DNA of 46,244 nt, from positions 1-46,244 of IMG/VR virus record IMGVR_UViG_3300009703_003370; one strand, given 5' to 3'. The DNA is from a virus. A program made the translations under genes and the position numbers. Of the stretch, positions 1 to 46,244 are shown one piece after another. The notes beneath the pieces were generated by a model. The model searched no databases, was not told the origin of the DNA, and saw nothing but the letters and a program-made list of their open reading frames with translations. How positions within the stretch are numbered: position 1 is the stretch's first letter; the number at the start of each line of letters is the position of its first letter.

Positions 1-159
1 CAAAAATTTGTTATTGAAAATAGAGAAGCCACCTTACGGCGCGCTTCTGATATTATCAAGCAACAAGGGGAAGCTCTGCAGAAACTCATAGAATACATGA
101 AAAGAATAAATGAGTGGCCGCCAGAGTTTCCAGAAGACAACCCCGATAATTGGACGTAA
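1..159 (+). CDS. 3' end of an unidentified protein (partial)
   Basis: Frame 1 is open from the window edge to a TAA at 157-159, giving the last 52 residues of a protein whose start lies outside. The fragment is charged, probably helical (an Ile/Lys/Gln-rich stretch followed by NEWPPEFPEDNPDNW), and has no motif I recognise. The next gene starts 2 bases after its stop, so the two are probably co-transcribed. Confidence 0.6.
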   Translation, partial: QKFVIENREATLRRASDIIKQQGEALQKLIEYMKRINEWPPEFPEDNPDNWT

Positions 160-160
160 A

Positions 161-487
161 ATGAGTGGCAGGCTATACCAGAGAAATGGTCAATGGTATG
201 TTAGAACCAAAGAGGAAGCACCTAAAAATAAAAAGGTTAAGAAGACCGAGAAGGGTAACGCTCCTCATCAGTGTGGTTCGCCCATATCTGGACTAAATGT
301 TGGCAGGCTAGAACTTCTTCGGAGGTTTCTTGATACTATTTTAAATAGGGATTTCTGGGTTAAATGCTTAATTGGTTCTCTGATCGGCATTAGTTTAGGC
401 TTTAATATTATATCTTACTACGTTATAACGGAGTTAAAATCTCAAATAATTGAGCAGAATCAAATTATAAGAACCATTACCAAATGA
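161..487 (+). CDS. small membrane protein, unknown function
   Basis: A 108-residue protein. I chose the ATG at 161 (MSGRLYQRNGQWYV) because it follows the upstream stop directly; an in-frame ATG at 110 would lie inside the upstream gene. Residues 1-60 are basic and polar. One hydrophobic segment at about residues 68-92 (FWVKCLIGSLIGISLGFNII) is probably a membrane anchor, followed by a short helical tail. It overlaps the next gene by 4 bases (ATGA), which suggests translational coupling. Function unknown. Confidence 0.6.
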   Translation: MSGRLYQRNGQWYVRTKEEAPKNKKVKKTEKGNAPHQCGSPISGLNVGRLELLRRFLDTILNRDFWVKCLIGSLIGISLGFNIISYYVITELKSQIIEQNQIIRTITK

Positions 488-1038
488 AGTTCGTAATCAT
501 ATCTCTAATTGGCGTATTTCTTTTTAGCGGATGTGGGACTTTGGAATATTGTAAAGAGCCTCAATATATTAAGGAGGCCAGAAAAGTTGGGGAAGATCCT
601 GATCATATAAATAGTTGTGGTCCTGACGCTGTTTATGACGCGCTTAGTTATTTTCATAAAAATGTAAAATTTAAACGAGAACCTTTTTCTAAAAAAGAAA
701 TTAGCAAAATTATACAAGCCCGCCATACTACTTCTTGTAGAAATATATTATCCGTCTTCGATAATAGGAGCAGACAGGTTACTTTTATAAGTGATATGAT
801 GGCCGTATTAAATCATTACGGTATAGGCTGGTATGAACTAACTAGTCGTAATCTAGATGAGGTTAATAAGAAAAAAGGTCTAGGGGTGGCTATAGTTTTA
901 GTAAAAAGAAAGGGCTCAATTGATTATCACTGGATGACTTATCCATCTGATAGTAAAAGATATATAGAGAACTTTTTCGCATACAAGGGCGAGGGGGATA
1001 CTGTAATAAAAAAAGTTTATGTACTGTTTAGACTTTGA
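484..1038 (+). CDS. lipoprotein with C39/papain-like cysteine peptidase features
   Basis: A 184-residue protein with a lipoprotein signal: hydrophobic h-region, then lipobox LFSGC with Cys17 as the likely lipidated residue. The mature part contains NSCGPDAVYDAL (Cys45) and, near the end, DYHWMTYP (His149). This spacing is reminiscent of papain-fold/C39 peptidases, where Cys sits in a CGP-like turn and His follows about 100 residues later. Peptidase activity is an inference from these two motifs only. It would sit on a membrane facing the periplasm. Its 3' end overlaps the convergent minus-strand gene by 11 bases. Confidence 0.6.
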   Translation: MKFVIISLIGVFLFSGCGTLEYCKEPQYIKEARKVGEDPDHINSCGPDAVYDALSYFHKNVKFKREPFSKKEISKIIQARHTTSCRNILSVFDNRSRQVTFISDMMAVLNHYGIGWYELTSRNLDEVNKKKGLGVAIVLVKRKGSIDYHWMTYPSDSKRYIENFFAYKGEGDTVIKKVYVLFRL

Positions 1039-1231
1039 CTTCTACTTGAGTTCTCCTGTCTTCTATAAAGCCTTCATAATATAAATATTCCACGATGTCC
1101 ACAATTTTTCCAGCAGTTATCTCTTTTGCTGGGTCGTGTATTACTATTTTTCTTTCTTTCCAGAAGCAATTAGAAGCATCTTTGATTTCTACAAAGAAGT
1201 CGCCAACTTTAATATCGTACCATTCTTCCAC
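1028..1231 (-). CDS. small conserved protein, paralogue of the 58-aa protein at 18830
   Basis: 67 residues starting with GTG (MEEWYDIKVGDFF). The C-terminal half, EYLYYEGFIEDRRTQVEV, resembles QYLLDEGFIDDGVEEVSI in the gene at 18830-19006; both share Y-L-x-x-E-G-F-I-[ED]-D. Function unknown. The GTG lies 8 bases after a GTGTAAT element that is one arm of the palindrome at 1240-1253, so the transcript is probably leaderless. Confidence 0.6.
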   Translation of the reverse strand: MEEWYDIKVGDFFVEIKDASNCFWKERKIVIHDPAKEITAGKIVDIVEYLYYEGFIEDRRTQVEVKV

Positions 1232-1239
1232 TATAATAT

Positions 1240-1253
1240 ATTACACGTGTAAT
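1240..1253. promoter_or_regulatory. perfect 14-bp palindrome forming two divergent -10-like elements
   Basis: ATTACACGTGTAAT is its own reverse complement. Each arm reads GTGTAAT towards a gene, and TGTAAT is one base off the -10 consensus. On each strand exactly 8 bases separate the T of TGTAAT from a GTG start (1231 minus and 1262 plus). No -35-like hexamer is visible at 17-18 bases on either side. It could be a two-way promoter or an operator for a dimeric regulator. Confidence 0.55.
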
Positions 1254-1261
1254 ACTCATTA

Positions 1262-1585
1262 GTGAATCTGATTGTAGTAGACAAATTGACATATAACCAA
1301 GGTCTATATTTTAGACACGTTACTATGATGGCTAAACACGAATTAGATTACGACGTACTTGTTGAAGCTAAAAAAGATGATATAGATGAGTGCTATAACA
1401 CTTTAAAATCTCACGGATGGTTTGATTTTGTAGATGACTTTATTGAGCCAGAATGGCGTCTAGAAGGCGTTAGGATAGATACAGAGATAAACTACCCCAT
1501 GACAATTCAAACGAGTAAAATAGGGTACGAAAACACCCTTAATTTATTAGGACAAATTAAGTCTTTAAGAAATATTAACCTTTAA
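1262..1585 (+). CDS. unknown 107-aa protein
   Basis: Starts with GTG 8 bases after a GTGTAAT element. An acidic, apparently soluble protein (MNLIVVDKLTYNQGLYFRHV) with no membrane segment, Cys pair or nucleotide-binding motif. Aromatic and acidic clusters around HGWFDFVDDFIEPEW suggest a compact alpha/beta domain. I do not recognise the family. Its 3' end overlaps the convergent minus-strand gene by 11 bases. Confidence 0.55.
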   Translation: MNLIVVDKLTYNQGLYFRHVTMMAKHELDYDVLVEAKKDDIDECYNTLKSHGWFDFVDDFIEPEWRLEGVRIDTEINYPMTIQTSKIGYENTLNLLGQIKSLRNINL

Positions 1586-1859
1586 GGTTATCCAGTTTCT
1601 CTTCTAGTCTATCGAATCTGTGGTGTACTACCTTTACTAAATTCTCAAAGTCGTTTTTATTGACGTATTTTTCAGGTAGGGTTAGGGCGAGTTGATTAAT
1701 TTTTTCTACTACTTCTCTATGGTCTTCTTCTTGGGAATCCTCTAGATCGTTAACTTCTTTTTCTATCAGTCTCATTTGATCATAAAGAACTTTAAAAAGC
1801 CACCCAGCGATCGTGCAGACCACGCCAAAGCCGATATTTATCAATAGTTGGTAATCCAT
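1575..1859 (-). CDS. membrane-anchored coiled-coil protein (XhlA/holin-accessory-like)
   Basis: 94 residues: a membrane helix at about residues 5-25 (LLINIGFGVVCTIAGWLFKV) followed by a long charged coiled coil containing LPEKYVNKNDFENLV and ending in LDRLEEKLDNLK-like heptads. One N-terminal helix plus a coiled coil with a LPxxYVxKxDF motif is common in small phage proteins found with lysis or tail genes. A lysis-related role is an inference; no endolysin is visible nearby. The start is 10 bases after a GTGTAATTATAT element. Confidence 0.55.
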   Translation of the reverse strand: MDYQLLINIGFGVVCTIAGWLFKVLYDQMRLIEKEVNDLEDSQEEDHREVVEKINQLALTLPEKYVNKNDFENLVKVVHHRFDRLEEKLDNLKG

Positions 1860-1869
1860 CTCGTATATA

Positions 1870-1876
1870 ATTACAC
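1870..1876 (-). promoter_or_regulatory. GTGTAAT element upstream of the coiled-coil gene
   Basis: On the minus strand GTGTAATTATAT precedes the ATG at 1859, with 10 bases between TGTAAT and the start. The same 12-mer recurs at about 2507-2518 on the minus strand. No -35 hexamer is apparent. Confidence 0.4.
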
Positions 1877-2200
1877 AGAAATACCCAAGTGTTTATACAT
1901 TTCTTTTCTTACTGCTGGGAAAAATATCATATTTTGAAGTTTTTCGTCTTCCCATATTTGATCCCTCGAAAATCCTTCGGATTCTGCCCATTCCCATTTT
2001 CTTATGTCTACAATATACGGCGTTACCAAGAAGTGATCTGGTAGCTCTTTTATTATAAGAATGGCTATTGCTTTATCATTATAGATTAAAGCCGCATTGG
2101 GGTTCTTTGTGGATGCGTGAAATAGCTCGGCGCCCTTTTTTTCTGCGACTCTTTCAATTTTTTGTATTTCTTCGAGAAGATTTTCCTGAATCTTTTTCAC
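1871..2200 (-). CDS. unknown 109-aa protein
   Basis: Starts at a GTG, 7 bases after a GTGTAAT element. It is a mixed alpha/beta protein: an N-terminal charged helix (residues 1-25), a central hydrophobic strand pair (AIAILIIKELPDHFLVTPYI), then a Trp-rich stretch (RKWEWAESEGF). No signal peptide and no recognised catalytic motif. Function unknown. Confidence 0.55.
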   Translation of the reverse strand: MKKIQENLLEEIQKIERVAEKKGAELFHASTKNPNAALIYNDKAIAILIIKELPDHFLVTPYIVDIRKWEWAESEGFSRDQIWEDEKLQNMIFFPAVRKEMYKHLGISV

Positions 2201-2207
2201 ATTAGGA

Positions 2208-2214
2208 ATTACAC
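2208..2214 (-). promoter_or_regulatory. GTGTAAT element upstream of the 2200 minus gene
   Basis: Minus-strand GTGTAAT with 7 bases between it and the GTG start. It lies immediately after the T-run of the terminator at 2214-2248, so it would restart transcription for the next minus-strand gene. Confidence 0.4.
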
Positions 2215-2248
2215 TAAAAAAGCCCCCCAGCTTTTCACTGTGAGGCTT
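2214..2248 (-). terminator. Rho-independent terminator after the 57-aa membrane gene
   Basis: On the minus strand AAGCCTCACAG pairs with CTGGGGGGCTT (11 positions, one mismatch, one G-U) around a TGAAAAG loop, followed by a run of six T. It ends the unit read from 2459. Confidence 0.7.
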
Positions 2249-2285
2249 GAATGTATGCTTATTTAGTTTTGCTATAATTCAGCAT

Positions 2286-2459
2286 TTAGCCCTCTTTGTG
2301 AGAACGTAATAGCTTAATGGCGCCAAATAACCAAGCAAGCCAAGTGACTGCAACGATTGGATCAACGACATTAGCATGCAACAAGAGGCCAAACCCTACG
2401 AGGGAGGCACCTAGCCACGAATCATAACTTCCTAAATGTTTAAGTAGAATTGCTTTCAT
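2286..2459 (-). CDS. 57-aa small membrane protein
   Basis: Starts MKAILLKHLGSYDSW and contains two likely membrane segments, GASLVGFGLLLHANVV and IVAVTWLAWLFGAIKLL, joined by a short polar turn, with a basic tail (RSHKEG). A small two-helix hairpin of this size in a phage may be a holin or a host-membrane effector; the sequence does not decide. It has a sigma70-like promoter immediately upstream and a terminator downstream, so it is a single-gene unit. Confidence 0.55.
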   Translation of the reverse strand: MKAILLKHLGSYDSWLGASLVGFGLLLHANVVDPIVAVTWLAWLFGAIKLLRSHKEG

Positions 2460-2463
2460 AATT

Positions 2464-2493
2464 AAATAACGCCTACAATATTAACACGGTCAA
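2464..2493 (-). promoter_or_regulatory. sigma70-like promoter, leaderless architecture
   Basis: Minus strand: TTGACC, 18-base spacer, TTATTT, then 4 bases to the ATG at 2459. The -10 is weak, but the geometry matches the other promoters in the window. Confidence 0.45.
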
Positions 2494-2582
2494 TATTCGG
2501 CGTCACATATAATTACACTGATGTGCTGTTCTATCTATTTTTTTATTTAGTATGTAAAGAAATGTTAATTCCCTTTTTTATT

Positions 2583-2611
2583 TTGAAAGTGTAGCGTTTA
2601 TTTAGTATATT
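2583..2611 (+). promoter_or_regulatory. sigma70-like promoter for lepB, leaderless architecture
   Basis: TTGAAA, 17-base spacer, TATATT, then 4 bases (AGAG) to the GTG start at 2616. Transcription would begin at or within a base or two of the start codon. Confidence 0.55.
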
Positions 2612-2615
2612 AGAG

Positions 2616-3149
2616 GTGAAGAAATTTTCAAAACATTGGCGTTATCCTCTTTGGTTAACGGTTATAATTTTAAGCGTGTGGTGGTTATTTTTTGGATATA
2701 AATATGGATTTATATATAATCACGGCAGCAGTATGGAACCCACTCATTCTAATGGGGATATATTAATTATTGAAAAAACTAGATTCTTAGGTAAGGATTG
2801 GAAGCCCGACAGAACTGATGTCGTTGTTATAAGAGATGAAGAGTCTGGTGACGATTTGACGAAAAGAGTGATTGCATTAGAGGGCGAAACTGTAATAATA
2901 AAAAACGGATACATACATGTGAACGGCAAAAAGATTAAAGACGTCTGGTCGAATGGCAACATTATTTTTTATACAGAAGATGAAGAAGCTAGGAATAAAA
3001 AACCTAAACATGAGTGGTTATTTTTAAACACAAATTCTCAACCCACGAAGGTTCCAGAGGGGTGCGTTTGGGTTATAGGTGACAATAGGGAAATATCTTG
3101 GTACGGAGTACTGCCTATAAAAGAAATTAAAGGTTTGGTTGTTTTATAA
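2616..3149 (+). CDS. lepB: signal peptidase I (type I leader peptidase)
   Basis: 177 residues with the S26A family layout. One membrane anchor lies at about residues 11-30. Box B SSMEPTHSNGD carries the nucleophile Ser39. Box D LTKRVIALEGE carries the general base Lys83. Box E is IGDNREIS near the C-terminus. The enzyme cleaves signal peptides at the outer face of the cytoplasmic membrane. The length fits a minimal signal peptidase I. In a phage it could process the many exported proteins encoded here; that link is an inference. Its own promoter lies directly upstream, and the start is GTG. Confidence 0.9.
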   Translation: MKKFSKHWRYPLWLTVIILSVWWLFFGYKYGFIYNHGSSMEPTHSNGDILIIEKTRFLGKDWKPDRTDVVVIRDEESGDDLTKRVIALEGETVIIKNGYIHVNGKKIKDVWSNGNIIFYTEDEEARNKKPKHEWLFLNTNSQPTKVPEGCVWVIGDNREISWYGVLPIKEIKGLVVL

Positions 3150-3180
3150 AAAAAGGCCCCCCGTGATAAACGGGGGGTTG
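3150..3180. terminator. bidirectional terminator between convergent genes
   Basis: CCCCCCG (3058+100 offset, i.e. 3158-3164) pairs with CGGGGGG (3172-3178) around a short loop. On the minus strand it is followed by seven T, a strong terminator for the lipoprotein gene. On the plus strand the tail is TTGTTGTTG, a weaker one after lepB. Confidence 0.75.
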
Positions 3181-3195
3181 TTGTTGATAGAAGTT

Positions 3196-3399
3196 TTACT
3201 TCTTTTTCTTAGTCTCGGTCTCCGTTTCGGTGGCCGCGACCTCGCCCTTCACAAAAGGAAGGGTTACACTTGCTCCCTTGGTATTTGCCGAAGCTCCAAG
3301 GTAGCTAGATTGATTGGCTTTAGGGCCAACTGTTAGGGTGCTGGAGCATCCGAGGCCCAAAAAGACCGCTGCTCCGATTAGTGTTGCTTTAGTTTTCAT
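3196..3399 (-). CDS. small lipoprotein
   Basis: 67 residues from the ATG at 3399 (MKTKATLIGAAVFLGLGC). Lipobox LGLGC ends the signal, with Cys18 lipidated, followed by a Ser/Thr/Gly-rich mature part and a charged tail (TETETETKKKK). An earlier in-frame ATG at 3444 would bury the signal peptide and overlap the upstream gene. It starts 1 base after the stop of the upstream membrane gene, so the two form a pair. Function unknown. Confidence 0.65.
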   Translation of the reverse strand: MKTKATLIGAAVFLGLGCSSTLTVGPKANQSSYLGASANTKGASVTLPFVKGEVAATETETETKKKK

Positions 3400-3400
3400 A

Positions 3401-3589
3401 TTACTCTGTAACCTCCGACTTAGTGTTGGAAGCTTGGTTTTCAATAAGATCGGTTGTGACCTTATTCATGTTCACGATTACGTAACCCGTCAAACAAAAG
3501 TTGAGGGCTAACAAAACTAGCGCCATCCGGGCGTAACCAGTTTTTACAGTCGTAAACTTATTCTCTGTCTCTGTATTATTACTCTTCAT
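3401..3589 (-). CDS. 62-aa single-pass membrane protein
   Basis: Begins at ATG 3589 (MKSNNTETENKFTTVKTGYA). One strongly hydrophobic helix at about residues 21-41 (MALVLLALNFCLTGYVIVN) is followed by a polar tail. A longer frame extends upstream to 3754, but that part overlaps the methyltransferase and lacks protein character. Paired with the downstream lipoprotein gene. Function unknown. Confidence 0.55.
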   Translation of the reverse strand: MKSNNTETENKFTTVKTGYARMALVLLALNFCLTGYVIVNMNKVTTDLIENQASNTKSEVTE

Positions 3590-3629
3590 ATTAGTTAGAA
3601 AGTGTTTGACTAATGTGCTGGAACTATAT

Positions 3630-4316
3630 TCATTTTTTTTGGCAAAGTATAAAGTCATGTTTACAGTCAGGCATTGTGCGTTTATATTCTTTAATTCTGA
3701 AAAATTTACTCCACTCGTTATAAACGTATCGCTCAGAATGGAAAGAGCTTCCATAATATGAAGGTAGACCTTCAGCGGTACAGTTTTTTACGTTGGATTC
3801 AGGTATCCACAAAAAACCCTCTTGATTATCGGTAAGATATTGCTGGTATACAGTGCCGTGAGTAGTTAGAAGCACGTATCCTCCGGGCTTAGTTACGCGA
3901 TGAAGCTCTTCGAGCCATTTATTTTCTATCTCTTTCGTTAAATGTGTGAATATTGATATACCATATATGAAATCAAAAAAATCATCAGAAAAATGTAATG
4001 GGGGAGTGGGATCGTTTGTGGAAAAATTTGCAATATGTGATAAATTTTCTTTACACCACAGTACCGCTTCTACATCTACGTCTGATCCATAGAGGTTACA
4101 TTTAGGAAGCAGTTGGCAAACATGCTGAATCATCCGACCACATCCGCATCCCCAATCTAAGGCGCAGCGATGTTTTTCGTTTAGTTCGATCTCTGGTGAG
4201 ATGAGGGAATATATATTCTTGACGTACTTAGCGCCGACTTTATAGAAAGAGTCCGGACAGGATGAACCGTGTATTTTACTGCGTAGGTGAACGGGTGCGT
4301 ATTTTATATCTTTCAT
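3630..4316 (-). CDS. class I SAM-dependent methyltransferase
   Basis: 228 residues from ATG 4316, one base after the nrdB stop; an alternative ATG at 4373 lies inside nrdB. Motif I is ALDWGCGCGRM. An acidic strand end follows (YGSDVDVEAV), then motif IV-like FDFIYGISIFTHL and post-IV ELHRVTKPGGYVLLTTHG. This is the Methyltransf_11/25 type that acts on small molecules, sugars or lipids. Substrate unknown. Nearby glycosyltransferase and sulfotransferase genes make a glycan-modifying role plausible. Confidence 0.8.
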   Translation of the reverse strand: MKDIKYAPVHLRSKIHGSSCPDSFYKVGAKYVKNIYSLISPEIELNEKHRCALDWGCGCGRMIQHVCQLLPKCNLYGSDVDVEAVLWCKENLSHIANFSTNDPTPPLHFSDDFFDFIYGISIFTHLTKEIENKWLEELHRVTKPGGYVLLTTHGTVYQQYLTDNQEGFLWIPESNVKNCTAEGLPSYYGSSFHSERYVYNEWSKFFRIKEYKRTMPDCKHDFILCQKK

Positions 4317-4317
4317 G

Positions 4318-5334
4318 TTAAAAATCGTCTTCCAGCATACCAGAACTTTGATAGTCTTTGACTTTTCTTTCAAAGAAATTGGTCATCGCCCCCGTGTCGA
4401 CAACCTCAGATAGCCACGGAAATGGATTCTGATCGCTGTCGAAACGGAAGTCGACGCCAATACCTTCAAGCCGCCTATTGCCGATATACTTCATGTAATC
4501 TACGAACATATCAGCATTTAAGCCCAAGATACCCCTTGGAAGAACATCGTGAGCATATTTTATTTCAAGCTCTACAGCTTTTTTAATATGATCAATTGTT
4601 TCTTGCTCGAATTTTTTTGTCCACACCGATGGGTATTGCTGTTTAATTGTATTGATTAAATATGTTCCGAATTCGATATGTAGACTTTCGTCTCTCAATG
4701 TATAACGTATCTGATCGGATAATCCCGGCAGTTTATTTTGCCTTCCTAAAGCAAGTAGCATGGCAAACCCACTAAAGAAAAATGTTCCTTCGCACACGAT
4801 ATAATATGTAATAAGATTCCTTAGGAATTCACGCTTACCCTCTATTGAGTTAGTATTAAAATCGGGCCTGTTTATGTCTGTGGTAATCTCCATTAAAAAA
4901 TCATCCTTAGCCTTGATGCTTGGAATATTTAGATAAGCTTCATATACCTCGGTTACTTTGAGGGAGTAAGAGTCACAACAGGTAACTACAGTCCAGTTGT
5001 GGAGGGACTCCTCGTAAGCTTGCCTCATTATGTATTGACCACATTCAGCATCAGTTATCCATCTTGCAACGTTGAGAAGAAGATTGTTGCCAACCAAGGA
5101 TTCGCTTCCAGCAAAAAATCCAAGGCAGCGTTTAACTAAAAGTTTTTCGTCCGAGGTTAGGTCTCCGTTTTTCCATTGGTCTACATCATCGCTCATATTA
5201 ATTTCCGCAGGAGACCAGTTATTAGCTACCCCTTTTAAAAATAATTTCCATACTTCTTCGTGTTTATGCGGAAGAATCTGGTTAACTCCCGCTACTTCTT
5301 CACCCAGTAGAAGTCCTGTTTTTTTATTGTTCAT
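4318..5334 (-). CDS. nrdB: ribonucleotide reductase beta subunit (class Ic-like NrdB)
   Basis: 338 residues with the ferritin-like di-metal fold. Likely ligands are Glu78 (GSESLVGNN), Glu109 and His112 (YEESLHNW), Glu182 (VCEGTFFFSG), and Glu216 and His219 (RDESLHIEFG). The radical tyrosine of class Ia lies four residues after the first His; here that position is Val116. Chlamydial class Ic NrdB has Phe there and the same Glu in ESLVGNN in place of Asp. This suggests a Mn/Fe-type, tyrosyl-radical-free subunit. The C-terminal tail keeps a Tyr (KDYQSSGML) for long-range radical transfer to NrdA. Downstream of nrdA and overlapping the small 86-aa gene. Confidence 0.92.
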   Translation of the reverse strand: MNNKKTGLLLGEEVAGVNQILPHKHEEVWKLFLKGVANNWSPAEINMSDDVDQWKNGDLTSDEKLLVKRCLGFFAGSESLVGNNLLLNVARWITDAECGQYIMRQAYEESLHNWTVVTCCDSYSLKVTEVYEAYLNIPSIKAKDDFLMEITTDINRPDFNTNSIEGKREFLRNLITYYIVCEGTFFFSGFAMLLALGRQNKLPGLSDQIRYTLRDESLHIEFGTYLINTIKQQYPSVWTKKFEQETIDHIKKAVELEIKYAHDVLPRGILGLNADMFVDYMKYIGNRRLEGIGVDFRFDSDQNPFPWLSEVVDTGAMTNFFERKVKDYQSSGMLEDDF

Positions 5335-5584
5335 CTTGTCGCCTTTTCTTTTTGTTTATTTTTTTTTGTTTTTTCTTATACACTTCTTTAATTCTCGACT
5401 CCACCCAGCCTTTCATCATTCTGGAAAATAGCCTTTCTCTTTTTAGTAGCAGGGCTCCGCAGACACCCCACAGTATGTGAGCTAAAGCCTTATTATCGGG
5501 CTCTACCTCTTCAGCAAGTTGGTTAACTTTGTCAGCCAACTCTTGTCTGTCTTCGTTATTGACAGCTTTCACATTCGCCTCCAT
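5324..5584 (-). CDS. 86-aa protein between nrdA and nrdB
   Basis: Overlaps the nrdA 3' end by 29 bases and the nrdB start by 11. A GTG 12 bases downstream is an alternative start. The N-terminal half is acidic and helical (DRQELADKVNQLAEEVEP). The centre is mildly hydrophobic (ALAHILWGVCGALLLKRERL), and the tail is very basic (KKKQKKINKKKRR). Function unknown. The nested position suggests coupled translation within the nrd operon. Confidence 0.55.
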   Translation of the reverse strand: MEANVKAVNNEDRQELADKVNQLAEEVEPDNKALAHILWGVCGALLLKRERLFSRMMKGWVESRIKEVYKKKQKKINKKKRRQDEQ

Positions 5585-8036
5585 TCATCATGGCGTCTAT
5601 TCTACAAGTCGCAACATCAGAGCTAGAATCATCACTATTAGCTGTAATACTAGCACTATTGTTACCCATTTTCGTAGCTTTTTCAATTTTACTTGCACTT
5701 TTATTCCTTAAATAATACGTACTCTTTAACCCTTTTGATCTAGCGTACATATATAAATCATTTAAATATTTTAAAGAGCTAGATTTGTTAAATAAATTTA
5801 AACTCTGGCCCATGTCTATCCACTTTTGTTTAGCTGCAGCATTATCTACAAGTTTAAACTGGTCTTGATCAAATGCAGTTTTATATCTCACAACTAAATC
5901 CTGTGGAAGACCTCCTCCTAGTTGAGATACATCTCCATCTACGTTCTTCAGTGTGTCGACTAAATTTTGATCCCATATGCCAAGGTTTTTGCATTCCTTC
6001 ACAAACCACTCATTTGTAATCATTAGATTCCCGCTTTTATTTTCATAGACAAAAAGGGTGGAAAAATCTGGCTCAACTGATGGTGAGCAACCTTGGATAT
6101 ATGATATGGTAGCAGTCGGTGCAATAGCCATAGTGTTACTATTTCGCATTCCGTGCTCTTTGATATGATTTCTAACTTCTTTCCAGTCAACTTCTGGACA
6201 GAACTTTTTGCCTCTGTGAATCATTGGTTTTTCGTCGAGGTAATCCATTAATAATTTATAGGTATCTGACGGTAAGATGTCTTGATCCCATAGCGAGCCT
6301 TCGTAGGTGCTATATTTACCTTTAGATTTAGCATTCTTGCTGGAATTAAAAATGCAATGATAAGAAATAAATTCGTACAGTTCGTCGGAAAATTTTACTG
6401 CGTCTTCCGAAGAGAAATCAATTTTGTAAGAATGAAAAACGTCGGCCCACCCCATTGTGCCTGCGCCTACAGGCCGGTGGGATAAGTTAGCTTTTTCCGC
6501 TTCCTTTGTTGGGTAGAAATTTAAGTCGATAACGTTATCCAGCATTCTCATTTGAGTTTTAATACTCTTTGCTAGAAGTTTAAAATCTAATTTACCATTA
6601 TCTTTTAAGTGTTCTTTGAGATTAATTGAACTAAGATTACATACGGCGGTTTCTCCAACTTCAGTTTTAATGCCTTGGTTATATTGAGATGGGATGGTAT
6701 GCAAGAAAATCTCAGTGCATAAATTAGAGCTATTAACTGTTCCTTGGTGATAATTTGAGTAACGAATGTTTGCGTTATCCTTGAAGGTAATCCAAGGGTG
6801 TCCTGTCTCAAATAAGGCGCGCAACATCTTCTTCCATAAAATCTTAGCTTTAATAACTTTGTGGTTTTCTATCTCACCATTTCTGGCTTTCTTACAGTAT
6901 CCTTCGTATAGCTTGTCGAAGTCTTCTCCATAGTTTTCGTGAAGATCTGGGGTATCTGATGGGGAGAATAGATACCAGTCCCCATCTTTCTCTACTTTAT
7001 CTAAAAAGAGATTCGGTAGCCAGTTTGCTGTATTTAAGTCGTGACAACGGCGGCGTTCATCGCCAGTATTTTTCTTGAGGTCTAGGAATTCTTCAATGTC
7101 GAGGTGCCACGGTTCGATATATGCACAACCAGCACCGGGCCGTTTACCTCCTTGATTAACTGCAACTAGTAAATCATTAAAAATTTTAAGCCAAGGCACT
7201 AGACCACTAGAGGTTCCATTTGTTCCTTTTATGTGGGAGCCAGCGGATCTAAAATTAGATACATCAAATCCTAGCCCTCCTGCAAATTTAGATTTACGAG
7301 CTTCTTGCCATGCTCCATCGAAGATTCCGTCAATTGAATCATCAAAAGTATTTAGGTAGCAGCTAGAGAGTTGACTACGCCTCGATCCACTGTTGAATAG
7401 AGTTGGGGTGGATGGACAGATATGAAAGTTGCTAATGGCTTCATAAAACTCTATGGCCTTTTTTTCTTTATCTTTCTCGTCAATTGCTAAGCCCATAGCT
7501 ACGCGCATCCAGAATGATTGTGGTGACTCAAGGCGGCGGCCATTAAGATGTAAAAAATAACGATCATAAAGAATCTGTAAACCTAAGTATTTAAATTTAA
7601 AATCACGACCAATATCCAAAGCTTCCGAAAGAGCTTTCAAATCGTACTCAAGTAATCTATGATTAAGAATATCATCATTGACTAATTGCTTAATATTTTT
7701 TATAAAAGACAATCTGTACTGATGATCGAATGCGTCTTTATCCACAGATGAACCGAATACTTCTTTATGAATATTACCTAAGAGCAATCGCGCGGCAACG
7801 TAGGAGTAGTTCGGCTCTTTATCTATCTTTAGTCTAGCAGACATAATTAAAGCTTGATCTATTTCCTTGGTCGTAATTTTGTCGTATAGCTGAACATTAG
7901 CGTCAATGACTACTTCACTAGCTGAAACATCTTCGAGGCCCTCACAGGCTCTTTGAACACAATTATTAATCTTGTCGATGTCTAATTTCTGAAGTCTACC
8001 GTTCCTCTTTTTAACGTGAATTTGGTGATTGCTCAT
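5556..8036 (-). CDS. nrdA: ribonucleotide reductase alpha subunit, class I
   Basis: 826 residues, full length. An N-terminal ATP-cone (VKKRNGRLQKLDIDKINN) suggests dATP feedback control. Active-site residues match the class I pattern: Cys226 (SSCYLN), Asn438/Cys440/Glu442 (NSSNLCTE) and Cys466 (VCNLSS) as the redox partner. The radical-transfer dyad is in STYYLRNK. The C-terminal redox pair is CESC (Cys822, Cys825). It reduces NDPs to dNDPs together with NrdB. Transcription may start from TATATA 3 bases before the ATG. It leads an nrdA-small ORF-nrdB-methyltransferase unit. Confidence 0.95.
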   Translation of the reverse strand: MSNHQIHVKKRNGRLQKLDIDKINNCVQRACEGLEDVSASEVVIDANVQLYDKITTKEIDQALIMSARLKIDKEPNYSYVAARLLLGNIHKEVFGSSVDKDAFDHQYRLSFIKNIKQLVNDDILNHRLLEYDLKALSEALDIGRDFKFKYLGLQILYDRYFLHLNGRRLESPQSFWMRVAMGLAIDEKDKEKKAIEFYEAISNFHICPSTPTLFNSGSRRSQLSSCYLNTFDDSIDGIFDGAWQEARKSKFAGGLGFDVSNFRSAGSHIKGTNGTSSGLVPWLKIFNDLLVAVNQGGKRPGAGCAYIEPWHLDIEEFLDLKKNTGDERRRCHDLNTANWLPNLFLDKVEKDGDWYLFSPSDTPDLHENYGEDFDKLYEGYCKKARNGEIENHKVIKAKILWKKMLRALFETGHPWITFKDNANIRYSNYHQGTVNSSNLCTEIFLHTIPSQYNQGIKTEVGETAVCNLSSINLKEHLKDNGKLDFKLLAKSIKTQMRMLDNVIDLNFYPTKEAEKANLSHRPVGAGTMGWADVFHSYKIDFSSEDAVKFSDELYEFISYHCIFNSSKNAKSKGKYSTYEGSLWDQDILPSDTYKLLMDYLDEKPMIHRGKKFCPEVDWKEVRNHIKEHGMRNSNTMAIAPTATISYIQGCSPSVEPDFSTLFVYENKSGNLMITNEWFVKECKNLGIWDQNLVDTLKNVDGDVSQLGGGLPQDLVVRYKTAFDQDQFKLVDNAAAKQKWIDMGQSLNLFNKSSSLKYLNDLYMYARSKGLKSTYYLRNKSASKIEKATKMGNNSASITANSDDSSSDVATCRIDAMMNGGECESCQ

Positions 8037-8091
8037 ACTTATATATACTACTCCGTACTTGCTAGAAAAGAAAAGAAGAAATTATTAAAAA

Positions 8092-8463
8092 TTAAGATAC
8101 ATCCCAATGCTTTGTGGATCGCTTAACTGAATCGTGCTTCATTCCATTTCTTTTTTTACTATAATCTTTAAGGTTCTTTTCCTTAAGAGGGTCCTTGCCC
8201 ATCTTCTTTTCTCTCTCTCTGCTTAGTTGTGCTGAAGTATCCCAAGCGTCTCCTAGGGTCCAATTTTTACCCTCAGTCTTTCTCATCCAGTCTGCTGCTG
8301 AGGTGTCAGCGTTCAGCACTGTATCTATTGCTGCATTGGGGACAGAGAAAACCCTGTTCCATTGTAAACCGTTTTCATCGATATAGATGTGTTCGTCCTT
8401 CATCTTTTGGACCAGTTCGATGGTCTCTCCAGAATCAGGGTTTTGAAACATGTAGACGGGCAT
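8092..8463 (-). CDS. FmdB-like phage protein lacking the zinc ribbon cysteines
   Basis: 123 residues beginning MPVYMFQNPDSGETIELVQKM, which resembles the N-terminus of FmdB-type proteins seen in many marine phages, but without the Cys pairs of a zinc ribbon. The C-terminal third is highly charged and basic (SREREKKMGKDPLKEKN). Function unknown. One base separates it from the glycosyltransferase gene upstream. Confidence 0.55.
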   Translation of the reverse strand: MPVYMFQNPDSGETIELVQKMKDEHIYIDENGLQWNRVFSVPNAAIDTVLNADTSAADWMRKTEGKNWTLGDAWDTSAQLSREREKKMGKDPLKEKNLKDYSKKRNGMKHDSVKRSTKHWDVS

Positions 8464-8464
8464 G

Positions 8465-9547
8465 TTACAATATTTCTAGAATTTTATCCAAGGTTTTTGA
8501 GTAAGTGAATTGCTCTTGAAGCTCTATGCCTTTAGTATTTACTCTTCCGGTGTCCTTGACTCTTTTTATTGCGTCATAACATCCGTTTACAAAATCCTCT
8601 TCTTCCCAAGAGAAGAACTCTCCTTGATTAAATGGGCTACCTTTTCTGAAAAACATTCCATCCTCTGAGGGGATTTTCCCTGAGGGCTCTACCATTACGC
8701 AGGTTTCTTTTGTAGCCCAATCCTTATAAGCGTGAGCATTTAAGATTACGGCGTGTTTACCTAGGCATACGGACTGAAACTCGGGCAATCCCCAACCTTC
8801 TCCGCCAGACATTCCTAAGATAATGTCGGCGGCGTTCAGGAATTCATTGTATTTAGAATTTTCAGCCATAAAGTTTAAAAATATGATATTACTATATCTT
8901 ACACCATTTAAAGCTTTAGCAATTATTTCATTATTCTGTTCGGGCGACAAGAAGTTATTATAAAGAGAGCATTGCAAGTGATATTTTGTATTATTACCGA
9001 ATTGTTTAGCCCAAGCCCTCAGTATTTTTACATGATGCTTCCTGTGTTCAAACTTCCCGCATAGATTAAATGTAATTCTATCGTCCTCAAAGTATTTTTT
9101 GTCTGTCCTATAAAAATTATATTTATCAAATCCTAATGGTACGAAGTCGGCGCACAGACCAACCGATTCAAAAATCTCTTTAGTGTAGGAGGATGTTACT
9201 GCTACCCTATTGTTTAATAGAGCATTTCGTTCTGCGGACGTTAACTCGTTTAGTTCATAAAAAGTCATTAAAAGCTGATCGTTTGAAAAGCTCTCTAACG
9301 CTCCATTAATGTGCCATAATTTTAAAGTTTTATTATTTCGATTATGTTTCTCAAAGGCCCTTCTTGAAGCATCCACTAACCAGTTTTGGAAATCTTTATC
9401 TTCTTTATGGGTAGATAGATTGATGTCTCCCCCTATAGGGAATAACAGGGGGGACATCTCTCTATTGTACATCTCCCTCAGTAGGGCAACAGAGACCTGA
9501 CCAAAGGAGGTTTGGTTAATAGGAACATTGAAGGTTAGTTCCGACAT
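8465..9547 (-). CDS. glycosyltransferase, GT4/group 1 type
   Basis: 360 residues with two Rossmann-like halves (GT-B fold). The C-terminal half has the family signature: AADIILGMSGGEGWGLPEFQ, where the two Glu residues form an E-x7-E-like donor-binding motif, then LGKHAVILNAHAYKDW. It transfers a sugar from a nucleotide donor; acceptor unknown. It may decorate phage structures or host surface polymers alongside the sulfotransferases and GT25 elsewhere in the window. It follows the DUF736-like gene by 5 bases. Confidence 0.82.
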   Translation of the reverse strand: MSELTFNVPINQTSFGQVSVALLREMYNREMSPLLFPIGGDINLSTHKEDKDFQNWLVDASRRAFEKHNRNNKTLKLWHINGALESFSNDQLLMTFYELNELTSAERNALLNNRVAVTSSYTKEIFESVGLCADFVPLGFDKYNFYRTDKKYFEDDRITFNLCGKFEHRKHHVKILRAWAKQFGNNTKYHLQCSLYNNFLSPEQNNEIIAKALNGVRYSNIIFLNFMAENSKYNEFLNAADIILGMSGGEGWGLPEFQSVCLGKHAVILNAHAYKDWATKETCVMVEPSGKIPSEDGMFFRKGSPFNQGEFFSWEEEDFVNGCYDAIKRVKDTGRVNTKGIELQEQFTYSKTLDKILEIL

Positions 9548-9552
9548 TATTA

Positions 9553-9828
9553 CTAAAGGAGTTCATCCTCGGTAGTCGATTGTTCCTGTGTTTGCGCTAC
9601 GGCTTCGCTTGTGCGAGGTCGAGACTTGTAGATGCGATAATCAGGTTGATTATCACTCTTTTTATTTGTGTTCGCAAAAACGACAAGCTTCTCAGAAGAG
9701 CCGTCTTCGCCTTTGATATGTCCGGCCAGATACTTTTGACCGCGTTGTGAAGTACGCTTCCAGAAGGCGCCTACTTCCTCATCTTTATATTGAGTCTTTT
9801 GTTGACTCTCTTGTGTATTGTTACTCAT
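9553..9828 (-). CDS. DUF736-like small protein
   Basis: 91 residues. The core GAFWKRTSQRGQKYLAGHI plus KLVVFANTNKKSDNQPDY resembles DUF736-type phage and plasmid proteins, small beta-barrel proteins with WK and F-N-K motifs. Flanks are polar and Gln/Ser/Thr-rich. The role is unknown; members are often near DNA-metabolism genes. It has its own strong promoter. Confidence 0.6.
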   Translation of the reverse strand: MSNNTQESQQKTQYKDEEVGAFWKRTSQRGQKYLAGHIKGEDGSSEKLVVFANTNKKSDNQPDYRIYKSRPRTSEAVAQTQEQSTTEDELL

Positions 9829-9837
9829 GATTTTCTT

Positions 9838-9867
9838 AGTATACGTTGTTCTTTGTTATGTTGTCAA
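9838..9867 (-). promoter_or_regulatory. strong sigma70-like promoter, leaderless architecture
   Basis: Minus strand: TTGACA, 18-base spacer, TATACT, then 9 bases to the ATG at 9828. The -35 overlaps the stop codon of the upstream sigma-factor gene. Confidence 0.7.
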
Positions 9868-10463
9868 ACAAAATCTAATAACTTTCTAGATTTCATTTTA
9901 TGTTTTAGGATTTTTGATCCCCTACTATGTAGATTGATGACTGTTTGGGTACTTATATTTAATTTTTTTGCTATCTTAGCCCATGTTGGTTTTTTTTCTG
10001 AGTCGGCATATCTTTCTGTGAAGACTTCGTGGATTCGACTGTCTTTTAATTTGCTTAAAATGTGGAAAATTTGATCTTTTAATTCTAAATTTCTTTCGTT
10101 TTGTATATCATCTTCTCTAGTTGTGGTTTCTATGAACGATTCTAAATCTTTCTGTTCGTCAAACTTTATGTATTTACAATTCTCTTTTATAAAATTTAAA
10201 CAGTGATATCGAGAATGGTTACCAAGCCAGCTAGAAAATTTAGCTTTTTTGTTTGGTTTGTAGGAATTTATACTTTTAAGGAATACAAAATCTTTATCTC
10301 CCAGAAGGTCATCCATACTAGCGCCTCCCGAAACTACAACATTCGAATATTTTTGACAAACTTTGTAAAATAGCTTTTCGTGTCGAGAAACTAACTCTTT
10401 ATAACTATCATTACAATTATCATCTTTAATATTTTTTACTAATTTATTATCTGTCGGCTTCAT
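9864..10463 (-). CDS. sigma-70 family RNA polymerase sigma factor
   Basis: 199 residues. Residues about 20-100 look like region 2 (YKELVSRHEKLFYKVCQKYS, then MDDLLGDKDFVFLKSINSY and KFSSWLGNHSRYHCLNFIKE), which binds the -10 element and core polymerase. Residues about 140-190 contain a region 4-type helix-turn-helix (WAKIAKKLNISTQTVINLHSRG). It is divergent from ECF and housekeeping factors, as phage sigma factors often are. It may read the GTGTAAT class of promoters in this window; that is untested. No promoter of its own is obvious. Confidence 0.75.
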   Translation of the reverse strand: MKPTDNKLVKNIKDDNCNDSYKELVSRHEKLFYKVCQKYSNVVVSGGASMDDLLGDKDFVFLKSINSYKPNKKAKFSSWLGNHSRYHCLNFIKENCKYIKFDEQKDLESFIETTTREDDIQNERNLELKDQIFHILSKLKDSRIHEVFTERYADSEKKPTWAKIAKKLNISTQTVINLHSRGSKILKHKMKSRKLLDFV

Positions 10464-10483
10464 TGCTGGGCCGACTAGAGGAG

Positions 10484-10792
10484 CTAATTATTTTTAGGTT
10501 TTCCTTTTTTATCTGAAATTGCTTGCCAAACATTTTCACACTTTTCGCTGATTTCCTCTGCCGGTAAGGGATGTGACGGAGTTTTTGAAAAAATCATTCG
10601 AATTAATTTAACAAATGAAGTTAATGGTAATAACAAAATCCACCATTTGAAATACATATATATCAGGTAACCCACCGCCGGTATACACAATGGCGCCCAC
10701 ATCCACCAAATAGATAAGACGTCTAAATCAAATTTAAACAATTCCCAAAGTAAATTAGAATATTCAGTTAGAATTTCCGGTGCACTTTTCAT
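10484..10792 (-). CDS. 102-aa membrane protein
   Basis: Two likely membrane helices, about residues 25-45 (IWWMWAPLCIPAVGYLIYMY) and 48-68 (WWILLLPLTSFVKLIRMIF), with a polar C-terminal tail. Starts inside the dNMP kinase gene (29-base overlap), so it is probably translated from the same mRNA. Function unknown. Confidence 0.55.
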   Translation of the reverse strand: MKSAPEILTEYSNLLWELFKFDLDVLSIWWMWAPLCIPAVGYLIYMYFKWWILLLPLTSFVKLIRMIFSKTPSHPLPAEEISEKCENVWQAISDKKGKPKNN

Positions 10793-11384
10793 AAAAATTT
10801 ATAAATCTATCTACATATTGGTTAAGTATCTCGTGGCGAGTCTCTTTGTCTTCAACTCTAGGCCACTTCACCCTATAATCGGCTAATTCTTCAAGGATTG
10901 GGTCCATTTTCTCTTCTTCTGAATTCGCTGGCTTATGGTAAGTTCTCTTACCTGTAGCTCTTTCTACTTCGAATTGCGAAATATGAACAAGCATGCCGTC
11001 TAACTCCTTGGTTAACCAATCCACTTCGTCTCCCTCGTATTCTTGATATCTTACATCAGTTACGACAGGTATATCCTCAGTCACAGCGTTAAGCAAAAAC
11101 CCCTTGATATCTCTATCAATTAAATCTATCCAGTGACGCCCCTTAGACATCTTCCTCTTTTGAATGCCGTGTTGAACAAGGAATGGGCGAATTATTTCCT
11201 TTTCTTCCCTACTACACTTAAGGGCATCAATACCGTATTGCTTATACGTCCACATGCTAGCTTCCCTTTTTAAGTCATCTGCTAATTCGAATCTTCTAAC
11301 ATTTAACTTCTTGCTTAAAAGGTCAAAGAATAAATCCTTACCTGCGCCGGCCACTCCTGATAGTCCTATTACTGTTCTCTCCAT
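10764..11384 (-). CDS. deoxynucleoside monophosphate kinase-like protein
   Basis: 206 residues with a P-loop near the N-terminus, IGLSGVAGAGKDLFF (residues about 6-20), the GxxGxGKD form seen in T4-type dNMP kinases. FELADDLKREA and a later VVTDVRYQEYEGDEV fit the substrate-binding parts of that family. It would phosphorylate dNMPs for dNTP synthesis, downstream of the dCMP deaminase and reductase encoded nearby. Preceded by a near-consensus promoter. Confidence 0.75.
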   Translation of the reverse strand: MERTVIGLSGVAGAGKDLFFDLLSKKLNVRRFELADDLKREASMWTYKQYGIDALKCSREEKEIIRPFLVQHGIQKRKMSKGRHWIDLIDRDIKGFLLNAVTEDIPVVTDVRYQEYEGDEVDWLTKELDGMLVHISQFEVERATGKRTYHKPANSEEEKMDPILEELADYRVKWPRVEDKETRHEILNQYVDRFINFYEKCTGNSN

Positions 11385-11392
11385 AGCTTCTT

Positions 11393-11422
11393 ATATTAAC
11401 TTTTATTTATCTATTTAGTCAA
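11393..11422 (-). promoter_or_regulatory. strong sigma70-like promoter, leaderless architecture
   Basis: Minus strand: TTGACT, 18-base spacer, TAATAT, then 8 bases to the ATG at 11384. Confidence 0.68.
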
Positions 11423-11444
11423 GTATATTTTTTAAATTTTAAAT

Positions 11445-11546
11445 TTATTTTTGGCTGCTTACCTTTATATATTTTTCATCTGGGTTGTTGTAAGAACATA
11501 GCAGTCCACTTAGAAAGCGGGGGTGAAAATTATAAAGCTTCCTCAT
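11445..11546 (-). CDS. possible 33-aa ORF in the 11.4-11.9 kb segment
   Basis: ATG at 11546 reads MRKLYNFHPRFLSGLLCSYN and ends SSQK. A TTG start at 11570 would add 8 residues. The composition is protein-like, and short open pieces in other frames lie upstream on the same strand (one ends ANARIEAG near 11560). This could be a small gene, the remains of a frameshifted gene, or chance within a structured RNA region. Low confidence. Confidence 0.25.
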   Translation of the reverse strand: MRKLYNFHPRFLSGLLCSYNNPDEKYIKVSSQK

Positions 11547-11672
11547 TTTTTCCCACTCAACCTGCTTCAATCCTCGCGTTGGCCTCTATTAGCCTAGCTC
11601 GCAACTTGATGGGCTATGTACTAATCTTTGTAATCTTTGCGGTGGGATTTTTTTTAATGACTGCTTACCTTT
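11455..11672. repeat. 12-base direct repeat CTGCTTACCTTT
   Basis: Identical copies at 11455-11466 and 11661-11672, 206 bases apart, inside the segment without an obvious gene. On the minus strand the unit reads AAAGGTAAGCAG. Confidence 0.5.
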
Positions 11673-11694
11673 TTCCTCTTGGGAGTGTTAAGTT

Positions 11695-11832
11695 TCTAGC
11701 ACCCTTACGGGTCTTAGCCTCAGAAGCCGCTTTTTTCCGAAATAACTCCAGTCTTATTAGGACTGTTTGGCTAAGGTCTTTTTACGGACCTGTGGTCTCT
11801 TACGAGTTTATGTGAGTTTACCCCTCACAAGC
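11695..11832 (-). ncRNA. candidate structured RNA (minus strand) in the 504-base gap 11385-11888
   Basis: No convincing gene fills 11385-11888. Several short helices cluster here. CTTAGCC (11713-11719) pairs with GGCTAAG (11769-11775) and encloses CAGTC/GACTG (11749-11753 with 11761-11765). ACCC/GGGT (11701-11712), GGTC/GACC (11775-11790) and GTGAG/CTCAC (11812-11828) flank it. Read on the minus strand the ACCC/GGGT hairpin closes a GUAA loop (GNRA class), which favours minus-strand transcription. No GC-rich terminator is visible. I cannot assign a class. The rest of the gap holds the 12-base direct repeats, a possible small ORF and the promoter at 11393-11422. Confidence 0.4.
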
Positions 11833-11888
11833 TATTCACCGCGATTACAAAGAACTTTTTTTAGGTTACTATGATTCTGCAGAAATAG

Positions 11889-12371
11889 TCAAGAGGATTT
11901 TTTTTCAGAGTAGTCTCCCCTGTAGAAACCAATGATATTAATTAAATTATAAATGTCTTTCTCTTTAACATCTGTTGGATCACAAGTGTCCCTATCGTCC
12001 TCAATTAATCTACAAAATTCGTTAACCTCCTGTGAGACCATCGTAGCGGTTTGCGCATTCAAGCTAAGAGTTTGTTCTATTGTTGAAAAAGGTTTTATGA
12101 GAATGTGGTATTCGTTTTCCCCGTAAGTTGACGAAGTTACGAGACCAGCTTTCTCAAAGTCGCCAAGGGCTGCTGAGATACAAGCTTTCTTTTCTTCATT
12201 CCCCTCTTCGTTTATTAGTAATAATTTAGTATAATCTCGTTCAATCACGAAAGAGTCGTTCTTGTCGTACCAAGAAAAAAGCGCTTGGCGCGCATCATTT
12301 ACAGTCATACTCATCATAATTAAAAAGGGTAGAAAAAACAAAGAAAATTTATTTAAAAAAGTATTTGACAT
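11889..12371 (-). CDS. unknown protein, possibly a winged-helix-like regulator
   Basis: Up to 160 residues. The first 20 residues from ATG 12371 are hydrophobic and would act as a signal or anchor. Internal ATGs at 12314 and 12308 (MTVNDARQALFSWYDKNDSF) give a cytoplasmic protein of about 140 residues, which fits the polar remainder better. Helical segments such as KKACISAALGDFEKAGLVTS resemble a winged-helix core. It is divergent from the small DNA-binding-like gene at 12401. The function and the start are both uncertain. Confidence 0.5.
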   Translation of the reverse strand: MSNTFLNKFSLFFLPFLIMMSMTVNDARQALFSWYDKNDSFVIERDYTKLLLINEEGNEEKKACISAALGDFEKAGLVTSSTYGENEYHILIKPFSTIEQTLSLNAQTATMVSQEVNEFCRLIEDDRDTCDPTDVKEKDIYNLINIIGFYRGDYSEKKSS

Positions 12372-12394
12372 CTTAGTTAAGAAGATGTTATTAT
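12365..12394 (+). promoter_or_regulatory. sigma70-like promoter, leaderless architecture, in a divergent region
   Basis: TTGACA, 18-base spacer, TATTAT, then 6 bases to the ATG at 12401. The spacer contains CATCTTAGTTAAGAAGATG, an imperfect inverted repeat (CATCTT/AAGATG) that could be an operator. Gene orientation switches here for the rest of the window. Confidence 0.7.
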
Positions 12395-12400
12395 CAGGTT

Positions 12401-12673
12401 ATGAGTGATAATAATTCAAAAAGAGGTAGACCAAAGACGCCAGTTGTTTGGCCCGAAGGTGAGTTCACAGCAGAGCAAGCCTTTTCGGTTAACAGCACAA
12501 AGGTTTCTAGGGTTTCAATTCACAACAAAATTAATCAAGCATTAGCTGATGGCCTTTTAGTTAAAGTTAAAAAGCTTAAGACTAAAGTCGGACGTCCGAG
12601 TAATATTTACCAGACGGCTAGTCTCCCTGTTACGCAACAGATGACTGATGATATCGAAGAATTAGATTTTTAA
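12401..12673 (+). CDS. small basic DNA-binding-like protein
   Basis: 90 residues with RGRPKTP near the N-terminus (AT-hook-like) and GRPSN later. The middle looks like a helix-turn-helix: TAEQAFSVNSTKVSRVSIHN and LADGLLVKVKKLKTKVGRPS, with a wing-like end. The acidic tail is DDIEELDF. It probably binds AT-rich DNA; being the first gene of the rightward block suits a regulator. The family is not recognised. Confidence 0.55.
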   Translation: MSDNNSKRGRPKTPVVWPEGEFTAEQAFSVNSTKVSRVSIHNKINQALADGLLVKVKKLKTKVGRPSNIYQTASLPVTQQMTDDIEELDF

Positions 12674-12675
12674 TT

Positions 12676-12744
12676 ATGTTAATAGTTACTATAATTTTTG
12701 GCTGGTTCGCTTACCGCATGTGCGATAACCTTAGAGGTATGTAA
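12676..12744 (+). CDS. possible 22-aa hydrophobic peptide
   Basis: ATG 12676 reads MLIVTIIFGWFAYRMCDNLR and stops at 12744. One membrane helix with a basic end. It fills the gap between two genes exactly, but the evidence is only position and composition. Confidence 0.3.
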   Translation: MLIVTIIFGWFAYRMCDNLRGM

Positions 12745-12751
12745 ATCACAT

Positions 12752-13156
12752 ATGAGACCTTCTTGGGAAGAATACGCGCTATCCCTAGCACAAACTGCCG
12801 CGACCAGAAGCGAAGACCCTTACCATAAGGTGGGGGCCTGTGCTTTGAGCGTAGACAATAAGGTGCTTGGGCTGGGGTACAATGGCCTAGCTCCCAGTAA
12901 AAACGTTAGCGATGAATTCTGGGAAGATAGGGATGCGCGGCGTCCGTATATGATTCACGCAGAAGCGAATTGTCTATCGCTTTTTAGAAGTGGGGAATGT
13001 AAATTATTAGCGGTCACGCTCCTACCCTGTTCGTACTGTGCGACAATGATAGCGGCGTATCAAATACCCACCGTAGTTTATGCGGAAATTTACGACCGAG
13101 ACCCGACAGCAATAGATATTTTCGATTTTTACGATATAAAATTGATAAAACTTTAA
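12752..13156 (+). CDS. dCMP/cytidine deaminase family protein
   Basis: 134 residues from ATG 12752 (MRPSWEEYALSLAQ). Zinc site: His69-Ala-Glu71 (MIHAEAN), with Glu71 as the proton shuttle, and Cys93/Cys96 (LPCSYC). The N-terminal KVGACALSVDNKVLGLGYNG is typical of ComEB/dCMP deaminases. It converts dCMP to dUMP, feeding dTTP synthesis. An upstream in-frame start at 12698 lies in non-protein-like sequence. It sits beside a dUTPase-like gene. Confidence 0.88.
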   Translation: MRPSWEEYALSLAQTAATRSEDPYHKVGACALSVDNKVLGLGYNGLAPSKNVSDEFWEDRDARRPYMIHAEANCLSLFRSGECKLLAVTLLPCSYCATMIAAYQIPTVVYAEIYDRDPTAIDIFDFYDIKLIKL

Positions 13157-13170
13157 TCCTTGTATATAAT
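13143..13170 (+). promoter_or_regulatory. sigma70-like promoter, leaderless architecture
   Basis: TTGATA, 16-base spacer, TATAAT, then 6 bases to the ATG at 13177. The -35 lies inside the end of the deaminase gene. Confidence 0.55.
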
Positions 13171-13176
13171 TAAAAT

Positions 13177-13905
13177 ATGAAGGATTGGTTCAAAAATAAA
13201 ATTTGGAATTGGCTTTTTGCTAAAGAGGCCGCAGAGAGGGAATTATCCCTATCTAAGCAAACTAATGAGGAAAATAGGGAATATAACACCAGTAAAGAAT
13301 TCATTGGGCAAATGCTTAAAAATGCAGAACTGGAATTATCTCAAGAAAAGTTTAAAAATAAACAACTAGAAAAAGAGGTCTTAGATTTTAGACAAAAAAT
13401 CAAGGATCTGAATATCCCAGACTTTGTAGGTGAACGCTTACCGGGCATACAGGGGGACTTTATCGAGAAATATTCGAAAAGATATAGTAAAAAAATTAAA
13501 ATATATACAGATAAATCAAACATGAAAATTAAATTTATACCATTAAACGTTCACGCCCTTCCTCCCGTGAAGCTAGAAAAGAACGATTCAGCTTATGCCT
13601 TATTTACGCCCGGCTTGGGGGATATAAGGATTGGAGTAGAAGAGGACGCAAGTATCCCAATGAAGATGAAATTGATAATTCCCGAAGGTTACGTTGGAAA
13701 AGTTCATACCCCTACAAATATGAGCGGTCAAGCAACCTTCTCAATTAATGACCAAGTAATTAATTCTCACCAAGATCAGGAGTTAGTGCTTCGATTGGTA
13801 AATAGATCTAAAGAACATGCTTTAAGTATTCCAGCTGGACAGTCAATAGCTTCTCTTACAATAGAGAAAGTAGAGAAAGCGGAGTTCGTAGAAAAGAAAG
13901 ATTAA
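13177..13905 (+). CDS. coiled coil plus dUTPase-like fold protein
   Basis: 242 residues. Residues about 15-85 are a charged coiled coil. Residues about 115-240 resemble the trimeric dUTPase/dCTP-deaminase fold: MKMKLIIPEGYVGKVHTPT (motif II region), then INDQVINSHQDQELVLRLVN (motif III region) and LSIPAGQSIASLTIEKVE (motif IV region). The motif III catalytic Asp of dUTPases appears replaced (QVINS instead of GVIDs), so activity is doubtful and the protein may be a nucleotide sensor or structural trimer. Its location after dCMP deaminase fits a link to dUMP metabolism. Confidence 0.55.
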   Translation: MKDWFKNKIWNWLFAKEAAERELSLSKQTNEENREYNTSKEFIGQMLKNAELELSQEKFKNKQLEKEVLDFRQKIKDLNIPDFVGERLPGIQGDFIEKYSKRYSKKIKIYTDKSNMKIKFIPLNVHALPPVKLEKNDSAYALFTPGLGDIRIGVEEDASIPMKMKLIIPEGYVGKVHTPTNMSGQATFSINDQVINSHQDQELVLRLVNRSKEHALSIPAGQSIASLTIEKVEKAEFVEKKD

Positions 13906-14258
13906 TGAATGAGTTATTATTCTTCTCGTTTTTAATCGCTCTAGTTTTATTTGTATGGTTTAAGACTAGCGCATTTGTTGAGTATTGTTCGCTCTTCAGA
14001 TTTAAAAAATTATTTTATATAAAAGATTTTAAAGATAAATCTGATAAATTTTCCGACCTAACTTATACAGATTATTTATCTATATATAAGGATAACTTTT
14101 TATTTAGATTAATTTCTTGCCCCCCGTGTCTTTCGATATGGCTCGGCGGGCTTTGTTATTTTTTACATTATAATGCTTACATGATTCCTTCGTCAATAAT
14201 ATTGGGATTATCAACATTTTATACTTTATCCATACTAGAGAAAAAAGCATATGAGTAA
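13905..14258 (+). CDS. phage-type membrane protein with SCPPCLSIW motif
   Basis: 117 residues. A hydrophobic N-terminal helix (LLFFSFLIALVLFVWF) and a C-terminal pair of helices flank a soluble loop. SCPPCLSIWLGG, a Cys-Pro-Pro-Cys followed by Trp, resembles small membrane proteins common in tailed phages (DUF1360-like). It overlaps both neighbours by 1-8 bases. Function unknown. Confidence 0.6.
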   Translation: MNELLFFSFLIALVLFVWFKTSAFVEYCSLFRFKKLFYIKDFKDKSDKFSDLTYTDYLSIYKDNFLFRLISCPPCLSIWLGGLCYFLHYNAYMIPSSIILGLSTFYTLSILEKKAYE

Positions 14259-14571
14259 AGAGTTAAAAACTTCAGGGGTAGATGAATTCATAAATATGAT
14301 GGATGATAGGATGTCCATTCAAGGCGCGCCTCAACCTAGCAGGGCGCTACTAGAGATTAAACAGGTGCACTCAGCCATTAATAAGGGATGCAGTTGCAGA
14401 AAAAAATTTAGGCAAGAACATGCCGAACAAGTTTTTGTAGAGGTCATGAAGCAGTTAACAGTACCGGAAGCCGAGCAGGTAATATCTTTAGCATATTCAA
14501 ATCAAGATTACGATAGTTTACTGATAGTATCTAAGGCTGAAGAGCAGCTACTTAAGCATGAAAAACAATGA
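14251..14571 (+). CDS. unknown 106-aa protein with CSCRKK motif
   Basis: A soluble, mostly helical protein containing INKGCSCRKKFRQEHAEQVF and a C-terminal charged helix. The single Cys pair is too small for a zinc finger. It overlaps the membrane gene before it (8 bases) and the sulfotransferase after it (4 bases), so it is part of one translationally coupled unit. Function unknown. Confidence 0.5.
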   Translation: MSKELKTSGVDEFINMMDDRMSIQGAPQPSRALLEIKQVHSAINKGCSCRKKFRQEHAEQVFVEVMKQLTVPEAEQVISLAYSNQDYDSLLIVSKAEEQLLKHEKQ

Positions 14572-15197
14572 AGCCCCTACTTTTCATTCATATTCCTAAA
14601 GCCGCAGGAACATCGATTATTAAATCCCTCAACTGTCAAGAGCGATGGAGAAATGCGTCACACGAAATGCATGATATAGATTTACCGATAGACGATAATG
14701 AAAATCTATCTTTTGGGCACGTAGATATAAATGAAGTAAGAAGTAGAAGTTTAATTTCAGATACTCAATGGAATAAGTATTATAAATTTTGCTTCGTTAG
14801 GAATCCTTGGGATAGAGCAGTGTCATTATATGAATATATAAAAAAACAAGATAATGAACACATGTCTTTTAATTCGTTTGTTTTTAATCTGCCTAACACT
14901 GAAAGCATTGGTTTTTATAACGTAAATCACTTCAGCCAATGCCAACCTCAAGTCAAATGGATTCCTGAAGATATAGATTATATAGGTAAAGTTGAAACGA
15001 TTCATTCTGATATAGAAAAAATTTCTCAAATTCTGAATACAGAGATTACCCACCCCAAAAAAGACAATGTCACAAAAGAAAGGGGATCTAAGCATTATCA
15101 TGACTATTTTCCGAACACTAAAGAGGGTCAATTTTTAAAGGATGAAGTCGCAGACTTTTACTCGGAAGATATAAAAAGATTTAACTATACTTTCTGA
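14568..15197 (+). CDS. sulfotransferase (PAPS-dependent, carbohydrate type)
   Basis: 209 residues. The 5'-phosphosulfate loop is near the N-terminus: LLFIHIPKAAGTSII (residues about 4-18). The 3'-phosphate site is KFCFVRNPWDRAVSLYEY (about residues 74-91). Both are hallmarks of the sulfotransferase 2 family, which sulfates carbohydrates. It needs PAPS, and an APS-kinase-like gene lies at 35828. A second sulfotransferase is at 41206. Substrate unknown; a surface polysaccharide is plausible. Confidence 0.82.
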   Translation: MKPLLFIHIPKAAGTSIIKSLNCQERWRNASHEMHDIDLPIDDNENLSFGHVDINEVRSRSLISDTQWNKYYKFCFVRNPWDRAVSLYEYIKKQDNEHMSFNSFVFNLPNTESIGFYNVNHFSQCQPQVKWIPEDIDYIGKVETIHSDIEKISQILNTEITHPKKDNVTKERGSKHYHDYFPNTKEGQFLKDEVADFYSEDIKRFNYTF

Positions 15198-15243
15198 ATT
15201 ATTTATCTTAGATGTTTGTCAAAGAATTAAGGATAATAATCAT

Positions 15244-16188
15244 ATGAATATATTACTCAAATTGACGTTAATGCTGCCCTTTGTCTTTGTCTCTACCGCC
15301 CTCAGTGAAGAGAACAAAACGACAGCGGAGCACCTACAGAATGTTTCTGTTACAATTCGATCCGAAGGCTCATTCTCTAACGGGGAAGGGTCAGGGGTAA
15401 TTTTCACTCGAAAGGACGCGAAAGGTAATCAAGTAAATTTCGTGTGGACTGCTGCGCACGTCATAGATAATTTAAGAAAAACTAGAAAAACAGTAGTCAA
15501 TGGCACGGCCAAGACCTTAGTGGAGTTCAAAGACCCAATGGTCGTAAAAGAAATCAGACAAAATGGAAGAACTGTAGGCAGACTTCAGATGGACGCGGAG
15601 GTATTAAAGTATTCTGATGCGGACGATGGTCACGACTTAGCCCTACTTAGAGTTAGAAAATTTAACTTTGTAAAAGATACGGTAACCTTTTATCTCGAAG
15701 ATAAAATTCCCCCACTAGGAGAAGATTTGTTGCATGTTGGATCGCTATTAGGACAAATGGGCGCCAACAGTATGACCGACGGTATTTATTCTCAGCACGG
15801 TAGGTTAATTAAGTCATTAAACAAATTTGTGTTTGATCAGACAACTTGTACCGCTTTTCCGGGAAGTTCCGGAGGCGGAGTATATTTAAAAGGAGACGCT
15901 AGGTACGTAGGAATGTTAGTAAGGGGAGCAGGAGAGGGCTTCAACCTCATTGTTCCCGTGAGACGTATGGTAGATTACTGTGAGAAGCATAAAATTATGT
16001 GGGCCTTAGACCCGAAGGTGACTATGCCGTCAGAAGACGACCTCAAGAAGATGCCAATAGAGCACGAGCCAAAAGCGGAAGAAGATAAGGAAGAGGATAC
16101 TGCAGACGAGAAGGCGGCGAAAAAAATGTTTCCTCATATGTTAAGAATTACTTACCCCAAGTTATTAATCATTGATAAAACAAGATGA
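15244..16188 (+). CDS. secreted trypsin-like serine protease
   Basis: 314 residues with an N-terminal signal peptide (residues 1-20, ending STALSEE). The catalytic triad is visible: His72 (WTAAHVID), Asp131 (HDLALLRV) and Ser209 (PGSSGGGV). The C-terminus after residue 255 is acidic and Lys/Glu-rich, without a PDZ domain. It is a chymotrypsin-fold protease exported across the inner membrane, unlike the cytoplasmic ClpP-like enzyme at 27018. Possible roles are host envelope digestion or virion maturation; unproven. Confidence 0.82.
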   Translation: MNILLKLTLMLPFVFVSTALSEENKTTAEHLQNVSVTIRSEGSFSNGEGSGVIFTRKDAKGNQVNFVWTAAHVIDNLRKTRKTVVNGTAKTLVEFKDPMVVKEIRQNGRTVGRLQMDAEVLKYSDADDGHDLALLRVRKFNFVKDTVTFYLEDKIPPLGEDLLHVGSLLGQMGANSMTDGIYSQHGRLIKSLNKFVFDQTTCTAFPGSSGGGVYLKGDARYVGMLVRGAGEGFNLIVPVRRMVDYCEKHKIMWALDPKVTMPSEDDLKKMPIEHEPKAEEDKEEDTADEKAAKKMFPHMLRITYPKLLIIDKTR

Positions 16189-16199
16189 TTATAACTTAC

Positions 16200-16310
16200 G
16201 GCTAAGGATGCCAAGGAGGGTGGGGGCATGCGCGGAGTTGTTCCTTTGGACATTATAATCCAGCGCGCCCAGCGTAGCATGACTTTTTAGAGTCCTCTGC
16301 TACGCATTTC
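16200..16310 (+). ncRNA. candidate structured RNA element upstream of the duplicated small genes
   Basis: The 167-base gap 16189-16355 contains three consecutive hairpins. ATGCC (16208-16212) pairs with GGCAT (16225-16229), GCGCG (16230-16234) with CGCGC (16264-16268), and GCGTAGCA (16272-16279) with TGCTACGC (16298-16305), with an inner GACT/AGTC. No T-run follows. It could be an sRNA, a leader element or a recombination site. The strand is a guess. A -10-like TATACT follows at 16339-16344. Confidence 0.35.
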
Positions 16311-16355
16311 CCTTGCCCTGCTTGATAAGTTTATGCTATACTTACATAAGTAAAA

Positions 16356-16424
16356 TTGAAAAATAAAAAAAAACGATTTTCCCCCCGTGAGAAAAAAAAC
16401 ACTAAAGTGGACGATATACAATGA
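16356..16424 (+). CDS. 22-aa truncated duplicate of the next gene's N-terminus
   Basis: A TTG start gives MKNKKKRFSPREKKNTKVDD, ending IQ then TGA. It matches MKNNKKRRFSPHEIEEDRVDD of the gene at 16421 and stops by overlapping that gene's ATG. A -10-like TATACT lies 11 bases before the TTG. It may be a translated leader peptide or a decaying tandem copy. Confidence 0.4.
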   Translation: MKNKKKRFSPREKKNTKVDDIQ

Positions 16425-16488
16425 AGAATAATAAAAAAAGGCGATTTTCCCCCCACGAGATCGAAGAAGACAGAGTGGACGATATACC
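16356..16488 (+). repeat. imperfect tandem duplication, about 65 bases per unit
   Basis: Unit 1 (16356-16420) and unit 2 (16421-16488) share CGATTTTCCCCCC and GTGGACGATATAC at equivalent spacing, and they align codon for codon at the protein level. Unit 2 is the 5' end of the 75-aa gene. Confidence 0.65.
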
Positions 16489-16648
16489 TTTCGATAGACA
16501 GAAAAAATATTTTAAATCTAAGAAAGGTAAGAAGGCTTTAAAACGAGCTAGAAAAAAATACGACGAAAAAGACCCAGATCGTAGACGTAGGCAAAAAAGA
16601 GATTATATGAGAAGAATCAGGGAAAAAGAAAAATACGGAGAGTTATAA
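16421..16648 (+). CDS. 75-aa very basic protein
   Basis: MKNNKKRRFSPHEIEEDRVD, then KKYFKSKKGKKALKRARKKY and a run of DPDRRRRQKRDYMRRIREKE. More than a third of the residues are Lys or Arg. Probably a nucleic-acid-binding protein. It lies just before tRNA-Leu and the tmRNA, so an RNA-binding role is conceivable. Family not recognised. Confidence 0.55.
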   Translation: MKNNKKRRFSPHEIEEDRVDDIPFDRQKKYFKSKKGKKALKRARKKYDEKDPDRRRRQKRDYMRRIREKEKYGEL

Positions 16649-16665
16649 CCACAAACCCCTTTTTT

Positions 16666-16752
16666 GGGGAAGTGGTGGAATTGGCAGACACAACAGACTT
16701 AAAATCTGTCGAGCATTAGCTCATGCGGGTTCGAGTCCCGCCTTCCCTACCA
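16666..16752 (+). tRNA. tRNA-Leu (anticodon UAA)
   Basis: 87 bases, class II tRNA with a long variable arm. Acceptor stem GGGGAAG pairs with CTTCCCT, and the T-arm is GCGGG-TTCGAGT-CCCGC. Anticodon loop CTTAAAA contains UAA. CCA is encoded. It reads UUA, abundant in this AT-rich window. Confidence 0.93.
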
Positions 16753-16757
16753 ATTTA

Positions 16758-16764
16758 GTGTAAT
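16758..16764 (+). promoter_or_regulatory. GTGTAAT element upstream of the tmRNA
   Basis: GTGTAAT ends 9 bases before the predicted mature 5' end of the tmRNA, in the 21-base gap after tRNA-Leu. If it is a -10, transcription would start about at the mature 5' end. Confidence 0.4.
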
Positions 16765-16773
16765 ACAATTTAT

Positions 16774-17193
16774 GGGAGCGTACTGGTTTCGATTTAGGAC
16801 CTTACGCCAAATTGCAAGCAGAGGATAATAGTTGGCCTCTTAAAACATCTATTAAAAAAACATAAATGCCAACGATAACGTTGACATGGAGTTCGCTCCT
16901 TCTGTAGCTGAAGCTGACGAGATTCTCGCCAAGTTCGGTTACGTTGAAGAGGAAGCTCTCCAACTGGCGGCATAAGTCCCGTCACGTCCTACTCCGGATG
17001 CTCATTAAGGAGATAGGGCGCCGACAATGAGCAAAAAAACTAGGAAGGGTGAGGAGTCTAGTATAAATAAAGTGCCTCCAACCTCGTGTGTAGTTGTCAG
17101 TGATGAAGCACGAAAAGTAACACTGACTAAGCTTGTAGTACATTTGAGCCGATGGCTCTAAAGACGCGGGTTCGACTCCCGCCGCTTCCACCA
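16774..17193 (+). ncRNA. ssrA: transfer-messenger RNA (tmRNA) with a 35-codon tag
   Basis: 420 bases, one-piece form. The tRNA-like domain is closed by GGGAGCG (16774-16780) and CGCTTCC (17183-17189), then ACCA. The T-arm is CGGGTTCGACTCCCG, and the 5' side has the characteristic TACTGGTTTCGATT. The tag frame starts at GCC 16868 and ends at TAA 16973-16975. It reads ANDNVDMEF at the start and ALQLAA at the end, 35 residues; bacterial tags are usually about 10-15. It rescues stalled ribosomes and tags products for proteolysis via the LAA end. SmpB is not seen in the window and is presumably from the host. Confidence 0.92.
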
Positions 17194-17197
17194 ATTT

Positions 17198-18769
17198 ATG
17201 AAATTAGCAAATTCAATAATACGTAAAGTTTTCAACGAAGACGCCGAGCTAGGGCGGACAATTAGTGCTTATACATCAAACATATATTTCGATAAAAACA
17301 AAAAGTGGGTTGTAAAAGAATTAAAAAACACTTGGGACTATCCAGATGCTATGGCTGCAGGGCATGACTGGACAGACTGCCTAAAGAGAGAAGCTGAGGT
17401 TTTAAAATTGTTAAATTTAAGAAAGTATGATTGGGCCCCTAAATTAATACACTTTAACGAAGAGAGCTTGGTAACGGAATACGCTGGCGAAAGCATTAAT
17501 AGCACCAATATTCCACTCAACTATGAGCAGCAAGCGAATGAGATTTTACAAGACTTAAAAGACAGCGGCATTAAACATAACGACATAAAGTCAGAAGAAA
17601 TTTTAGTCAAGGATGGGAGATTGTATTTATGTGATTTTGGTTGGGCATCAATAAATGATGATATGTCGTGCGGAATAGACATAAGCCAAACACCCAAGCC
17701 ACTTGCGGGACCGAACCGCGATATCGTACTTAAAGATGGAAACATGATTAAGATACTAGACGAAATTCAAGAAGAGAAACTGTTAGCAGAAAAACACCTC
17801 ATAGTTGATTGGGTTAATTATTTTTCAAGAGAAGAAGTAGAAAGCTACCTAAAGCTTAACGGTTTAGAATTAGTAAGTGTTTTGCCCATGAAAAAACTAG
17901 ACAATAAGTCTCACGTGTTATCAAAATTTTACAAAACAACAGTAGACGATGAACGAGGGACAACACCGTTTACTGTATACATAATCAATGATCCAACTCC
18001 CATTTATGAACCCAGAGAAACTTCGGGTCATACTCGTAGATTAGTTAATATCAATTTGTTTGATTTAAAACACACATTAAGAACCTGCGAATCAAAGACA
18101 CAAAGTAGTCGGGTTAATGGACACCTTAGAATTCATGCAACAGATAATATTCAAGAAACCAAAGATAACTTGAGGGCCCTTGATTTATTTGATGAATTTT
18201 ATAAGCCAAGAAAATTTAAAAACATGAGAGAAGCTTTCGACTCTTTAAATTCTATTAAAAAATTGCAATATGTAATAATGAGAAACTTTGAAGGAATGCC
18301 TGACAATGTCACAATAGATGAACACCTAGATGTAGATGTATTAGTCGATAATTATTACTTAATTAAAACGATATTAGATGGCGACAGCGTAGCAGAACAG
18401 CGATTCGAAGATGGTCATTATAGAATATTAAATTCAGTCATTATCGACGACAAAAGAGTGCTGTTCGATTTTAGATTTATCGGAGATGATTACTACGACG
18501 TTGAATTAGAAAAGCGCATGATAACCAATAAGGTTAAGTGTAAAAATTTTTATATCCCAGATCAAGAAACTCATTTATACGCCTTAATATATCACGCCCT
18601 AATTCATAAACAAAACATTTCAAATACTTATAAAGAAATTTTTATCCAAAACAAGATAGAAGATATAAGTCGTGACGGACTAATGACTCTTCTGCAAGAG
18701 TACATGGATAGAAATAATTTTGAATTTATCGAACCCAAGGATAAGTCTGTAGGATTTTTCAGAAAATGA
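17198..18769 (+). CDS. protein-kinase-like domain fused to a nucleotidyltransferase-like domain
   Basis: 523 residues starting 4 bases after the tmRNA 3' end. The N-terminal domain (residues about 20-165) has kinase landmarks: Lys40 (WVVKEL), a Glu-bearing helix (LKREAEVLKLLN), catalytic His127-Asn-Asp129 (GIKHNDIKSEEILV) and the metal-binding DFG at 146-148 (YLCDFGWAS). This is the compact RIO/LPS-kinase type. The C-terminal part (about 340-510) contains EHLDVDVLVDNYY, like the D-x-D of nucleotidyltransferases, and later ETHLYALIYHALIHKQ. It may phosphorylate or nucleotidylate a sugar or protein. The fusion is unusual. It is likely co-transcribed with the tmRNA. Confidence 0.65.
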   Translation: MKLANSIIRKVFNEDAELGRTISAYTSNIYFDKNKKWVVKELKNTWDYPDAMAAGHDWTDCLKREAEVLKLLNLRKYDWAPKLIHFNEESLVTEYAGESINSTNIPLNYEQQANEILQDLKDSGIKHNDIKSEEILVKDGRLYLCDFGWASINDDMSCGIDISQTPKPLAGPNRDIVLKDGNMIKILDEIQEEKLLAEKHLIVDWVNYFSREEVESYLKLNGLELVSVLPMKKLDNKSHVLSKFYKTTVDDERGTTPFTVYIINDPTPIYEPRETSGHTRRLVNINLFDLKHTLRTCESKTQSSRVNGHLRIHATDNIQETKDNLRALDLFDEFYKPRKFKNMREAFDSLNSIKKLQYVIMRNFEGMPDNVTIDEHLDVDVLVDNYYLIKTILDGDSVAEQRFEDGHYRILNSVIIDDKRVLFDFRFIGDDYYDVELEKRMITNKVKCKNFYIPDQETHLYALIYHALIHKQNISNTYKEIFIQNKIEDISRDGLMTLLQEYMDRNNFEFIEPKDKSVGFFRK

Positions 18770-18789
18770 AAATTTTTAATTTAAGATTA

Positions 18790-18819
18790 TTACAAATTCA
18801 ACGTATAATACAGTGTAAA
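18790..18819 (+). promoter_or_regulatory. promoter-like element for the 58-aa gene
   Basis: TTACAA, 18-base spacer, TGTAAA (within GTGTAAA), then 10 bases to the ATG at 18830. A perfect TATAAT also lies at 18804-18809. Either hexamer could be the -10. Confidence 0.4.
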
Positions 18820-18829
18820 TTTATATGTA

Positions 18830-19006
18830 ATGAAAAAGCTATGCGTCAAAGGCTATTCCGTCAAGGTGTATAACGACGGCGAAATTAGAATTTTCGCCTC
18901 GGAGGATATTCAAGACGAAGAAGTAGCTGTTGTGGCGCAGTACCTTTTAGACGAAGGTTTTATTGATGATGGCGTAGAAGAAGTTTCTATTAGAATTGTA
19001 TCTTAA
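18830..19006 (+). CDS. 58-aa protein, paralogue of the gene at 1028-1231
   Basis: Begins MKKLCVKGYSVKVYNDGEIR. The C-terminal QYLLDEGFIDDGVEEVSI matches EYLYYEGFIEDRRTQVEV in the protein at 1028-1231. Acidic, alpha/beta, no membrane segment. Function unknown; two copies in one window suggest a small phage-specific family. Confidence 0.55.
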   Translation: MKKLCVKGYSVKVYNDGEIRIFASEDIQDEEVAVVAQYLLDEGFIDDGVEEVSIRIVS

Positions 19007-19008
19007 TT

Positions 19009-19191
19009 ATGAATGGTAAAGGCGATAGCCCAAGAAGTTGTTTTTCTAAAAAGTTTAGAAGTAATTATGACGAGATAGATTGGGGTCATAAAAAAACTAA
19101 ACGTAAATGTAAAAAAGTAAATGTACCACAATGCGGCAATCCAAATTGCTGTGCCAAAGAGGCACCTTCCGAAGATCAGTGTGACACATAA
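19009..19191 (+). CDS. GKGD-type small phage protein, Cys-rich C-terminus
   Basis: 60 residues. MNGKGDSPRSCFSKKFRSNY followed by DEIDWG matches a short family widespread in phages (GKGDxPR plus YDxIxW). The C-terminal part has CGNPNCC and another Cys, giving possible zinc ligands. It starts 2 bases after the previous stop. A related [FY]RxN[FY][DN]EI[DN]WG segment ends the protein at 20063. Confidence 0.6.
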   Translation: MNGKGDSPRSCFSKKFRSNYDEIDWGHKKTKRKCKKVNVPQCGNPNCCAKEAPSEDQCDT

Positions 19192-19193
19192 TC

Positions 19194-19208
19194 GAGACAT
19201 CATGTCTC
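19194..19208. promoter_or_regulatory. perfect inverted repeat upstream of hsp20
   Basis: GAGACAT-C-ATGTCTC: two 7-base arms around one base, just after the preceding stop codon. A possible operator (dimer half-sites) or a short RNA hairpin. Confidence 0.4.
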
Positions 19209-19236
19209 TACCCCTTTAAAAATCCCCAGAAAACCC

Positions 19237-19260
19237 CTATAAAAAGTTGGCATGCCCCAT
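19237..19260 (+). promoter_or_regulatory. heat-shock (sigma32)-like promoter for hsp20
   Basis: CTATAAA (19237-19243), 11 bases, then CCCCAT (19255-19260), 14 bases before the ATG. This resembles the sigma32 consensus CTTGAAA-N11-16-CCCCAT. The TTGAC-type elements common elsewhere in the window are absent here. Confidence 0.45.
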
Positions 19261-19274
19261 GCTTTAGTAGTGGC

Positions 19275-19640
19275 ATGTTTATTAGTAATTTTAACAGAAA
19301 CAATGGAGTAAGTATCTGGGATCTTTTTGATCGCCATTTTCACGATGTAGACAACTCTACTTGGAGAAGAAATATCGTACCTCACAAAGAAGAGGAAAAC
19401 AGTTATAGCTATTTTCTTAATCTAGCTGGATTTAAAAAGGAAGATGTTGACGCCACGATTACAGACGGGGTAGTATCCGTTAAGGCAAAAAACAGCGTTG
19501 GCTCTACAGCCGATTACTCTTTCTATGTGCCAGAAGATGCGGACTCAGAAAAAATGTCTGCGAACCTTGAAGATGGTCTATTAACCATTACCTTCGAGAA
19601 AGAAGATGATGTTAAACCTAAAAAAATAAAAATAAAGTAA
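19275..19640 (+). CDS. small heat shock protein, Hsp20 / alpha-crystallin family
   Basis: 121 residues. The alpha-crystallin domain spans about 35-118: YFLNLAGFKKEDVDATITDG, SVKAKNS, and the signature ANLEDGLLTITFEKED (A-x-L-x-DG-L-L-x-I). The short N-terminal arm carries IWDLFDRHF. It holds unfolded proteins during stress, in the cytoplasm. Its promoter resembles the heat-shock type, and a terminator follows, so it is a single-gene unit. Confidence 0.9.
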   Translation: MFISNFNRNNGVSIWDLFDRHFHDVDNSTWRRNIVPHKEEENSYSYFLNLAGFKKEDVDATITDGVVSVKAKNSVGSTADYSFYVPEDADSEKMSANLEDGLLTITFEKEDDVKPKKIKIK

Positions 19641-19662
19641 ACAGAAAGGAGAATATCACTGC

Positions 19663-19697
19663 AAAACCCACTGTATTAATTTATGGTGGGTTTTTTT
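19663..19697 (+). terminator. Rho-independent terminator after hsp20
   Basis: AAAACCCAC pairs with GTGGGTTTT, 14-base loop, then a T-run (seven T). Ends the hsp20 transcript. Confidence 0.8.
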
Positions 19698-19731
19698 AGG
19701 TTTTTTTATATATTTCTAGGTATGATAGGTG

Positions 19732-19911
19732 ATGAAAGCTGTTGATTTATTAGATCAGATTATCGAACATGAAGAATTCGAAAATCGCAGGGAAAAGGTA
19801 GAAAAAATAAAGCAAGGAAAAGGCGAAGAAGCTGTGGGGGAAAGCTGGACACTATTCTACCTTAAGCGATTAAAAGAATTACTAAATGAAGAAGAAAAAA
19901 ACAAAGAATAG
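19732..19911 (+). CDS. 59-aa charged helical protein
   Basis: ATG 19732 (or GTG 19729) reads MKAVDLLDQIIEHEEFENRR and continues with VEKIKQGKG and LFYLKRLKELLNEEEKNK. Entirely helical and charged. TATGAT lies 5-8 bases upstream, so it is possibly leaderless. Function unknown. Confidence 0.5.
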   Translation: MKAVDLLDQIIEHEEFENRREKVEKIKQGKGEEAVGESWTLFYLKRLKELLNEEEKNKE

Positions 19912-20059
19912 AAAAAAGAAATACTATTTAATTTTAAGTAAGACAAATGGCTACAGATACGGAGCGTTCCCACATACACCAGAAGGATTAGATATGGCGA
20001 AGAAGTATCTTGAAAAAATAAGTGATAGCGATAATGATTTACATATAGTGGAGAAATAA
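19886..20059 (+). CDS. 57-aa basic protein
   Basis: ATG 19886, overlapping the previous gene by 26 bases. Starts MKKKKTKNRKKKYYLILSKT and continues FPHTPEGLDMAKKYLEKISD, which looks like a real folded segment. The next gene starts 3 bases after its stop. Function unknown. Confidence 0.45.
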   Translation: MKKKKTKNRKKKYYLILSKTNGYRYGAFPHTPEGLDMAKKYLEKISDSDNDLHIVEK

Positions 20060-20062
20060 AAC

Positions 20063-20527
20063 ATGGCGAAAAAAAGAAAAAATCGAAAAAGAAAAAATGA
20101 TCACTTAATGGACCACAATTGTCCCGTAGGACTTCAGCACGATAGGCAATACAAACACCAAGGTGCCGGAGACTACGGGTATAACCCAATGACCGCATCC
20201 AACACGGGAAGTAAAGGTAACTTCAAACCAAGCTCCCTTACACACCAGCAAAGAAAAGAAAAGGGGATAGGTATGGGTGCAGATTTTGGAAGCTGGCAAG
20301 CGCCAAGCAGAAGACTCAATCCGCATAACAAAAAGGATGCAAAAATTATCAGTAGAGGCATGGACTCGATAAACAGAGAAAAGAGGCCGTCGCTACCTTG
20401 TGAGGGGTTCAATAGAGAAAAGTATAGAGAAAACTTTAACGAAATCAATTGGGGAAATGAAGAAGACTCTAAGTTAGACAAAAATGGAGTTCGTAAGCCT
20501 AAGAAGACGAAAAAGGTTTACAAATGA
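20063..20527 (+). CDS. 154-aa basic protein, unknown
   Basis: The N-terminus is highly basic (MAKKRKNRKRKNDHLMDHNC). The middle is Gly/Ser/Asn-rich and probably disordered, and the C-terminal YRENFNEINWGNEEDS resembles the GKGD-family protein at 19009. No catalytic motif. Overlaps the next gene by 4 bases (ATGA). Function unknown. Confidence 0.55.
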   Translation: MAKKRKNRKRKNDHLMDHNCPVGLQHDRQYKHQGAGDYGYNPMTASNTGSKGNFKPSSLTHQQRKEKGIGMGADFGSWQAPSRRLNPHNKKDAKIISRGMDSINREKRPSLPCEGFNREKYRENFNEINWGNEEDSKLDKNGVRKPKKTKKVYK

Positions 20528-20892
20528 AAAATGATCAGCCGGGGGACATTCGAGCTTTACTAATAAAGCATAATACTAGAAATAAAAAGGTTAACTGTAA
20601 TCCTTTTATTTGTGAAGCTTGTGGTTTATCATATCCCCGAGAAGAATACAAGATACTTTATGAGAATAAAAAATTAGTTTACTTTCTTTTATATACCGAC
20701 TGGGCAAATCAAGATGTTAAATTTTTCTTATGCCACGACTGCCTCAGTAAAAGCGCAATGAAAATTTGTGAAGAATATGAGATTCCGATTTTAACTGTTA
20801 AAATTAAAGACGGGCGCAAATGGTTCGATTTAGATTTCTTTTATAGCGATGATGAAGAGCCAATAAGTCCAGAAGATTTAGACCTATTTTAA
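20524..20892 (+). CDS. putative zinc-binding protein (two Cys pairs)
   Basis: 122 residues with CNPFICEACGLSYPREEY near residues 24-41 and FFLCHDCLSKSAMKIC near 78-93. The CxxC...CxxC spacing fits a treble-clef or knuckle zinc site. The tail is acidic (DDEEPISPEDLDLF). It could be a nuclease accessory or regulatory protein; not assignable. Translationally coupled to the preceding basic protein. Confidence 0.55.
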   Translation: MKNDQPGDIRALLIKHNTRNKKVNCNPFICEACGLSYPREEYKILYENKKLVYFLLYTDWANQDVKFFLCHDCLSKSAMKICEEYEIPILTVKIKDGRKWFDLDFFYSDDEEPISPEDLDLF

Positions 20893-20893
20893 C

Positions 20894-20923
20894 TTGACGT
20901 TTTATGTAAATTTATGATATTCT
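20894..20923 (+). promoter_or_regulatory. sigma70-like promoter, leaderless architecture
   Basis: TTGACG, 18-base spacer, TATTCT, then 8 bases to the ATG at 20932. Confidence 0.65.
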
Positions 20924-20931
20924 AGTAATAG

Positions 20932-21219
20932 ATGAAAGAAGATACAGAAGCAAAACTAGAGAAGGACTTCCATCTACTCAATATGTCGTTAGAATGGTGG
21001 AAAAAAAACGCCAATCAAATGATCGGTAAAATTGAACTTCTAGAAGACAAATTTGCCAACGATACAGCGACAGAAGAAGATAGAAGAATATACAAAGAAC
21101 TCATTCAAGAGTGTGACCTTCTAATAGCTAGAGGGCAAGTCGAAAATCAGGAACTCGAAAAAATGGAAGGAAAATTAGAAGAACATTTTAATGAGGGCGA
21201 TGACTCCAGAAAAGCTTAG
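20932..21219 (+). CDS. 95-aa coiled-coil protein
   Basis: MKEDTEAKLEKDFHLLNMSL begins a protein that is helical and charged throughout (KIELLEDKFANDTATEEDRR, ELEKMEGKLEEHF). No other motif. Overlaps the SET-domain gene by 20-29 bases and has its own promoter. Function unknown. Confidence 0.55.
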   Translation: MKEDTEAKLEKDFHLLNMSLEWWKKNANQMIGKIELLEDKFANDTATEEDRRIYKELIQECDLLIARGQVENQELEKMEGKLEEHFNEGDDSRKA

Positions 21220-21739
21220 ATTATTAAAGAATCTAGACGAAGAAGTATTTGCCACAATCGGCAACTCAGAAATACACGGTATAGGAGTTGTAGCTATAAG
21301 GGATATTCCCAAAGGCACAAACCCCTTTGCTGTTCCATATCGCCCCGGTTTCCCAGAGAAAATAGTAGACTTGACAGAAGAAGAAGTCGATCTAATGCCG
21401 AAAGAAGTTCAAGAAAGAATTCGTTCGTTTTTCGTTAAGTCTAACGGTACATATCCAGTTTTATGGTCTGGCCTGAACGGTATGAATGTTAGCTTTTACA
21501 TGAATCATTCTGACGAGCCTAATATTGAGGCTAATTATGATTTTGGCGTAGCTGGAGCAGGGAGAATAAAAATAGGCATGGTCTTTACCCCTTTTCTAAG
21601 CAATAGAGATATTTCAAAAGGAGAAGAGCTAACTTGGGACTATAGAACAGATGAAAATGCAGACGATATTCACAAGCAATTCCCTTTCATTAAGAAAGAC
21701 GGCTTTCTCAAAAAGGCATGGAACAGATTAAGCAAATAA
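21191..21739 (+). CDS. SET-domain protein (putative lysine methyltransferase)
   Basis: Up to 182 residues; the ATG at 21200 (MTPEKLRLLKN) is an alternative start. SET motifs: GIGVVAIRDIPKGTNPF (the G-x-G start), FYMNHSDEPNIEAN (the NHSxxPN SAM-binding knot) and SKGEELTWDYRTDEN (GEELTxDY). The pre-SET and post-SET Cys clusters are absent. SET enzymes methylate lysines on proteins; phage and bacterial members usually have unknown targets. Translationally overlapping with the coiled-coil gene upstream. Confidence 0.8.
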   Translation: MRAMTPEKLRLLKNLDEEVFATIGNSEIHGIGVVAIRDIPKGTNPFAVPYRPGFPEKIVDLTEEEVDLMPKEVQERIRSFFVKSNGTYPVLWSGLNGMNVSFYMNHSDEPNIEANYDFGVAGAGRIKIGMVFTPFLSNRDISKGEELTWDYRTDENADDIHKQFPFIKKDGFLKKAWNRLSK

Positions 21740-21831
21740 TAGGAATCTCTTGGGGAATTTTCTTGGCGTTAATTTATTTGACAATTTTATTTTTTGGTGC
21801 AATTTTTTGCTTGACATTTTATAGAAGATGA
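21718..21831 (+). CDS. 37-aa membrane peptide
   Basis: ATG 21718 overlaps the SET gene end by 22 bases. Reads MEQIKQIIGISWGIFLALIY and continues with another hydrophobic stretch ending FYRR. One or two membrane helices. A phage lysis or superinfection peptide is possible, without direct support. Confidence 0.4.
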   Translation: MEQIKQIIGISWGIFLALIYLTILFFGAIFCLTFYRR

Positions 21832-21840
21832 TGATAGACT
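21811..21840 (+). promoter_or_regulatory. sigma70-like promoter for the 58-aa gene and possibly the large ncRNA
   Basis: TTGACA, 18-base spacer, TAGACT, then 9 bases to the ATG at 21850. It is the nearest clear promoter upstream of the structured region 22030-22461. Confidence 0.6.
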
Positions 21841-21849
21841 TAGAAAGTT

Positions 21850-22026
21850 ATGAGTAATAGAACTAAAGAATACAAAGTATCGATGGTGCAAGCACCAGAC
21901 GGAACCACTGAGGTTAAATATGTTATGGAACGCGTTAAGCTGAACCAGCACAAAGCTCGCTGGCTTCCAGCTAGTAAGCGTGACTTTACCCGCTCTGTTA
22001 AAAAGGGTGGTTTAACCTGTAGGTAG
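21850..22026 (+). CDS. 58-aa basic protein preceding the large ncRNA
   Basis: MSNRTKEYKVSMVQAPDGTT, then EVKYVMERVKLNQHKARW and a basic C-terminal SKRDFTRSVKKGGL. Compact and positively charged, it could bind RNA. It stops at 22026, directly before the structured region, from the promoter at 21811. Function unknown. Confidence 0.5.
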   Translation: MSNRTKEYKVSMVQAPDGTTEVKYVMERVKLNQHKARWLPASKRDFTRSVKKGGLTCR

Positions 22027-22029
22027 CCC

Positions 22030-22461
22030 GTGTGCTACTACATCGATCTTTGACAATAACTCTGTGTTGTGGTGGTTGGGGAGATCCCGACACCTCCTTC
22101 TGGTGGGAGCATGAATCAGTAGCAGAGTTAATTATTTTTAACGATTTATTCTGGCGACGGTCGGAATAAAGGGAGTAGCGTAACAATGGTTTACAAGAGC
22201 CATAGCGCACCGAAACAAGAGGCAGGAGATCATCAATCTCTGGGAGCCGAGTAACACAGCCTGTAAGGGCAAAGTTATGAAGTGAGTAGGGTACGAAGTG
22301 TTGTAGGGTTAATGAACTTGATCTTGGCCCGAGAGTAGTTGCAGGTATTCAAGAACTCCTGCCTCCCATTAATTTAAGGCGACTAGTAATGTCGATTCTA
22401 GGCCGCTTGAGTCTTTAGAAGGACGACGGCTATTGGAAATTCGCATAGTCGTCTTTTTTTT
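22030..22461 (+). ncRNA. large structured non-coding RNA candidate (about 430 bases)
   Basis: No open frame of protein character covers 22027-22502. Long-range and local helices are frequent. AACTCTG (22058-22064) pairs with CAGAGTT (22123-22129), and TTTATTC (22145-22151) with GAATAAA (22164-22170), continuing with G-U pairs that exist only on the plus strand. GAGAT/ATCTC flanks CATCA. TTAATG (22309-22314) pairs with CATTAA (22367-22372) and encloses GCAGG/CCTGC (22341-22345 with 22358-22362); CGAC pairs with GTCG (22380-22394). It ends in a strong terminator. I see none of the conserved cores of RNase P RNA, 6S RNA or group I introns. Size and phage context resemble the GOLLD or ROOL classes, but I cannot assign it. 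Confidence 0.65.
22422..22461 (+). terminator. Rho-independent terminator of the large ncRNA
   Basis: GACGA plus CTAT on the 5' side pair with ATAG plus TCGTC on the 3' side (small bulge), 11-base loop, followed by eight T (22454-22461). Confidence 0.85.
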
Positions 22462-22502
22462 GTGTTTGAATAGTGTCGAAATATTAAAGTCTAAAAATAG
22501 TT

Positions 22503-23108
22503 ATGATACAAGAAAGCGCGGCGCACCCACATGTACCTTCTGAGAAGGCTGAACTATTCCATTGTCACGATGCATGTTCTACTGAAGTAGAATATCTAGA
22601 ACTTTGGATGGCTTTGGTCGGAGCCGCAAAACCCGAAAACGTTTTAGAGACGGGCTCTTATTTCGGTCACGGCACTAAAGCGCTTGGGGCCGCTGTGAAA
22701 AGAAATGGCTTTGGTAAACTTTATACAATTGAATTGGACGATAATTGCACAAATACAACTAAAAGAGTAATAGAAGAAGCGCAGCTGCAGGATACAGTAG
22801 TGCAAATTAAACAAGACACCAGAGAGTTTTTAAAAGAAACAAATGTAAAATTTGGGCTAGCTGTGTTTGATAGTAATTTAGATTATAGAGTTAAAGAGTT
22901 TCGCATTTGCTTAGAGAGGGAGCTTCTAGAAAAAGGAGATTATGCTGTATTCCATGACTCTTCTAAGGTTAGAGAATTTCCCAAAGGCGAGAGATGCAAA
23001 GATTCAATTATATTTTGGGAAGATTTCGATCAAATTCAAAAGGATTACGATTTCGAAGGCATAATTCACTTCCCTCTAAGTAGAGGCCTTACGTTAGTGA
23101 AAATTTAA
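22503..23108 (+). CDS. class I SAM-dependent methyltransferase (Methyltransf_24-like)
   Basis: 201 residues. Motif I is ENVLETGSYFGHGTKALGAA, followed by an acidic end of strand 2 (LYTIELDDNC). LAVFDSNLDYRVKEFRICLE and DYAVFHDSSKVREFP follow at the places of motifs II-III. The His/Asp-rich VFHDSSK resembles the class that methylates O- or N-positions on sugars and small molecules. Substrate unknown. It follows the ncRNA terminator by 41 bases; a weak TTGAAT is the only -35-like element. Confidence 0.7.
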   Translation: MIQESAAHPHVPSEKAELFHCHDACSTEVEYLELWMALVGAAKPENVLETGSYFGHGTKALGAAVKRNGFGKLYTIELDDNCTNTTKRVIEEAQLQDTVVQIKQDTREFLKETNVKFGLAVFDSNLDYRVKEFRICLERELLEKGDYAVFHDSSKVREFPKGERCKDSIIFWEDFDQIQKDYDFEGIIHFPLSRGLTLVKI

Positions 23109-23111
23109 TGT

Positions 23112-23141
23112 TTGACAAGATAGCCAATAAGCTGTTATTAT
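23112..23141 (+). promoter_or_regulatory. sigma70-like promoter for guaC
   Basis: TTGACA, 18-base spacer, TATTAT, then 16 bases to the ATG at 23158. The leader would be about 9 bases, slightly longer than at the other promoters. Confidence 0.65.
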
Positions 23142-23157
23142 TGATTAATAACGGTTT

Positions 23158-24279
23158 ATGAGAATTGAATCAGATATTAAATTAGACTATAAAGATGTTC
23201 TATTGCGCCCTAAGCGGTCCACTCTCTCTTCCCGTAAAGAGGTAGATTTAAAGCGCATGTTTACTTTCCCTAACTGCTACGCTACTTGGCAGGGCGTGCC
23301 TATTGTAGCTGCAAATATGGACACAGTAGGGACTTTTGAAACAGCTAAAGTCCTTGCTCAGTATCACGGCTTAACTTGCTTGAGCAAACATTATGACGTT
23401 GGCAAATGGCGCCACAAACTGGACGGTTATGGAATTTGGAAAAGCGAAGAAAGCCGATTAGCCAATGAAGAGAACTGGGAATATAACGAAAGATCACCAA
23501 ATTGGCAAAATAGAATTTACAATCATCTAGCTGTATCATGTGGAATAAAAGATCAAGATTTAGAATATTTAGAAAATATATTATATAATTTTTATCATAT
23601 TAAATTCATTTGCATTGACGCAGCTAATGGGTATACTTCAAGGTTTTGTGAGTTTGTTAAAAAGGTTAGGGATAAATATACTAATCATATTATAATAGCT
23701 GGTAATGTTGTTACGGGTGAAATGACCGAGGAGATTATTTTAAGTGGAGCAGATATTGTTAAAGTTGGTATTGGTGGTGGGTCTGTTTGCACTACTCGTG
23801 TGCAGACTGGTGTTGGATATCCTCAACTCAGCGCGGTCATTGAATGCGCGGATGCTGCACATGGGCTTGGTGGGCATATTATGGCTGATGGCGGTTGTTG
23901 TTGCGCTGGGGACGTCGCAAAAGCCCTCTGTGCTGGTGGCGATTTTGTTATGCTGGGGGGCATGCTTGCTGGTCATACAGAATCAGCGGGGGAAGAAGAG
24001 ATAGTAGACGGGGAGAAATATAAAACATTTTACGGAATGAGTTCTGATACAGCCATGAAGAAGCACAATGGCGGAGTAGCTAGCTATCGATCCTCCGAAG
24101 GTAAGACTATAAGAATTAAGCATAGAGGCCTCCTTAGACATACAGTGGAAAATATATTGGGTGGCGTTAGGTCAGCCTGTACCTATATTGGCGCTAGAAA
24201 AGTAAAAGATATGCCTAAATGTGCAACCTTTTTAAGGGCAACTCAACAATCTAACGAAGTATTTGGAAAGAATACATGA
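23158..24279 (+). CDS. guaC: GMP reductase
   Basis: 373 residues without CBS domains, matching GuaC rather than IMP dehydrogenase in length. N-terminal IKLDYKDVLLRPKRSTLSSR, then PIVAANMDTVGTFETAKVLA, catalytic loop GGGSVCTTRVQTGVGYPQLS with the active-site Cys, DGGC and FVMLGGMLAGHTESAGEE. All are close to enterobacterial GuaC; GGGS replaces the usual GPGS. It converts GMP to IMP with NADPH, opening a route from guanine to adenine nucleotides. In a phage this would recycle host GMP. It has its own promoter and is coupled to the next gene by a 4-base overlap. Confidence 0.93.
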   Translation: MRIESDIKLDYKDVLLRPKRSTLSSRKEVDLKRMFTFPNCYATWQGVPIVAANMDTVGTFETAKVLAQYHGLTCLSKHYDVGKWRHKLDGYGIWKSEESRLANEENWEYNERSPNWQNRIYNHLAVSCGIKDQDLEYLENILYNFYHIKFICIDAANGYTSRFCEFVKKVRDKYTNHIIIAGNVVTGEMTEEIILSGADIVKVGIGGGSVCTTRVQTGVGYPQLSAVIECADAAHGLGGHIMADGGCCCAGDVAKALCAGGDFVMLGGMLAGHTESAGEEEIVDGEKYKTFYGMSSDTAMKKHNGGVASYRSSEGKTIRIKHRGLLRHTVENILGGVRSACTYIGARKVKDMPKCATFLRATQQSNEVFGKNT

Positions 24280-24842
24280 TGGACGTAGTAAAATGTGAAT
24301 ACCCCTTACCCCTACCAGACGACTTGGGGGAATGTAAAGATATTATCTGGGAAGAATTTGAGTTTAAAACGTCCTGTTTCTACGGGGTGATGGATGAGTA
24401 CGAAGTTACAGATTCAGGTGAGCTATATTGGTGGAAAATAGACAGAGAATGGGAAGAGGACGAAAATCACATGGCCGGGGGAGGATTTAAAGAGGTTCAT
24501 AGAGAATTAGAGAAATTAGATTGGACCGGAGAACTTTCATTGATTGGCGTACATTTGGGGCAAGAACACGATTACTGTTTTGAATTTAAAGTAATATTTT
24601 TCAAAGGAGAAGTTAAGGAGACAGGAAGGGTGATTTGGAAGAAGGAGGATTCTGAGGAAAGAAAAATGTTGCAAGAAAAGGTAGAAAAGTTCTTCGTAGA
24701 AAAGAAAAAGGAGCGTGAGAAGCCTTGGTATGCACCTCGTAATATTTGGAGTAAGATTATTCTATGTACGACCTCTAAAATAAGGTGGATTTTAAGGAAG
24801 AAAATAGAATTTACCTATTGGATAGATAAAACCTTGACATAG
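24276..24842 (+). CDS. 188-aa acidic protein, unknown
   Basis: Rich in Glu, Trp and Lys (ELYWWKIDREWEEDENHMAG, LIGVHLGQEHDYCFEFKVIF). The C-terminal third is basic (RNIWSKIILCTTSKIRWILR). It looks like a beta-rich domain with a charged helix tail. No motif recognised. Overlaps the guaC stop by 4 bases. The gene end overlaps the -35 region of the next promoter. Confidence 0.5.
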   Translation: MMDVVKCEYPLPLPDDLGECKDIIWEEFEFKTSCFYGVMDEYEVTDSGELYWWKIDREWEEDENHMAGGGFKEVHRELEKLDWTGELSLIGVHLGQEHDYCFEFKVIFFKGEVKETGRVIWKKEDSEERKMLQEKVEKFFVEKKKEREKPWYAPRNIWSKIILCTTSKIRWILRKKIEFTYWIDKTLT

Positions 24843-24843
24843 G

Positions 24844-24873
24844 TTGGATTTTATTTAAAATTAAATTTATAAT
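24844..24873 (+). promoter_or_regulatory. sigma70-like promoter of the VOC-aldehyde dehydrogenase operon
   Basis: TTGGAT, 18-base spacer, TATAAT. A start about 7 bases later (24880) would give a 41-base leader, unlike the leaderless promoters elsewhere. Confidence 0.55.
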
Positions 24874-24879
24874 AATGAT

Positions 24880-24913
24880 GAAAGAGAGTCCTTGCTCTTT
24901 CGTCTATAAGGAG
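24880..24913 (+). promoter_or_regulatory. 5' stem-loop and canonical Shine-Dalgarno
   Basis: GAAAGAG (24880-24886) pairs with CTCTTTC (24895-24901) at the predicted 5' end of the mRNA. TAAGGAG (24907-24913) follows, 7 bases before the ATG. This is one of very few clear ribosome binding sites in the window; the 5'-terminal hairpin may stabilise the message. Confidence 0.6.
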
Positions 24914-24920
24914 CACGTAA

Positions 24921-25475
24921 ATGAGACTAGATCATATAGCCTATAGATCAAAAAATCGTTATAAAACTGCTAAATTTTTTGCAGATACGTTGGGTTATAA
25001 AATTGGTACAGAATTTCAAATAAAATTTGATGACGGCAATAAAGCGGATTGCCTAGCATTGGTTCCGCCAGAGAATAGAGCCGAAGAGACTAGCCTGTGG
25101 AGAATGGAGACCCATCTTTCTCCGAATGAAATCGAAACAGAAACTCCTTTAGAATATCATGCTCCCCCAGAAATTTTTGTTAGTGATGGCCCAGAGGGAA
25201 GCATTGTAGGAGATTGGGTTGCCGAAAGGGGAGACGTAGGAGGCGTACACCATATAGCTTACCAAGTTGAGGACGTAGAAGCTACCATGAAAGAATGGAA
25301 GGAAAAGGGTTATGCTGAGTTTTATTCCGACGAACCTATGATTTGCCCGGGGCTTGTGCAAGTATTCACAAAGCCATCCGAACTAACGGGGGTAATTTAC
25401 GAACTTATATCAAGAGAGGGTAAAGGATTTTGCGAATTAAACGTCAAAGGACTAATGGAGAGCACTAAAAAATAA
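24921..25475 (+). CDS. VOC-superfamily protein (HPPD/glyoxalase-like)
   Basis: 184 residues with two VOC half-modules: RLDHIAYRSKN (His5) and GVHHIAYQVEDVEATMKEW (His111), then VIYELISREG (Glu161). His-His-Glu is the metal-binding triad of 4-hydroxyphenylpyruvate dioxygenase-type and glyoxalase-type enzymes. The length is one VOC pair, half of HPPD. The substrate is not predictable. It overlaps the aldehyde dehydrogenase start by 1 base, so the two probably act in one pathway. Confidence 0.75.
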   Translation: MRLDHIAYRSKNRYKTAKFFADTLGYKIGTEFQIKFDDGNKADCLALVPPENRAEETSLWRMETHLSPNEIETETPLEYHAPPEIFVSDGPEGSIVGDWVAERGDVGGVHHIAYQVEDVEATMKEWKEKGYAEFYSDEPMICPGLVQVFTKPSELTGVIYELISREGKGFCELNVKGLMESTKK

Positions 25476-27016
25476 TGAATGGAAAGAATTACATAAACGG
25501 AGAATGGGAAACCACAAAGAAAACTTATTCTAATATTAATCCATCCACAGGTAAGGTACTAGGCGAGTTCCCTCTAACTCAGCCTGAAGACGTAAAAAGG
25601 GCTATAAAAAGTGCTAGGGATACTTTCCATAAATGGAAGAAGGTCAGCCGGTTTGTTCGTTCTGACTACATGATAAGAGTGGCTCAAATAATCACAGAAA
25701 GAAAAGGAGAGTTAGCGAAAGTTATTTCACTTGAAACAGGAAAAAATTACAATGAAAGCATCGCGGAGGTTAATGAGGCCTTACATATGGCTCAGTTTGC
25801 TTTTGGTTCTGGCCGTTATAGTCATGGCGAAGCTGTATCTTCAGAGATTGAAGACAAAGATGCATACATGCTTAGGAAGCCAAAAGGTGTAATAGCTATT
25901 ATAACGCCCTTTAACTTTCCGCTTGCGATTGGAATGTTTTGGAATGCTGCTCCGGCGATAGTTGAAGGTAACACAGTAATAGTAAAACCTAGCGAAGATG
26001 CACCGATGTCAACCCAAATGGCTATGGAGATTTATGAGGAAGCTGGTCTCCCTCATGGGGTCATTAATGTGGTGCATGGCCTTGGTGATACTGGTGACGC
26101 TTTGGCTAGGGGTGATGTCGATCATATTTGCTTTACTGGTAGCGCCGCAGTCGGACAGCATATTCGCAAAGTTGCTGCAGATTCTTGGCATAAAACTACT
26201 TCTTGCGAATTGGGCAGTAAATCAGCATGTATTGTATTTGACGATGTTGAAGTTCCATTAGCTCTAGAAGCATGTATCGCAAGCGCATTTAAACTTTCGG
26301 GTCAAAGATGCGTATCCTCTGGAAGAATTTTAGTGCAAAGGACTATTTATGATGATTTTGCTAAAAGGTTTGCTGAAAAAGCTAGTAAGCTTAAAACAGG
26401 AAATCCATTTGAGACGAGAGTTGGCTCAACTGGAACGCCGGACGCAATAGGCTGGGTTGATGAAGTACCAAATGAAAATATTTATTATGGCCCACTTATA
26501 AATGAGCAGGGTTATGAAAAAGTTGTAGAATATAATAAAATGGTCGAAAATGATCCAGATGCAGAAGTTCTTCTGCAAGGTGAAAGATTGCGCTCTGGGT
26601 GGGCCGCTGAAGGAGACGGCTTTTTTATGTCTCCCATGGTTTATAAAACGGAATGGAGAGGCCATGAAGCTCAATATCTTAGAAATGAAGTTTTTGGGCC
26701 GCACGTTGCAATTATACCTTTTGATACAATTGATGACGCAATTAGAATTTATAATGATACAGAATACGGATTAGCTGTTGGAATTTTGACAAACGACTTT
26801 AGAAAAGCTAGAATAATGAGGGACGAATGTGATGCAGGAATGATTTATTGGAACGGTGGATCAATCGCTGCCGAGTCTCATTTAGCTTTTGGCGGTGTTA
26901 AAAAATCGGGCAATGGTTTTCCAAGTGCAGCAAGGACTTTCAGGGCAGTCACCCATGAAATAAGCTGGACGGTCAATCATGCAGACAAATTAACCTTTCC
27001 ACAAGGAATGAAATAA
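25475..27016 (+). CDS. NAD(P)-dependent aldehyde dehydrogenase
   Basis: 513 residues, full length. Cofactor/oxyanion region GVIAIITPFNFPLAIGMFWN, catalytic Glu245 (TSCELGSKSA) and nucleophile Cys279 (SGQRCVSSGR), then EVFGPHVAIIPF. The C-terminal ARTFRAVTHEISWTVNH and FPQGMK recall alpha-aminoadipic semialdehyde dehydrogenases (ALDH7-like) more than P5C dehydrogenases. With the saccharopine dehydrogenase-like gene at 29018 this suggests lysine/aminoadipate chemistry; with proline dehydrogenase at 33216, P5C oxidation is the alternative. Confidence 0.85.
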   Translation: MNGKNYINGEWETTKKTYSNINPSTGKVLGEFPLTQPEDVKRAIKSARDTFHKWKKVSRFVRSDYMIRVAQIITERKGELAKVISLETGKNYNESIAEVNEALHMAQFAFGSGRYSHGEAVSSEIEDKDAYMLRKPKGVIAIITPFNFPLAIGMFWNAAPAIVEGNTVIVKPSEDAPMSTQMAMEIYEEAGLPHGVINVVHGLGDTGDALARGDVDHICFTGSAAVGQHIRKVAADSWHKTTSCELGSKSACIVFDDVEVPLALEACIASAFKLSGQRCVSSGRILVQRTIYDDFAKRFAEKASKLKTGNPFETRVGSTGTPDAIGWVDEVPNENIYYGPLINEQGYEKVVEYNKMVENDPDAEVLLQGERLRSGWAAEGDGFFMSPMVYKTEWRGHEAQYLRNEVFGPHVAIIPFDTIDDAIRIYNDTEYGLAVGILTNDFRKARIMRDECDAGMIYWNGGSIAAESHLAFGGVKKSGNGFPSAARTFRAVTHEISWTVNHADKLTFPQGMK

Positions 27017-27017
27017 T

Positions 27018-27803
27018 ATGCAAAAAAAGAAAACTATTCCCAAAAAGAAGACTTCTCCAAAGAAGAAAAGCTCAACATCCTCTAGTTCTGCTGCTGAAAA
27101 AAGAAAACTAGAGTTAGAGAAGCTGAAAGCTGAAACTAGAAAAGTAGAGGCGGAGGCTTTAAAATTTGAAATGGAAGCGGGCATATCCCAATTAGATTAT
27201 GAAAAAGCTCACGCAACTAGAGTTAAAGAGTTACTATCTGATGATGAAAATCATTTATATAGATTTTCCAAAGAGGTAAGCACGAGTTCGGTTCAAGCTT
27301 GCATGTCCAAATTGACTCAGTGGCATAGGTCAGATCCGAAATGTAAAATAGAAATTGTTTTTTCATCTCCGGGCGGAAGTATAATTGATGGATTTGAATT
27401 ATTTGATTATATTCAGGAGCTTAGAAATAAGGGGCACGAAATAACCACTGGTTCTCTTGGAATGGCGGCGTCAATGGCGGGTATTCTTTTACAAGCTGGC
27501 TCAAAGAGGTGGATAGGTCATCAAGCTTGGTTAATGATTCATAGAGCGGCGTTTGGAGCGATAGGTAAGACTTTTGAAGTCGAAGACGAAGTTAAATTAG
27601 TCAAGAGAATAGAGGAAAGAATTGTGGATATATTCACTTCCAGATCAAGGCTGACAAAAGGCAGAATCAAGAGAAATTGGGACAGGAAAGATTGGTGGAT
27701 CGACGCAGACGAATGCTTGGAGCTAGGTCTCGTAGACGAAGTAAGAGCCATGCTTCCTGAACATCAAGACAACAATCCAAAGAAAAAGAGAAATAGAAAG
27801 TGA
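27018..27803 (+). CDS. ClpP/S49-like serine protease
   Basis: 261 residues. The first 65 are Lys/Ser/Ala-rich and coiled-coil (KKKTSPKKKSSTSSSSAAEK). The protease core has VFSSPGGSIIDGFELFDYIQ (oxyanion Gly-Gly), Ser152 (LGMAASMAG), His175 (WLMIHRAA) and an Asp in the WDRKDWWIDADECLELGLVD region. A ClpP fold with extended N-terminus. Phage members often act as prohead proteases, but no capsid gene is visible. With a tmRNA in the same genome, degradation of tagged proteins is another possibility. Confidence 0.82.
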   Translation: MQKKKTIPKKKTSPKKKSSTSSSSAAEKRKLELEKLKAETRKVEAEALKFEMEAGISQLDYEKAHATRVKELLSDDENHLYRFSKEVSTSSVQACMSKLTQWHRSDPKCKIEIVFSSPGGSIIDGFELFDYIQELRNKGHEITTGSLGMAASMAGILLQAGSKRWIGHQAWLMIHRAAFGAIGKTFEVEDEVKLVKRIEERIVDIFTSRSRLTKGRIKRNWDRKDWWIDADECLELGLVDEVRAMLPEHQDNNPKKKRNRK

Positions 27804-28477
27804 AGAAAAAGCAAGAAATAGAAATTGATTTTAGTAATGAAATCAAAGCGGCCAACGAGGGAAAAACCTTAAATAAACCGTTTAGAACCCCAAAGGGTCC
27901 AAAGAAATTTTCAGTCTACGTTAAAAATGAAAAAGGTAACGTAGTTAAAGTTAACTTTGGCGACCCCGATATGGAAATTAAACGCGATGATCCTGCTCGC
28001 AGAAAAAGCTTTAGAGCAAGACACAACTGTGACAGCCCCGGACCAAAATGGAAAGCCCGTTATTGGTCGTGTCGTCAATGGCGTGGAGGAAAGAAAGTGG
28101 AAGGTTCTGAAGCGGGTTACGAATGGGATGGTGAAACTATTTTTGATCATGATGAACTTTTACGAATCAATCCGTCACTAGCCTCAGTTAGCGAAGCGGC
28201 AGAACCAACGCCATCAAACGATGAGAGTCACGATCAATACATGAGTCGCTGTCAAAAAGCTGGGTACACAAAAGAAGAATGTATGAAAGCTCACGAAGGT
28301 CATACATTTAAAGAGGAAAACTCAGAAGCTAAACAGGGACTGTGGGACAATATTCGTAAAAAGAAAAAGCGCGAAGGAAAAAATTATCGTCCGGCAAAAC
28401 CGGGAGACAAAGACTATCCCGATCCAAAAGCTTTAAAGAAAGCTCAGCAACCCTCAAAAAAGAAGAAAAAAAAGTGA
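27800..28477 (+). CDS. environmental-phage conserved protein (two modules)
   Basis: 225 residues, GTG start, 4-base overlap with the protease gene. Module 1 (about 25-110) has PKKFSVYVKNEKGNVVKVNF and KSFRARHNCDSPGPKWKARY, followed by WSCRQW; this block recurs in many marine phage genomes. Module 2 at the C-terminus, GLWDNIRKKKKREGKNYRPA followed by KPGDKDYP, is also common in viruses. Between them is a Cys-bearing YMSRCQKAGYTKEECMKAH. Biochemical role unknown. Co-located with the protease, so it may be a substrate or structural partner. Confidence 0.6.
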   Translation: MKKKQEIEIDFSNEIKAANEGKTLNKPFRTPKGPKKFSVYVKNEKGNVVKVNFGDPDMEIKRDDPARRKSFRARHNCDSPGPKWKARYWSCRQWRGGKKVEGSEAGYEWDGETIFDHDELLRINPSLASVSEAAEPTPSNDESHDQYMSRCQKAGYTKEECMKAHEGHTFKEENSEAKQGLWDNIRKKKKREGKNYRPAKPGDKDYPDPKALKKAQQPSKKKKKK

Positions 28478-28890
28478 AAGAACAACATCCAGAAGCGCAT
28501 CAGTATAAGCAATTAGCTAAAGACATGGAGTTTCATGAGTCCAAGAAGTTTTCATCAGATGATCGAAAAGTAGTACTTGTGGACGTTGATGAAACTATTT
28601 GTTTTTATCCTGACAAAAGACAGTATAATTTAGCTACCCCCGACAAAGATAATATAGCTAAAATAAACAAGCTATATGACCAAGGTTGGTATGTAGTCTA
28701 TTGGACTGCTAGAGGCGGCTCCCAAAAATCTATTTCACTCGGCAAGTGTTATTATGAATTTACTTGGAAGCAATTAGAATCTTGGGGCTGTAAGTTTCAT
28801 GACCTTTCTACCGGATCAAAGGGGAAATATATTAAACCCGCTTGCGATATGGTAATAGATGATAAAGCTAAAAGGATCGAGGAAATATAA
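28474..28890 (+). CDS. HAD-superfamily phosphatase-like protein
   Basis: 138 residues, GTG start, 4-base overlap. HAD motif I is VVLVDVDETICFYPD (D-x-D-x-T), with Asp nucleophile and acid/base. YVVYWTARGGSQKS corresponds to motif II (Thr), and CDMVIDDKAKRIEE to motif IV (Asp-Asp). It resembles capsule or polynucleotide-end phosphatases of the LMBR1/PNKP-like HAD group. Substrate unknown; sugar phosphates are plausible given the glycan genes. Confidence 0.75.
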   Translation: MKEQHPEAHQYKQLAKDMEFHESKKFSSDDRKVVLVDVDETICFYPDKRQYNLATPDKDNIAKINKLYDQGWYVVYWTARGGSQKSISLGKCYYEFTWKQLESWGCKFHDLSTGSKGKYIKPACDMVIDDKAKRIEEI

Positions 28891-29021
28891 TGTCGAAAAA
28901 GGCTTCATTAGGCTATCAAAAACCCAAAGGTAAAAAGACCCGTCAAGGCTGCGGTAAACGCAGTAAGGGCATGAAGAGATATAGAGGTCAAGGAGGCCCA
29001 AGAAAAAGATGTAAAAAATGA
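28890..29021 (+). CDS. 43-aa basic Gly/Lys/Arg-rich protein
   Basis: ATG at 28890 shares a base with the previous TAA; the stop overlaps the next ATG. MSKKASLGYQKPKGKKTRQG, then KRSKGMKRYRGQGGPRKRCK. About 45% Lys/Arg plus Gly. The composition is ribosomal-protein-like and it probably binds nucleic acid. The tight coupling on both sides supports a real gene. Confidence 0.55.
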   Translation: MSKKASLGYQKPKGKKTRQGCGKRSKGMKRYRGQGGPRKRCKK

Positions 29022-30136
29022 GAGCAGTTGTATTAGGCGTGGGTAGAATGGGAACCGCTATCGCTTGGGCGATGGATAAACTGGGTTTTCATGTAATTGG
29101 TATGGACACCAACCCAAAAGCGGCGGATAATATTCCGCGTAAAATAAATTTAGTCGACGGTAAGACGCCCAATAATGAATTCTTTATTGTTAGTGACGCC
29201 GAGGATATTTGCACTGGACTAGAGGGTCAACAAAAACCAGATATTGTGATAAGCAGCCTACCTTACCACCAAACCGAAATCGTAGGTAAGTGGTGCATTG
29301 ATCATGGCGTAAGATATTGCGATTTAGGAGGAAGAGTCGATGTATCTCAGAACATAAATGAACACGCAAACCAGAAAGGTAGAAAACCCGTTTTTACCGA
29401 CTTAGGCTTGGCTCCCGGATTAGTCAATATTTTAGCCGAGGAAGCGAAATACGAGACGCGGGGAGCAAAGAGTATAGAAATGTTTGTTGGCGGCTTGCCA
29501 CAAGCTTGGGATCTAGGAAATCCCCTAAAATATGAGTGTACTTGGTCTATCGACGGACTAATCAATGAATACGAAGATGACTGCATTGTTTTAAAAAACG
29601 GACAGGAGAAAGTAGTAAAAGGCATGGAAGGATACCAGTTGGTAGATTTCGAAGGCGAAGACCTTGAGGCGTTTTATACAAGCGGGGGTGCATCACATAC
29701 AATTAATACCATGAAAAACGCTGGTGTTGAAGACTGTTCTTATAAAACTTTGCGATATCTGGGGCATAGAGATATCGTTAGATTCTTAATAAGAAAAAGC
29801 GGACTGTCTTCTTCGGAGTTGGCTAAATTATTTATTAACGGATGCCCAGAAACAGAGCATGGAGATAGAGTTTTAATTCATGTAAATGCCGAGAATGGCC
29901 CGCTCAAGTGGAAACAGTATATAGAAGTGTTGAGCGATGATAAGTTTAGCGCAATGCAGAAAGCTACAGCGTTTCCTATTTCCTGTGTGGCGTCGTTAAT
30001 GGCCGAAGGTAAACTTGAAGGAAATAAAGAGCAGCATAGAGACTATTGGACTAAATACCCGAAAGCCTTGACGTATGCAGACGTTCCACATGCAGTTTTC
30101 AAAAAGAGATTGTTAACACTTGGCCTTGAGGTTTAA
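29018..30136 (+). CDS. saccharopine dehydrogenase-like protein
   Basis: 372 residues. N-terminal Rossmann motif MRAVVLGVGRMGTAIAWAMD (GxGxMG) with Asp at the end of strand 2 (VIGMDTNP). DIVISSLPYHQTEIVGKWCI, then VFTDLGLAPGLVNILAEEA, as in saccharopine reductase/dehydrogenases of the Lys9/LYS1-like group. It would interconvert saccharopine and aminoadipate semialdehyde plus glutamate. An exact substrate cannot be read. Coupled by a 4-base overlap upstream and 1 base downstream. Confidence 0.8.
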   Translation: MRAVVLGVGRMGTAIAWAMDKLGFHVIGMDTNPKAADNIPRKINLVDGKTPNNEFFIVSDAEDICTGLEGQQKPDIVISSLPYHQTEIVGKWCIDHGVRYCDLGGRVDVSQNINEHANQKGRKPVFTDLGLAPGLVNILAEEAKYETRGAKSIEMFVGGLPQAWDLGNPLKYECTWSIDGLINEYEDDCIVLKNGQEKVVKGMEGYQLVDFEGEDLEAFYTSGGASHTINTMKNAGVEDCSYKTLRYLGHRDIVRFLIRKSGLSSSELAKLFINGCPETEHGDRVLIHVNAENGPLKWKQYIEVLSDDKFSAMQKATAFPISCVASLMAEGKLEGNKEQHRDYWTKYPKALTYADVPHAVFKKRLLTLGLEV

Positions 30137-30573
30137 TGCTTGAAAAGTCTCTATTAAAATATTACGAAGAACTGAATCTTCTAGATGAGGGAGTACTAGT
30201 ATTAGCAGAAGAAAAAGAAGATAGGTATATTAATAAGGTAATACCTAAAATAGAACCTCATATAGATATTTTTTTAGTTAATACGTTTCAAAAGGATCAT
30301 TTAGCGTATGACAATGTATATAGTTTTTCCTTAAAGGATTTTAAGTCATTTTCGGCAATTAAATATGAAATGATTCAAAATAATAATCCTTACGATTCAT
30401 TAGACATCAACAAAATAATAAGATACTGGGAAAAGGTCAAAACTGGGGGAGTATTAGCTTTAACTTTAATAGATAAGAACTACGTCTCTGAAATAACAAG
30501 GTTGATAAACTTTACCCCTGAAATGTGGAGCGATAAAGACGGGGCAGCGGTTTACAGGAAAGAAAGCTCTTGA
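30136..30573 (+). CDS. 145-aa methyltransferase-fold-like protein
   Basis: Strand/helix alternation: DEGVLVLAEEKEDRYINKVI, then IDIFLVNTFQKDHLAYDNVY, then WEKVKTGGVLALTLIDKNYV. The last resembles the L-K-P-G-G-x-L post-IV strand of class I methyltransferases, but a glycine-rich SAM motif I is missing. It may be a degenerate or minimal Rossmann protein. Coupled to the saccharopine dehydrogenase gene by a 1-base overlap. Function unknown. Confidence 0.5.
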   Translation: MLEKSLLKYYEELNLLDEGVLVLAEEKEDRYINKVIPKIEPHIDIFLVNTFQKDHLAYDNVYSFSLKDFKSFSAIKYEMIQNNNPYDSLDINKIIRYWEKVKTGGVLALTLIDKNYVSEITRLINFTPEMWSDKDGAAVYRKESS

Positions 30574-30599
30574 CTATTTATGCAAGTTCATGATAATAT
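30570..30599 (+). promoter_or_regulatory. sigma70-like promoter for the ECF sigma gene, leaderless architecture
   Basis: TTGACT, 18-base spacer, TAATAT, then 9 bases to the ATG at 30609. The -35 overlaps the preceding stop codon. Confidence 0.68.
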
Positions 30600-30608
30600 G
30601 TAAGTTGA

Positions 30609-31205
30609 ATGGACTATAGCAAAATAAAAGAAGCGGAGTTAATATCATTATCCCAACAGGGAGACAATTCTGCCTTCGACCAATTGATAAAGGATAATAA
30701 ACAGAAAGTTTACTTATCAGTTCTGTCTAAGAAGAAGAATCCAGATTCAGCCGAAGAAATTACTCAAAAAGCAATAATAAAAGCTTGGAAAAATATTGAT
30801 AAATTTCAAGGTAAGTCTAGTTTTTATACTTGGGTATACAGAATTAGTCATAATTTAATTATTGACGAATACAGAAAAGAACAAAGACGTAAAGAAGTTT
30901 CCCTAGACGAAAGAATGGAAGAATGGGGAGGCTCTTTTGAGAAAAAACTGGAAGGAGTTGAGCCTCAAGGGTTTGAAAATTTAGCTAATGAAGAGTTGGG
31001 AGAGACTATCGGTGAGGCGATAAATAAACTTTCTCCCCCACATAAAAAAACGTTAATATTATACGAAGTTGAGAATCTCAGCTATAAAGAAATAGCTGAA
31101 ATTATGCATTGTTCATCTGGCACGGTAATGTCAAGACTTTTTTATGCTCGAAGACAATTGAGAAAATTTTTAAATTACTCTTTAGCTCTTGACACAAAAA
31201 AATGA
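30609..31205 (+). CDS. ECF-type (RpoE-like) sigma factor
   Basis: 198 residues. Region 2: LISLSQQGDNSAFDQLIKDN, then AEEITQKAIIKAWKNIDKFQ and SSFYTWVYRISHNLIIDEYR. Region 4: INKLSPPHKKTLILYEVENL and SYKEIAEIMHCSSGTVMSRL, a canonical helix-turn-helix. It directs polymerase to specific promoters and is a typical bacterial ECF length. No anti-sigma gene is adjacent. It is the second sigma factor in the window, more host-like than the one at 9864. Confidence 0.9.
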   Translation: MDYSKIKEAELISLSQQGDNSAFDQLIKDNKQKVYLSVLSKKKNPDSAEEITQKAIIKAWKNIDKFQGKSSFYTWVYRISHNLIIDEYRKEQRRKEVSLDERMEEWGGSFEKKLEGVEPQGFENLANEELGETIGEAINKLSPPHKKTLILYEVENLSYKEIAEIMHCSSGTVMSRLFYARRQLRKFLNYSLALDTKK

Positions 31206-31759
31206 TCATGTTAGTATTAGGTATGGACTTACTAGAGAAGACAAGAACATATTTAGTGGGACACATGCAATATGCCGATGGAAGAAATTGGCGTGAAGAT
31301 GTGGAGACCGAACTGGAAAAGTTAAATATTACAGTTTTTAATCCTTATAAAAAACCCTTCGTTAAGGACGTAGACGAGGATGAAGAAGCTCGTCAAAAAA
31401 TGGCTGACGACATGGAGAATGGTTATTATAATGATGTAGCTGAAAGAATGAGCGTAGTTCGAAGCTATGATCTGAATTTAGTAGATAGATCAGATTTTAT
31501 AATTGCCCATTTATTGCCTGATGTAGCAAGCTGGGGAAGCGCAGAAGAAATTGTTACAGCAGTAAGAATGAAGAAGCCCATCTTTATTAGCATGGAGGGA
31601 GGAAAAAAGAAGACTCCCCTGTGGATGTTAGGAATGCTTCCTCATCATTACATTTACAATAATATTGATGAAGTATTAGAAATGATTCACCAAATCAATG
31701 ATGGCAAAAAATCTATCGATAGCGATAGATGGAGACTTTTAAGAAAGGAATTGAGGTAA
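31202..31759 (+). CDS. nucleoside 2-deoxyribosyltransferase-like protein
   Basis: 185 residues; ATG 31202 overlaps the sigma stop, and ATG 31223 is an alternative. YLVGHMQYADGRNWREDVET opens the Toll-like/NDT fold. VRSYDLNLVDRSDFIIAHL and SWGSAEEIVTAVRMKKPIFI carry the Asp and Glu of the family's active site. It may exchange bases between deoxynucleosides or hydrolyse deoxynucleotides, consistent with the dNTP-salvage genes nearby. Exact activity unproven. Confidence 0.72.
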   Translation: MIMLVLGMDLLEKTRTYLVGHMQYADGRNWREDVETELEKLNITVFNPYKKPFVKDVDEDEEARQKMADDMENGYYNDVAERMSVVRSYDLNLVDRSDFIIAHLLPDVASWGSAEEIVTAVRMKKPIFISMEGGKKKTPLWMLGMLPHHYIYNNIDEVLEMIHQINDGKKSIDSDRWRLLRKELR

Positions 31760-31899
31760 TGTTACCAAAATGGTTATACGAATGGGAGCGTAGGTTGGAT
31801 AATTGTAATCACCTCATGGAGTTAATGCGTACGGTCTTCGCTATCTGTACTCTTGTCTTACAGGTTATTATTTTATGTAAATTATTTGGAGTCATTTAA
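31759..31899 (+). CDS. 46-aa single-pass membrane protein
   Basis: ATG 31759 shares a base with the preceding TAA. MLPKWLYEWERRLDNCNHLM, then TVFAICTLVLQVIILCKLFG as a membrane helix near the C-terminus. It fills the gap between neighbours exactly. Function unknown. Confidence 0.5.
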   Translation: MLPKWLYEWERRLDNCNHLMELMRTVFAICTLVLQVIILCKLFGVI

Positions 31900-31900
31900 A

Positions 31901-32401
31901 ATGAAAAAAATATTAATTATAATTTTTACTTTTGCCTTAGCACTTGAAACTTTTTCCGCAGACAAAAAGCTTTCTTTAAAGGATAAATTGTCTGTTCTAA
32001 TAATTAAAAAGACACCCGTCCTAGAAGGTAAAACTGTTTCGGAGGCTATAGCCTTTTTAGGTAAAGAGATTAGAGAAGGCGGAGAGTCAAAAGTTAATAT
32101 ATATTTTGATGCTCATTCTGGAAACAAACCCGCTGATCCGTGGATGATACCATTGCACATGAGAGACCCCGACAAAACAGTTTACGACCCAACTAAGGTA
32201 AAACTTAAGGGCGCGCCGTTACCCTTTGTCAATATCACGGTGGTACAATTTTTAGAGATAATTATGAAAACAGCAGAAAGACCAACTCGTTATTACATAG
32301 ATGAGTCAGAAGTTGTTCTGCTGGAGAGAGATTATGTAGACGACTACTTCTTTAAGAATTTTATATTTAATGATGAAGACTTTGACTTTAACTCAAAATA
32401 G
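31901..32401 (+). CDS. exported protein with STN/secretin-N-like segment
   Basis: 166 residues from ATG 31901; an upstream frame extension to 31853 lies in the small membrane gene. Signal peptide KKILIIIFTFALALETFSA (residues 2-20). The mature part has EGKTVSEAIAFLGKEIREGG and VNITVVQFLEIIMKTAERPT, followed by IDESEVVLLE. This strand-helix-strand arrangement recalls STN/secretin N-domain repeats common in Verrucomicrobia and Planctomycetes. Role unknown; exported to the periplasm. Confidence 0.6.
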   Translation: MKKILIIIFTFALALETFSADKKLSLKDKLSVLIIKKTPVLEGKTVSEAIAFLGKEIREGGESKVNIYFDAHSGNKPADPWMIPLHMRDPDKTVYDPTKVKLKGAPLPFVNITVVQFLEIIMKTAERPTRYYIDESEVVLLERDYVDDYFFKNFIFNDEDFDFNSK

Positions 32402-32410
32402 AATATTATT

Positions 32411-32635
32411 ATGGATAAAAAACTAGCACTATATAACGCGCTACACGCAAGGTACACAGCGCAACACCAAGAGGCTTATGCTACATTGACTGTTTATTTT
32501 GAGACACCAGTTGGCATAGGAGAACACCCACAACACGTGGACGAAATGGCAAAACAATTAGAGGTTATGGCTAACGCAGAAGATTGCCTAGAATCTCTTG
32601 AGAGAAATTTTAAATCAGCTATTATTGGAACATAA
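32411..32635 (+). CDS. 74-aa phage protein, unknown
   Basis: MDKKLALYNALHARYTAQHQ begins a helical protein with YFETPVGIGEHPQHVDEMAK. This looks like a small phage family with an N-terminal helix and a conserved Pro-Val-Gly-Ile-Gly-Glu-His-Pro turn. Helical C-terminus with acidic residues. TAGAAT lies 6 bases before the ATG. Function unknown. Confidence 0.5.
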   Translation: MDKKLALYNALHARYTAQHQEAYATLTVYFETPVGIGEHPQHVDEMAKQLEVMANAEDCLESLERNFKSAIIGT

Positions 32636-32654
32636 GGCTGATACAAAATATAAT
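32625..32654 (+). promoter_or_regulatory. sigma70-like promoter, leaderless architecture
   Basis: TTGGAA, 18-base spacer, consensus TATAAT, then 7 bases to the ATG at 32662. Confidence 0.62.
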
Positions 32655-32661
32655 ATACATT

Positions 32662-32934
32662 ATGAACAAAGATAGAAAAGGTAGAGATATAGAAGTTGGG
32701 GATGTAGTTGCATTCGATATTCCAGTTCTCTTTGGCACGGAAGCACACCAAAATAAGATGTGGGACATCTTTTGGGGCGTTGTTAAAGAAGAGGGTATTG
32801 AAGTAGAATACTGTCCAATAACCCAAAAGAAACAGGCTATATACAGAGTTCCAGAAGACCCATCGGAAGTTCTCATTATCAAGAAGCGTCCTCCGTTTAT
32901 GGGCGAAGAAGAAAAAGAGGAACAGCCCGATTAA
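32662..32934 (+). CDS. 90-aa protein, unknown
   Basis: MNKDRKGRDIEVGDVVAFDI suggests a small beta-barrel (KOW/SH3-like) start. WDIFWGVVKEEGIEVEYCPI follows, with an acidic tail (GEEEKEEQPD). No recognised motif beyond the barrel-like pattern. It lies directly before three tRNA genes and may be co-transcribed with them. Confidence 0.5.
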   Translation: MNKDRKGRDIEVGDVVAFDIPVLFGTEAHQNKMWDIFWGVVKEEGIEVEYCPITQKKQAIYRVPEDPSEVLIIKKRPPFMGEEEKEEQPD

Positions 32935-32941
32935 AGCAAGA

Positions 32942-33016
32942 GCGGGTGTCGTATAACGGCTATTACCTCAGTCTTCCAAACTGGTGACGCGGGTTCGACT
33001 CCCGCCACCCGCTCCA
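32942..33016 (+). tRNA. tRNA-Gly (anticodon UCC)
   Basis: 75 bases. Acceptor GCGGGTG pairs with CACCCGC, anticodon loop CTTCCAA contains UCC, T-loop TTCGACT, CCA encoded. Reads GGA. First of a three-tRNA cluster. Confidence 0.92.
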
Positions 33017-33020
33017 TTTT

Positions 33021-33097
33021 GGGCAAGTAGCTCAATTGGATAGAGCAACGGTCTTCTAAACCGTAGGTTGCGGGTTCGAGTCCCGCCTTGCCTACCA
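33021..33097 (+). tRNA. tRNA-Arg (anticodon UCU)
   Basis: 77 bases. Acceptor GGGCAAG pairs with CTTGCCT (one G-U). Anticodon loop CTTCTAA contains UCU, CCA encoded. Reads AGA, a frequent Arg codon in these genes. Confidence 0.93.
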
Positions 33098-33101
33098 TTT
33101 T

Positions 33102-33176
33102 GGGCGGTTAACTCAGCGGTAGAGTATCTCGTTTACACCGAGGCTGTCGGGGGTTCGAATCCCTCACCGCCTACCA
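33102..33176 (+). tRNA. tRNA-Val (anticodon UAC)
   Basis: 75 bases. Acceptor GGGCGGT pairs with ACCGCCT. Anticodon loop TTTACAC contains UAC, CCA encoded. Reads GUA. Confidence 0.92.
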
Positions 33177-33204
33177 ATTTATTTATTTTTTTAGATAAAA
33201 GGGC

Positions 33205-33210
33205 TATAAT
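33205..33210 (+). promoter_or_regulatory. TATAAT element 5 bases before the proline dehydrogenase start
   Basis: Consensus -10 with 5 bases to the GTG at 33216. No convincing -35. It lies after the tRNA cluster. Confidence 0.5.
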
Positions 33211-33215
33211 AGAAT

Positions 33216-34046
33216 GTGAGACTACTATACCCATTAGTTAAAAGATTCATTGCTGGCTATGATTTTGAGTCTGCAAAAGGAAATATTAATAAACTTTTAA
33301 ATGATGGATTTGAGGTTTCAGTGGACTACTTGGGGGAACTTAGCGAAACCAACGAAGATTGCGAAAGAGCTTTAAATCAATACATTGATATAATTGAATT
33401 TTATAAAGATGTTAGTATAAATATATCCATTAAACCAACACAATTAGGTTTAAAAATAAATCCCTACATTAGTTATAAAAAGATTGATAAAATAGCGAAA
33501 TTAGCGAAAAGATACGGTCATTCAATCAGATTAGATATGGAAGACTCCTCAGTTACGGAGTTGACTCGAAATTTAGCCATTTCTTTAAACAAAAAATATG
33601 GAAATGTAGGAGTAGCCATTCAATCTAATTTATTTAGAACCGAAGAAGATATTAGAATCTTGACAGAAAGTAAGGTGTCTGTTAGACTTGTAAAAGGAGC
33701 ATATAAAGAGAGCGAAAAGATTTCCCATACCGACGAAAAAGCGATTAAAAAGGCGTTCATTAAATATGCAACAGATTTAAAGTTAAATAAGGCGAATCAC
33801 CCAGCAATAGGCACTCATGACGAAGAATTGTTAAATAATATATCAGACAAATATTTTGATTATGAATTTTTATACGGTATTAGGCGTGATTTACAGCGCA
33901 AATTTAGAGACGATGGCCATGCTGTGCGCGTTTATGTTCCATTTGGCTCAAGCTGGATGCCTTACATAATAAGGAGGCTAAAAGAGTGGAAAAATTTAAA
34001 ATTTGTGATAACAAACATTGTTAAAGAATGGAGAAGAAAGGTATAA
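33216..34046 (+). CDS. proline dehydrogenase
   Basis: 276 residues, GTG start. The FAD-binding TIM barrel motifs are all present: VSINISIKPTQLGLKINPYI, IRLDMEDSSVTELTRNLAIS, VGVAIQSNLFRTEEDIRILT, SVRLVKGAYKESEKISHTDE, AIGTHDEELL, YEFLYGIRRDLQ and VRVYVPFGSSWMPYIIRRLK. It oxidises proline to P5C, passing electrons to the quinone pool. It is a monofunctional length similar to PutB-type enzymes. Ornithine cyclodeaminase (42620) would make proline, and the aldehyde dehydrogenase (25475) might oxidise P5C. Leads a long operon to about 40.1 kb. Confidence 0.88.
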   Translation: MRLLYPLVKRFIAGYDFESAKGNINKLLNDGFEVSVDYLGELSETNEDCERALNQYIDIIEFYKDVSINISIKPTQLGLKINPYISYKKIDKIAKLAKRYGHSIRLDMEDSSVTELTRNLAISLNKKYGNVGVAIQSNLFRTEEDIRILTESKVSVRLVKGAYKESEKISHTDEKAIKKAFIKYATDLKLNKANHPAIGTHDEELLNNISDKYFDYEFLYGIRRDLQRKFRDDGHAVRVYVPFGSSWMPYIIRRLKEWKNLKFVITNIVKEWRRKV

Positions 34047-34047
34047 T
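34018..34047 (+). promoter_or_regulatory. internal promoter-like element, leaderless architecture
   Basis: TTGTTA, 18-base spacer, TATAAT (34042-34047), then 4 bases to the ATG at 34052. It overlaps the end of the proline dehydrogenase gene, so it would be an internal promoter. Confidence 0.55.
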
Positions 34048-34051
34048 AAAA

Positions 34052-34243
34052 ATGAACTCAGAACAGGAAGAAAGAAACATTACGATAGATCATATGGTGG
34101 ATGAGAAATTCGCTGAGATTTTTTTTCTTGCAAAAGAGGAGTACTCAATTAGTGGAAATACGCCCCTAGAAAGGGAGCTTTATGATAAACTAAATTGTTA
34201 CAAGAGAGAAATAAGAGAATTTGGAGAGAAATATGGAAATTAA
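34052..34243 (+). CDS. 63-aa acidic protein
   Basis: I chose ATG 34052 (MNSEQEERNITIDHMVDEKF) because TATAAT lies 4 bases before it; the frame is open back to 34028. Helical, acidic, with no recognised motif. Overlaps the ExbB-like gene by 11 bases. Function unknown. Confidence 0.5.
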   Translation: MNSEQEERNITIDHMVDEKFAEIFFLAKEEYSISGNTPLERELYDKLNCYKREIREFGEKYGN

Positions 34244-34724
34244 TATTAAAATGAAGACCTTTACGAAATGGTTTTTACTAAACTCCTTGATGTTAACAGC
34301 AGTATTTTTTGCAGAACAAAAAGGCCTCGTATCATTAGCTATTAAAAATGATTTATCGCATATATCAATACTCATCATGGGACTTTACGTGGCCATGTCG
34401 GGTTACGTTGGTAGACTGTGCTATTTAGCAGATAGGATCAACAAAAACAAAGAATCAGAAGCCACGAGCCATTTATCAAAAAGGTCAGAGCTCGGATGGT
34501 TTGCAGCGGAGCACTTTTTCTCTTTAGGACTGTTGGGAACCATCATCGGTTTAGTAATCTCAACAGAAGGTAGTTTAGATAGCTCCTTACCTACGTCACA
34601 AATTGTCGCAGGATTAAAAGAGGGCTTAAACACTGCTTTTTATACAACTGTTTGCGGTATTGTTTTTAGCTTGCCGCTTCAAGTTCAACTTTTAATTTTA
34701 AAATTTAAATTAGAGGATAAATAA
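34233..34724 (+). CDS. MotA/TolQ/ExbB-family membrane protein
   Basis: 163 residues from ATG 34233. N-terminal membrane helices at about residues 9-25 and 45-63. The family signature is at the C-terminus: FSLGLLGTIIGLVISTEGSL and ALKEGLNTAFYTT-like GLKEGLNTAFYTTVCGIVFS, then LPLQVQLLILKFK. In ExbB/TolQ/MotA proteins these two helices line the proton path. It is smaller than typical ExbB (about 240) and lacks the large cytoplasmic loop. An ExbD-like partner is encoded at 35238. Confidence 0.75.
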   Translation: MEINIKMKTFTKWFLLNSLMLTAVFFAEQKGLVSLAIKNDLSHISILIMGLYVAMSGYVGRLCYLADRINKNKESEATSHLSKRSELGWFAAEHFFSLGLLGTIIGLVISTEGSLDSSLPTSQIVAGLKEGLNTAFYTTVCGIVFSLPLQVQLLILKFKLEDK

Positions 34725-34728
34725 TTAT

Positions 34729-35241
34729 ATGGCACACTATGCGCAGCAAGAATTTATTAATCGCTTCGTAGGAACAGAGTACTTCAACGGTAAAAAAGTT
34801 CTAGAAGTTGGCTCCCAAGACATCAACGGAAACAACAATCATCTTTATAGTAATTGTGATGTTTTGCGTATAGATTTAGGTTCCGGTAAAAATGTAGACT
34901 TAGTTTGTAATGGGGCGGATTTAGATCATCCAGATGAAACCTATGACGCAATTGTTTCCACCGAGGCGTTCGAACATGATTCTAGATTTGATGAAACCTT
35001 AAGAAATATAGTGAGGATGTTAAAGTCTGGCGGTATATTCATTTTTACTTGCGCCGGTAGAGATAGGGCCGAACACGGCACTCACCAAACGGATGAGTTT
35101 TCAAGCCCTCATACTTTGGATTTTTATAAAAATAGAGATGAAAAAGAAGTCAATCAAATTATCGATTGTAAAAAAACCTTTTCTCAATGGCAATTCGTAG
35201 ACACAGGTCAAGACCTTCAGTTCTGGGGGATTAAAAAATGA
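34729..35241 (+). CDS. class I SAM-dependent methyltransferase
   Basis: 170 residues. Motif I is KKVLEVGSQDINGNNNHLYS, then CDVLRIDLGSGKNVDLVCNG (acidic strand 2 end) and YDAIVSTEAFEHDSRFDETL, IVRMLKSGGIFIFTCAGRDR (post-IV). Resembles Methyltransf_11 enzymes. It lies between the ExbB-like and ExbD-like genes, which is unusual. Substrate unknown. Confidence 0.75.
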   Translation: MAHYAQQEFINRFVGTEYFNGKKVLEVGSQDINGNNNHLYSNCDVLRIDLGSGKNVDLVCNGADLDHPDETYDAIVSTEAFEHDSRFDETLRNIVRMLKSGGIFIFTCAGRDRAEHGTHQTDEFSSPHTLDFYKNRDEKEVNQIIDCKKTFSQWQFVDTGQDLQFWGIKK

Positions 35242-35831
35242 ATCGCAAATTTTTTACATTTAGACCATTTATTGATGTTCTATTTTGCTGCCTACTTATT
35301 TTGGTGGCCATCTTATTTCTTTTGAAAACAGAAGAGGAAAAAACAAAGATGCGTCCGCCAAATGTTATTTATGAAGTTGTATTAACGTGGGACGCTAATA
35401 GCGCCGATGATTTAGATTTGTATGTTCAAGCGGCTTCTGGACATATAGCATGTTTTAACAGGAGAGAAGGGGGACAAGGCAGCTTGATAAGTTTAGATCA
35501 CGATGCCCTTGGGCGAAGGAATAATCAACTCCCAGAAGAAGCCGAAGGAGTAATTACTAAATTTCACGAGGAGGTGGTATCGTTTAGAGGAGTGCTAGAA
35601 GGAGAGAATGTCGTAAATGTTCACGTTTACAGAAAGGGGGATGATAAACCCACTAAAGCCACGGTAAAGCTTATAAGAATTAAGCCCTATAAAGAGGTCG
35701 TTGTTAAAGAGTTCGATTTTTCAGAAACGGGAGAGGAGAAAACCATGTTCAGGTTTAAGACCGATAAGCAAGGTAATGTTATAGATATAAATGAATTACC
35801 CAAAGTACTAACTAACCCTTTAGAAGAATGA
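35238..35831 (+). CDS. ExbD-like protein with DUF2135/YfaP-like periplasmic domain
   Basis: 197 residues. The N-terminus FRPFIDVLFCCLLILVAILF is an ExbD/TolR/MotB-like single helix with the conserved Asp (PFIDVLF) that carries protons in such stators. The rest is a beta-rich domain beginning YEVVLTWDANSADDLDLYVQ, close to the DUF2135/YfaP start, with a likely Ca-binding or carbohydrate-like fold. Paired with the ExbB-like gene two genes upstream. It could form a phage-encoded proton-driven motor or channel; function inferred only. Confidence 0.7.
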   Translation: MNRKFFTFRPFIDVLFCCLLILVAILFLLKTEEEKTKMRPPNVIYEVVLTWDANSADDLDLYVQAASGHIACFNRREGGQGSLISLDHDALGRRNNQLPEEAEGVITKFHEEVVSFRGVLEGENVVNVHVYRKGDDKPTKATVKLIRIKPYKEVVVKEFDFSETGEEKTMFRFKTDKQGNVIDINELPKVLTNPLEE

Positions 35832-36331
35832 TTTATGTATTATATGGACAACCAGCATCGGGCAAGACTACTCTAGGAGTTAAGCTCGCTAGACATTTAA
35901 ACACTCCATTCATTATCGACGGAGACGAGTTTAGGGAAATATTCGCTAATAAGAATTATGGTAAATTAGGGAGACAAGAAAACATTAGGAACGCAAACGC
36001 TGTTGCAACCTATTTAAATAAAAAGGGGCAACGGAATGATTGGTCGGCTATTTACTGTAAAGACGAAAGTGGAAACTCGATACAAGGTCGCCCAGTAAAA
36101 AAGGGGTCAGACGTAGTAGTGTGTTTAGTTAATCCTTATGCGGATTTACGAGGGGAGCTTTCAGCTTACAATGAGGGTCAAGTAACTCAGATATTTTTGA
36201 CATCAGAAAGGGAATTGAGAAAAGAATATCACGTAGAAGATTTTCAGATCGGTAATCCCGACCATTACCTTCCGACAGATTGCGAAATAGAAGAAAGCTG
36301 GAAACGGTTAAAAGATTTACTAGAACTTTAA
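35828..36331 (+). CDS. adenylylsulfate (APS) kinase-like protein
   Basis: 167 residues. P-loop IYVLYGQPASGKTTLGVKLA (residues 2-21), FIIDGDEFREIF (the DGD of CysC-type kinases), then YGKLGRQENIRNANAVATYL, matching the LGFS-x2-DR-x2-N-x2-R segment. A C-terminal ISVVC-like region (DVVVCLVNPYADLRGELSAY) follows. It would make PAPS from APS and ATP, the donor for the two sulfotransferases in the window. No ATP sulfurylase is seen. Overlaps the ExbD-like gene by 4 bases. Confidence 0.75.
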   Translation: MIYVLYGQPASGKTTLGVKLARHLNTPFIIDGDEFREIFANKNYGKLGRQENIRNANAVATYLNKKGQRNDWSAIYCKDESGNSIQGRPVKKGSDVVVCLVNPYADLRGELSAYNEGQVTQIFLTSERELRKEYHVEDFQIGNPDHYLPTDCEIEESWKRLKDLLEL

Positions 36332-36343
36332 TAATAAAAATAT

Positions 36344-36349
36344 TATAAT
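36344..36349 (+). promoter_or_regulatory. TATAAT element 5 bases before the 36355 start
   Basis: Consensus -10 with 5 bases to the ATG at 36355; no -35 seen at the right distance. Confidence 0.45.
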
Positions 36350-36354
36350 ATATA

Positions 36355-36930
36355 ATGAATGTTGCATTACCTATTCTACTATTGGTTATTGGAGGTCTCA
36401 CTTTTTGGCTTCTTGTAGAATCTACAGTTAAATATTATTTAAAAATAGCTTGTATTGCGTCATTCTGTCTGTTTACGGTTATTTTCTGGGGTTCTATTCA
36501 TTCATTTTTAGGCTGGGCGGCTTTGGAGGATGATATGCCCGAAAAAGTTCTAATTCACTGGACTATTATAAAAGAGCCCAACAAGGCTATAGAGTTTGAC
36601 GGTAGAATATATATACTTCTTGAATCAGCCAAGGGCGATGACAATAGCTTTTTAGCTAGACTTTTTGGATACAGGAAAGAAAAGATAGAGCCTAGACTAT
36701 TTGCGCTAGAATACTCTCGTTCGCTTCATGAAAAGCTAGAGGGTGCAAAAGGAAGACTTGCAAAAGGTCAGCCGGTACTCGGAGAATTGAAGAAGAAAAA
36801 AGGCGATAAGAAGGGGATAGGCTCAGGCGAAGAGAAGTCAGAAGGTAATGATGGTGAAGGCAGCGAATCTCAAGAGCAAGATTGGGAGTTCCATGAGCTT
36901 CAACCGTCTGATTTACACATAAAAGATTAA
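36355..36930 (+). CDS. phage membrane protein with C-terminal charged tail
   Basis: 191 residues. Two N-terminal helices (VALPILLLVIGGLTFWLLVE and IACIASFCLFTVIFWGSIHS), then a soluble domain with GWAALEDDMPEKVLIHWTII and KEPNKAIEFDGRIYILLES. The tail is a low-complexity Lys/Gly/Ser/Glu stretch. Similar proteins with this FW-x-S-x3-S-x2-GW pattern appear in marine phages. It lies next to the ExbB/ExbD-like genes and could be a third membrane component. Function unknown. Confidence 0.6.
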   Translation: MNVALPILLLVIGGLTFWLLVESTVKYYLKIACIASFCLFTVIFWGSIHSFLGWAALEDDMPEKVLIHWTIIKEPNKAIEFDGRIYILLESAKGDDNSFLARLFGYRKEKIEPRLFALEYSRSLHEKLEGAKGRLAKGQPVLGELKKKKGDKKGIGSGEEKSEGNDGEGSESQEQDWEFHELQPSDLHIKD

Positions 36931-37940
36931 TGAGAAAGCAAAAACCATTAGTGGCAGTAGTGGACTGGAAGCCCGAACCGCGCGGAGATAGAAAATGCGT
37001 GGTGGAGAAAGAGGCTTTGGGAAAATCTGCCAACGTAAAATATTTTCTTTGTGACAAACCTGAAGATTGGAAAGGGCAAGTGCTGAAAGCGGACGCGATT
37101 CTTCTGTGGCATAACGCTTCTATGCCTCAAGAGGTCATACATAAACTAGAGAAATGTCAATGTATCGTCCGTAATGGAACTGGCTATGATACAGTCGATC
37201 TTAATGCAGCTATCCATGCAGACATTCCGGTATATAATGTACCAGACTACGGCACAGATGAAGTAGCAGATCATAGCATCGCCTTAACTCTCGCTTTATG
37301 TAGGCAAATACTTCCTAATTGTGAGCATTGTAAAAATCTTGGGTGGGATGTTCAGGGGCGTAAAAACATAAGGCGATTTAGTAAAATGCATTTTGGCGTA
37401 GTCGGCTTAGGAAGAATAGGGACGTCAGTAGCATTGAAAGCTAAAGCTTTAGGTTTTAATGTCCACTTTTATGATCCTTATTTGTCCGACGGAACAGACA
37501 AATCATTGGGTATATCAAGATGTAAAACTCTTGACGAAATGCTTTTACATATGGATGTTATTTCAATCAATTGCCCCCTTACCGAAGAAACGCGTCACAT
37601 GATTACAAAGAAAGAAATAAGAAGAATGAGGAAAGACGCTTTCATTGTAAATACAGCTAGAGGGCCGATTATTAAAAAAGACGATTTGTTTCAATCACTG
37701 AGAAGTGGGCGCATAGCTGGGGCAGCGTTAGATGTAATCGAGGATGAGCCGCTCAAAACTAAAAGTGAAGGTAGCATTCCCAATCTAATTGTGACGCCTC
37801 ATTGCGGATTTTATAGTTTAGAATCTTTTTGGGAAATGAAGTATAAGGCTGCATCAACAGTCAAACAAGTATTAGAAGGTAAAGTTTTAGAAAATAACTG
37901 TGTTAATTATAAATTTTTACCGAGACATCTTATAAAATGA
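36930..37940 (+). CDS. D-isomer-specific 2-hydroxyacid dehydrogenase (CtBP-like)
   Basis: 336 residues. NAD-binding motif FGVVGLGRIGTSVALKAKAL, then VNTARGPIIKKDDLFQSLRS (catalytic Arg region), AALDVIEDEPLK (Glu) and IVTPHCGFYS (His). The substrate loop has RNGTGYDTVDLNAAIHADIP and PDYGTDEVADHSIALTLALC, close to the CtBP subgroup. It reduces 2-oxo acids with NADH. Physiological substrate not predictable. Shares the ATG/TAA base with neighbours in the operon. Confidence 0.88.
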   Translation: MRKQKPLVAVVDWKPEPRGDRKCVVEKEALGKSANVKYFLCDKPEDWKGQVLKADAILLWHNASMPQEVIHKLEKCQCIVRNGTGYDTVDLNAAIHADIPVYNVPDYGTDEVADHSIALTLALCRQILPNCEHCKNLGWDVQGRKNIRRFSKMHFGVVGLGRIGTSVALKAKALGFNVHFYDPYLSDGTDKSLGISRCKTLDEMLLHMDVISINCPLTEETRHMITKKEIRRMRKDAFIVNTARGPIIKKDDLFQSLRSGRIAGAALDVIEDEPLKTKSEGSIPNLIVTPHCGFYSLESFWEMKYKAASTVKQVLEGKVLENNCVNYKFLPRHLIK

Positions 37941-38200
37941 AAATTATTATATTAATAGCTACTCTTTATTTCGCTGGCTGTTGTTGTCCAACTTGCGAGT
38001 CAACTGTGTATTACAGTCCAAATGGTAAGCCATTTCCTACAAGATGGGGTAGTCCCCCAGAGATAGAAACTAAAGACTACCGCCCCCTGCCTTATGGCTA
38101 CGGACATGGAAGCAGCACTCTTCATAACTGGATTATTAAGAATAGAGAATTAGATTTACAGAGTAGATGGAATAATTTACCAAAGACCGGAGGACTATGA
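37937..38200 (+). CDS. small lipoprotein
   Basis: 87 residues. Signal KIIILIATLYFAGC with lipobox YFAGC; Cys15 is likely lipidated, and CCCPTC follows. The mature part is Pro/Tyr/Gly-rich (YYSPNGKPFPTRWGSPPEIE). Overlaps both neighbours by 4 bases. Probably acts on the same side of the membrane as the DUF1501 protein that follows. Function unknown. Confidence 0.6.
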   Translation: MKIIILIATLYFAGCCCPTCESTVYYSPNGKPFPTRWGSPPEIETKDYRPLPYGYGHGSSTLHNWIIKNRELDLQSRWNNLPKTGGL

Positions 38201-39462
38201 ACAGAAGAGAATTTATTGAGATCGGCGCGGTAAGCGCGTTTGGAGTTAGTGTTCTAGATTTAGAGGGCGCTAAACATATTTGGAATCCTTCTAAAGAAGG
38301 TAAAGCTAAGAATATTATTAATATTTATTTACCGGGGGGTATGGCTCATCAAGAATCTTGGGACCCAAAATATTTGGCCGCCCAAGAGTATAGAGGCCCA
38401 CTTGGTACAGTTAAAACTAACACGGGCGAAAGATTTTCAGAGAATTTAAAACATACAGCAAAAGTTGCAGATAAAATTACAGTCATTCGTTCTATGACTC
38501 ATGGCGAAGCCGCACATGAGCGAGGAACACATAACATGATGACTGGGTGGCGTCCCTCTCCTGCTCTCACGTATCCTTCAATCGGCAGTGTCGTATCGAA
38601 GGAGTTTGGGAGCCGTAAGGACTTGCCACCGTATGTTGCAATTCCAACCCCGTCTCGGAGCAGCGGCGCGGGGTATTTGAGTTTTAAATATGGGCCGTTT
38701 GGCCTAGGGTCGAATCCAGAAAGCCCTAATTTCTCCGTTAGAGACTTGAGCTTACCAAGTGGCTTGACGGCAGAAAGATTTGCAGAACGTAAAAAGATGC
38801 GTTCGATTGTTGATAATCGTTTTTCCAAGCTAGAGAAGAATGACCAGTTAGATGCTATGGACTCTTTCTATCTCAAGGCGTACGATTTAATTAGCTCGCC
38901 AGACGCAAGGGCCGCTTTTGAAATAGATAAAGAGCCAACCAAAGTAAGAGAGGCTTACGGCATGAATGCTGCTGGGCAAAGATTTTTGATGGCTCGTAGA
39001 TTAGTAGAGGCGGGAGTAAGGTTCGTTTCACTTACTTATGGGGGCTGGGATCACCACAGCAACATAGAAAATAACATGAATCGTCAGCTTGAGCCGTTCG
39101 ATAAAGCTTACGCCACACTCATTACTGATCTGCACGAGAGAGGGATGTTGGATGACACACTAGTTTTAGTTACTACTGAATTTGGACGCACTCCAAAAAT
39201 TAATAGCAATGCTGGTCGAGACCATTGGCCACAAGTATTTAGTATTGCTATGGCTGGTGGAGGCGTCAAAGGGGGCTACGTTCATGGCACCTCCGATCCA
39301 ACGGGGTCTTTTCCAGAAGATGACCCGTTTACTGTTGATAACTATGCCGCTACTGTATTTAGCTTGATTGGCATCGACCCAAGGAAAGAATTAATGGCTG
39401 ATGGTGGCAGACCTATTAGAATCGTAAATAATAACGTTATTGAACCAAAGGTATTAAAATGA
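38197..39462 (+). CDS. DUF1501 protein with twin-arginine-like signal
   Basis: 421 residues. N-terminus MNRREFIEIGAVSAFGVSVL looks like a Tat signal (R-R-x-F). The body carries the alkaline-phosphatase-like DUF1501 pattern: INIYLPGGMAHQESWDPK, SMTHGEAAHERGTHNMMTGW, RFVSLTYGGWDHHSN and LVLVTTEFGRTPKINSNAGR, then DHWPQVFSIAMAGGGVKGGY. His/Asp metal-site residues are retained. It is exported folded through Tat. DUF1501 proteins are numerous in Planctomycetes and Verrucomicrobia. Substrate unknown (possibly sulfate or phosphate esters). The sharpest host clue in the window. Confidence 0.85.
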   Translation: MNRREFIEIGAVSAFGVSVLDLEGAKHIWNPSKEGKAKNIINIYLPGGMAHQESWDPKYLAAQEYRGPLGTVKTNTGERFSENLKHTAKVADKITVIRSMTHGEAAHERGTHNMMTGWRPSPALTYPSIGSVVSKEFGSRKDLPPYVAIPTPSRSSGAGYLSFKYGPFGLGSNPESPNFSVRDLSLPSGLTAERFAERKKMRSIVDNRFSKLEKNDQLDAMDSFYLKAYDLISSPDARAAFEIDKEPTKVREAYGMNAAGQRFLMARRLVEAGVRFVSLTYGGWDHHSNIENNMNRQLEPFDKAYATLITDLHERGMLDDTLVLVTTEFGRTPKINSNAGRDHWPQVFSIAMAGGGVKGGYVHGTSDPTGSFPEDDPFTVDNYAATVFSLIGIDPRKELMADGGRPIRIVNNNVIEPKVLK

Positions 39463-39632
39463 AAGAAGAAAGCAAATCATGGGTAGCGGTAGTCTATGAT
39501 GGACATGATAAGATAAATTCGAGGTTATTTCGAGGAAACGAAGAGGAAATAGTTCGAATTGATGCAAAAAAATGGGCCACTAAGTTATACGGAGAAAAAG
39601 TGGATTGGTCACTCCACCAAGTAAATAAATAA
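39459..39632 (+). CDS. 57-aa small protein
   Basis: ATG 39459 overlaps the DUF1501 stop (ATGA). MKEESKSWVAVVYDGHDKIN, then RLFRGNEEEIVRIDAKKWAT and DWSLHQVNK. A compact alpha/beta sequence without motif. Stop one base before the next ATG. Function unknown. Confidence 0.5.
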   Translation: MKEESKSWVAVVYDGHDKINSRLFRGNEEEIVRIDAKKWATKLYGEKVDWSLHQVNK

Positions 39633-39633
39633 A

Positions 39634-40134
39634 ATGAAAGATAATTATACATTAATACCAGCTTGGTTTTGGGTCACAATGGCAATTCTGCTTGGTGTAG
39701 CATTGTCAAATGCGTGCATGGCCCAACAAGCGAGGCCAACGTATAATCCGTTTAATAATAATATGATGCCCTTTTATGGTGGTAATCAATTTATGATGCC
39801 GAACCAAGGTTTTCAGTTCCCAAATAACACAAATCACCCTTTAAATTTTCATCGACCAAACAATTTTACATTTGGCCGTCCAAATGTAAACCCTAGTTAC
39901 CAACAACAATTCTTGCCACAGAATCAGCCTCAATATTTTCCACAACAAAATAACTGGCAACAACCGCAGCAGCAACAGCCTCAAGTGCAACCGCAACAAC
40001 CAGCGCCATTACCAACGCCCTTGTTTACTCGCAGATTTCATTTAAATAATGGGTATCTGTTTGGTAGACCTACCCTATGGTACGACCCAAAAAGTAATAA
40101 GATGCAGCCTTGGACTAGAAAAAATCTGAGATAA
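39634..40134 (+). CDS. exported Asn/Gln/Pro-rich low-complexity protein
   Basis: 166 residues. Signal peptide (FWVTMAILLGVALSNACMAQ, about residues 12-31) then a long stretch of Asn, Gln, Pro and Phe (PFYGGNQFMMPNQGFQFPNN; QPQQQQPQVQPQQPAPLPTP). The C-terminal segment has TRRFHLNNGYLFGRPTLWYD. Probably secreted or surface-displayed, largely disordered. Function unknown. Confidence 0.6.
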   Translation: MKDNYTLIPAWFWVTMAILLGVALSNACMAQQARPTYNPFNNNMMPFYGGNQFMMPNQGFQFPNNTNHPLNFHRPNNFTFGRPNVNPSYQQQFLPQNQPQYFPQQNNWQQPQQQQPQVQPQQPAPLPTPLFTRRFHLNNGYLFGRPTLWYDPKSNKMQPWTRKNLR

Positions 40135-40140
40135 TAGATC

Positions 40141-40170
40141 TTGACAAAGTTAGCAATAGAATGCTAGAAT
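40141..40170 (+). promoter_or_regulatory. strong sigma70-like promoter, leaderless architecture
   Basis: TTGACA, 18-base spacer, TAGAAT, then 10 bases to the ATG at 40181 (7 to an in-frame TTG at 40178). Confidence 0.7.
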
Positions 40171-40180
40171 AGTTTCGTTG

Positions 40181-40447
40181 ATGAAGGCTAAATTTCCAGA
40201 AGGCTACGGAGAGTACAACGAGTACGATTTCGATAATAGAATTAGCTACGAAGAAGATTCTGACTCAATGTATATTTATGTAGCTCCACCACAAGGACAA
40301 GTTGGTGCGGTTATGGTTTATAATGAAGATGGATGCATGGTATCAATAGACACGGACGAAGTAAATACTCAAGTAGGTATTGAGATAATTGGCGTGTCTA
40401 AATTGATGGACAAATTTAATTTAAAGAATATAATAAAAAATAATTAA
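40181..40447 (+). CDS. DUF2283-like small protein
   Basis: 88 residues. NRISYEEDSDSMYIYVAPPQ followed by VMVYNEDGCMVSIDTDEVNT and VGIEIIGVSKLMDKF resembles DUF2283 (Y-x-x-E-x-D-x-x-Y-I... VGIEIL-x-A-S). A small beta-sheet domain of unknown function. Single-gene unit before tRNA-Ile. Confidence 0.55.
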   Translation: MKAKFPEGYGEYNEYDFDNRISYEEDSDSMYIYVAPPQGQVGAVMVYNEDGCMVSIDTDEVNTQVGIEIIGVSKLMDKFNLKNIIKNN

Positions 40448-40455
40448 ACGCTCTA

Positions 40456-40532
40456 GCTCCGGTAGCTCAAGGGGTTAGAGCACGTGCCTTATAAGCGCGA
40501 GGTTGTGGGTTCGATGCCCACTCGGAGTACCA
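40456..40532 (+). tRNA. tRNA-Ile (anticodon UAU)
   Basis: 77 bases. Acceptor GCTCCGG pairs with TCGGAGT with two G-U. Anticodon loop CTTATAA contains UAU, T-loop TTCGATG, CCA encoded. Reads AUA, frequent here and usually rare in GC-richer hosts. Confidence 0.88.
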
Positions 40533-40553
40533 ATTTAAAAAAGATGTGGAACA

Positions 40554-40829
40554 ATGAAAAAATATAAAGGAGTACCCCTTAACGACAATAACTTTGAAAA
40601 AGTTATGGCCAGTGATTTTCCGAGAGTTTATATACATGATATGAAAGATAATCCAGACGATACCTGCTCTATGGAAATTTCTACCAATAAGGCTTTTGAC
40701 GAACTCTTTAAGAAAGAAAAAAAACGTAAGCGAGTTAGCAATAAAGGAATACAAGAGTTTTTTATAGAGCTACTTGAAAAGGGTATAGCTAAAGAAGATG
40801 GGTATGATATTCGGACATTAAAGAAATAA
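40554..40829 (+). CDS. 91-aa protein, unknown
   Basis: MKKYKGVPLNDNNFEKVMAS, then a basic helix (FKKEKKRKRVSNKGIQEFFI) and GIAKEDGYDIRTLKK. Possibly nucleic-acid binding. It follows tRNA-Ile by 21 bases. Function unknown. Confidence 0.5.
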   Translation: MKKYKGVPLNDNNFEKVMASDFPRVYIHDMKDNPDDTCSMEISTNKAFDELFKKEKKRKRVSNKGIQEFFIELLEKGIAKEDGYDIRTLKK

Positions 40830-40830
40830 A

Positions 40831-41004
40831 ATGGCAACTGGAATAATAGATGGAATAGTCGGGACTCCCGTTAAGGTGGAAGTTAATCCCGATATTGAAA
40901 TAGTAACGCCTCCAGAAGTTACAGAAGCTTTACTTTGGATCAAGTGGACTTTAATCGTAATCGCTGTATTATTGTTGATAAAGCTGATTAAAGGGGATAA
41001 ATAG
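40831..41004 (+). CDS. 57-aa tail-anchored membrane protein
   Basis: MATGIIDGIVGTPVKVEVNP, then LLWIKWTLIVIAVLLLIKLI near the C-terminus as a single membrane helix with a short basic end. Stop at 41004; the next gene starts 5 bases later. Function unknown. Confidence 0.5.
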   Translation: MATGIIDGIVGTPVKVEVNPDIEIVTPPEVTEALLWIKWTLIVIAVLLLIKLIKGDK

Positions 41005-41009
41005 ACCTA

Positions 41010-41204
41010 ATGTTCAAAAGGCTTTGGTTGATTTGGTCAAGGACGGTAGATCATCGCATCGGTAAAACTGACGATGACGCGCCAGATATTCCTATTCTAA
41101 AGAATAAAGATGCAAATGTTTCTTTGCTAATCAGAACTATAATCGTTATAATAAATATAATCACTTGTTTTTTTATTATCGCAAATGCAATAAGACATTG
41201 GTGA
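41010..41204 (+). CDS. 64-aa membrane protein
   Basis: MFKRLWLIWSRTVDHRIGKT, a polar middle, then LLIRTIIVIINIITCFFIIA as a membrane helix. Its stop lies 1 base before the sulfotransferase ATG. Function unknown. Confidence 0.5.
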   Translation: MFKRLWLIWSRTVDHRIGKTDDDAPDIPILKNKDANVSLLIRTIIVIINIITCFFIIANAIRHW

Positions 41205-41205
41205 A

Positions 41206-41793
41206 ATGACAAAAGAATTTGTATTTATACACGTTCCTAGATGTGGTGGCGGATCGGTTGCAGAAGCAACAACTGGCCTTGGTGGCAAGTACGACCCCGT
41301 GAATCGGGACACAGATAAAAATCGTGAATATTTTTATGAAGGACACAGAAATTCAGACCTTCTGGAGGGAGCCTTCTCGTTTTCTTTCATTAGGAATCCT
41401 TTAGATAGACTTATTTCTGCATATCACTGCCCTTGGGTCAACAAAAGGCAATATGCTAATTTGGAAGATTTCATTATTAAATTTGTATTGAGTGAGGAAG
41501 ACCACAGCTTCTTTGAGTGGAGCCACGTTATGCCCTTTACCGATCCCAGAATGAAGCTTGTAGACAATAGGGGAAATGAAAGGGTGGACTTTATCGGAAC
41601 TCAGGAAAATCTTCAAGAGGGTTTCAATTCTGTTTTAAGAATTTTAAACCTACCACAAACAAATTTAATAAATAAGCATAAAAGTGAGCGAAAAGAGAGC
41701 TTTGATTACTATTATAATTATAGCACCAAACAAATGGCTGAATCTTTCTATGAGGAAGATATAAAATTTTTTAAAAAAATAAATGATAGATAA
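41206..41793 (+). CDS. sulfotransferase (second copy, carbohydrate type)
   Basis: 195 residues. PAPS loop EFVFIHVPRCGGGSVAEATT (the FIHVPKxGGTS variant) and 3'-phosphate site FSFIRNPLDRLISAYHCPWV. The C-terminal RILNLPQTNLINKHKSERKE and SFYEEDIKFFKKI are typical of family 2. It shares motifs with the enzyme at 14568 but only weak overall similarity. It overlaps the GT25 gene by 11 bases, so sulfation and glycosylation are probably coordinated. Confidence 0.8.
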   Translation: MTKEFVFIHVPRCGGGSVAEATTGLGGKYDPVNRDTDKNREYFYEGHRNSDLLEGAFSFSFIRNPLDRLISAYHCPWVNKRQYANLEDFIIKFVLSEEDHSFFEWSHVMPFTDPRMKLVDNRGNERVDFIGTQENLQEGFNSVLRILNLPQTNLINKHKSERKESFDYYYNYSTKQMAESFYEEDIKFFKKINDR

Positions 41794-42577
41794 AATAATA
41801 TATATAAATTTAAAAGAGAGGACAGACAGGAAAGATTATACTGAAGCCCAGTTGAATCCTCTTGGGCTTGAATACGAGCGTTTTGAGGCCGTAAAGCCCT
41901 CTCTAAGCGATTTAATTCCAGAAGATGGGAAATACCACAGCTTTTACCAGAAGAGCCAAATAAGGGAAGCTAGGTACTCGATTTATGATTTTCTTAAAAA
42001 GCCAAGGATTGAATTCGGTGGGCCAGATTTTCGAAAATACCTCTTGGGCACGATGGGTTGCTATCTTTCTCATTACAAAATACATCAGATGGCAAAAGCA
42101 AATAATTGGGGAAACTATTTGATATTAGAGGACGATGTTAAAATGAAAGAAGAGTCTATTCCTGAGCTTGAGCAAGCCATAAATCGGGGGTGGTTTGGCG
42201 AGGATTGGGACATCGTAAGGAGCAGTTGGTTGAGTAATGGGGAAATGGGATTAAAATATGATTATAGTCACCCCATGTCAAATTCTTATACAGATAGTTG
42301 TGAGAAAAAGATAACAAAAAAAATGAAGTTTTACATAGATTATTATTCACCTCAAAAGATAAGCGAGTTTTCTGCTTATGTATCTGCGGTTTATGGGGGA
42401 ACTCATTTTCAATTAATTAAGGGTTCTAGCTCTGGTAAAATATTAAATTATTTAGACAGCGAGGTGGTTATACCTATTGACGCCCTGTACTCTACCCATA
42501 AGCTTCAATCGTATGAATTTAGATCTAAAGTATTACGAGAAAGAAGTTTCAATAGTGATATACATCCCACTCATTAA
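41783..42577 (+). CDS. glycosyltransferase family 25 (LPS-type) protein
   Basis: 264 residues. Family landmarks: IIYINLKERTDRKDYTEAQL, GTMGCYLSHYKIHQMAKANN, YLILEDDVKMKEESIPELEQ (the ED-D metal motif), AVYGGTHFQLIKG and PIDALYSTHKLQSYEF. GT25 enzymes add hexoses to LPS or collagen. It lacks a signal peptide and would act in the cytoplasm on a lipid-linked or protein acceptor. Paired with the sulfotransferase upstream. Confidence 0.82.
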   Translation: MIDKIIYINLKERTDRKDYTEAQLNPLGLEYERFEAVKPSLSDLIPEDGKYHSFYQKSQIREARYSIYDFLKKPRIEFGGPDFRKYLLGTMGCYLSHYKIHQMAKANNWGNYLILEDDVKMKEESIPELEQAINRGWFGEDWDIVRSSWLSNGEMGLKYDYSHPMSNSYTDSCEKKITKKMKFYIDYYSPQKISEFSAYVSAVYGGTHFQLIKGSSSGKILNYLDSEVVIPIDALYSTHKLQSYEFRSKVLRERSFNSDIHPTH

Positions 42578-42579
42578 GC

Positions 42580-42609
42580 TTGACAGGCTCAACATTTTTA
42601 TGCTATCAT
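42580..42609 (+). promoter_or_regulatory. strong sigma70-like promoter, leaderless architecture
   Basis: TTGACA, 18-base spacer, TATCAT, then 10 bases to the ATG at 42620. Confidence 0.7.
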
Positions 42610-42619
42610 AAGGGATAAA

Positions 42620-43552
42620 ATGAGATATATAGACGACGACACAGTAAAAGACCTCTTGCAGTATAAATGGCTTGATATAGCAGAATCTATAGAGTCGGCG
42701 TTTCTCAACAAGGAAGCCGAAATGGTTCCTAAAGTTTATCTTGATGGCTGGGGTGGAGACTTCAGAGCAATGCCCGCAGCTTTAGGAGACTACACAGCAA
42801 TGAAATGGATCGGCGTATTTCCTTCGAATTGGCAGAGGGAGATGCACACCACTAGCGGGGTACTTGTCCTTAGCGATAGGCGTACAGGAGAAACGCTTGC
42901 AGTCATGGATTGCAGAACTCTTACGGCCTATAGAACCGCAGCAACTTCTGCGATTGCTGCCAAATACTGCGCTCCAGATGCGCGAGAGTTTGCAATCATT
43001 GGGTGTGGCTTACAAGGTAGATATCATGTTGAGGCTTATGAGGCTATTTGTCGAAACCACATGAGTTTAGGCTTGTCACTTTATGATGAGAACGAAAGAG
43101 CGCAAAAAATCTTTTTTAATTGGCTTGGTAGAGAAAATCTTTGCCAATCTTGGGGTAGGAATAAATCCGTTAAAGACGCCGTTAAAGACGCTGACGTTAT
43201 CACTACCCTTACTCCCAGTACGGAACCATATTTAAACATCCTTGACGTTAAGAGTAATTGTCATATCAATGCGGTAGGTGCTGATGCAGTTGGCAAAAGA
43301 GAATTGATGACGAACGTGATTGATGGAGCCGCAACTATTATTTGTGATGACCCACAGCAAGCCTTTCATTCGGGGGAGTTACAATACAACGAATGGCCGA
43401 CTGAAGCTTTCGCCGTCAATAGTCTTTCCAACCTCATTGAGGATCATAAATCTATGGATTTAGATAAGGGCGTATCGATATTTGATTCTACTGGTGTGGC
43501 GATTGAGGATATAGCTATTGCTGAATTAATTTATAGATTATCTCATTCATAA
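42620..43552 (+). CDS. ornithine cyclodeaminase / mu-crystallin family protein
   Basis: 310 residues. NAD-binding motif EFAIIGCGLQGRYHVEAYEA, substrate region KWIGVFPSNW and DCRTLTAYRTAATSAIAAKY (the conserved RTAA), DVITTLTPSTEPYLN and INAVGADAVGKREL (DA-x2-K-REL). Members convert ornithine to proline plus ammonia, or act as ketimine reductases and alanine dehydrogenases. A proline product would feed the proline dehydrogenase at 33216. It starts a unit from its own promoter. Confidence 0.85.
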   Translation: MRYIDDDTVKDLLQYKWLDIAESIESAFLNKEAEMVPKVYLDGWGGDFRAMPAALGDYTAMKWIGVFPSNWQREMHTTSGVLVLSDRRTGETLAVMDCRTLTAYRTAATSAIAAKYCAPDAREFAIIGCGLQGRYHVEAYEAICRNHMSLGLSLYDENERAQKIFFNWLGRENLCQSWGRNKSVKDAVKDADVITTLTPSTEPYLNILDVKSNCHINAVGADAVGKRELMTNVIDGAATIICDDPQQAFHSGELQYNEWPTEAFAVNSLSNLIEDHKSMDLDKGVSIFDSTGVAIEDIAIAELIYRLSHS

Positions 43553-43560
43553 TTTTGAAA

Positions 43561-43716
43561 ATGCATACTGCGGAACATATTATAAGAAGGTTAAAATCTC
43601 GAATTACCGAGTTAGAATCAGAGGTAAATAAATTAAAAAAGGAAAAAAGGATCGCATGGCGGCGCACCAATACATATATGGCTTGGAGGCACAAGAAGGG
43701 TTCTATGAAAAATTAG
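43561..43716 (+). CDS. 51-aa coiled-coil protein
   Basis: MHTAEHIIRRLKSRITELES, then EVNKLKKEKRIAWRRTNTYM. Leu/Ile heptads give a short coiled coil, followed by a basic tail. It overlaps the next gene by 61 bases in another frame. Starts 8 bases after the cyclodeaminase stop. Confidence 0.4.
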   Translation: MHTAEHIIRRLKSRITELESEVNKLKKEKRIAWRRTNTYMAWRHKKGSMKN

Positions 43717-44072
43717 ATTTTTTTCACGAAACGTGCGTAGAGAATTTAATAATGAATGGTCTTGCCAAGCAGGGTGACGATTTAGAATCTATAAAAATGA
43801 CAAAAAGTCCATTTGTGACCGAACGAACCTGCAAAAGAATTATCGGTGGACTTAAAAACGTAAAGCCAGAAATAATATTAAAACTTGGAGATAACATGGG
43901 CCTTGTAATGGAGTGTATTTTTACTCATATTAATGATGGAGATTTTTTAAATGAAGTTTACATGATTCAAAATGTTCACGGTTGGCCCGAACATCAAGGT
44001 TTTAGTTGTCAAATATGGAATATGCAGGAAAATACAGGCATAAATGAAATAAAATTATTATGGGATGAGTGA
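43656..44072 (+). CDS. 138-aa protein, unknown
   Basis: ATG 43656 reads MAAHQYIYGLEAQEGFYEKL. The middle is ERTCKRIIGGLKNVKPEIIL, and the end is NVHGWPEHQGFSCQIWNMQE. Mixed fold; no motif recognised. The 61-base overlap with the coiled-coil ORF means one of the two starts may be wrong. Confidence 0.5.
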   Translation: MAAHQYIYGLEAQEGFYEKLDFFHETCVENLIMNGLAKQGDDLESIKMTKSPFVTERTCKRIIGGLKNVKPEIILKLGDNMGLVMECIFTHINDGDFLNEVYMIQNVHGWPEHQGFSCQIWNMQENTGINEIKLLWDE

Positions 44073-44247
44073 AATTAAGCGTCCATCTTATATAGTGCCT
44101 TATGGAAATCGTAAAAAATTTCCTAGGAAAATAAGAGATACAGAGAAGAAGATACAAGAACTTAAAGCGAAAAATGAATGGGAAGAAGTGGGGCACTTGC
44201 AGTATATATTAAGAAACGCTTGGTGGGGTTATAAAAGATTTAAATAA
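44065..44247 (+). CDS. 60-aa basic helical protein
   Basis: MSEIKRPSYIVPYGNRKKFP, then RDTEKKIQELKAKNEWEEVG and WGYKRFK. Overlaps the previous gene by 8 bases and the next by 1. Probably a coiled-coil or DNA-binding peptide. Function unknown. Confidence 0.5.
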   Translation: MSEIKRPSYIVPYGNRKKFPRKIRDTEKKIQELKAKNEWEEVGHLQYILRNAWWGYKRFK

Positions 44248-44804
44248 TGAATAGAAGAAATTTCATCAAAACATCGGTGGCCGCAGCGGCTACTGTACCC
44301 CTTGCTGGGTTATCAACCTCACAAGACAAAGTCGGAACCCTTACGGGAACCACTCCACCGCCTCAAGCGTTTCGCTGGGATTATGTAGTCTGCTGCTATG
44401 AACGCGAGCAGGGCGAGTGGGTATTTAGTCAGAATATTCGAGGTAGCTTTGCCCCTGAAAGGGAATATATGACTTTTGAGGAGGAGAACGACCTTACTTG
44501 GAATGGTTATTGCGGTTGGATGGATGGCGGCAAATTACATTTTACATCTCTCAAGGAAGCTCAAGATTTTGTTGATATGCACGTTAGAACTAAAGATGAT
44601 ATTAATCTTATAGATTCTATTTATGATGTTTATTATTTGGATTGGGATGACCCCCGACTGATTGATAAACCAGAGCTAAGGCCAACGGAAATAAAGGTGG
44701 CCCATTATTGGTTCAATGGCGACACAGGCAGGCAGATTCATTGGGTCGCAAACCAAAGCAAAAAAGAGTACAAAACAAATTGGACAGCCATTGATTGTGC
44801 ATGA
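44247..44804 (+). CDS. exported protein with twin-arginine-like signal
   Basis: 185 residues. MNRRNFIKTSVAAAATVPLA is a Tat-type signal (RR-x-F-I-K, Ala-rich h-region). The mature part is Trp/Tyr-rich and acidic (FRWDYVVCCYEREQGEWVFS; DSIYDVYYLDWDDPRLIDKP), with no catalytic motif recognised. The same RR-x-F-I start occurs on the DUF1501 protein at 38197. Such signals are frequent in Planctomycetes. Function unknown. Confidence 0.6.
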   Translation: MNRRNFIKTSVAAAATVPLAGLSTSQDKVGTLTGTTPPPQAFRWDYVVCCYEREQGEWVFSQNIRGSFAPEREYMTFEEENDLTWNGYCGWMDGGKLHFTSLKEAQDFVDMHVRTKDDINLIDSIYDVYYLDWDDPRLIDKPELRPTEIKVAHYWFNGDTGRQIHWVANQSKKEYKTNWTAIDCA

Positions 44805-45412
44805 CCCCATACGAACACAAGGAGTACGAGAAAGAGCTAGAACGCGAAGCTCAAATAAAAGCCGAAGCTTGGCACGTCCCTCTTTTTTCTAACGGCAAAA
44901 GACTTTATGAGGCCATTGACGAAATGGAAGATTGGAAGCTTGACGCCAAAGACGTTCCTTGGATAATTCGTTTCTTTGAAAATCCTCGCTCGCTTCTTTG
45001 TGAATTCGGTATTTTTCCGGGGTGTGTCGATTTATTTACTCACGATTGTATTCATATTATGCTTGGTAGGGGAATTCTTCCAAAGGATGAGGCATTTATT
45101 TTAGGTTACACAATGGGAAGTACGGGTAAGCTTGGATGGTTTAGGGAAAAGATATTTTTATTTATTGCTAGATGGTTTTACCCAGAGGGTTATAAATTTT
45201 TCAAAGAAGAAGCTCAAGTTTTTCAGTGGGGAGTTTTGGCTGGAAAAAGGTGCAATGTAGATTTAACAAAAGTTCAGTTCGATAAACTCAAGGGTATGAA
45301 AATATCTTATATTCGTAAGTTATTAGGGGTGGAAACTAAATTTGTAAAAGTATGCTACCTTTTGGAAAAGAAAGCTTTCCTAGATAGCGTGGAAAGTCAG
45401 AGGCTGCTATAA
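44801..45412 (+). CDS. COQ4-like protein
   Basis: 203 residues from ATG 44801, which overlaps the previous stop (ATGA); a TTG at 44795 is in frame. The key feature is HDCIHIMLGRGILPKDE: His81-Asp82, His85, Glu97, exactly the HDxxHx11E zinc motif of COQ4, a coenzyme Q biosynthesis factor. Hydrophobic helices (EAFILGYTMGSTGKLGWFRE; IFLFIARWFYPEGYKFFKEE) fit a lipid-binding role. In a phage it might affect quinone or another isoprenoid. The function is inferred from the motif. Confidence 0.6.
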   Translation: MTPYEHKEYEKELEREAQIKAEAWHVPLFSNGKRLYEAIDEMEDWKLDAKDVPWIIRFFENPRSLLCEFGIFPGCVDLFTHDCIHIMLGRGILPKDEAFILGYTMGSTGKLGWFREKIFLFIARWFYPEGYKFFKEEAQVFQWGVLAGKRCNVDLTKVQFDKLKGMKISYIRKLLGVETKFVKVCYLLEKKAFLDSVESQRLL

Positions 45413-45810
45413 TGGTTGGATTTACTTGTTCTTCATTTGATTTGCTGCACACGGGCCATATAATGATGCTTAAAGAGTGTCGGGATAATTGTGATAAATT
45501 AGTGGTCGGCCTACAAACTGACCCGACAATAGATAGGCCAAATAAAAATAAACCAATTCAAAGTTTTTTTGAGCGATATATCCAAATAGAAGCTGTTAAA
45601 TATGTAGATTTAGTTTGCCCTTATGAGACAGAAGAAGATTTACTTAAATTAATTTGTCATGTCAATCCAGATGTTAGATTTATAGGAGAAGATTGGAAGG
45701 GCAAGGAGTTTACTGGTTACGACTTGGGGATAAAAGTTTTTTATAATAGAAGATATGGTTATTCAACCACCGCTCTTAGACAGAAGATATTTAATAATGA
45801 ATTAAAATGA
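45412..45810 (+). CDS. cytidylyltransferase-like protein (TagD/GCT type)
   Basis: 132 residues. GFTCSSFDLLHTGHIMMLKE contains the HxGH motif (His13, His16). LVVGLQTDPTIDRPNKNKPI and the late RRYGYSTTALRQKI correspond to the RTxGISTT motif of glycerol-3-phosphate cytidylyltransferases. It activates a sugar or alditol phosphate with CTP. Followed by a related gene, suggesting a nucleotide-activated sugar pathway. Confidence 0.8.
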   Translation: MVGFTCSSFDLLHTGHIMMLKECRDNCDKLVVGLQTDPTIDRPNKNKPIQSFFERYIQIEAVKYVDLVCPYETEEDLLKLICHVNPDVRFIGEDWKGKEFTGYDLGIKVFYNRRYGYSTTALRQKIFNNELK

Positions 45811-46235
45811 AAGAGTATCGCAAAATTTTTACTAATGGATGCTTCGATATTCTGCATAGGGGGCATCTGGAGTTATTGGAATATTGTAGGCATCGAGCGG
45901 GTTCGAGTTCGTGGCCAAGATGCGGAGAAGTCATCGTGGGCTTGAATTCAGATGCTAGTGTGAAAAGGCTGAAAGGCGAGGGTAGACCGATAAATAATGA
46001 AAAAGATAGGAAATATTGTCTAGAATGTTTGTCTTCTGTTGATCGAGTGATTATTTTTGACACAGATACCCCAAAAAGACTTATCAATTGTATCAAGCCT
46101 GACGCTATAATAAAAGGGAGCAATGATATACCCGAAGACGAAGAGATAGATGGGTATGAAGTTATATTTTTTAAACATAAAGACGGATATTCAACAACAA
46201 GCATAATTAATGAAATTTTTAGTAATAGGAGATAG
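45807..46235 (+). CDS. RfaE/HldE-type nucleotidyltransferase
   Basis: 142 residues. IFTNGCFDILHRGHLELLEY (HxGH, His17 and His20), VIVGLNSDASVKRLKGEGRP and RVIIFDTDTPKRLINCIKPD match the adenylyltransferase domain of HldE (ADP-heptose synthesis); DGYSTTSIINEIF ends it. Independent of a kinase domain, but the next ORF begins like a PfkB sugar kinase, so the two halves of HldE appear to be separate genes. A 14-residue insert (HRAGSSSWPRCGEV) interrupts the usual strand. Confidence 0.82.
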   Translation: MKEYRKIFTNGCFDILHRGHLELLEYCRHRAGSSSWPRCGEVIVGLNSDASVKRLKGEGRPINNEKDRKYCLECLSSVDRVIIFDTDTPKRLINCIKPDAIIKGSNDIPEDEEIDGYEVIFFKHKDGYSTTSIINEIFSNRR

Positions 46236-46244
46236 CTGTACGGA
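46210..46244 (+). CDS. 5' end of a probable PfkB-type sugar kinase (partial)
   Basis: ATG 46210 opens a frame reading MKFLVIGDSCT up to the window edge. The pattern LVIGDSCTD is a frequent start of RfaE/PfkB-type sugar kinases, and such a kinase pairs with the nucleotidyltransferase before it. Only 11 residues are visible, so the call rests on the start motif and the neighbour. It overlaps the previous gene by 26 bases. Confidence 0.4.
   Translation, partial: MKFLVIGDSCT

Follow-up and report, generated by a model that had tools for sequence, protein, structure and literature searches.

A structured noncoding RNA lies between two phage genes

The window, as we call the whole 46,244-base IMG/VR virus record examined here, has a gap between a 58-aa ORF ending at 22026 and the next ORF, a methyltransferase gene starting at 22503. 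GMP reductase is the second gene downstream. The original prediction placed a large noncoding RNA in this gap, and we found no conserved reading frame between the two ORFs. With the methyltransferase as the query no relatives were found, while GMP reductase led to a group of uncultured phages related to the window. In one of these, L134, the element occupies the equivalent position, with 77% identity over 460 nt, and the adjoining methyltransferase gene is missing. Another, L128, has both neighbour genes and no element. Between the window and L134 the RNA domains are 81-93% identical at the nucleotide level, the neighbouring genes 62-74%, and the sequence just past the terminator 39%. We dropped a coding explanation because indels of 1, 2, 4, 9 and about 40 nt relative to L134 break any frame.

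The predicted span was 22030-22461. Its end stands, and its start moves slightly later, to a boxA-like signal at 22045-22053. The view of 22045-22461 (plus strand) as a noncoding structured phage RNA largely holds. Its fold energy of -131 kcal/mol is in modest excess over shuffled sequences (-117.9 +/- 6.0; z -2.2; 2 of 100 shuffles as good). The main predicted helices are present in the sequence, and a large RNA transcribed from the plus strand is supported. The long-range helix 22058-22064/22123-22129 (AACUCUG/CAGAGUU) is real, and the one at 22145-22170 forms a hairpin of 11 bp whose G-U pairs exist on the plus strand alone, confirmed by four double compensatory changes in L134. Two other proposals failed. 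The helix 22309-22314/22367-22372 (UUAAUG/CAUUAA) reads CCAAUG/CACUAA in L134 and is not preserved in a further relative, L206, and 22363-22367 pair instead with 22171-22175. For the proposed upstream promoter, the nearest promoter-like site (21811-21840) is at shuffle level (2 found, 2.0 expected). The terminator with its run of eight T is there (22454-22461), although its stem is better placed at 22376-22385/22446-22455, which covaries.

Elsewhere, the window carries a metabolic gene load unusual for a phage between 25475 and 43552 (aldehyde dehydrogenase, saccharopine dehydrogenase, proline dehydrogenase, ornithine cyclodeaminase family and 2-hydroxyacid dehydrogenase genes) and a MotA/TolQ/ExbB-like protein at 34221-34724, also unusual in phage. 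The protein encoded at 38197-39462 is a DUF1501 protein (E 4e-111); this family is common in Planctomycetes and may hint at the host.

The core is a divergent manA RNA

At curated thresholds, Rfam listed only tRNAs and a tmRNA in the whole window. A tRNA-Leu followed by the tmRNA (140.5 bits, Rfam; without an ARAGORN call) occupies 16666-17193. At a permissive threshold, 22147-22372 aligned to the full-length model of manA RNA, RF01745, with 29.0 bits (E 1.3e-5 for all families on the stretch; E 2.5e-7 for the single family on the whole record), the sole manA match in the record. Since this score does not reach the curated gathering cut-off of 55.2 bits, we file the core as a divergent relative and not as a formal RF01745 member. 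On the same model L134 scores 23.7 bits, L206 34.6 bits and other relatives 55-78 bits. We also used a covariance model, R1, made from 11 RNAs of other related phages with the window and L134 excluded. Its sole hit in the window was 22146-22375, with 42.9 bits (E 3e-11); L134 scored 27.0 bits and L206 43 bits. Together with the common covarying helices, these matches make homology of the core to manA very likely, and the RNA that had been described as of no recognised class has an identifiable relative.

The core has in common with manA the P1 hairpin, with a loop of the GACG/GAUC type directly before P2, the five-pair closing helix P2 (GGGAG/CUCCC), P3, and the P6 hairpin with GGUA..CA..AA..CC, with the P2 3' strand directly after it. 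The P6 loop is one base longer than the consensus. The two also differ in several respects. The conserved manA sequence UGaCUGAAUAA between P2 and P3 reads UAGCGUAACAA in the window, with UUGCCGAAUAA of L206 as an intermediate, and CUGAAUAA is altered to GCGUAACAA. In place of the central multiloop with its GUGGUG and ACCA loops the window has a different domain of about 130 nt, which does not align; both this multiloop and CUGAAUAA, motifs of cyanophage manA, are altered or missing in the window. The multiloop is likewise missing from L142 and other relatives with scores over the cut-off, and L206 has much of the window's unusual central domain in common. Finally, the window core is preceded by a boxA-like signal and a 5' domain and followed by a linker and a structured terminator (Table 1). 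Taken together, the locus holds an expanded and divergent RNA of the manA type within a composite transcript that is headed by a boxA-like signal.

Table 1. Features of the RNA locus, in window positions
Feature	Position	Strand	Evidence
Hairpin just upstream of boxA (GUAG.UAGC/GCUA.CUAC)	22020-22042	+	Position recalls boxB of rRNA leaders
boxA-like putative antitermination signal GATCTTTGA	22045-22053	+	Motif shared among linker-type loci
5' domain, outer helix UAACUCUG/CAGAGUUA (22057-22064/22123-22130)	22057-22131	+	81% nt identity to L134
Divergent manA RNA core	22145-22372 (helices end at 22367)	+	RF01745, 29.0 bits; R1, 42.9 bits, E 3e-11
P1 hairpin, loop GACG	22145-22170	+	11 bp; four double compensatory changes vs L134; covaries across 71 manA cores
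P2 5' strand GGGAG (partner 22363-22367, CUCCC)	22171-22175	+	Covarying pair sets
P3, GCG/CGC closing AUGGUUU/GAGCCAU	22178-22208	+	Changes in L134 and L206
Central domain	22209-22340	+	93% nt identity to L134; partly common to L206
P6 hairpin GCAGG-UAUUCAAGAACU-CCUGC	22341-22362	+	Fits manA GugGG-UAuacAguAAU-CCcaC; covaries across 71 cores
P2 3' strand CUCCC	22363-22367	+	P2 covariation
AU linker ATTAATTT	22368-22375	+	In boxA-type loci the core is followed by ATTAATTT, ACTAATTT or a near variant
3' domain, long structured terminator hairpin, outer stem AAGGCGACUA/UAGUCGUCUU (22376-22385/22446-22455), U-tract to 22461	22376-22461	+	Covariation

Covariation supports the core and both flanking domains

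We compared P1, P2 and P6 side by side in 131 loci, which hold 71 distinct cores from the window, L134, the boxA-type phages and cyanophages. Standard pairs filled 97.1% of the cells, against 71% with shuffled partners (maximum 74%), and 278 cells were double changes, against 77 in the shuffles (maximum 99); these figures come from related sequences, with the P1 register picked with pairing in view and the P6/P2 readings of L164, L165 and L170 corrected by hand.

P2 has six pair sets across the relatives: GGGAG/CUCCC in the window, GAAAG/CUUUC in L134, GGGUA/UACCC in L206, and GGGAA/UUCCC, GGAUG/CAUCC and GGGUG/CACCC elsewhere. In P3 the closing GCG/CGC becomes GCC/GGC in L134 and L206, and the second inner pair changes from U-A to A-U in L206. 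The central domain contains a helix GUAAC/GUUAU (22251-22255/22274-22278) over the hairpin GCCU[GUAA]GGGC (22259-22270), and the helix reads GCAAC/GUUGU in L134, a double change. The 5' domain holds the inner hairpins GUUGGG/CCCGAC and CUCC/GGAG and differs from L134 by double compensatory changes from U-A to A-U and from G-C to A-U. The outer stem of the terminator is AAGACGGCCA/UGGCCGUCUU in L134, with two double compensatory changes; the 3' domain is 86% identical. In all, the comparison of the window with L134 alone gives four double changes in P1, two in the terminator stem, and others in P2, in P3, in the central hairpin and in both 5'-domain helices.

A boxA-like signal precedes the RNA

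We searched for the motif G[AT]TCTTT[GAT]A within 330 nt upstream of the manA cores. It was present in 21 of the 28 distinct loci outside the GGGAGUG cyanophage pattern, the window included, and in 2 of the 93 loci with that pattern; from the motif's frequency in these phages, 0.022 copies would be expected per 330 nt, and the 21 loci are interrelated carriers of a 9-base motif and do not count as independent trials. They are exactly the loci whose core is then followed by a ATTAATTT-type linker. The remaining seven resemble cyanophage loci: they either belong to tRNA arrays or follow a TATAAT of their own. Many of the relatives' copies read GTTCTTTAAAA, which fits the gamma-proteobacterial boxA consensus GYTCTTTAANA (PMC5725501), and the window copy departs from it at two positions. 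The motif overlaps the end of an ORF in several phages, and since in others it follows unrelated stop codons, coding does not explain it.

In rRNA operons, boxA with NusB is reported to shield untranslated RNA from Rho (PMC4807359, PMC10250234). The leaders of these operons (boxB-boxA) and the lambda nut sites have a hairpin and then boxA before untranslated structured RNA (PMC10250234), and the same order is seen at 22020-22053 in the window. The window locus differs in having no rRNA, and its boxA is putative. At the place of the hairpin upstream of boxA, L134 has a different but likewise paired hairpin (CUGCAAG/CUUGCAG); from the position of the window hairpin, a boxB-like role may be considered by analogy.

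Flanking modules are exchanged around the manA core

The window RNA is a composite of the boxA-like signal, the 5' domain, the manA core (22145-22367), the AU linker and the structured terminator. manA RNAs were found in 8 of 18 related records, elsewhere in the genomes (seven over the cut-off, one just under), and the element lies between different genes in relatives. The boxA-type manA RNAs of uncultured phages (L142-L149, part of L152-L200, and L206) resemble the window RNA in the upstream boxA-like signal, in P1, P2, P3 and P6, and in the ATTAATTT-type linker after the core, but they have other 5' and 3' modules and other genomic neighbours. Among the loci compared, only L134 has relatives of the window's own 5' and 3' domains. 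No match came from an exact 25-base pattern of the 3' hairpin, a 17-base terminator-domain pattern matched only the contig of L134, and blastn of the element and of one relative against cultured phages gave no match. About 20 pattern-scan matches (such as L151, L177 and L180) were chance coding matches and were dropped. A scan of bacterial genomes gave one real boxA-type manA, L237:3419-3609 (122 bits with R1), on a contig binned as Candidatus Woesebacteria that is possibly a misbinned phage contig; the other pattern matches in bacterial genomes were not manA by R1.

Among relatives the flanking modules differ and swap sides while the core stays. The module GGUGA.G.AACAAACG.CCG..AGAGG.A.CGGCC lies 5' of manA in L189 and L193 (in altered form in L195) and 3' of it in L178 and L200. 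A second module, upstream of manA in L178, L200, L189 and L206, combines an acceptor-like stem with a hairpin resembling a T arm (GUCAGGUUCGAAUCCUGAC, for example), and the two enclose about 100-140 nt of other sequence. From its sequence this module looks like a tRNA-like domain, and neither ARAGORN nor Rfam called it. In L142-L149, likewise, ARAGORN called neither a tRNA nor a tmRNA, so that the tRNA-like module of these loci is no standard tRNA.

The exchange of flanking modules around a retained core, and the AU linkers that separate the domains, would also suit a set of independent small RNAs on one transcript, in which the core acts by itself while the 5' and 3' domains either serve separate functions or do no more than protect the transcript ends. 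The window and L134 keep all domains together and similarly conserved, which speaks against it. This reading differs from the composite RNA that we prefer solely in whether the domains act together, and we consider it rather unlikely.

manA copies adjoin tRNA genes and diverse neighbours

A same-strand tRNA gene adjoins manA in 15 of the 131 loci (some of them near-duplicates), in 14 cases within 51 nt, mostly within 0-19 nt and commonly at 0-11 nt. Seven loci of cyanophage type (L159, L160, L167, L172, L173, L175 and L176) have manA flanked by tRNAs on both sides, mostly with almost no spacer. Weinberg et al. 2010 found manA in potential 5' UTRs of sugar, nucleotide-synthesis, ibpA and photosynthesis genes, marked it as a possible riboswitch and filed it as cis-regulatory (PMC2864571), and a later paper repeated the label, noting that verification was still due (PMC9964418). 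A position between tRNA genes is at odds with RF01745 being labelled cis-regulatory. The ends of the copies in tRNA arrays would be made by tRNA processing.

The tRNA arrays also bear on the predicted likeness to GOLLD and ROOL. These phage RNAs are large and structured and associate with tRNA arrays; they are often close to tRNA islands (PMC12286853), as manA can be in cyanophages, and the window element is phage-encoded, large and complex. The analogy retains some use in this respect, and also in that the core sits in a larger composite transcript. The identity does not: covariance-model searches with the Rfam GOLLD and ROOL models gave no match at the gathering threshold or at E up to 10, the window RNA is smaller, and its core is a divergent manA. 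We rejected membership in either family, and a giant ornate RNA of this kind, assembled from RNA only, is very improbable.

The cis-regulatory label is a more serious competitor. A metabolite-sensing, riboswitch-like manA leader could gate the downstream methyltransferase and GMP reductase through the terminator at 22376-22461. Besides the 5'-UTR placements of 2010, the L134 terminator ends about 39 nt before the GMP reductase start, and in the window this gene is the second one on. Among cyanophages, many cores have an ORF no more than 150 nt away, and this proximity, with the position of the L134 terminator, keeps an attenuator as a live rival. At the boxA-type loci L158 and L170 an ORF follows manA within 20 nt; with the nearby ORFs of the cyanophage cores, a leader role in some phages is possible. 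On the other side, the terminator stem and the manA core share no bases, and no covarying antiterminator was found. The ORFs downstream of manA are diverse, with 88 different N-termini among 108 loci (simple ORF finder), other phages with GMP reductase have manA elsewhere, and the copies between tRNA genes have no adjoining mRNA. We regard such a leader as unlikely for the window RNA.

The manA copies abutting tRNA genes, the varied neighbours and the window copy's own terminator between the core and the next gene favour a free-standing RNA over solely a 5'-UTR switch, and suggest that the manA RNAs in these phages are free-standing RNAs and not switches before metabolic genes. Judging from the sequence, we think it probable that 22045-22461 is a noncoding RNA of composite build from an uncultured phage, free-standing and processed. 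An upstream operon promoter probably drives transcription. At the rRNA-like boxA signal, host NusB/S10 would be recruited, so that RNA polymerase could cross a long stretch of structured, untranslated RNA without being stopped by Rho. The sequence then holds, as homology and covariation show, the 5' domain, the divergent manA core and the long terminator hairpin. Host RNases probably cut the AU-rich linkers, so that the manA core may accumulate as a stable RNA and would act in trans during infection. Such cutting out seems necessary where manA lies between tRNA genes in the cyanophage arrays. The neighbouring genes allow only a guess at a role of the core near translation or tRNA maturation.

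Implications for the manA family

manA has been listed since 2010 as a probable cis-regulatory RNA and possible riboswitch without a demonstrated function. Divergent cores behind boxA, the own terminator, the swapped modules and the tRNA-wedged cyanophage copies point to a free-standing RNA. A broader reading, which we put forward tentatively, is that manA may not be a riboswitch but the constant core of modular, boxA-headed phage RNA genes, whose modules (one of them tRNA-like) are AU-linked, shuffled and cut free, as the counterpart of the cyanophage copies in tRNA arrays. The free-standing reading would shift experiments from ligand screens to Northern blots, pull-downs and deletions in cultured cyanophages. 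The manA family is widened to a second, uncultured phage group that the Rfam cut-off partly missed.
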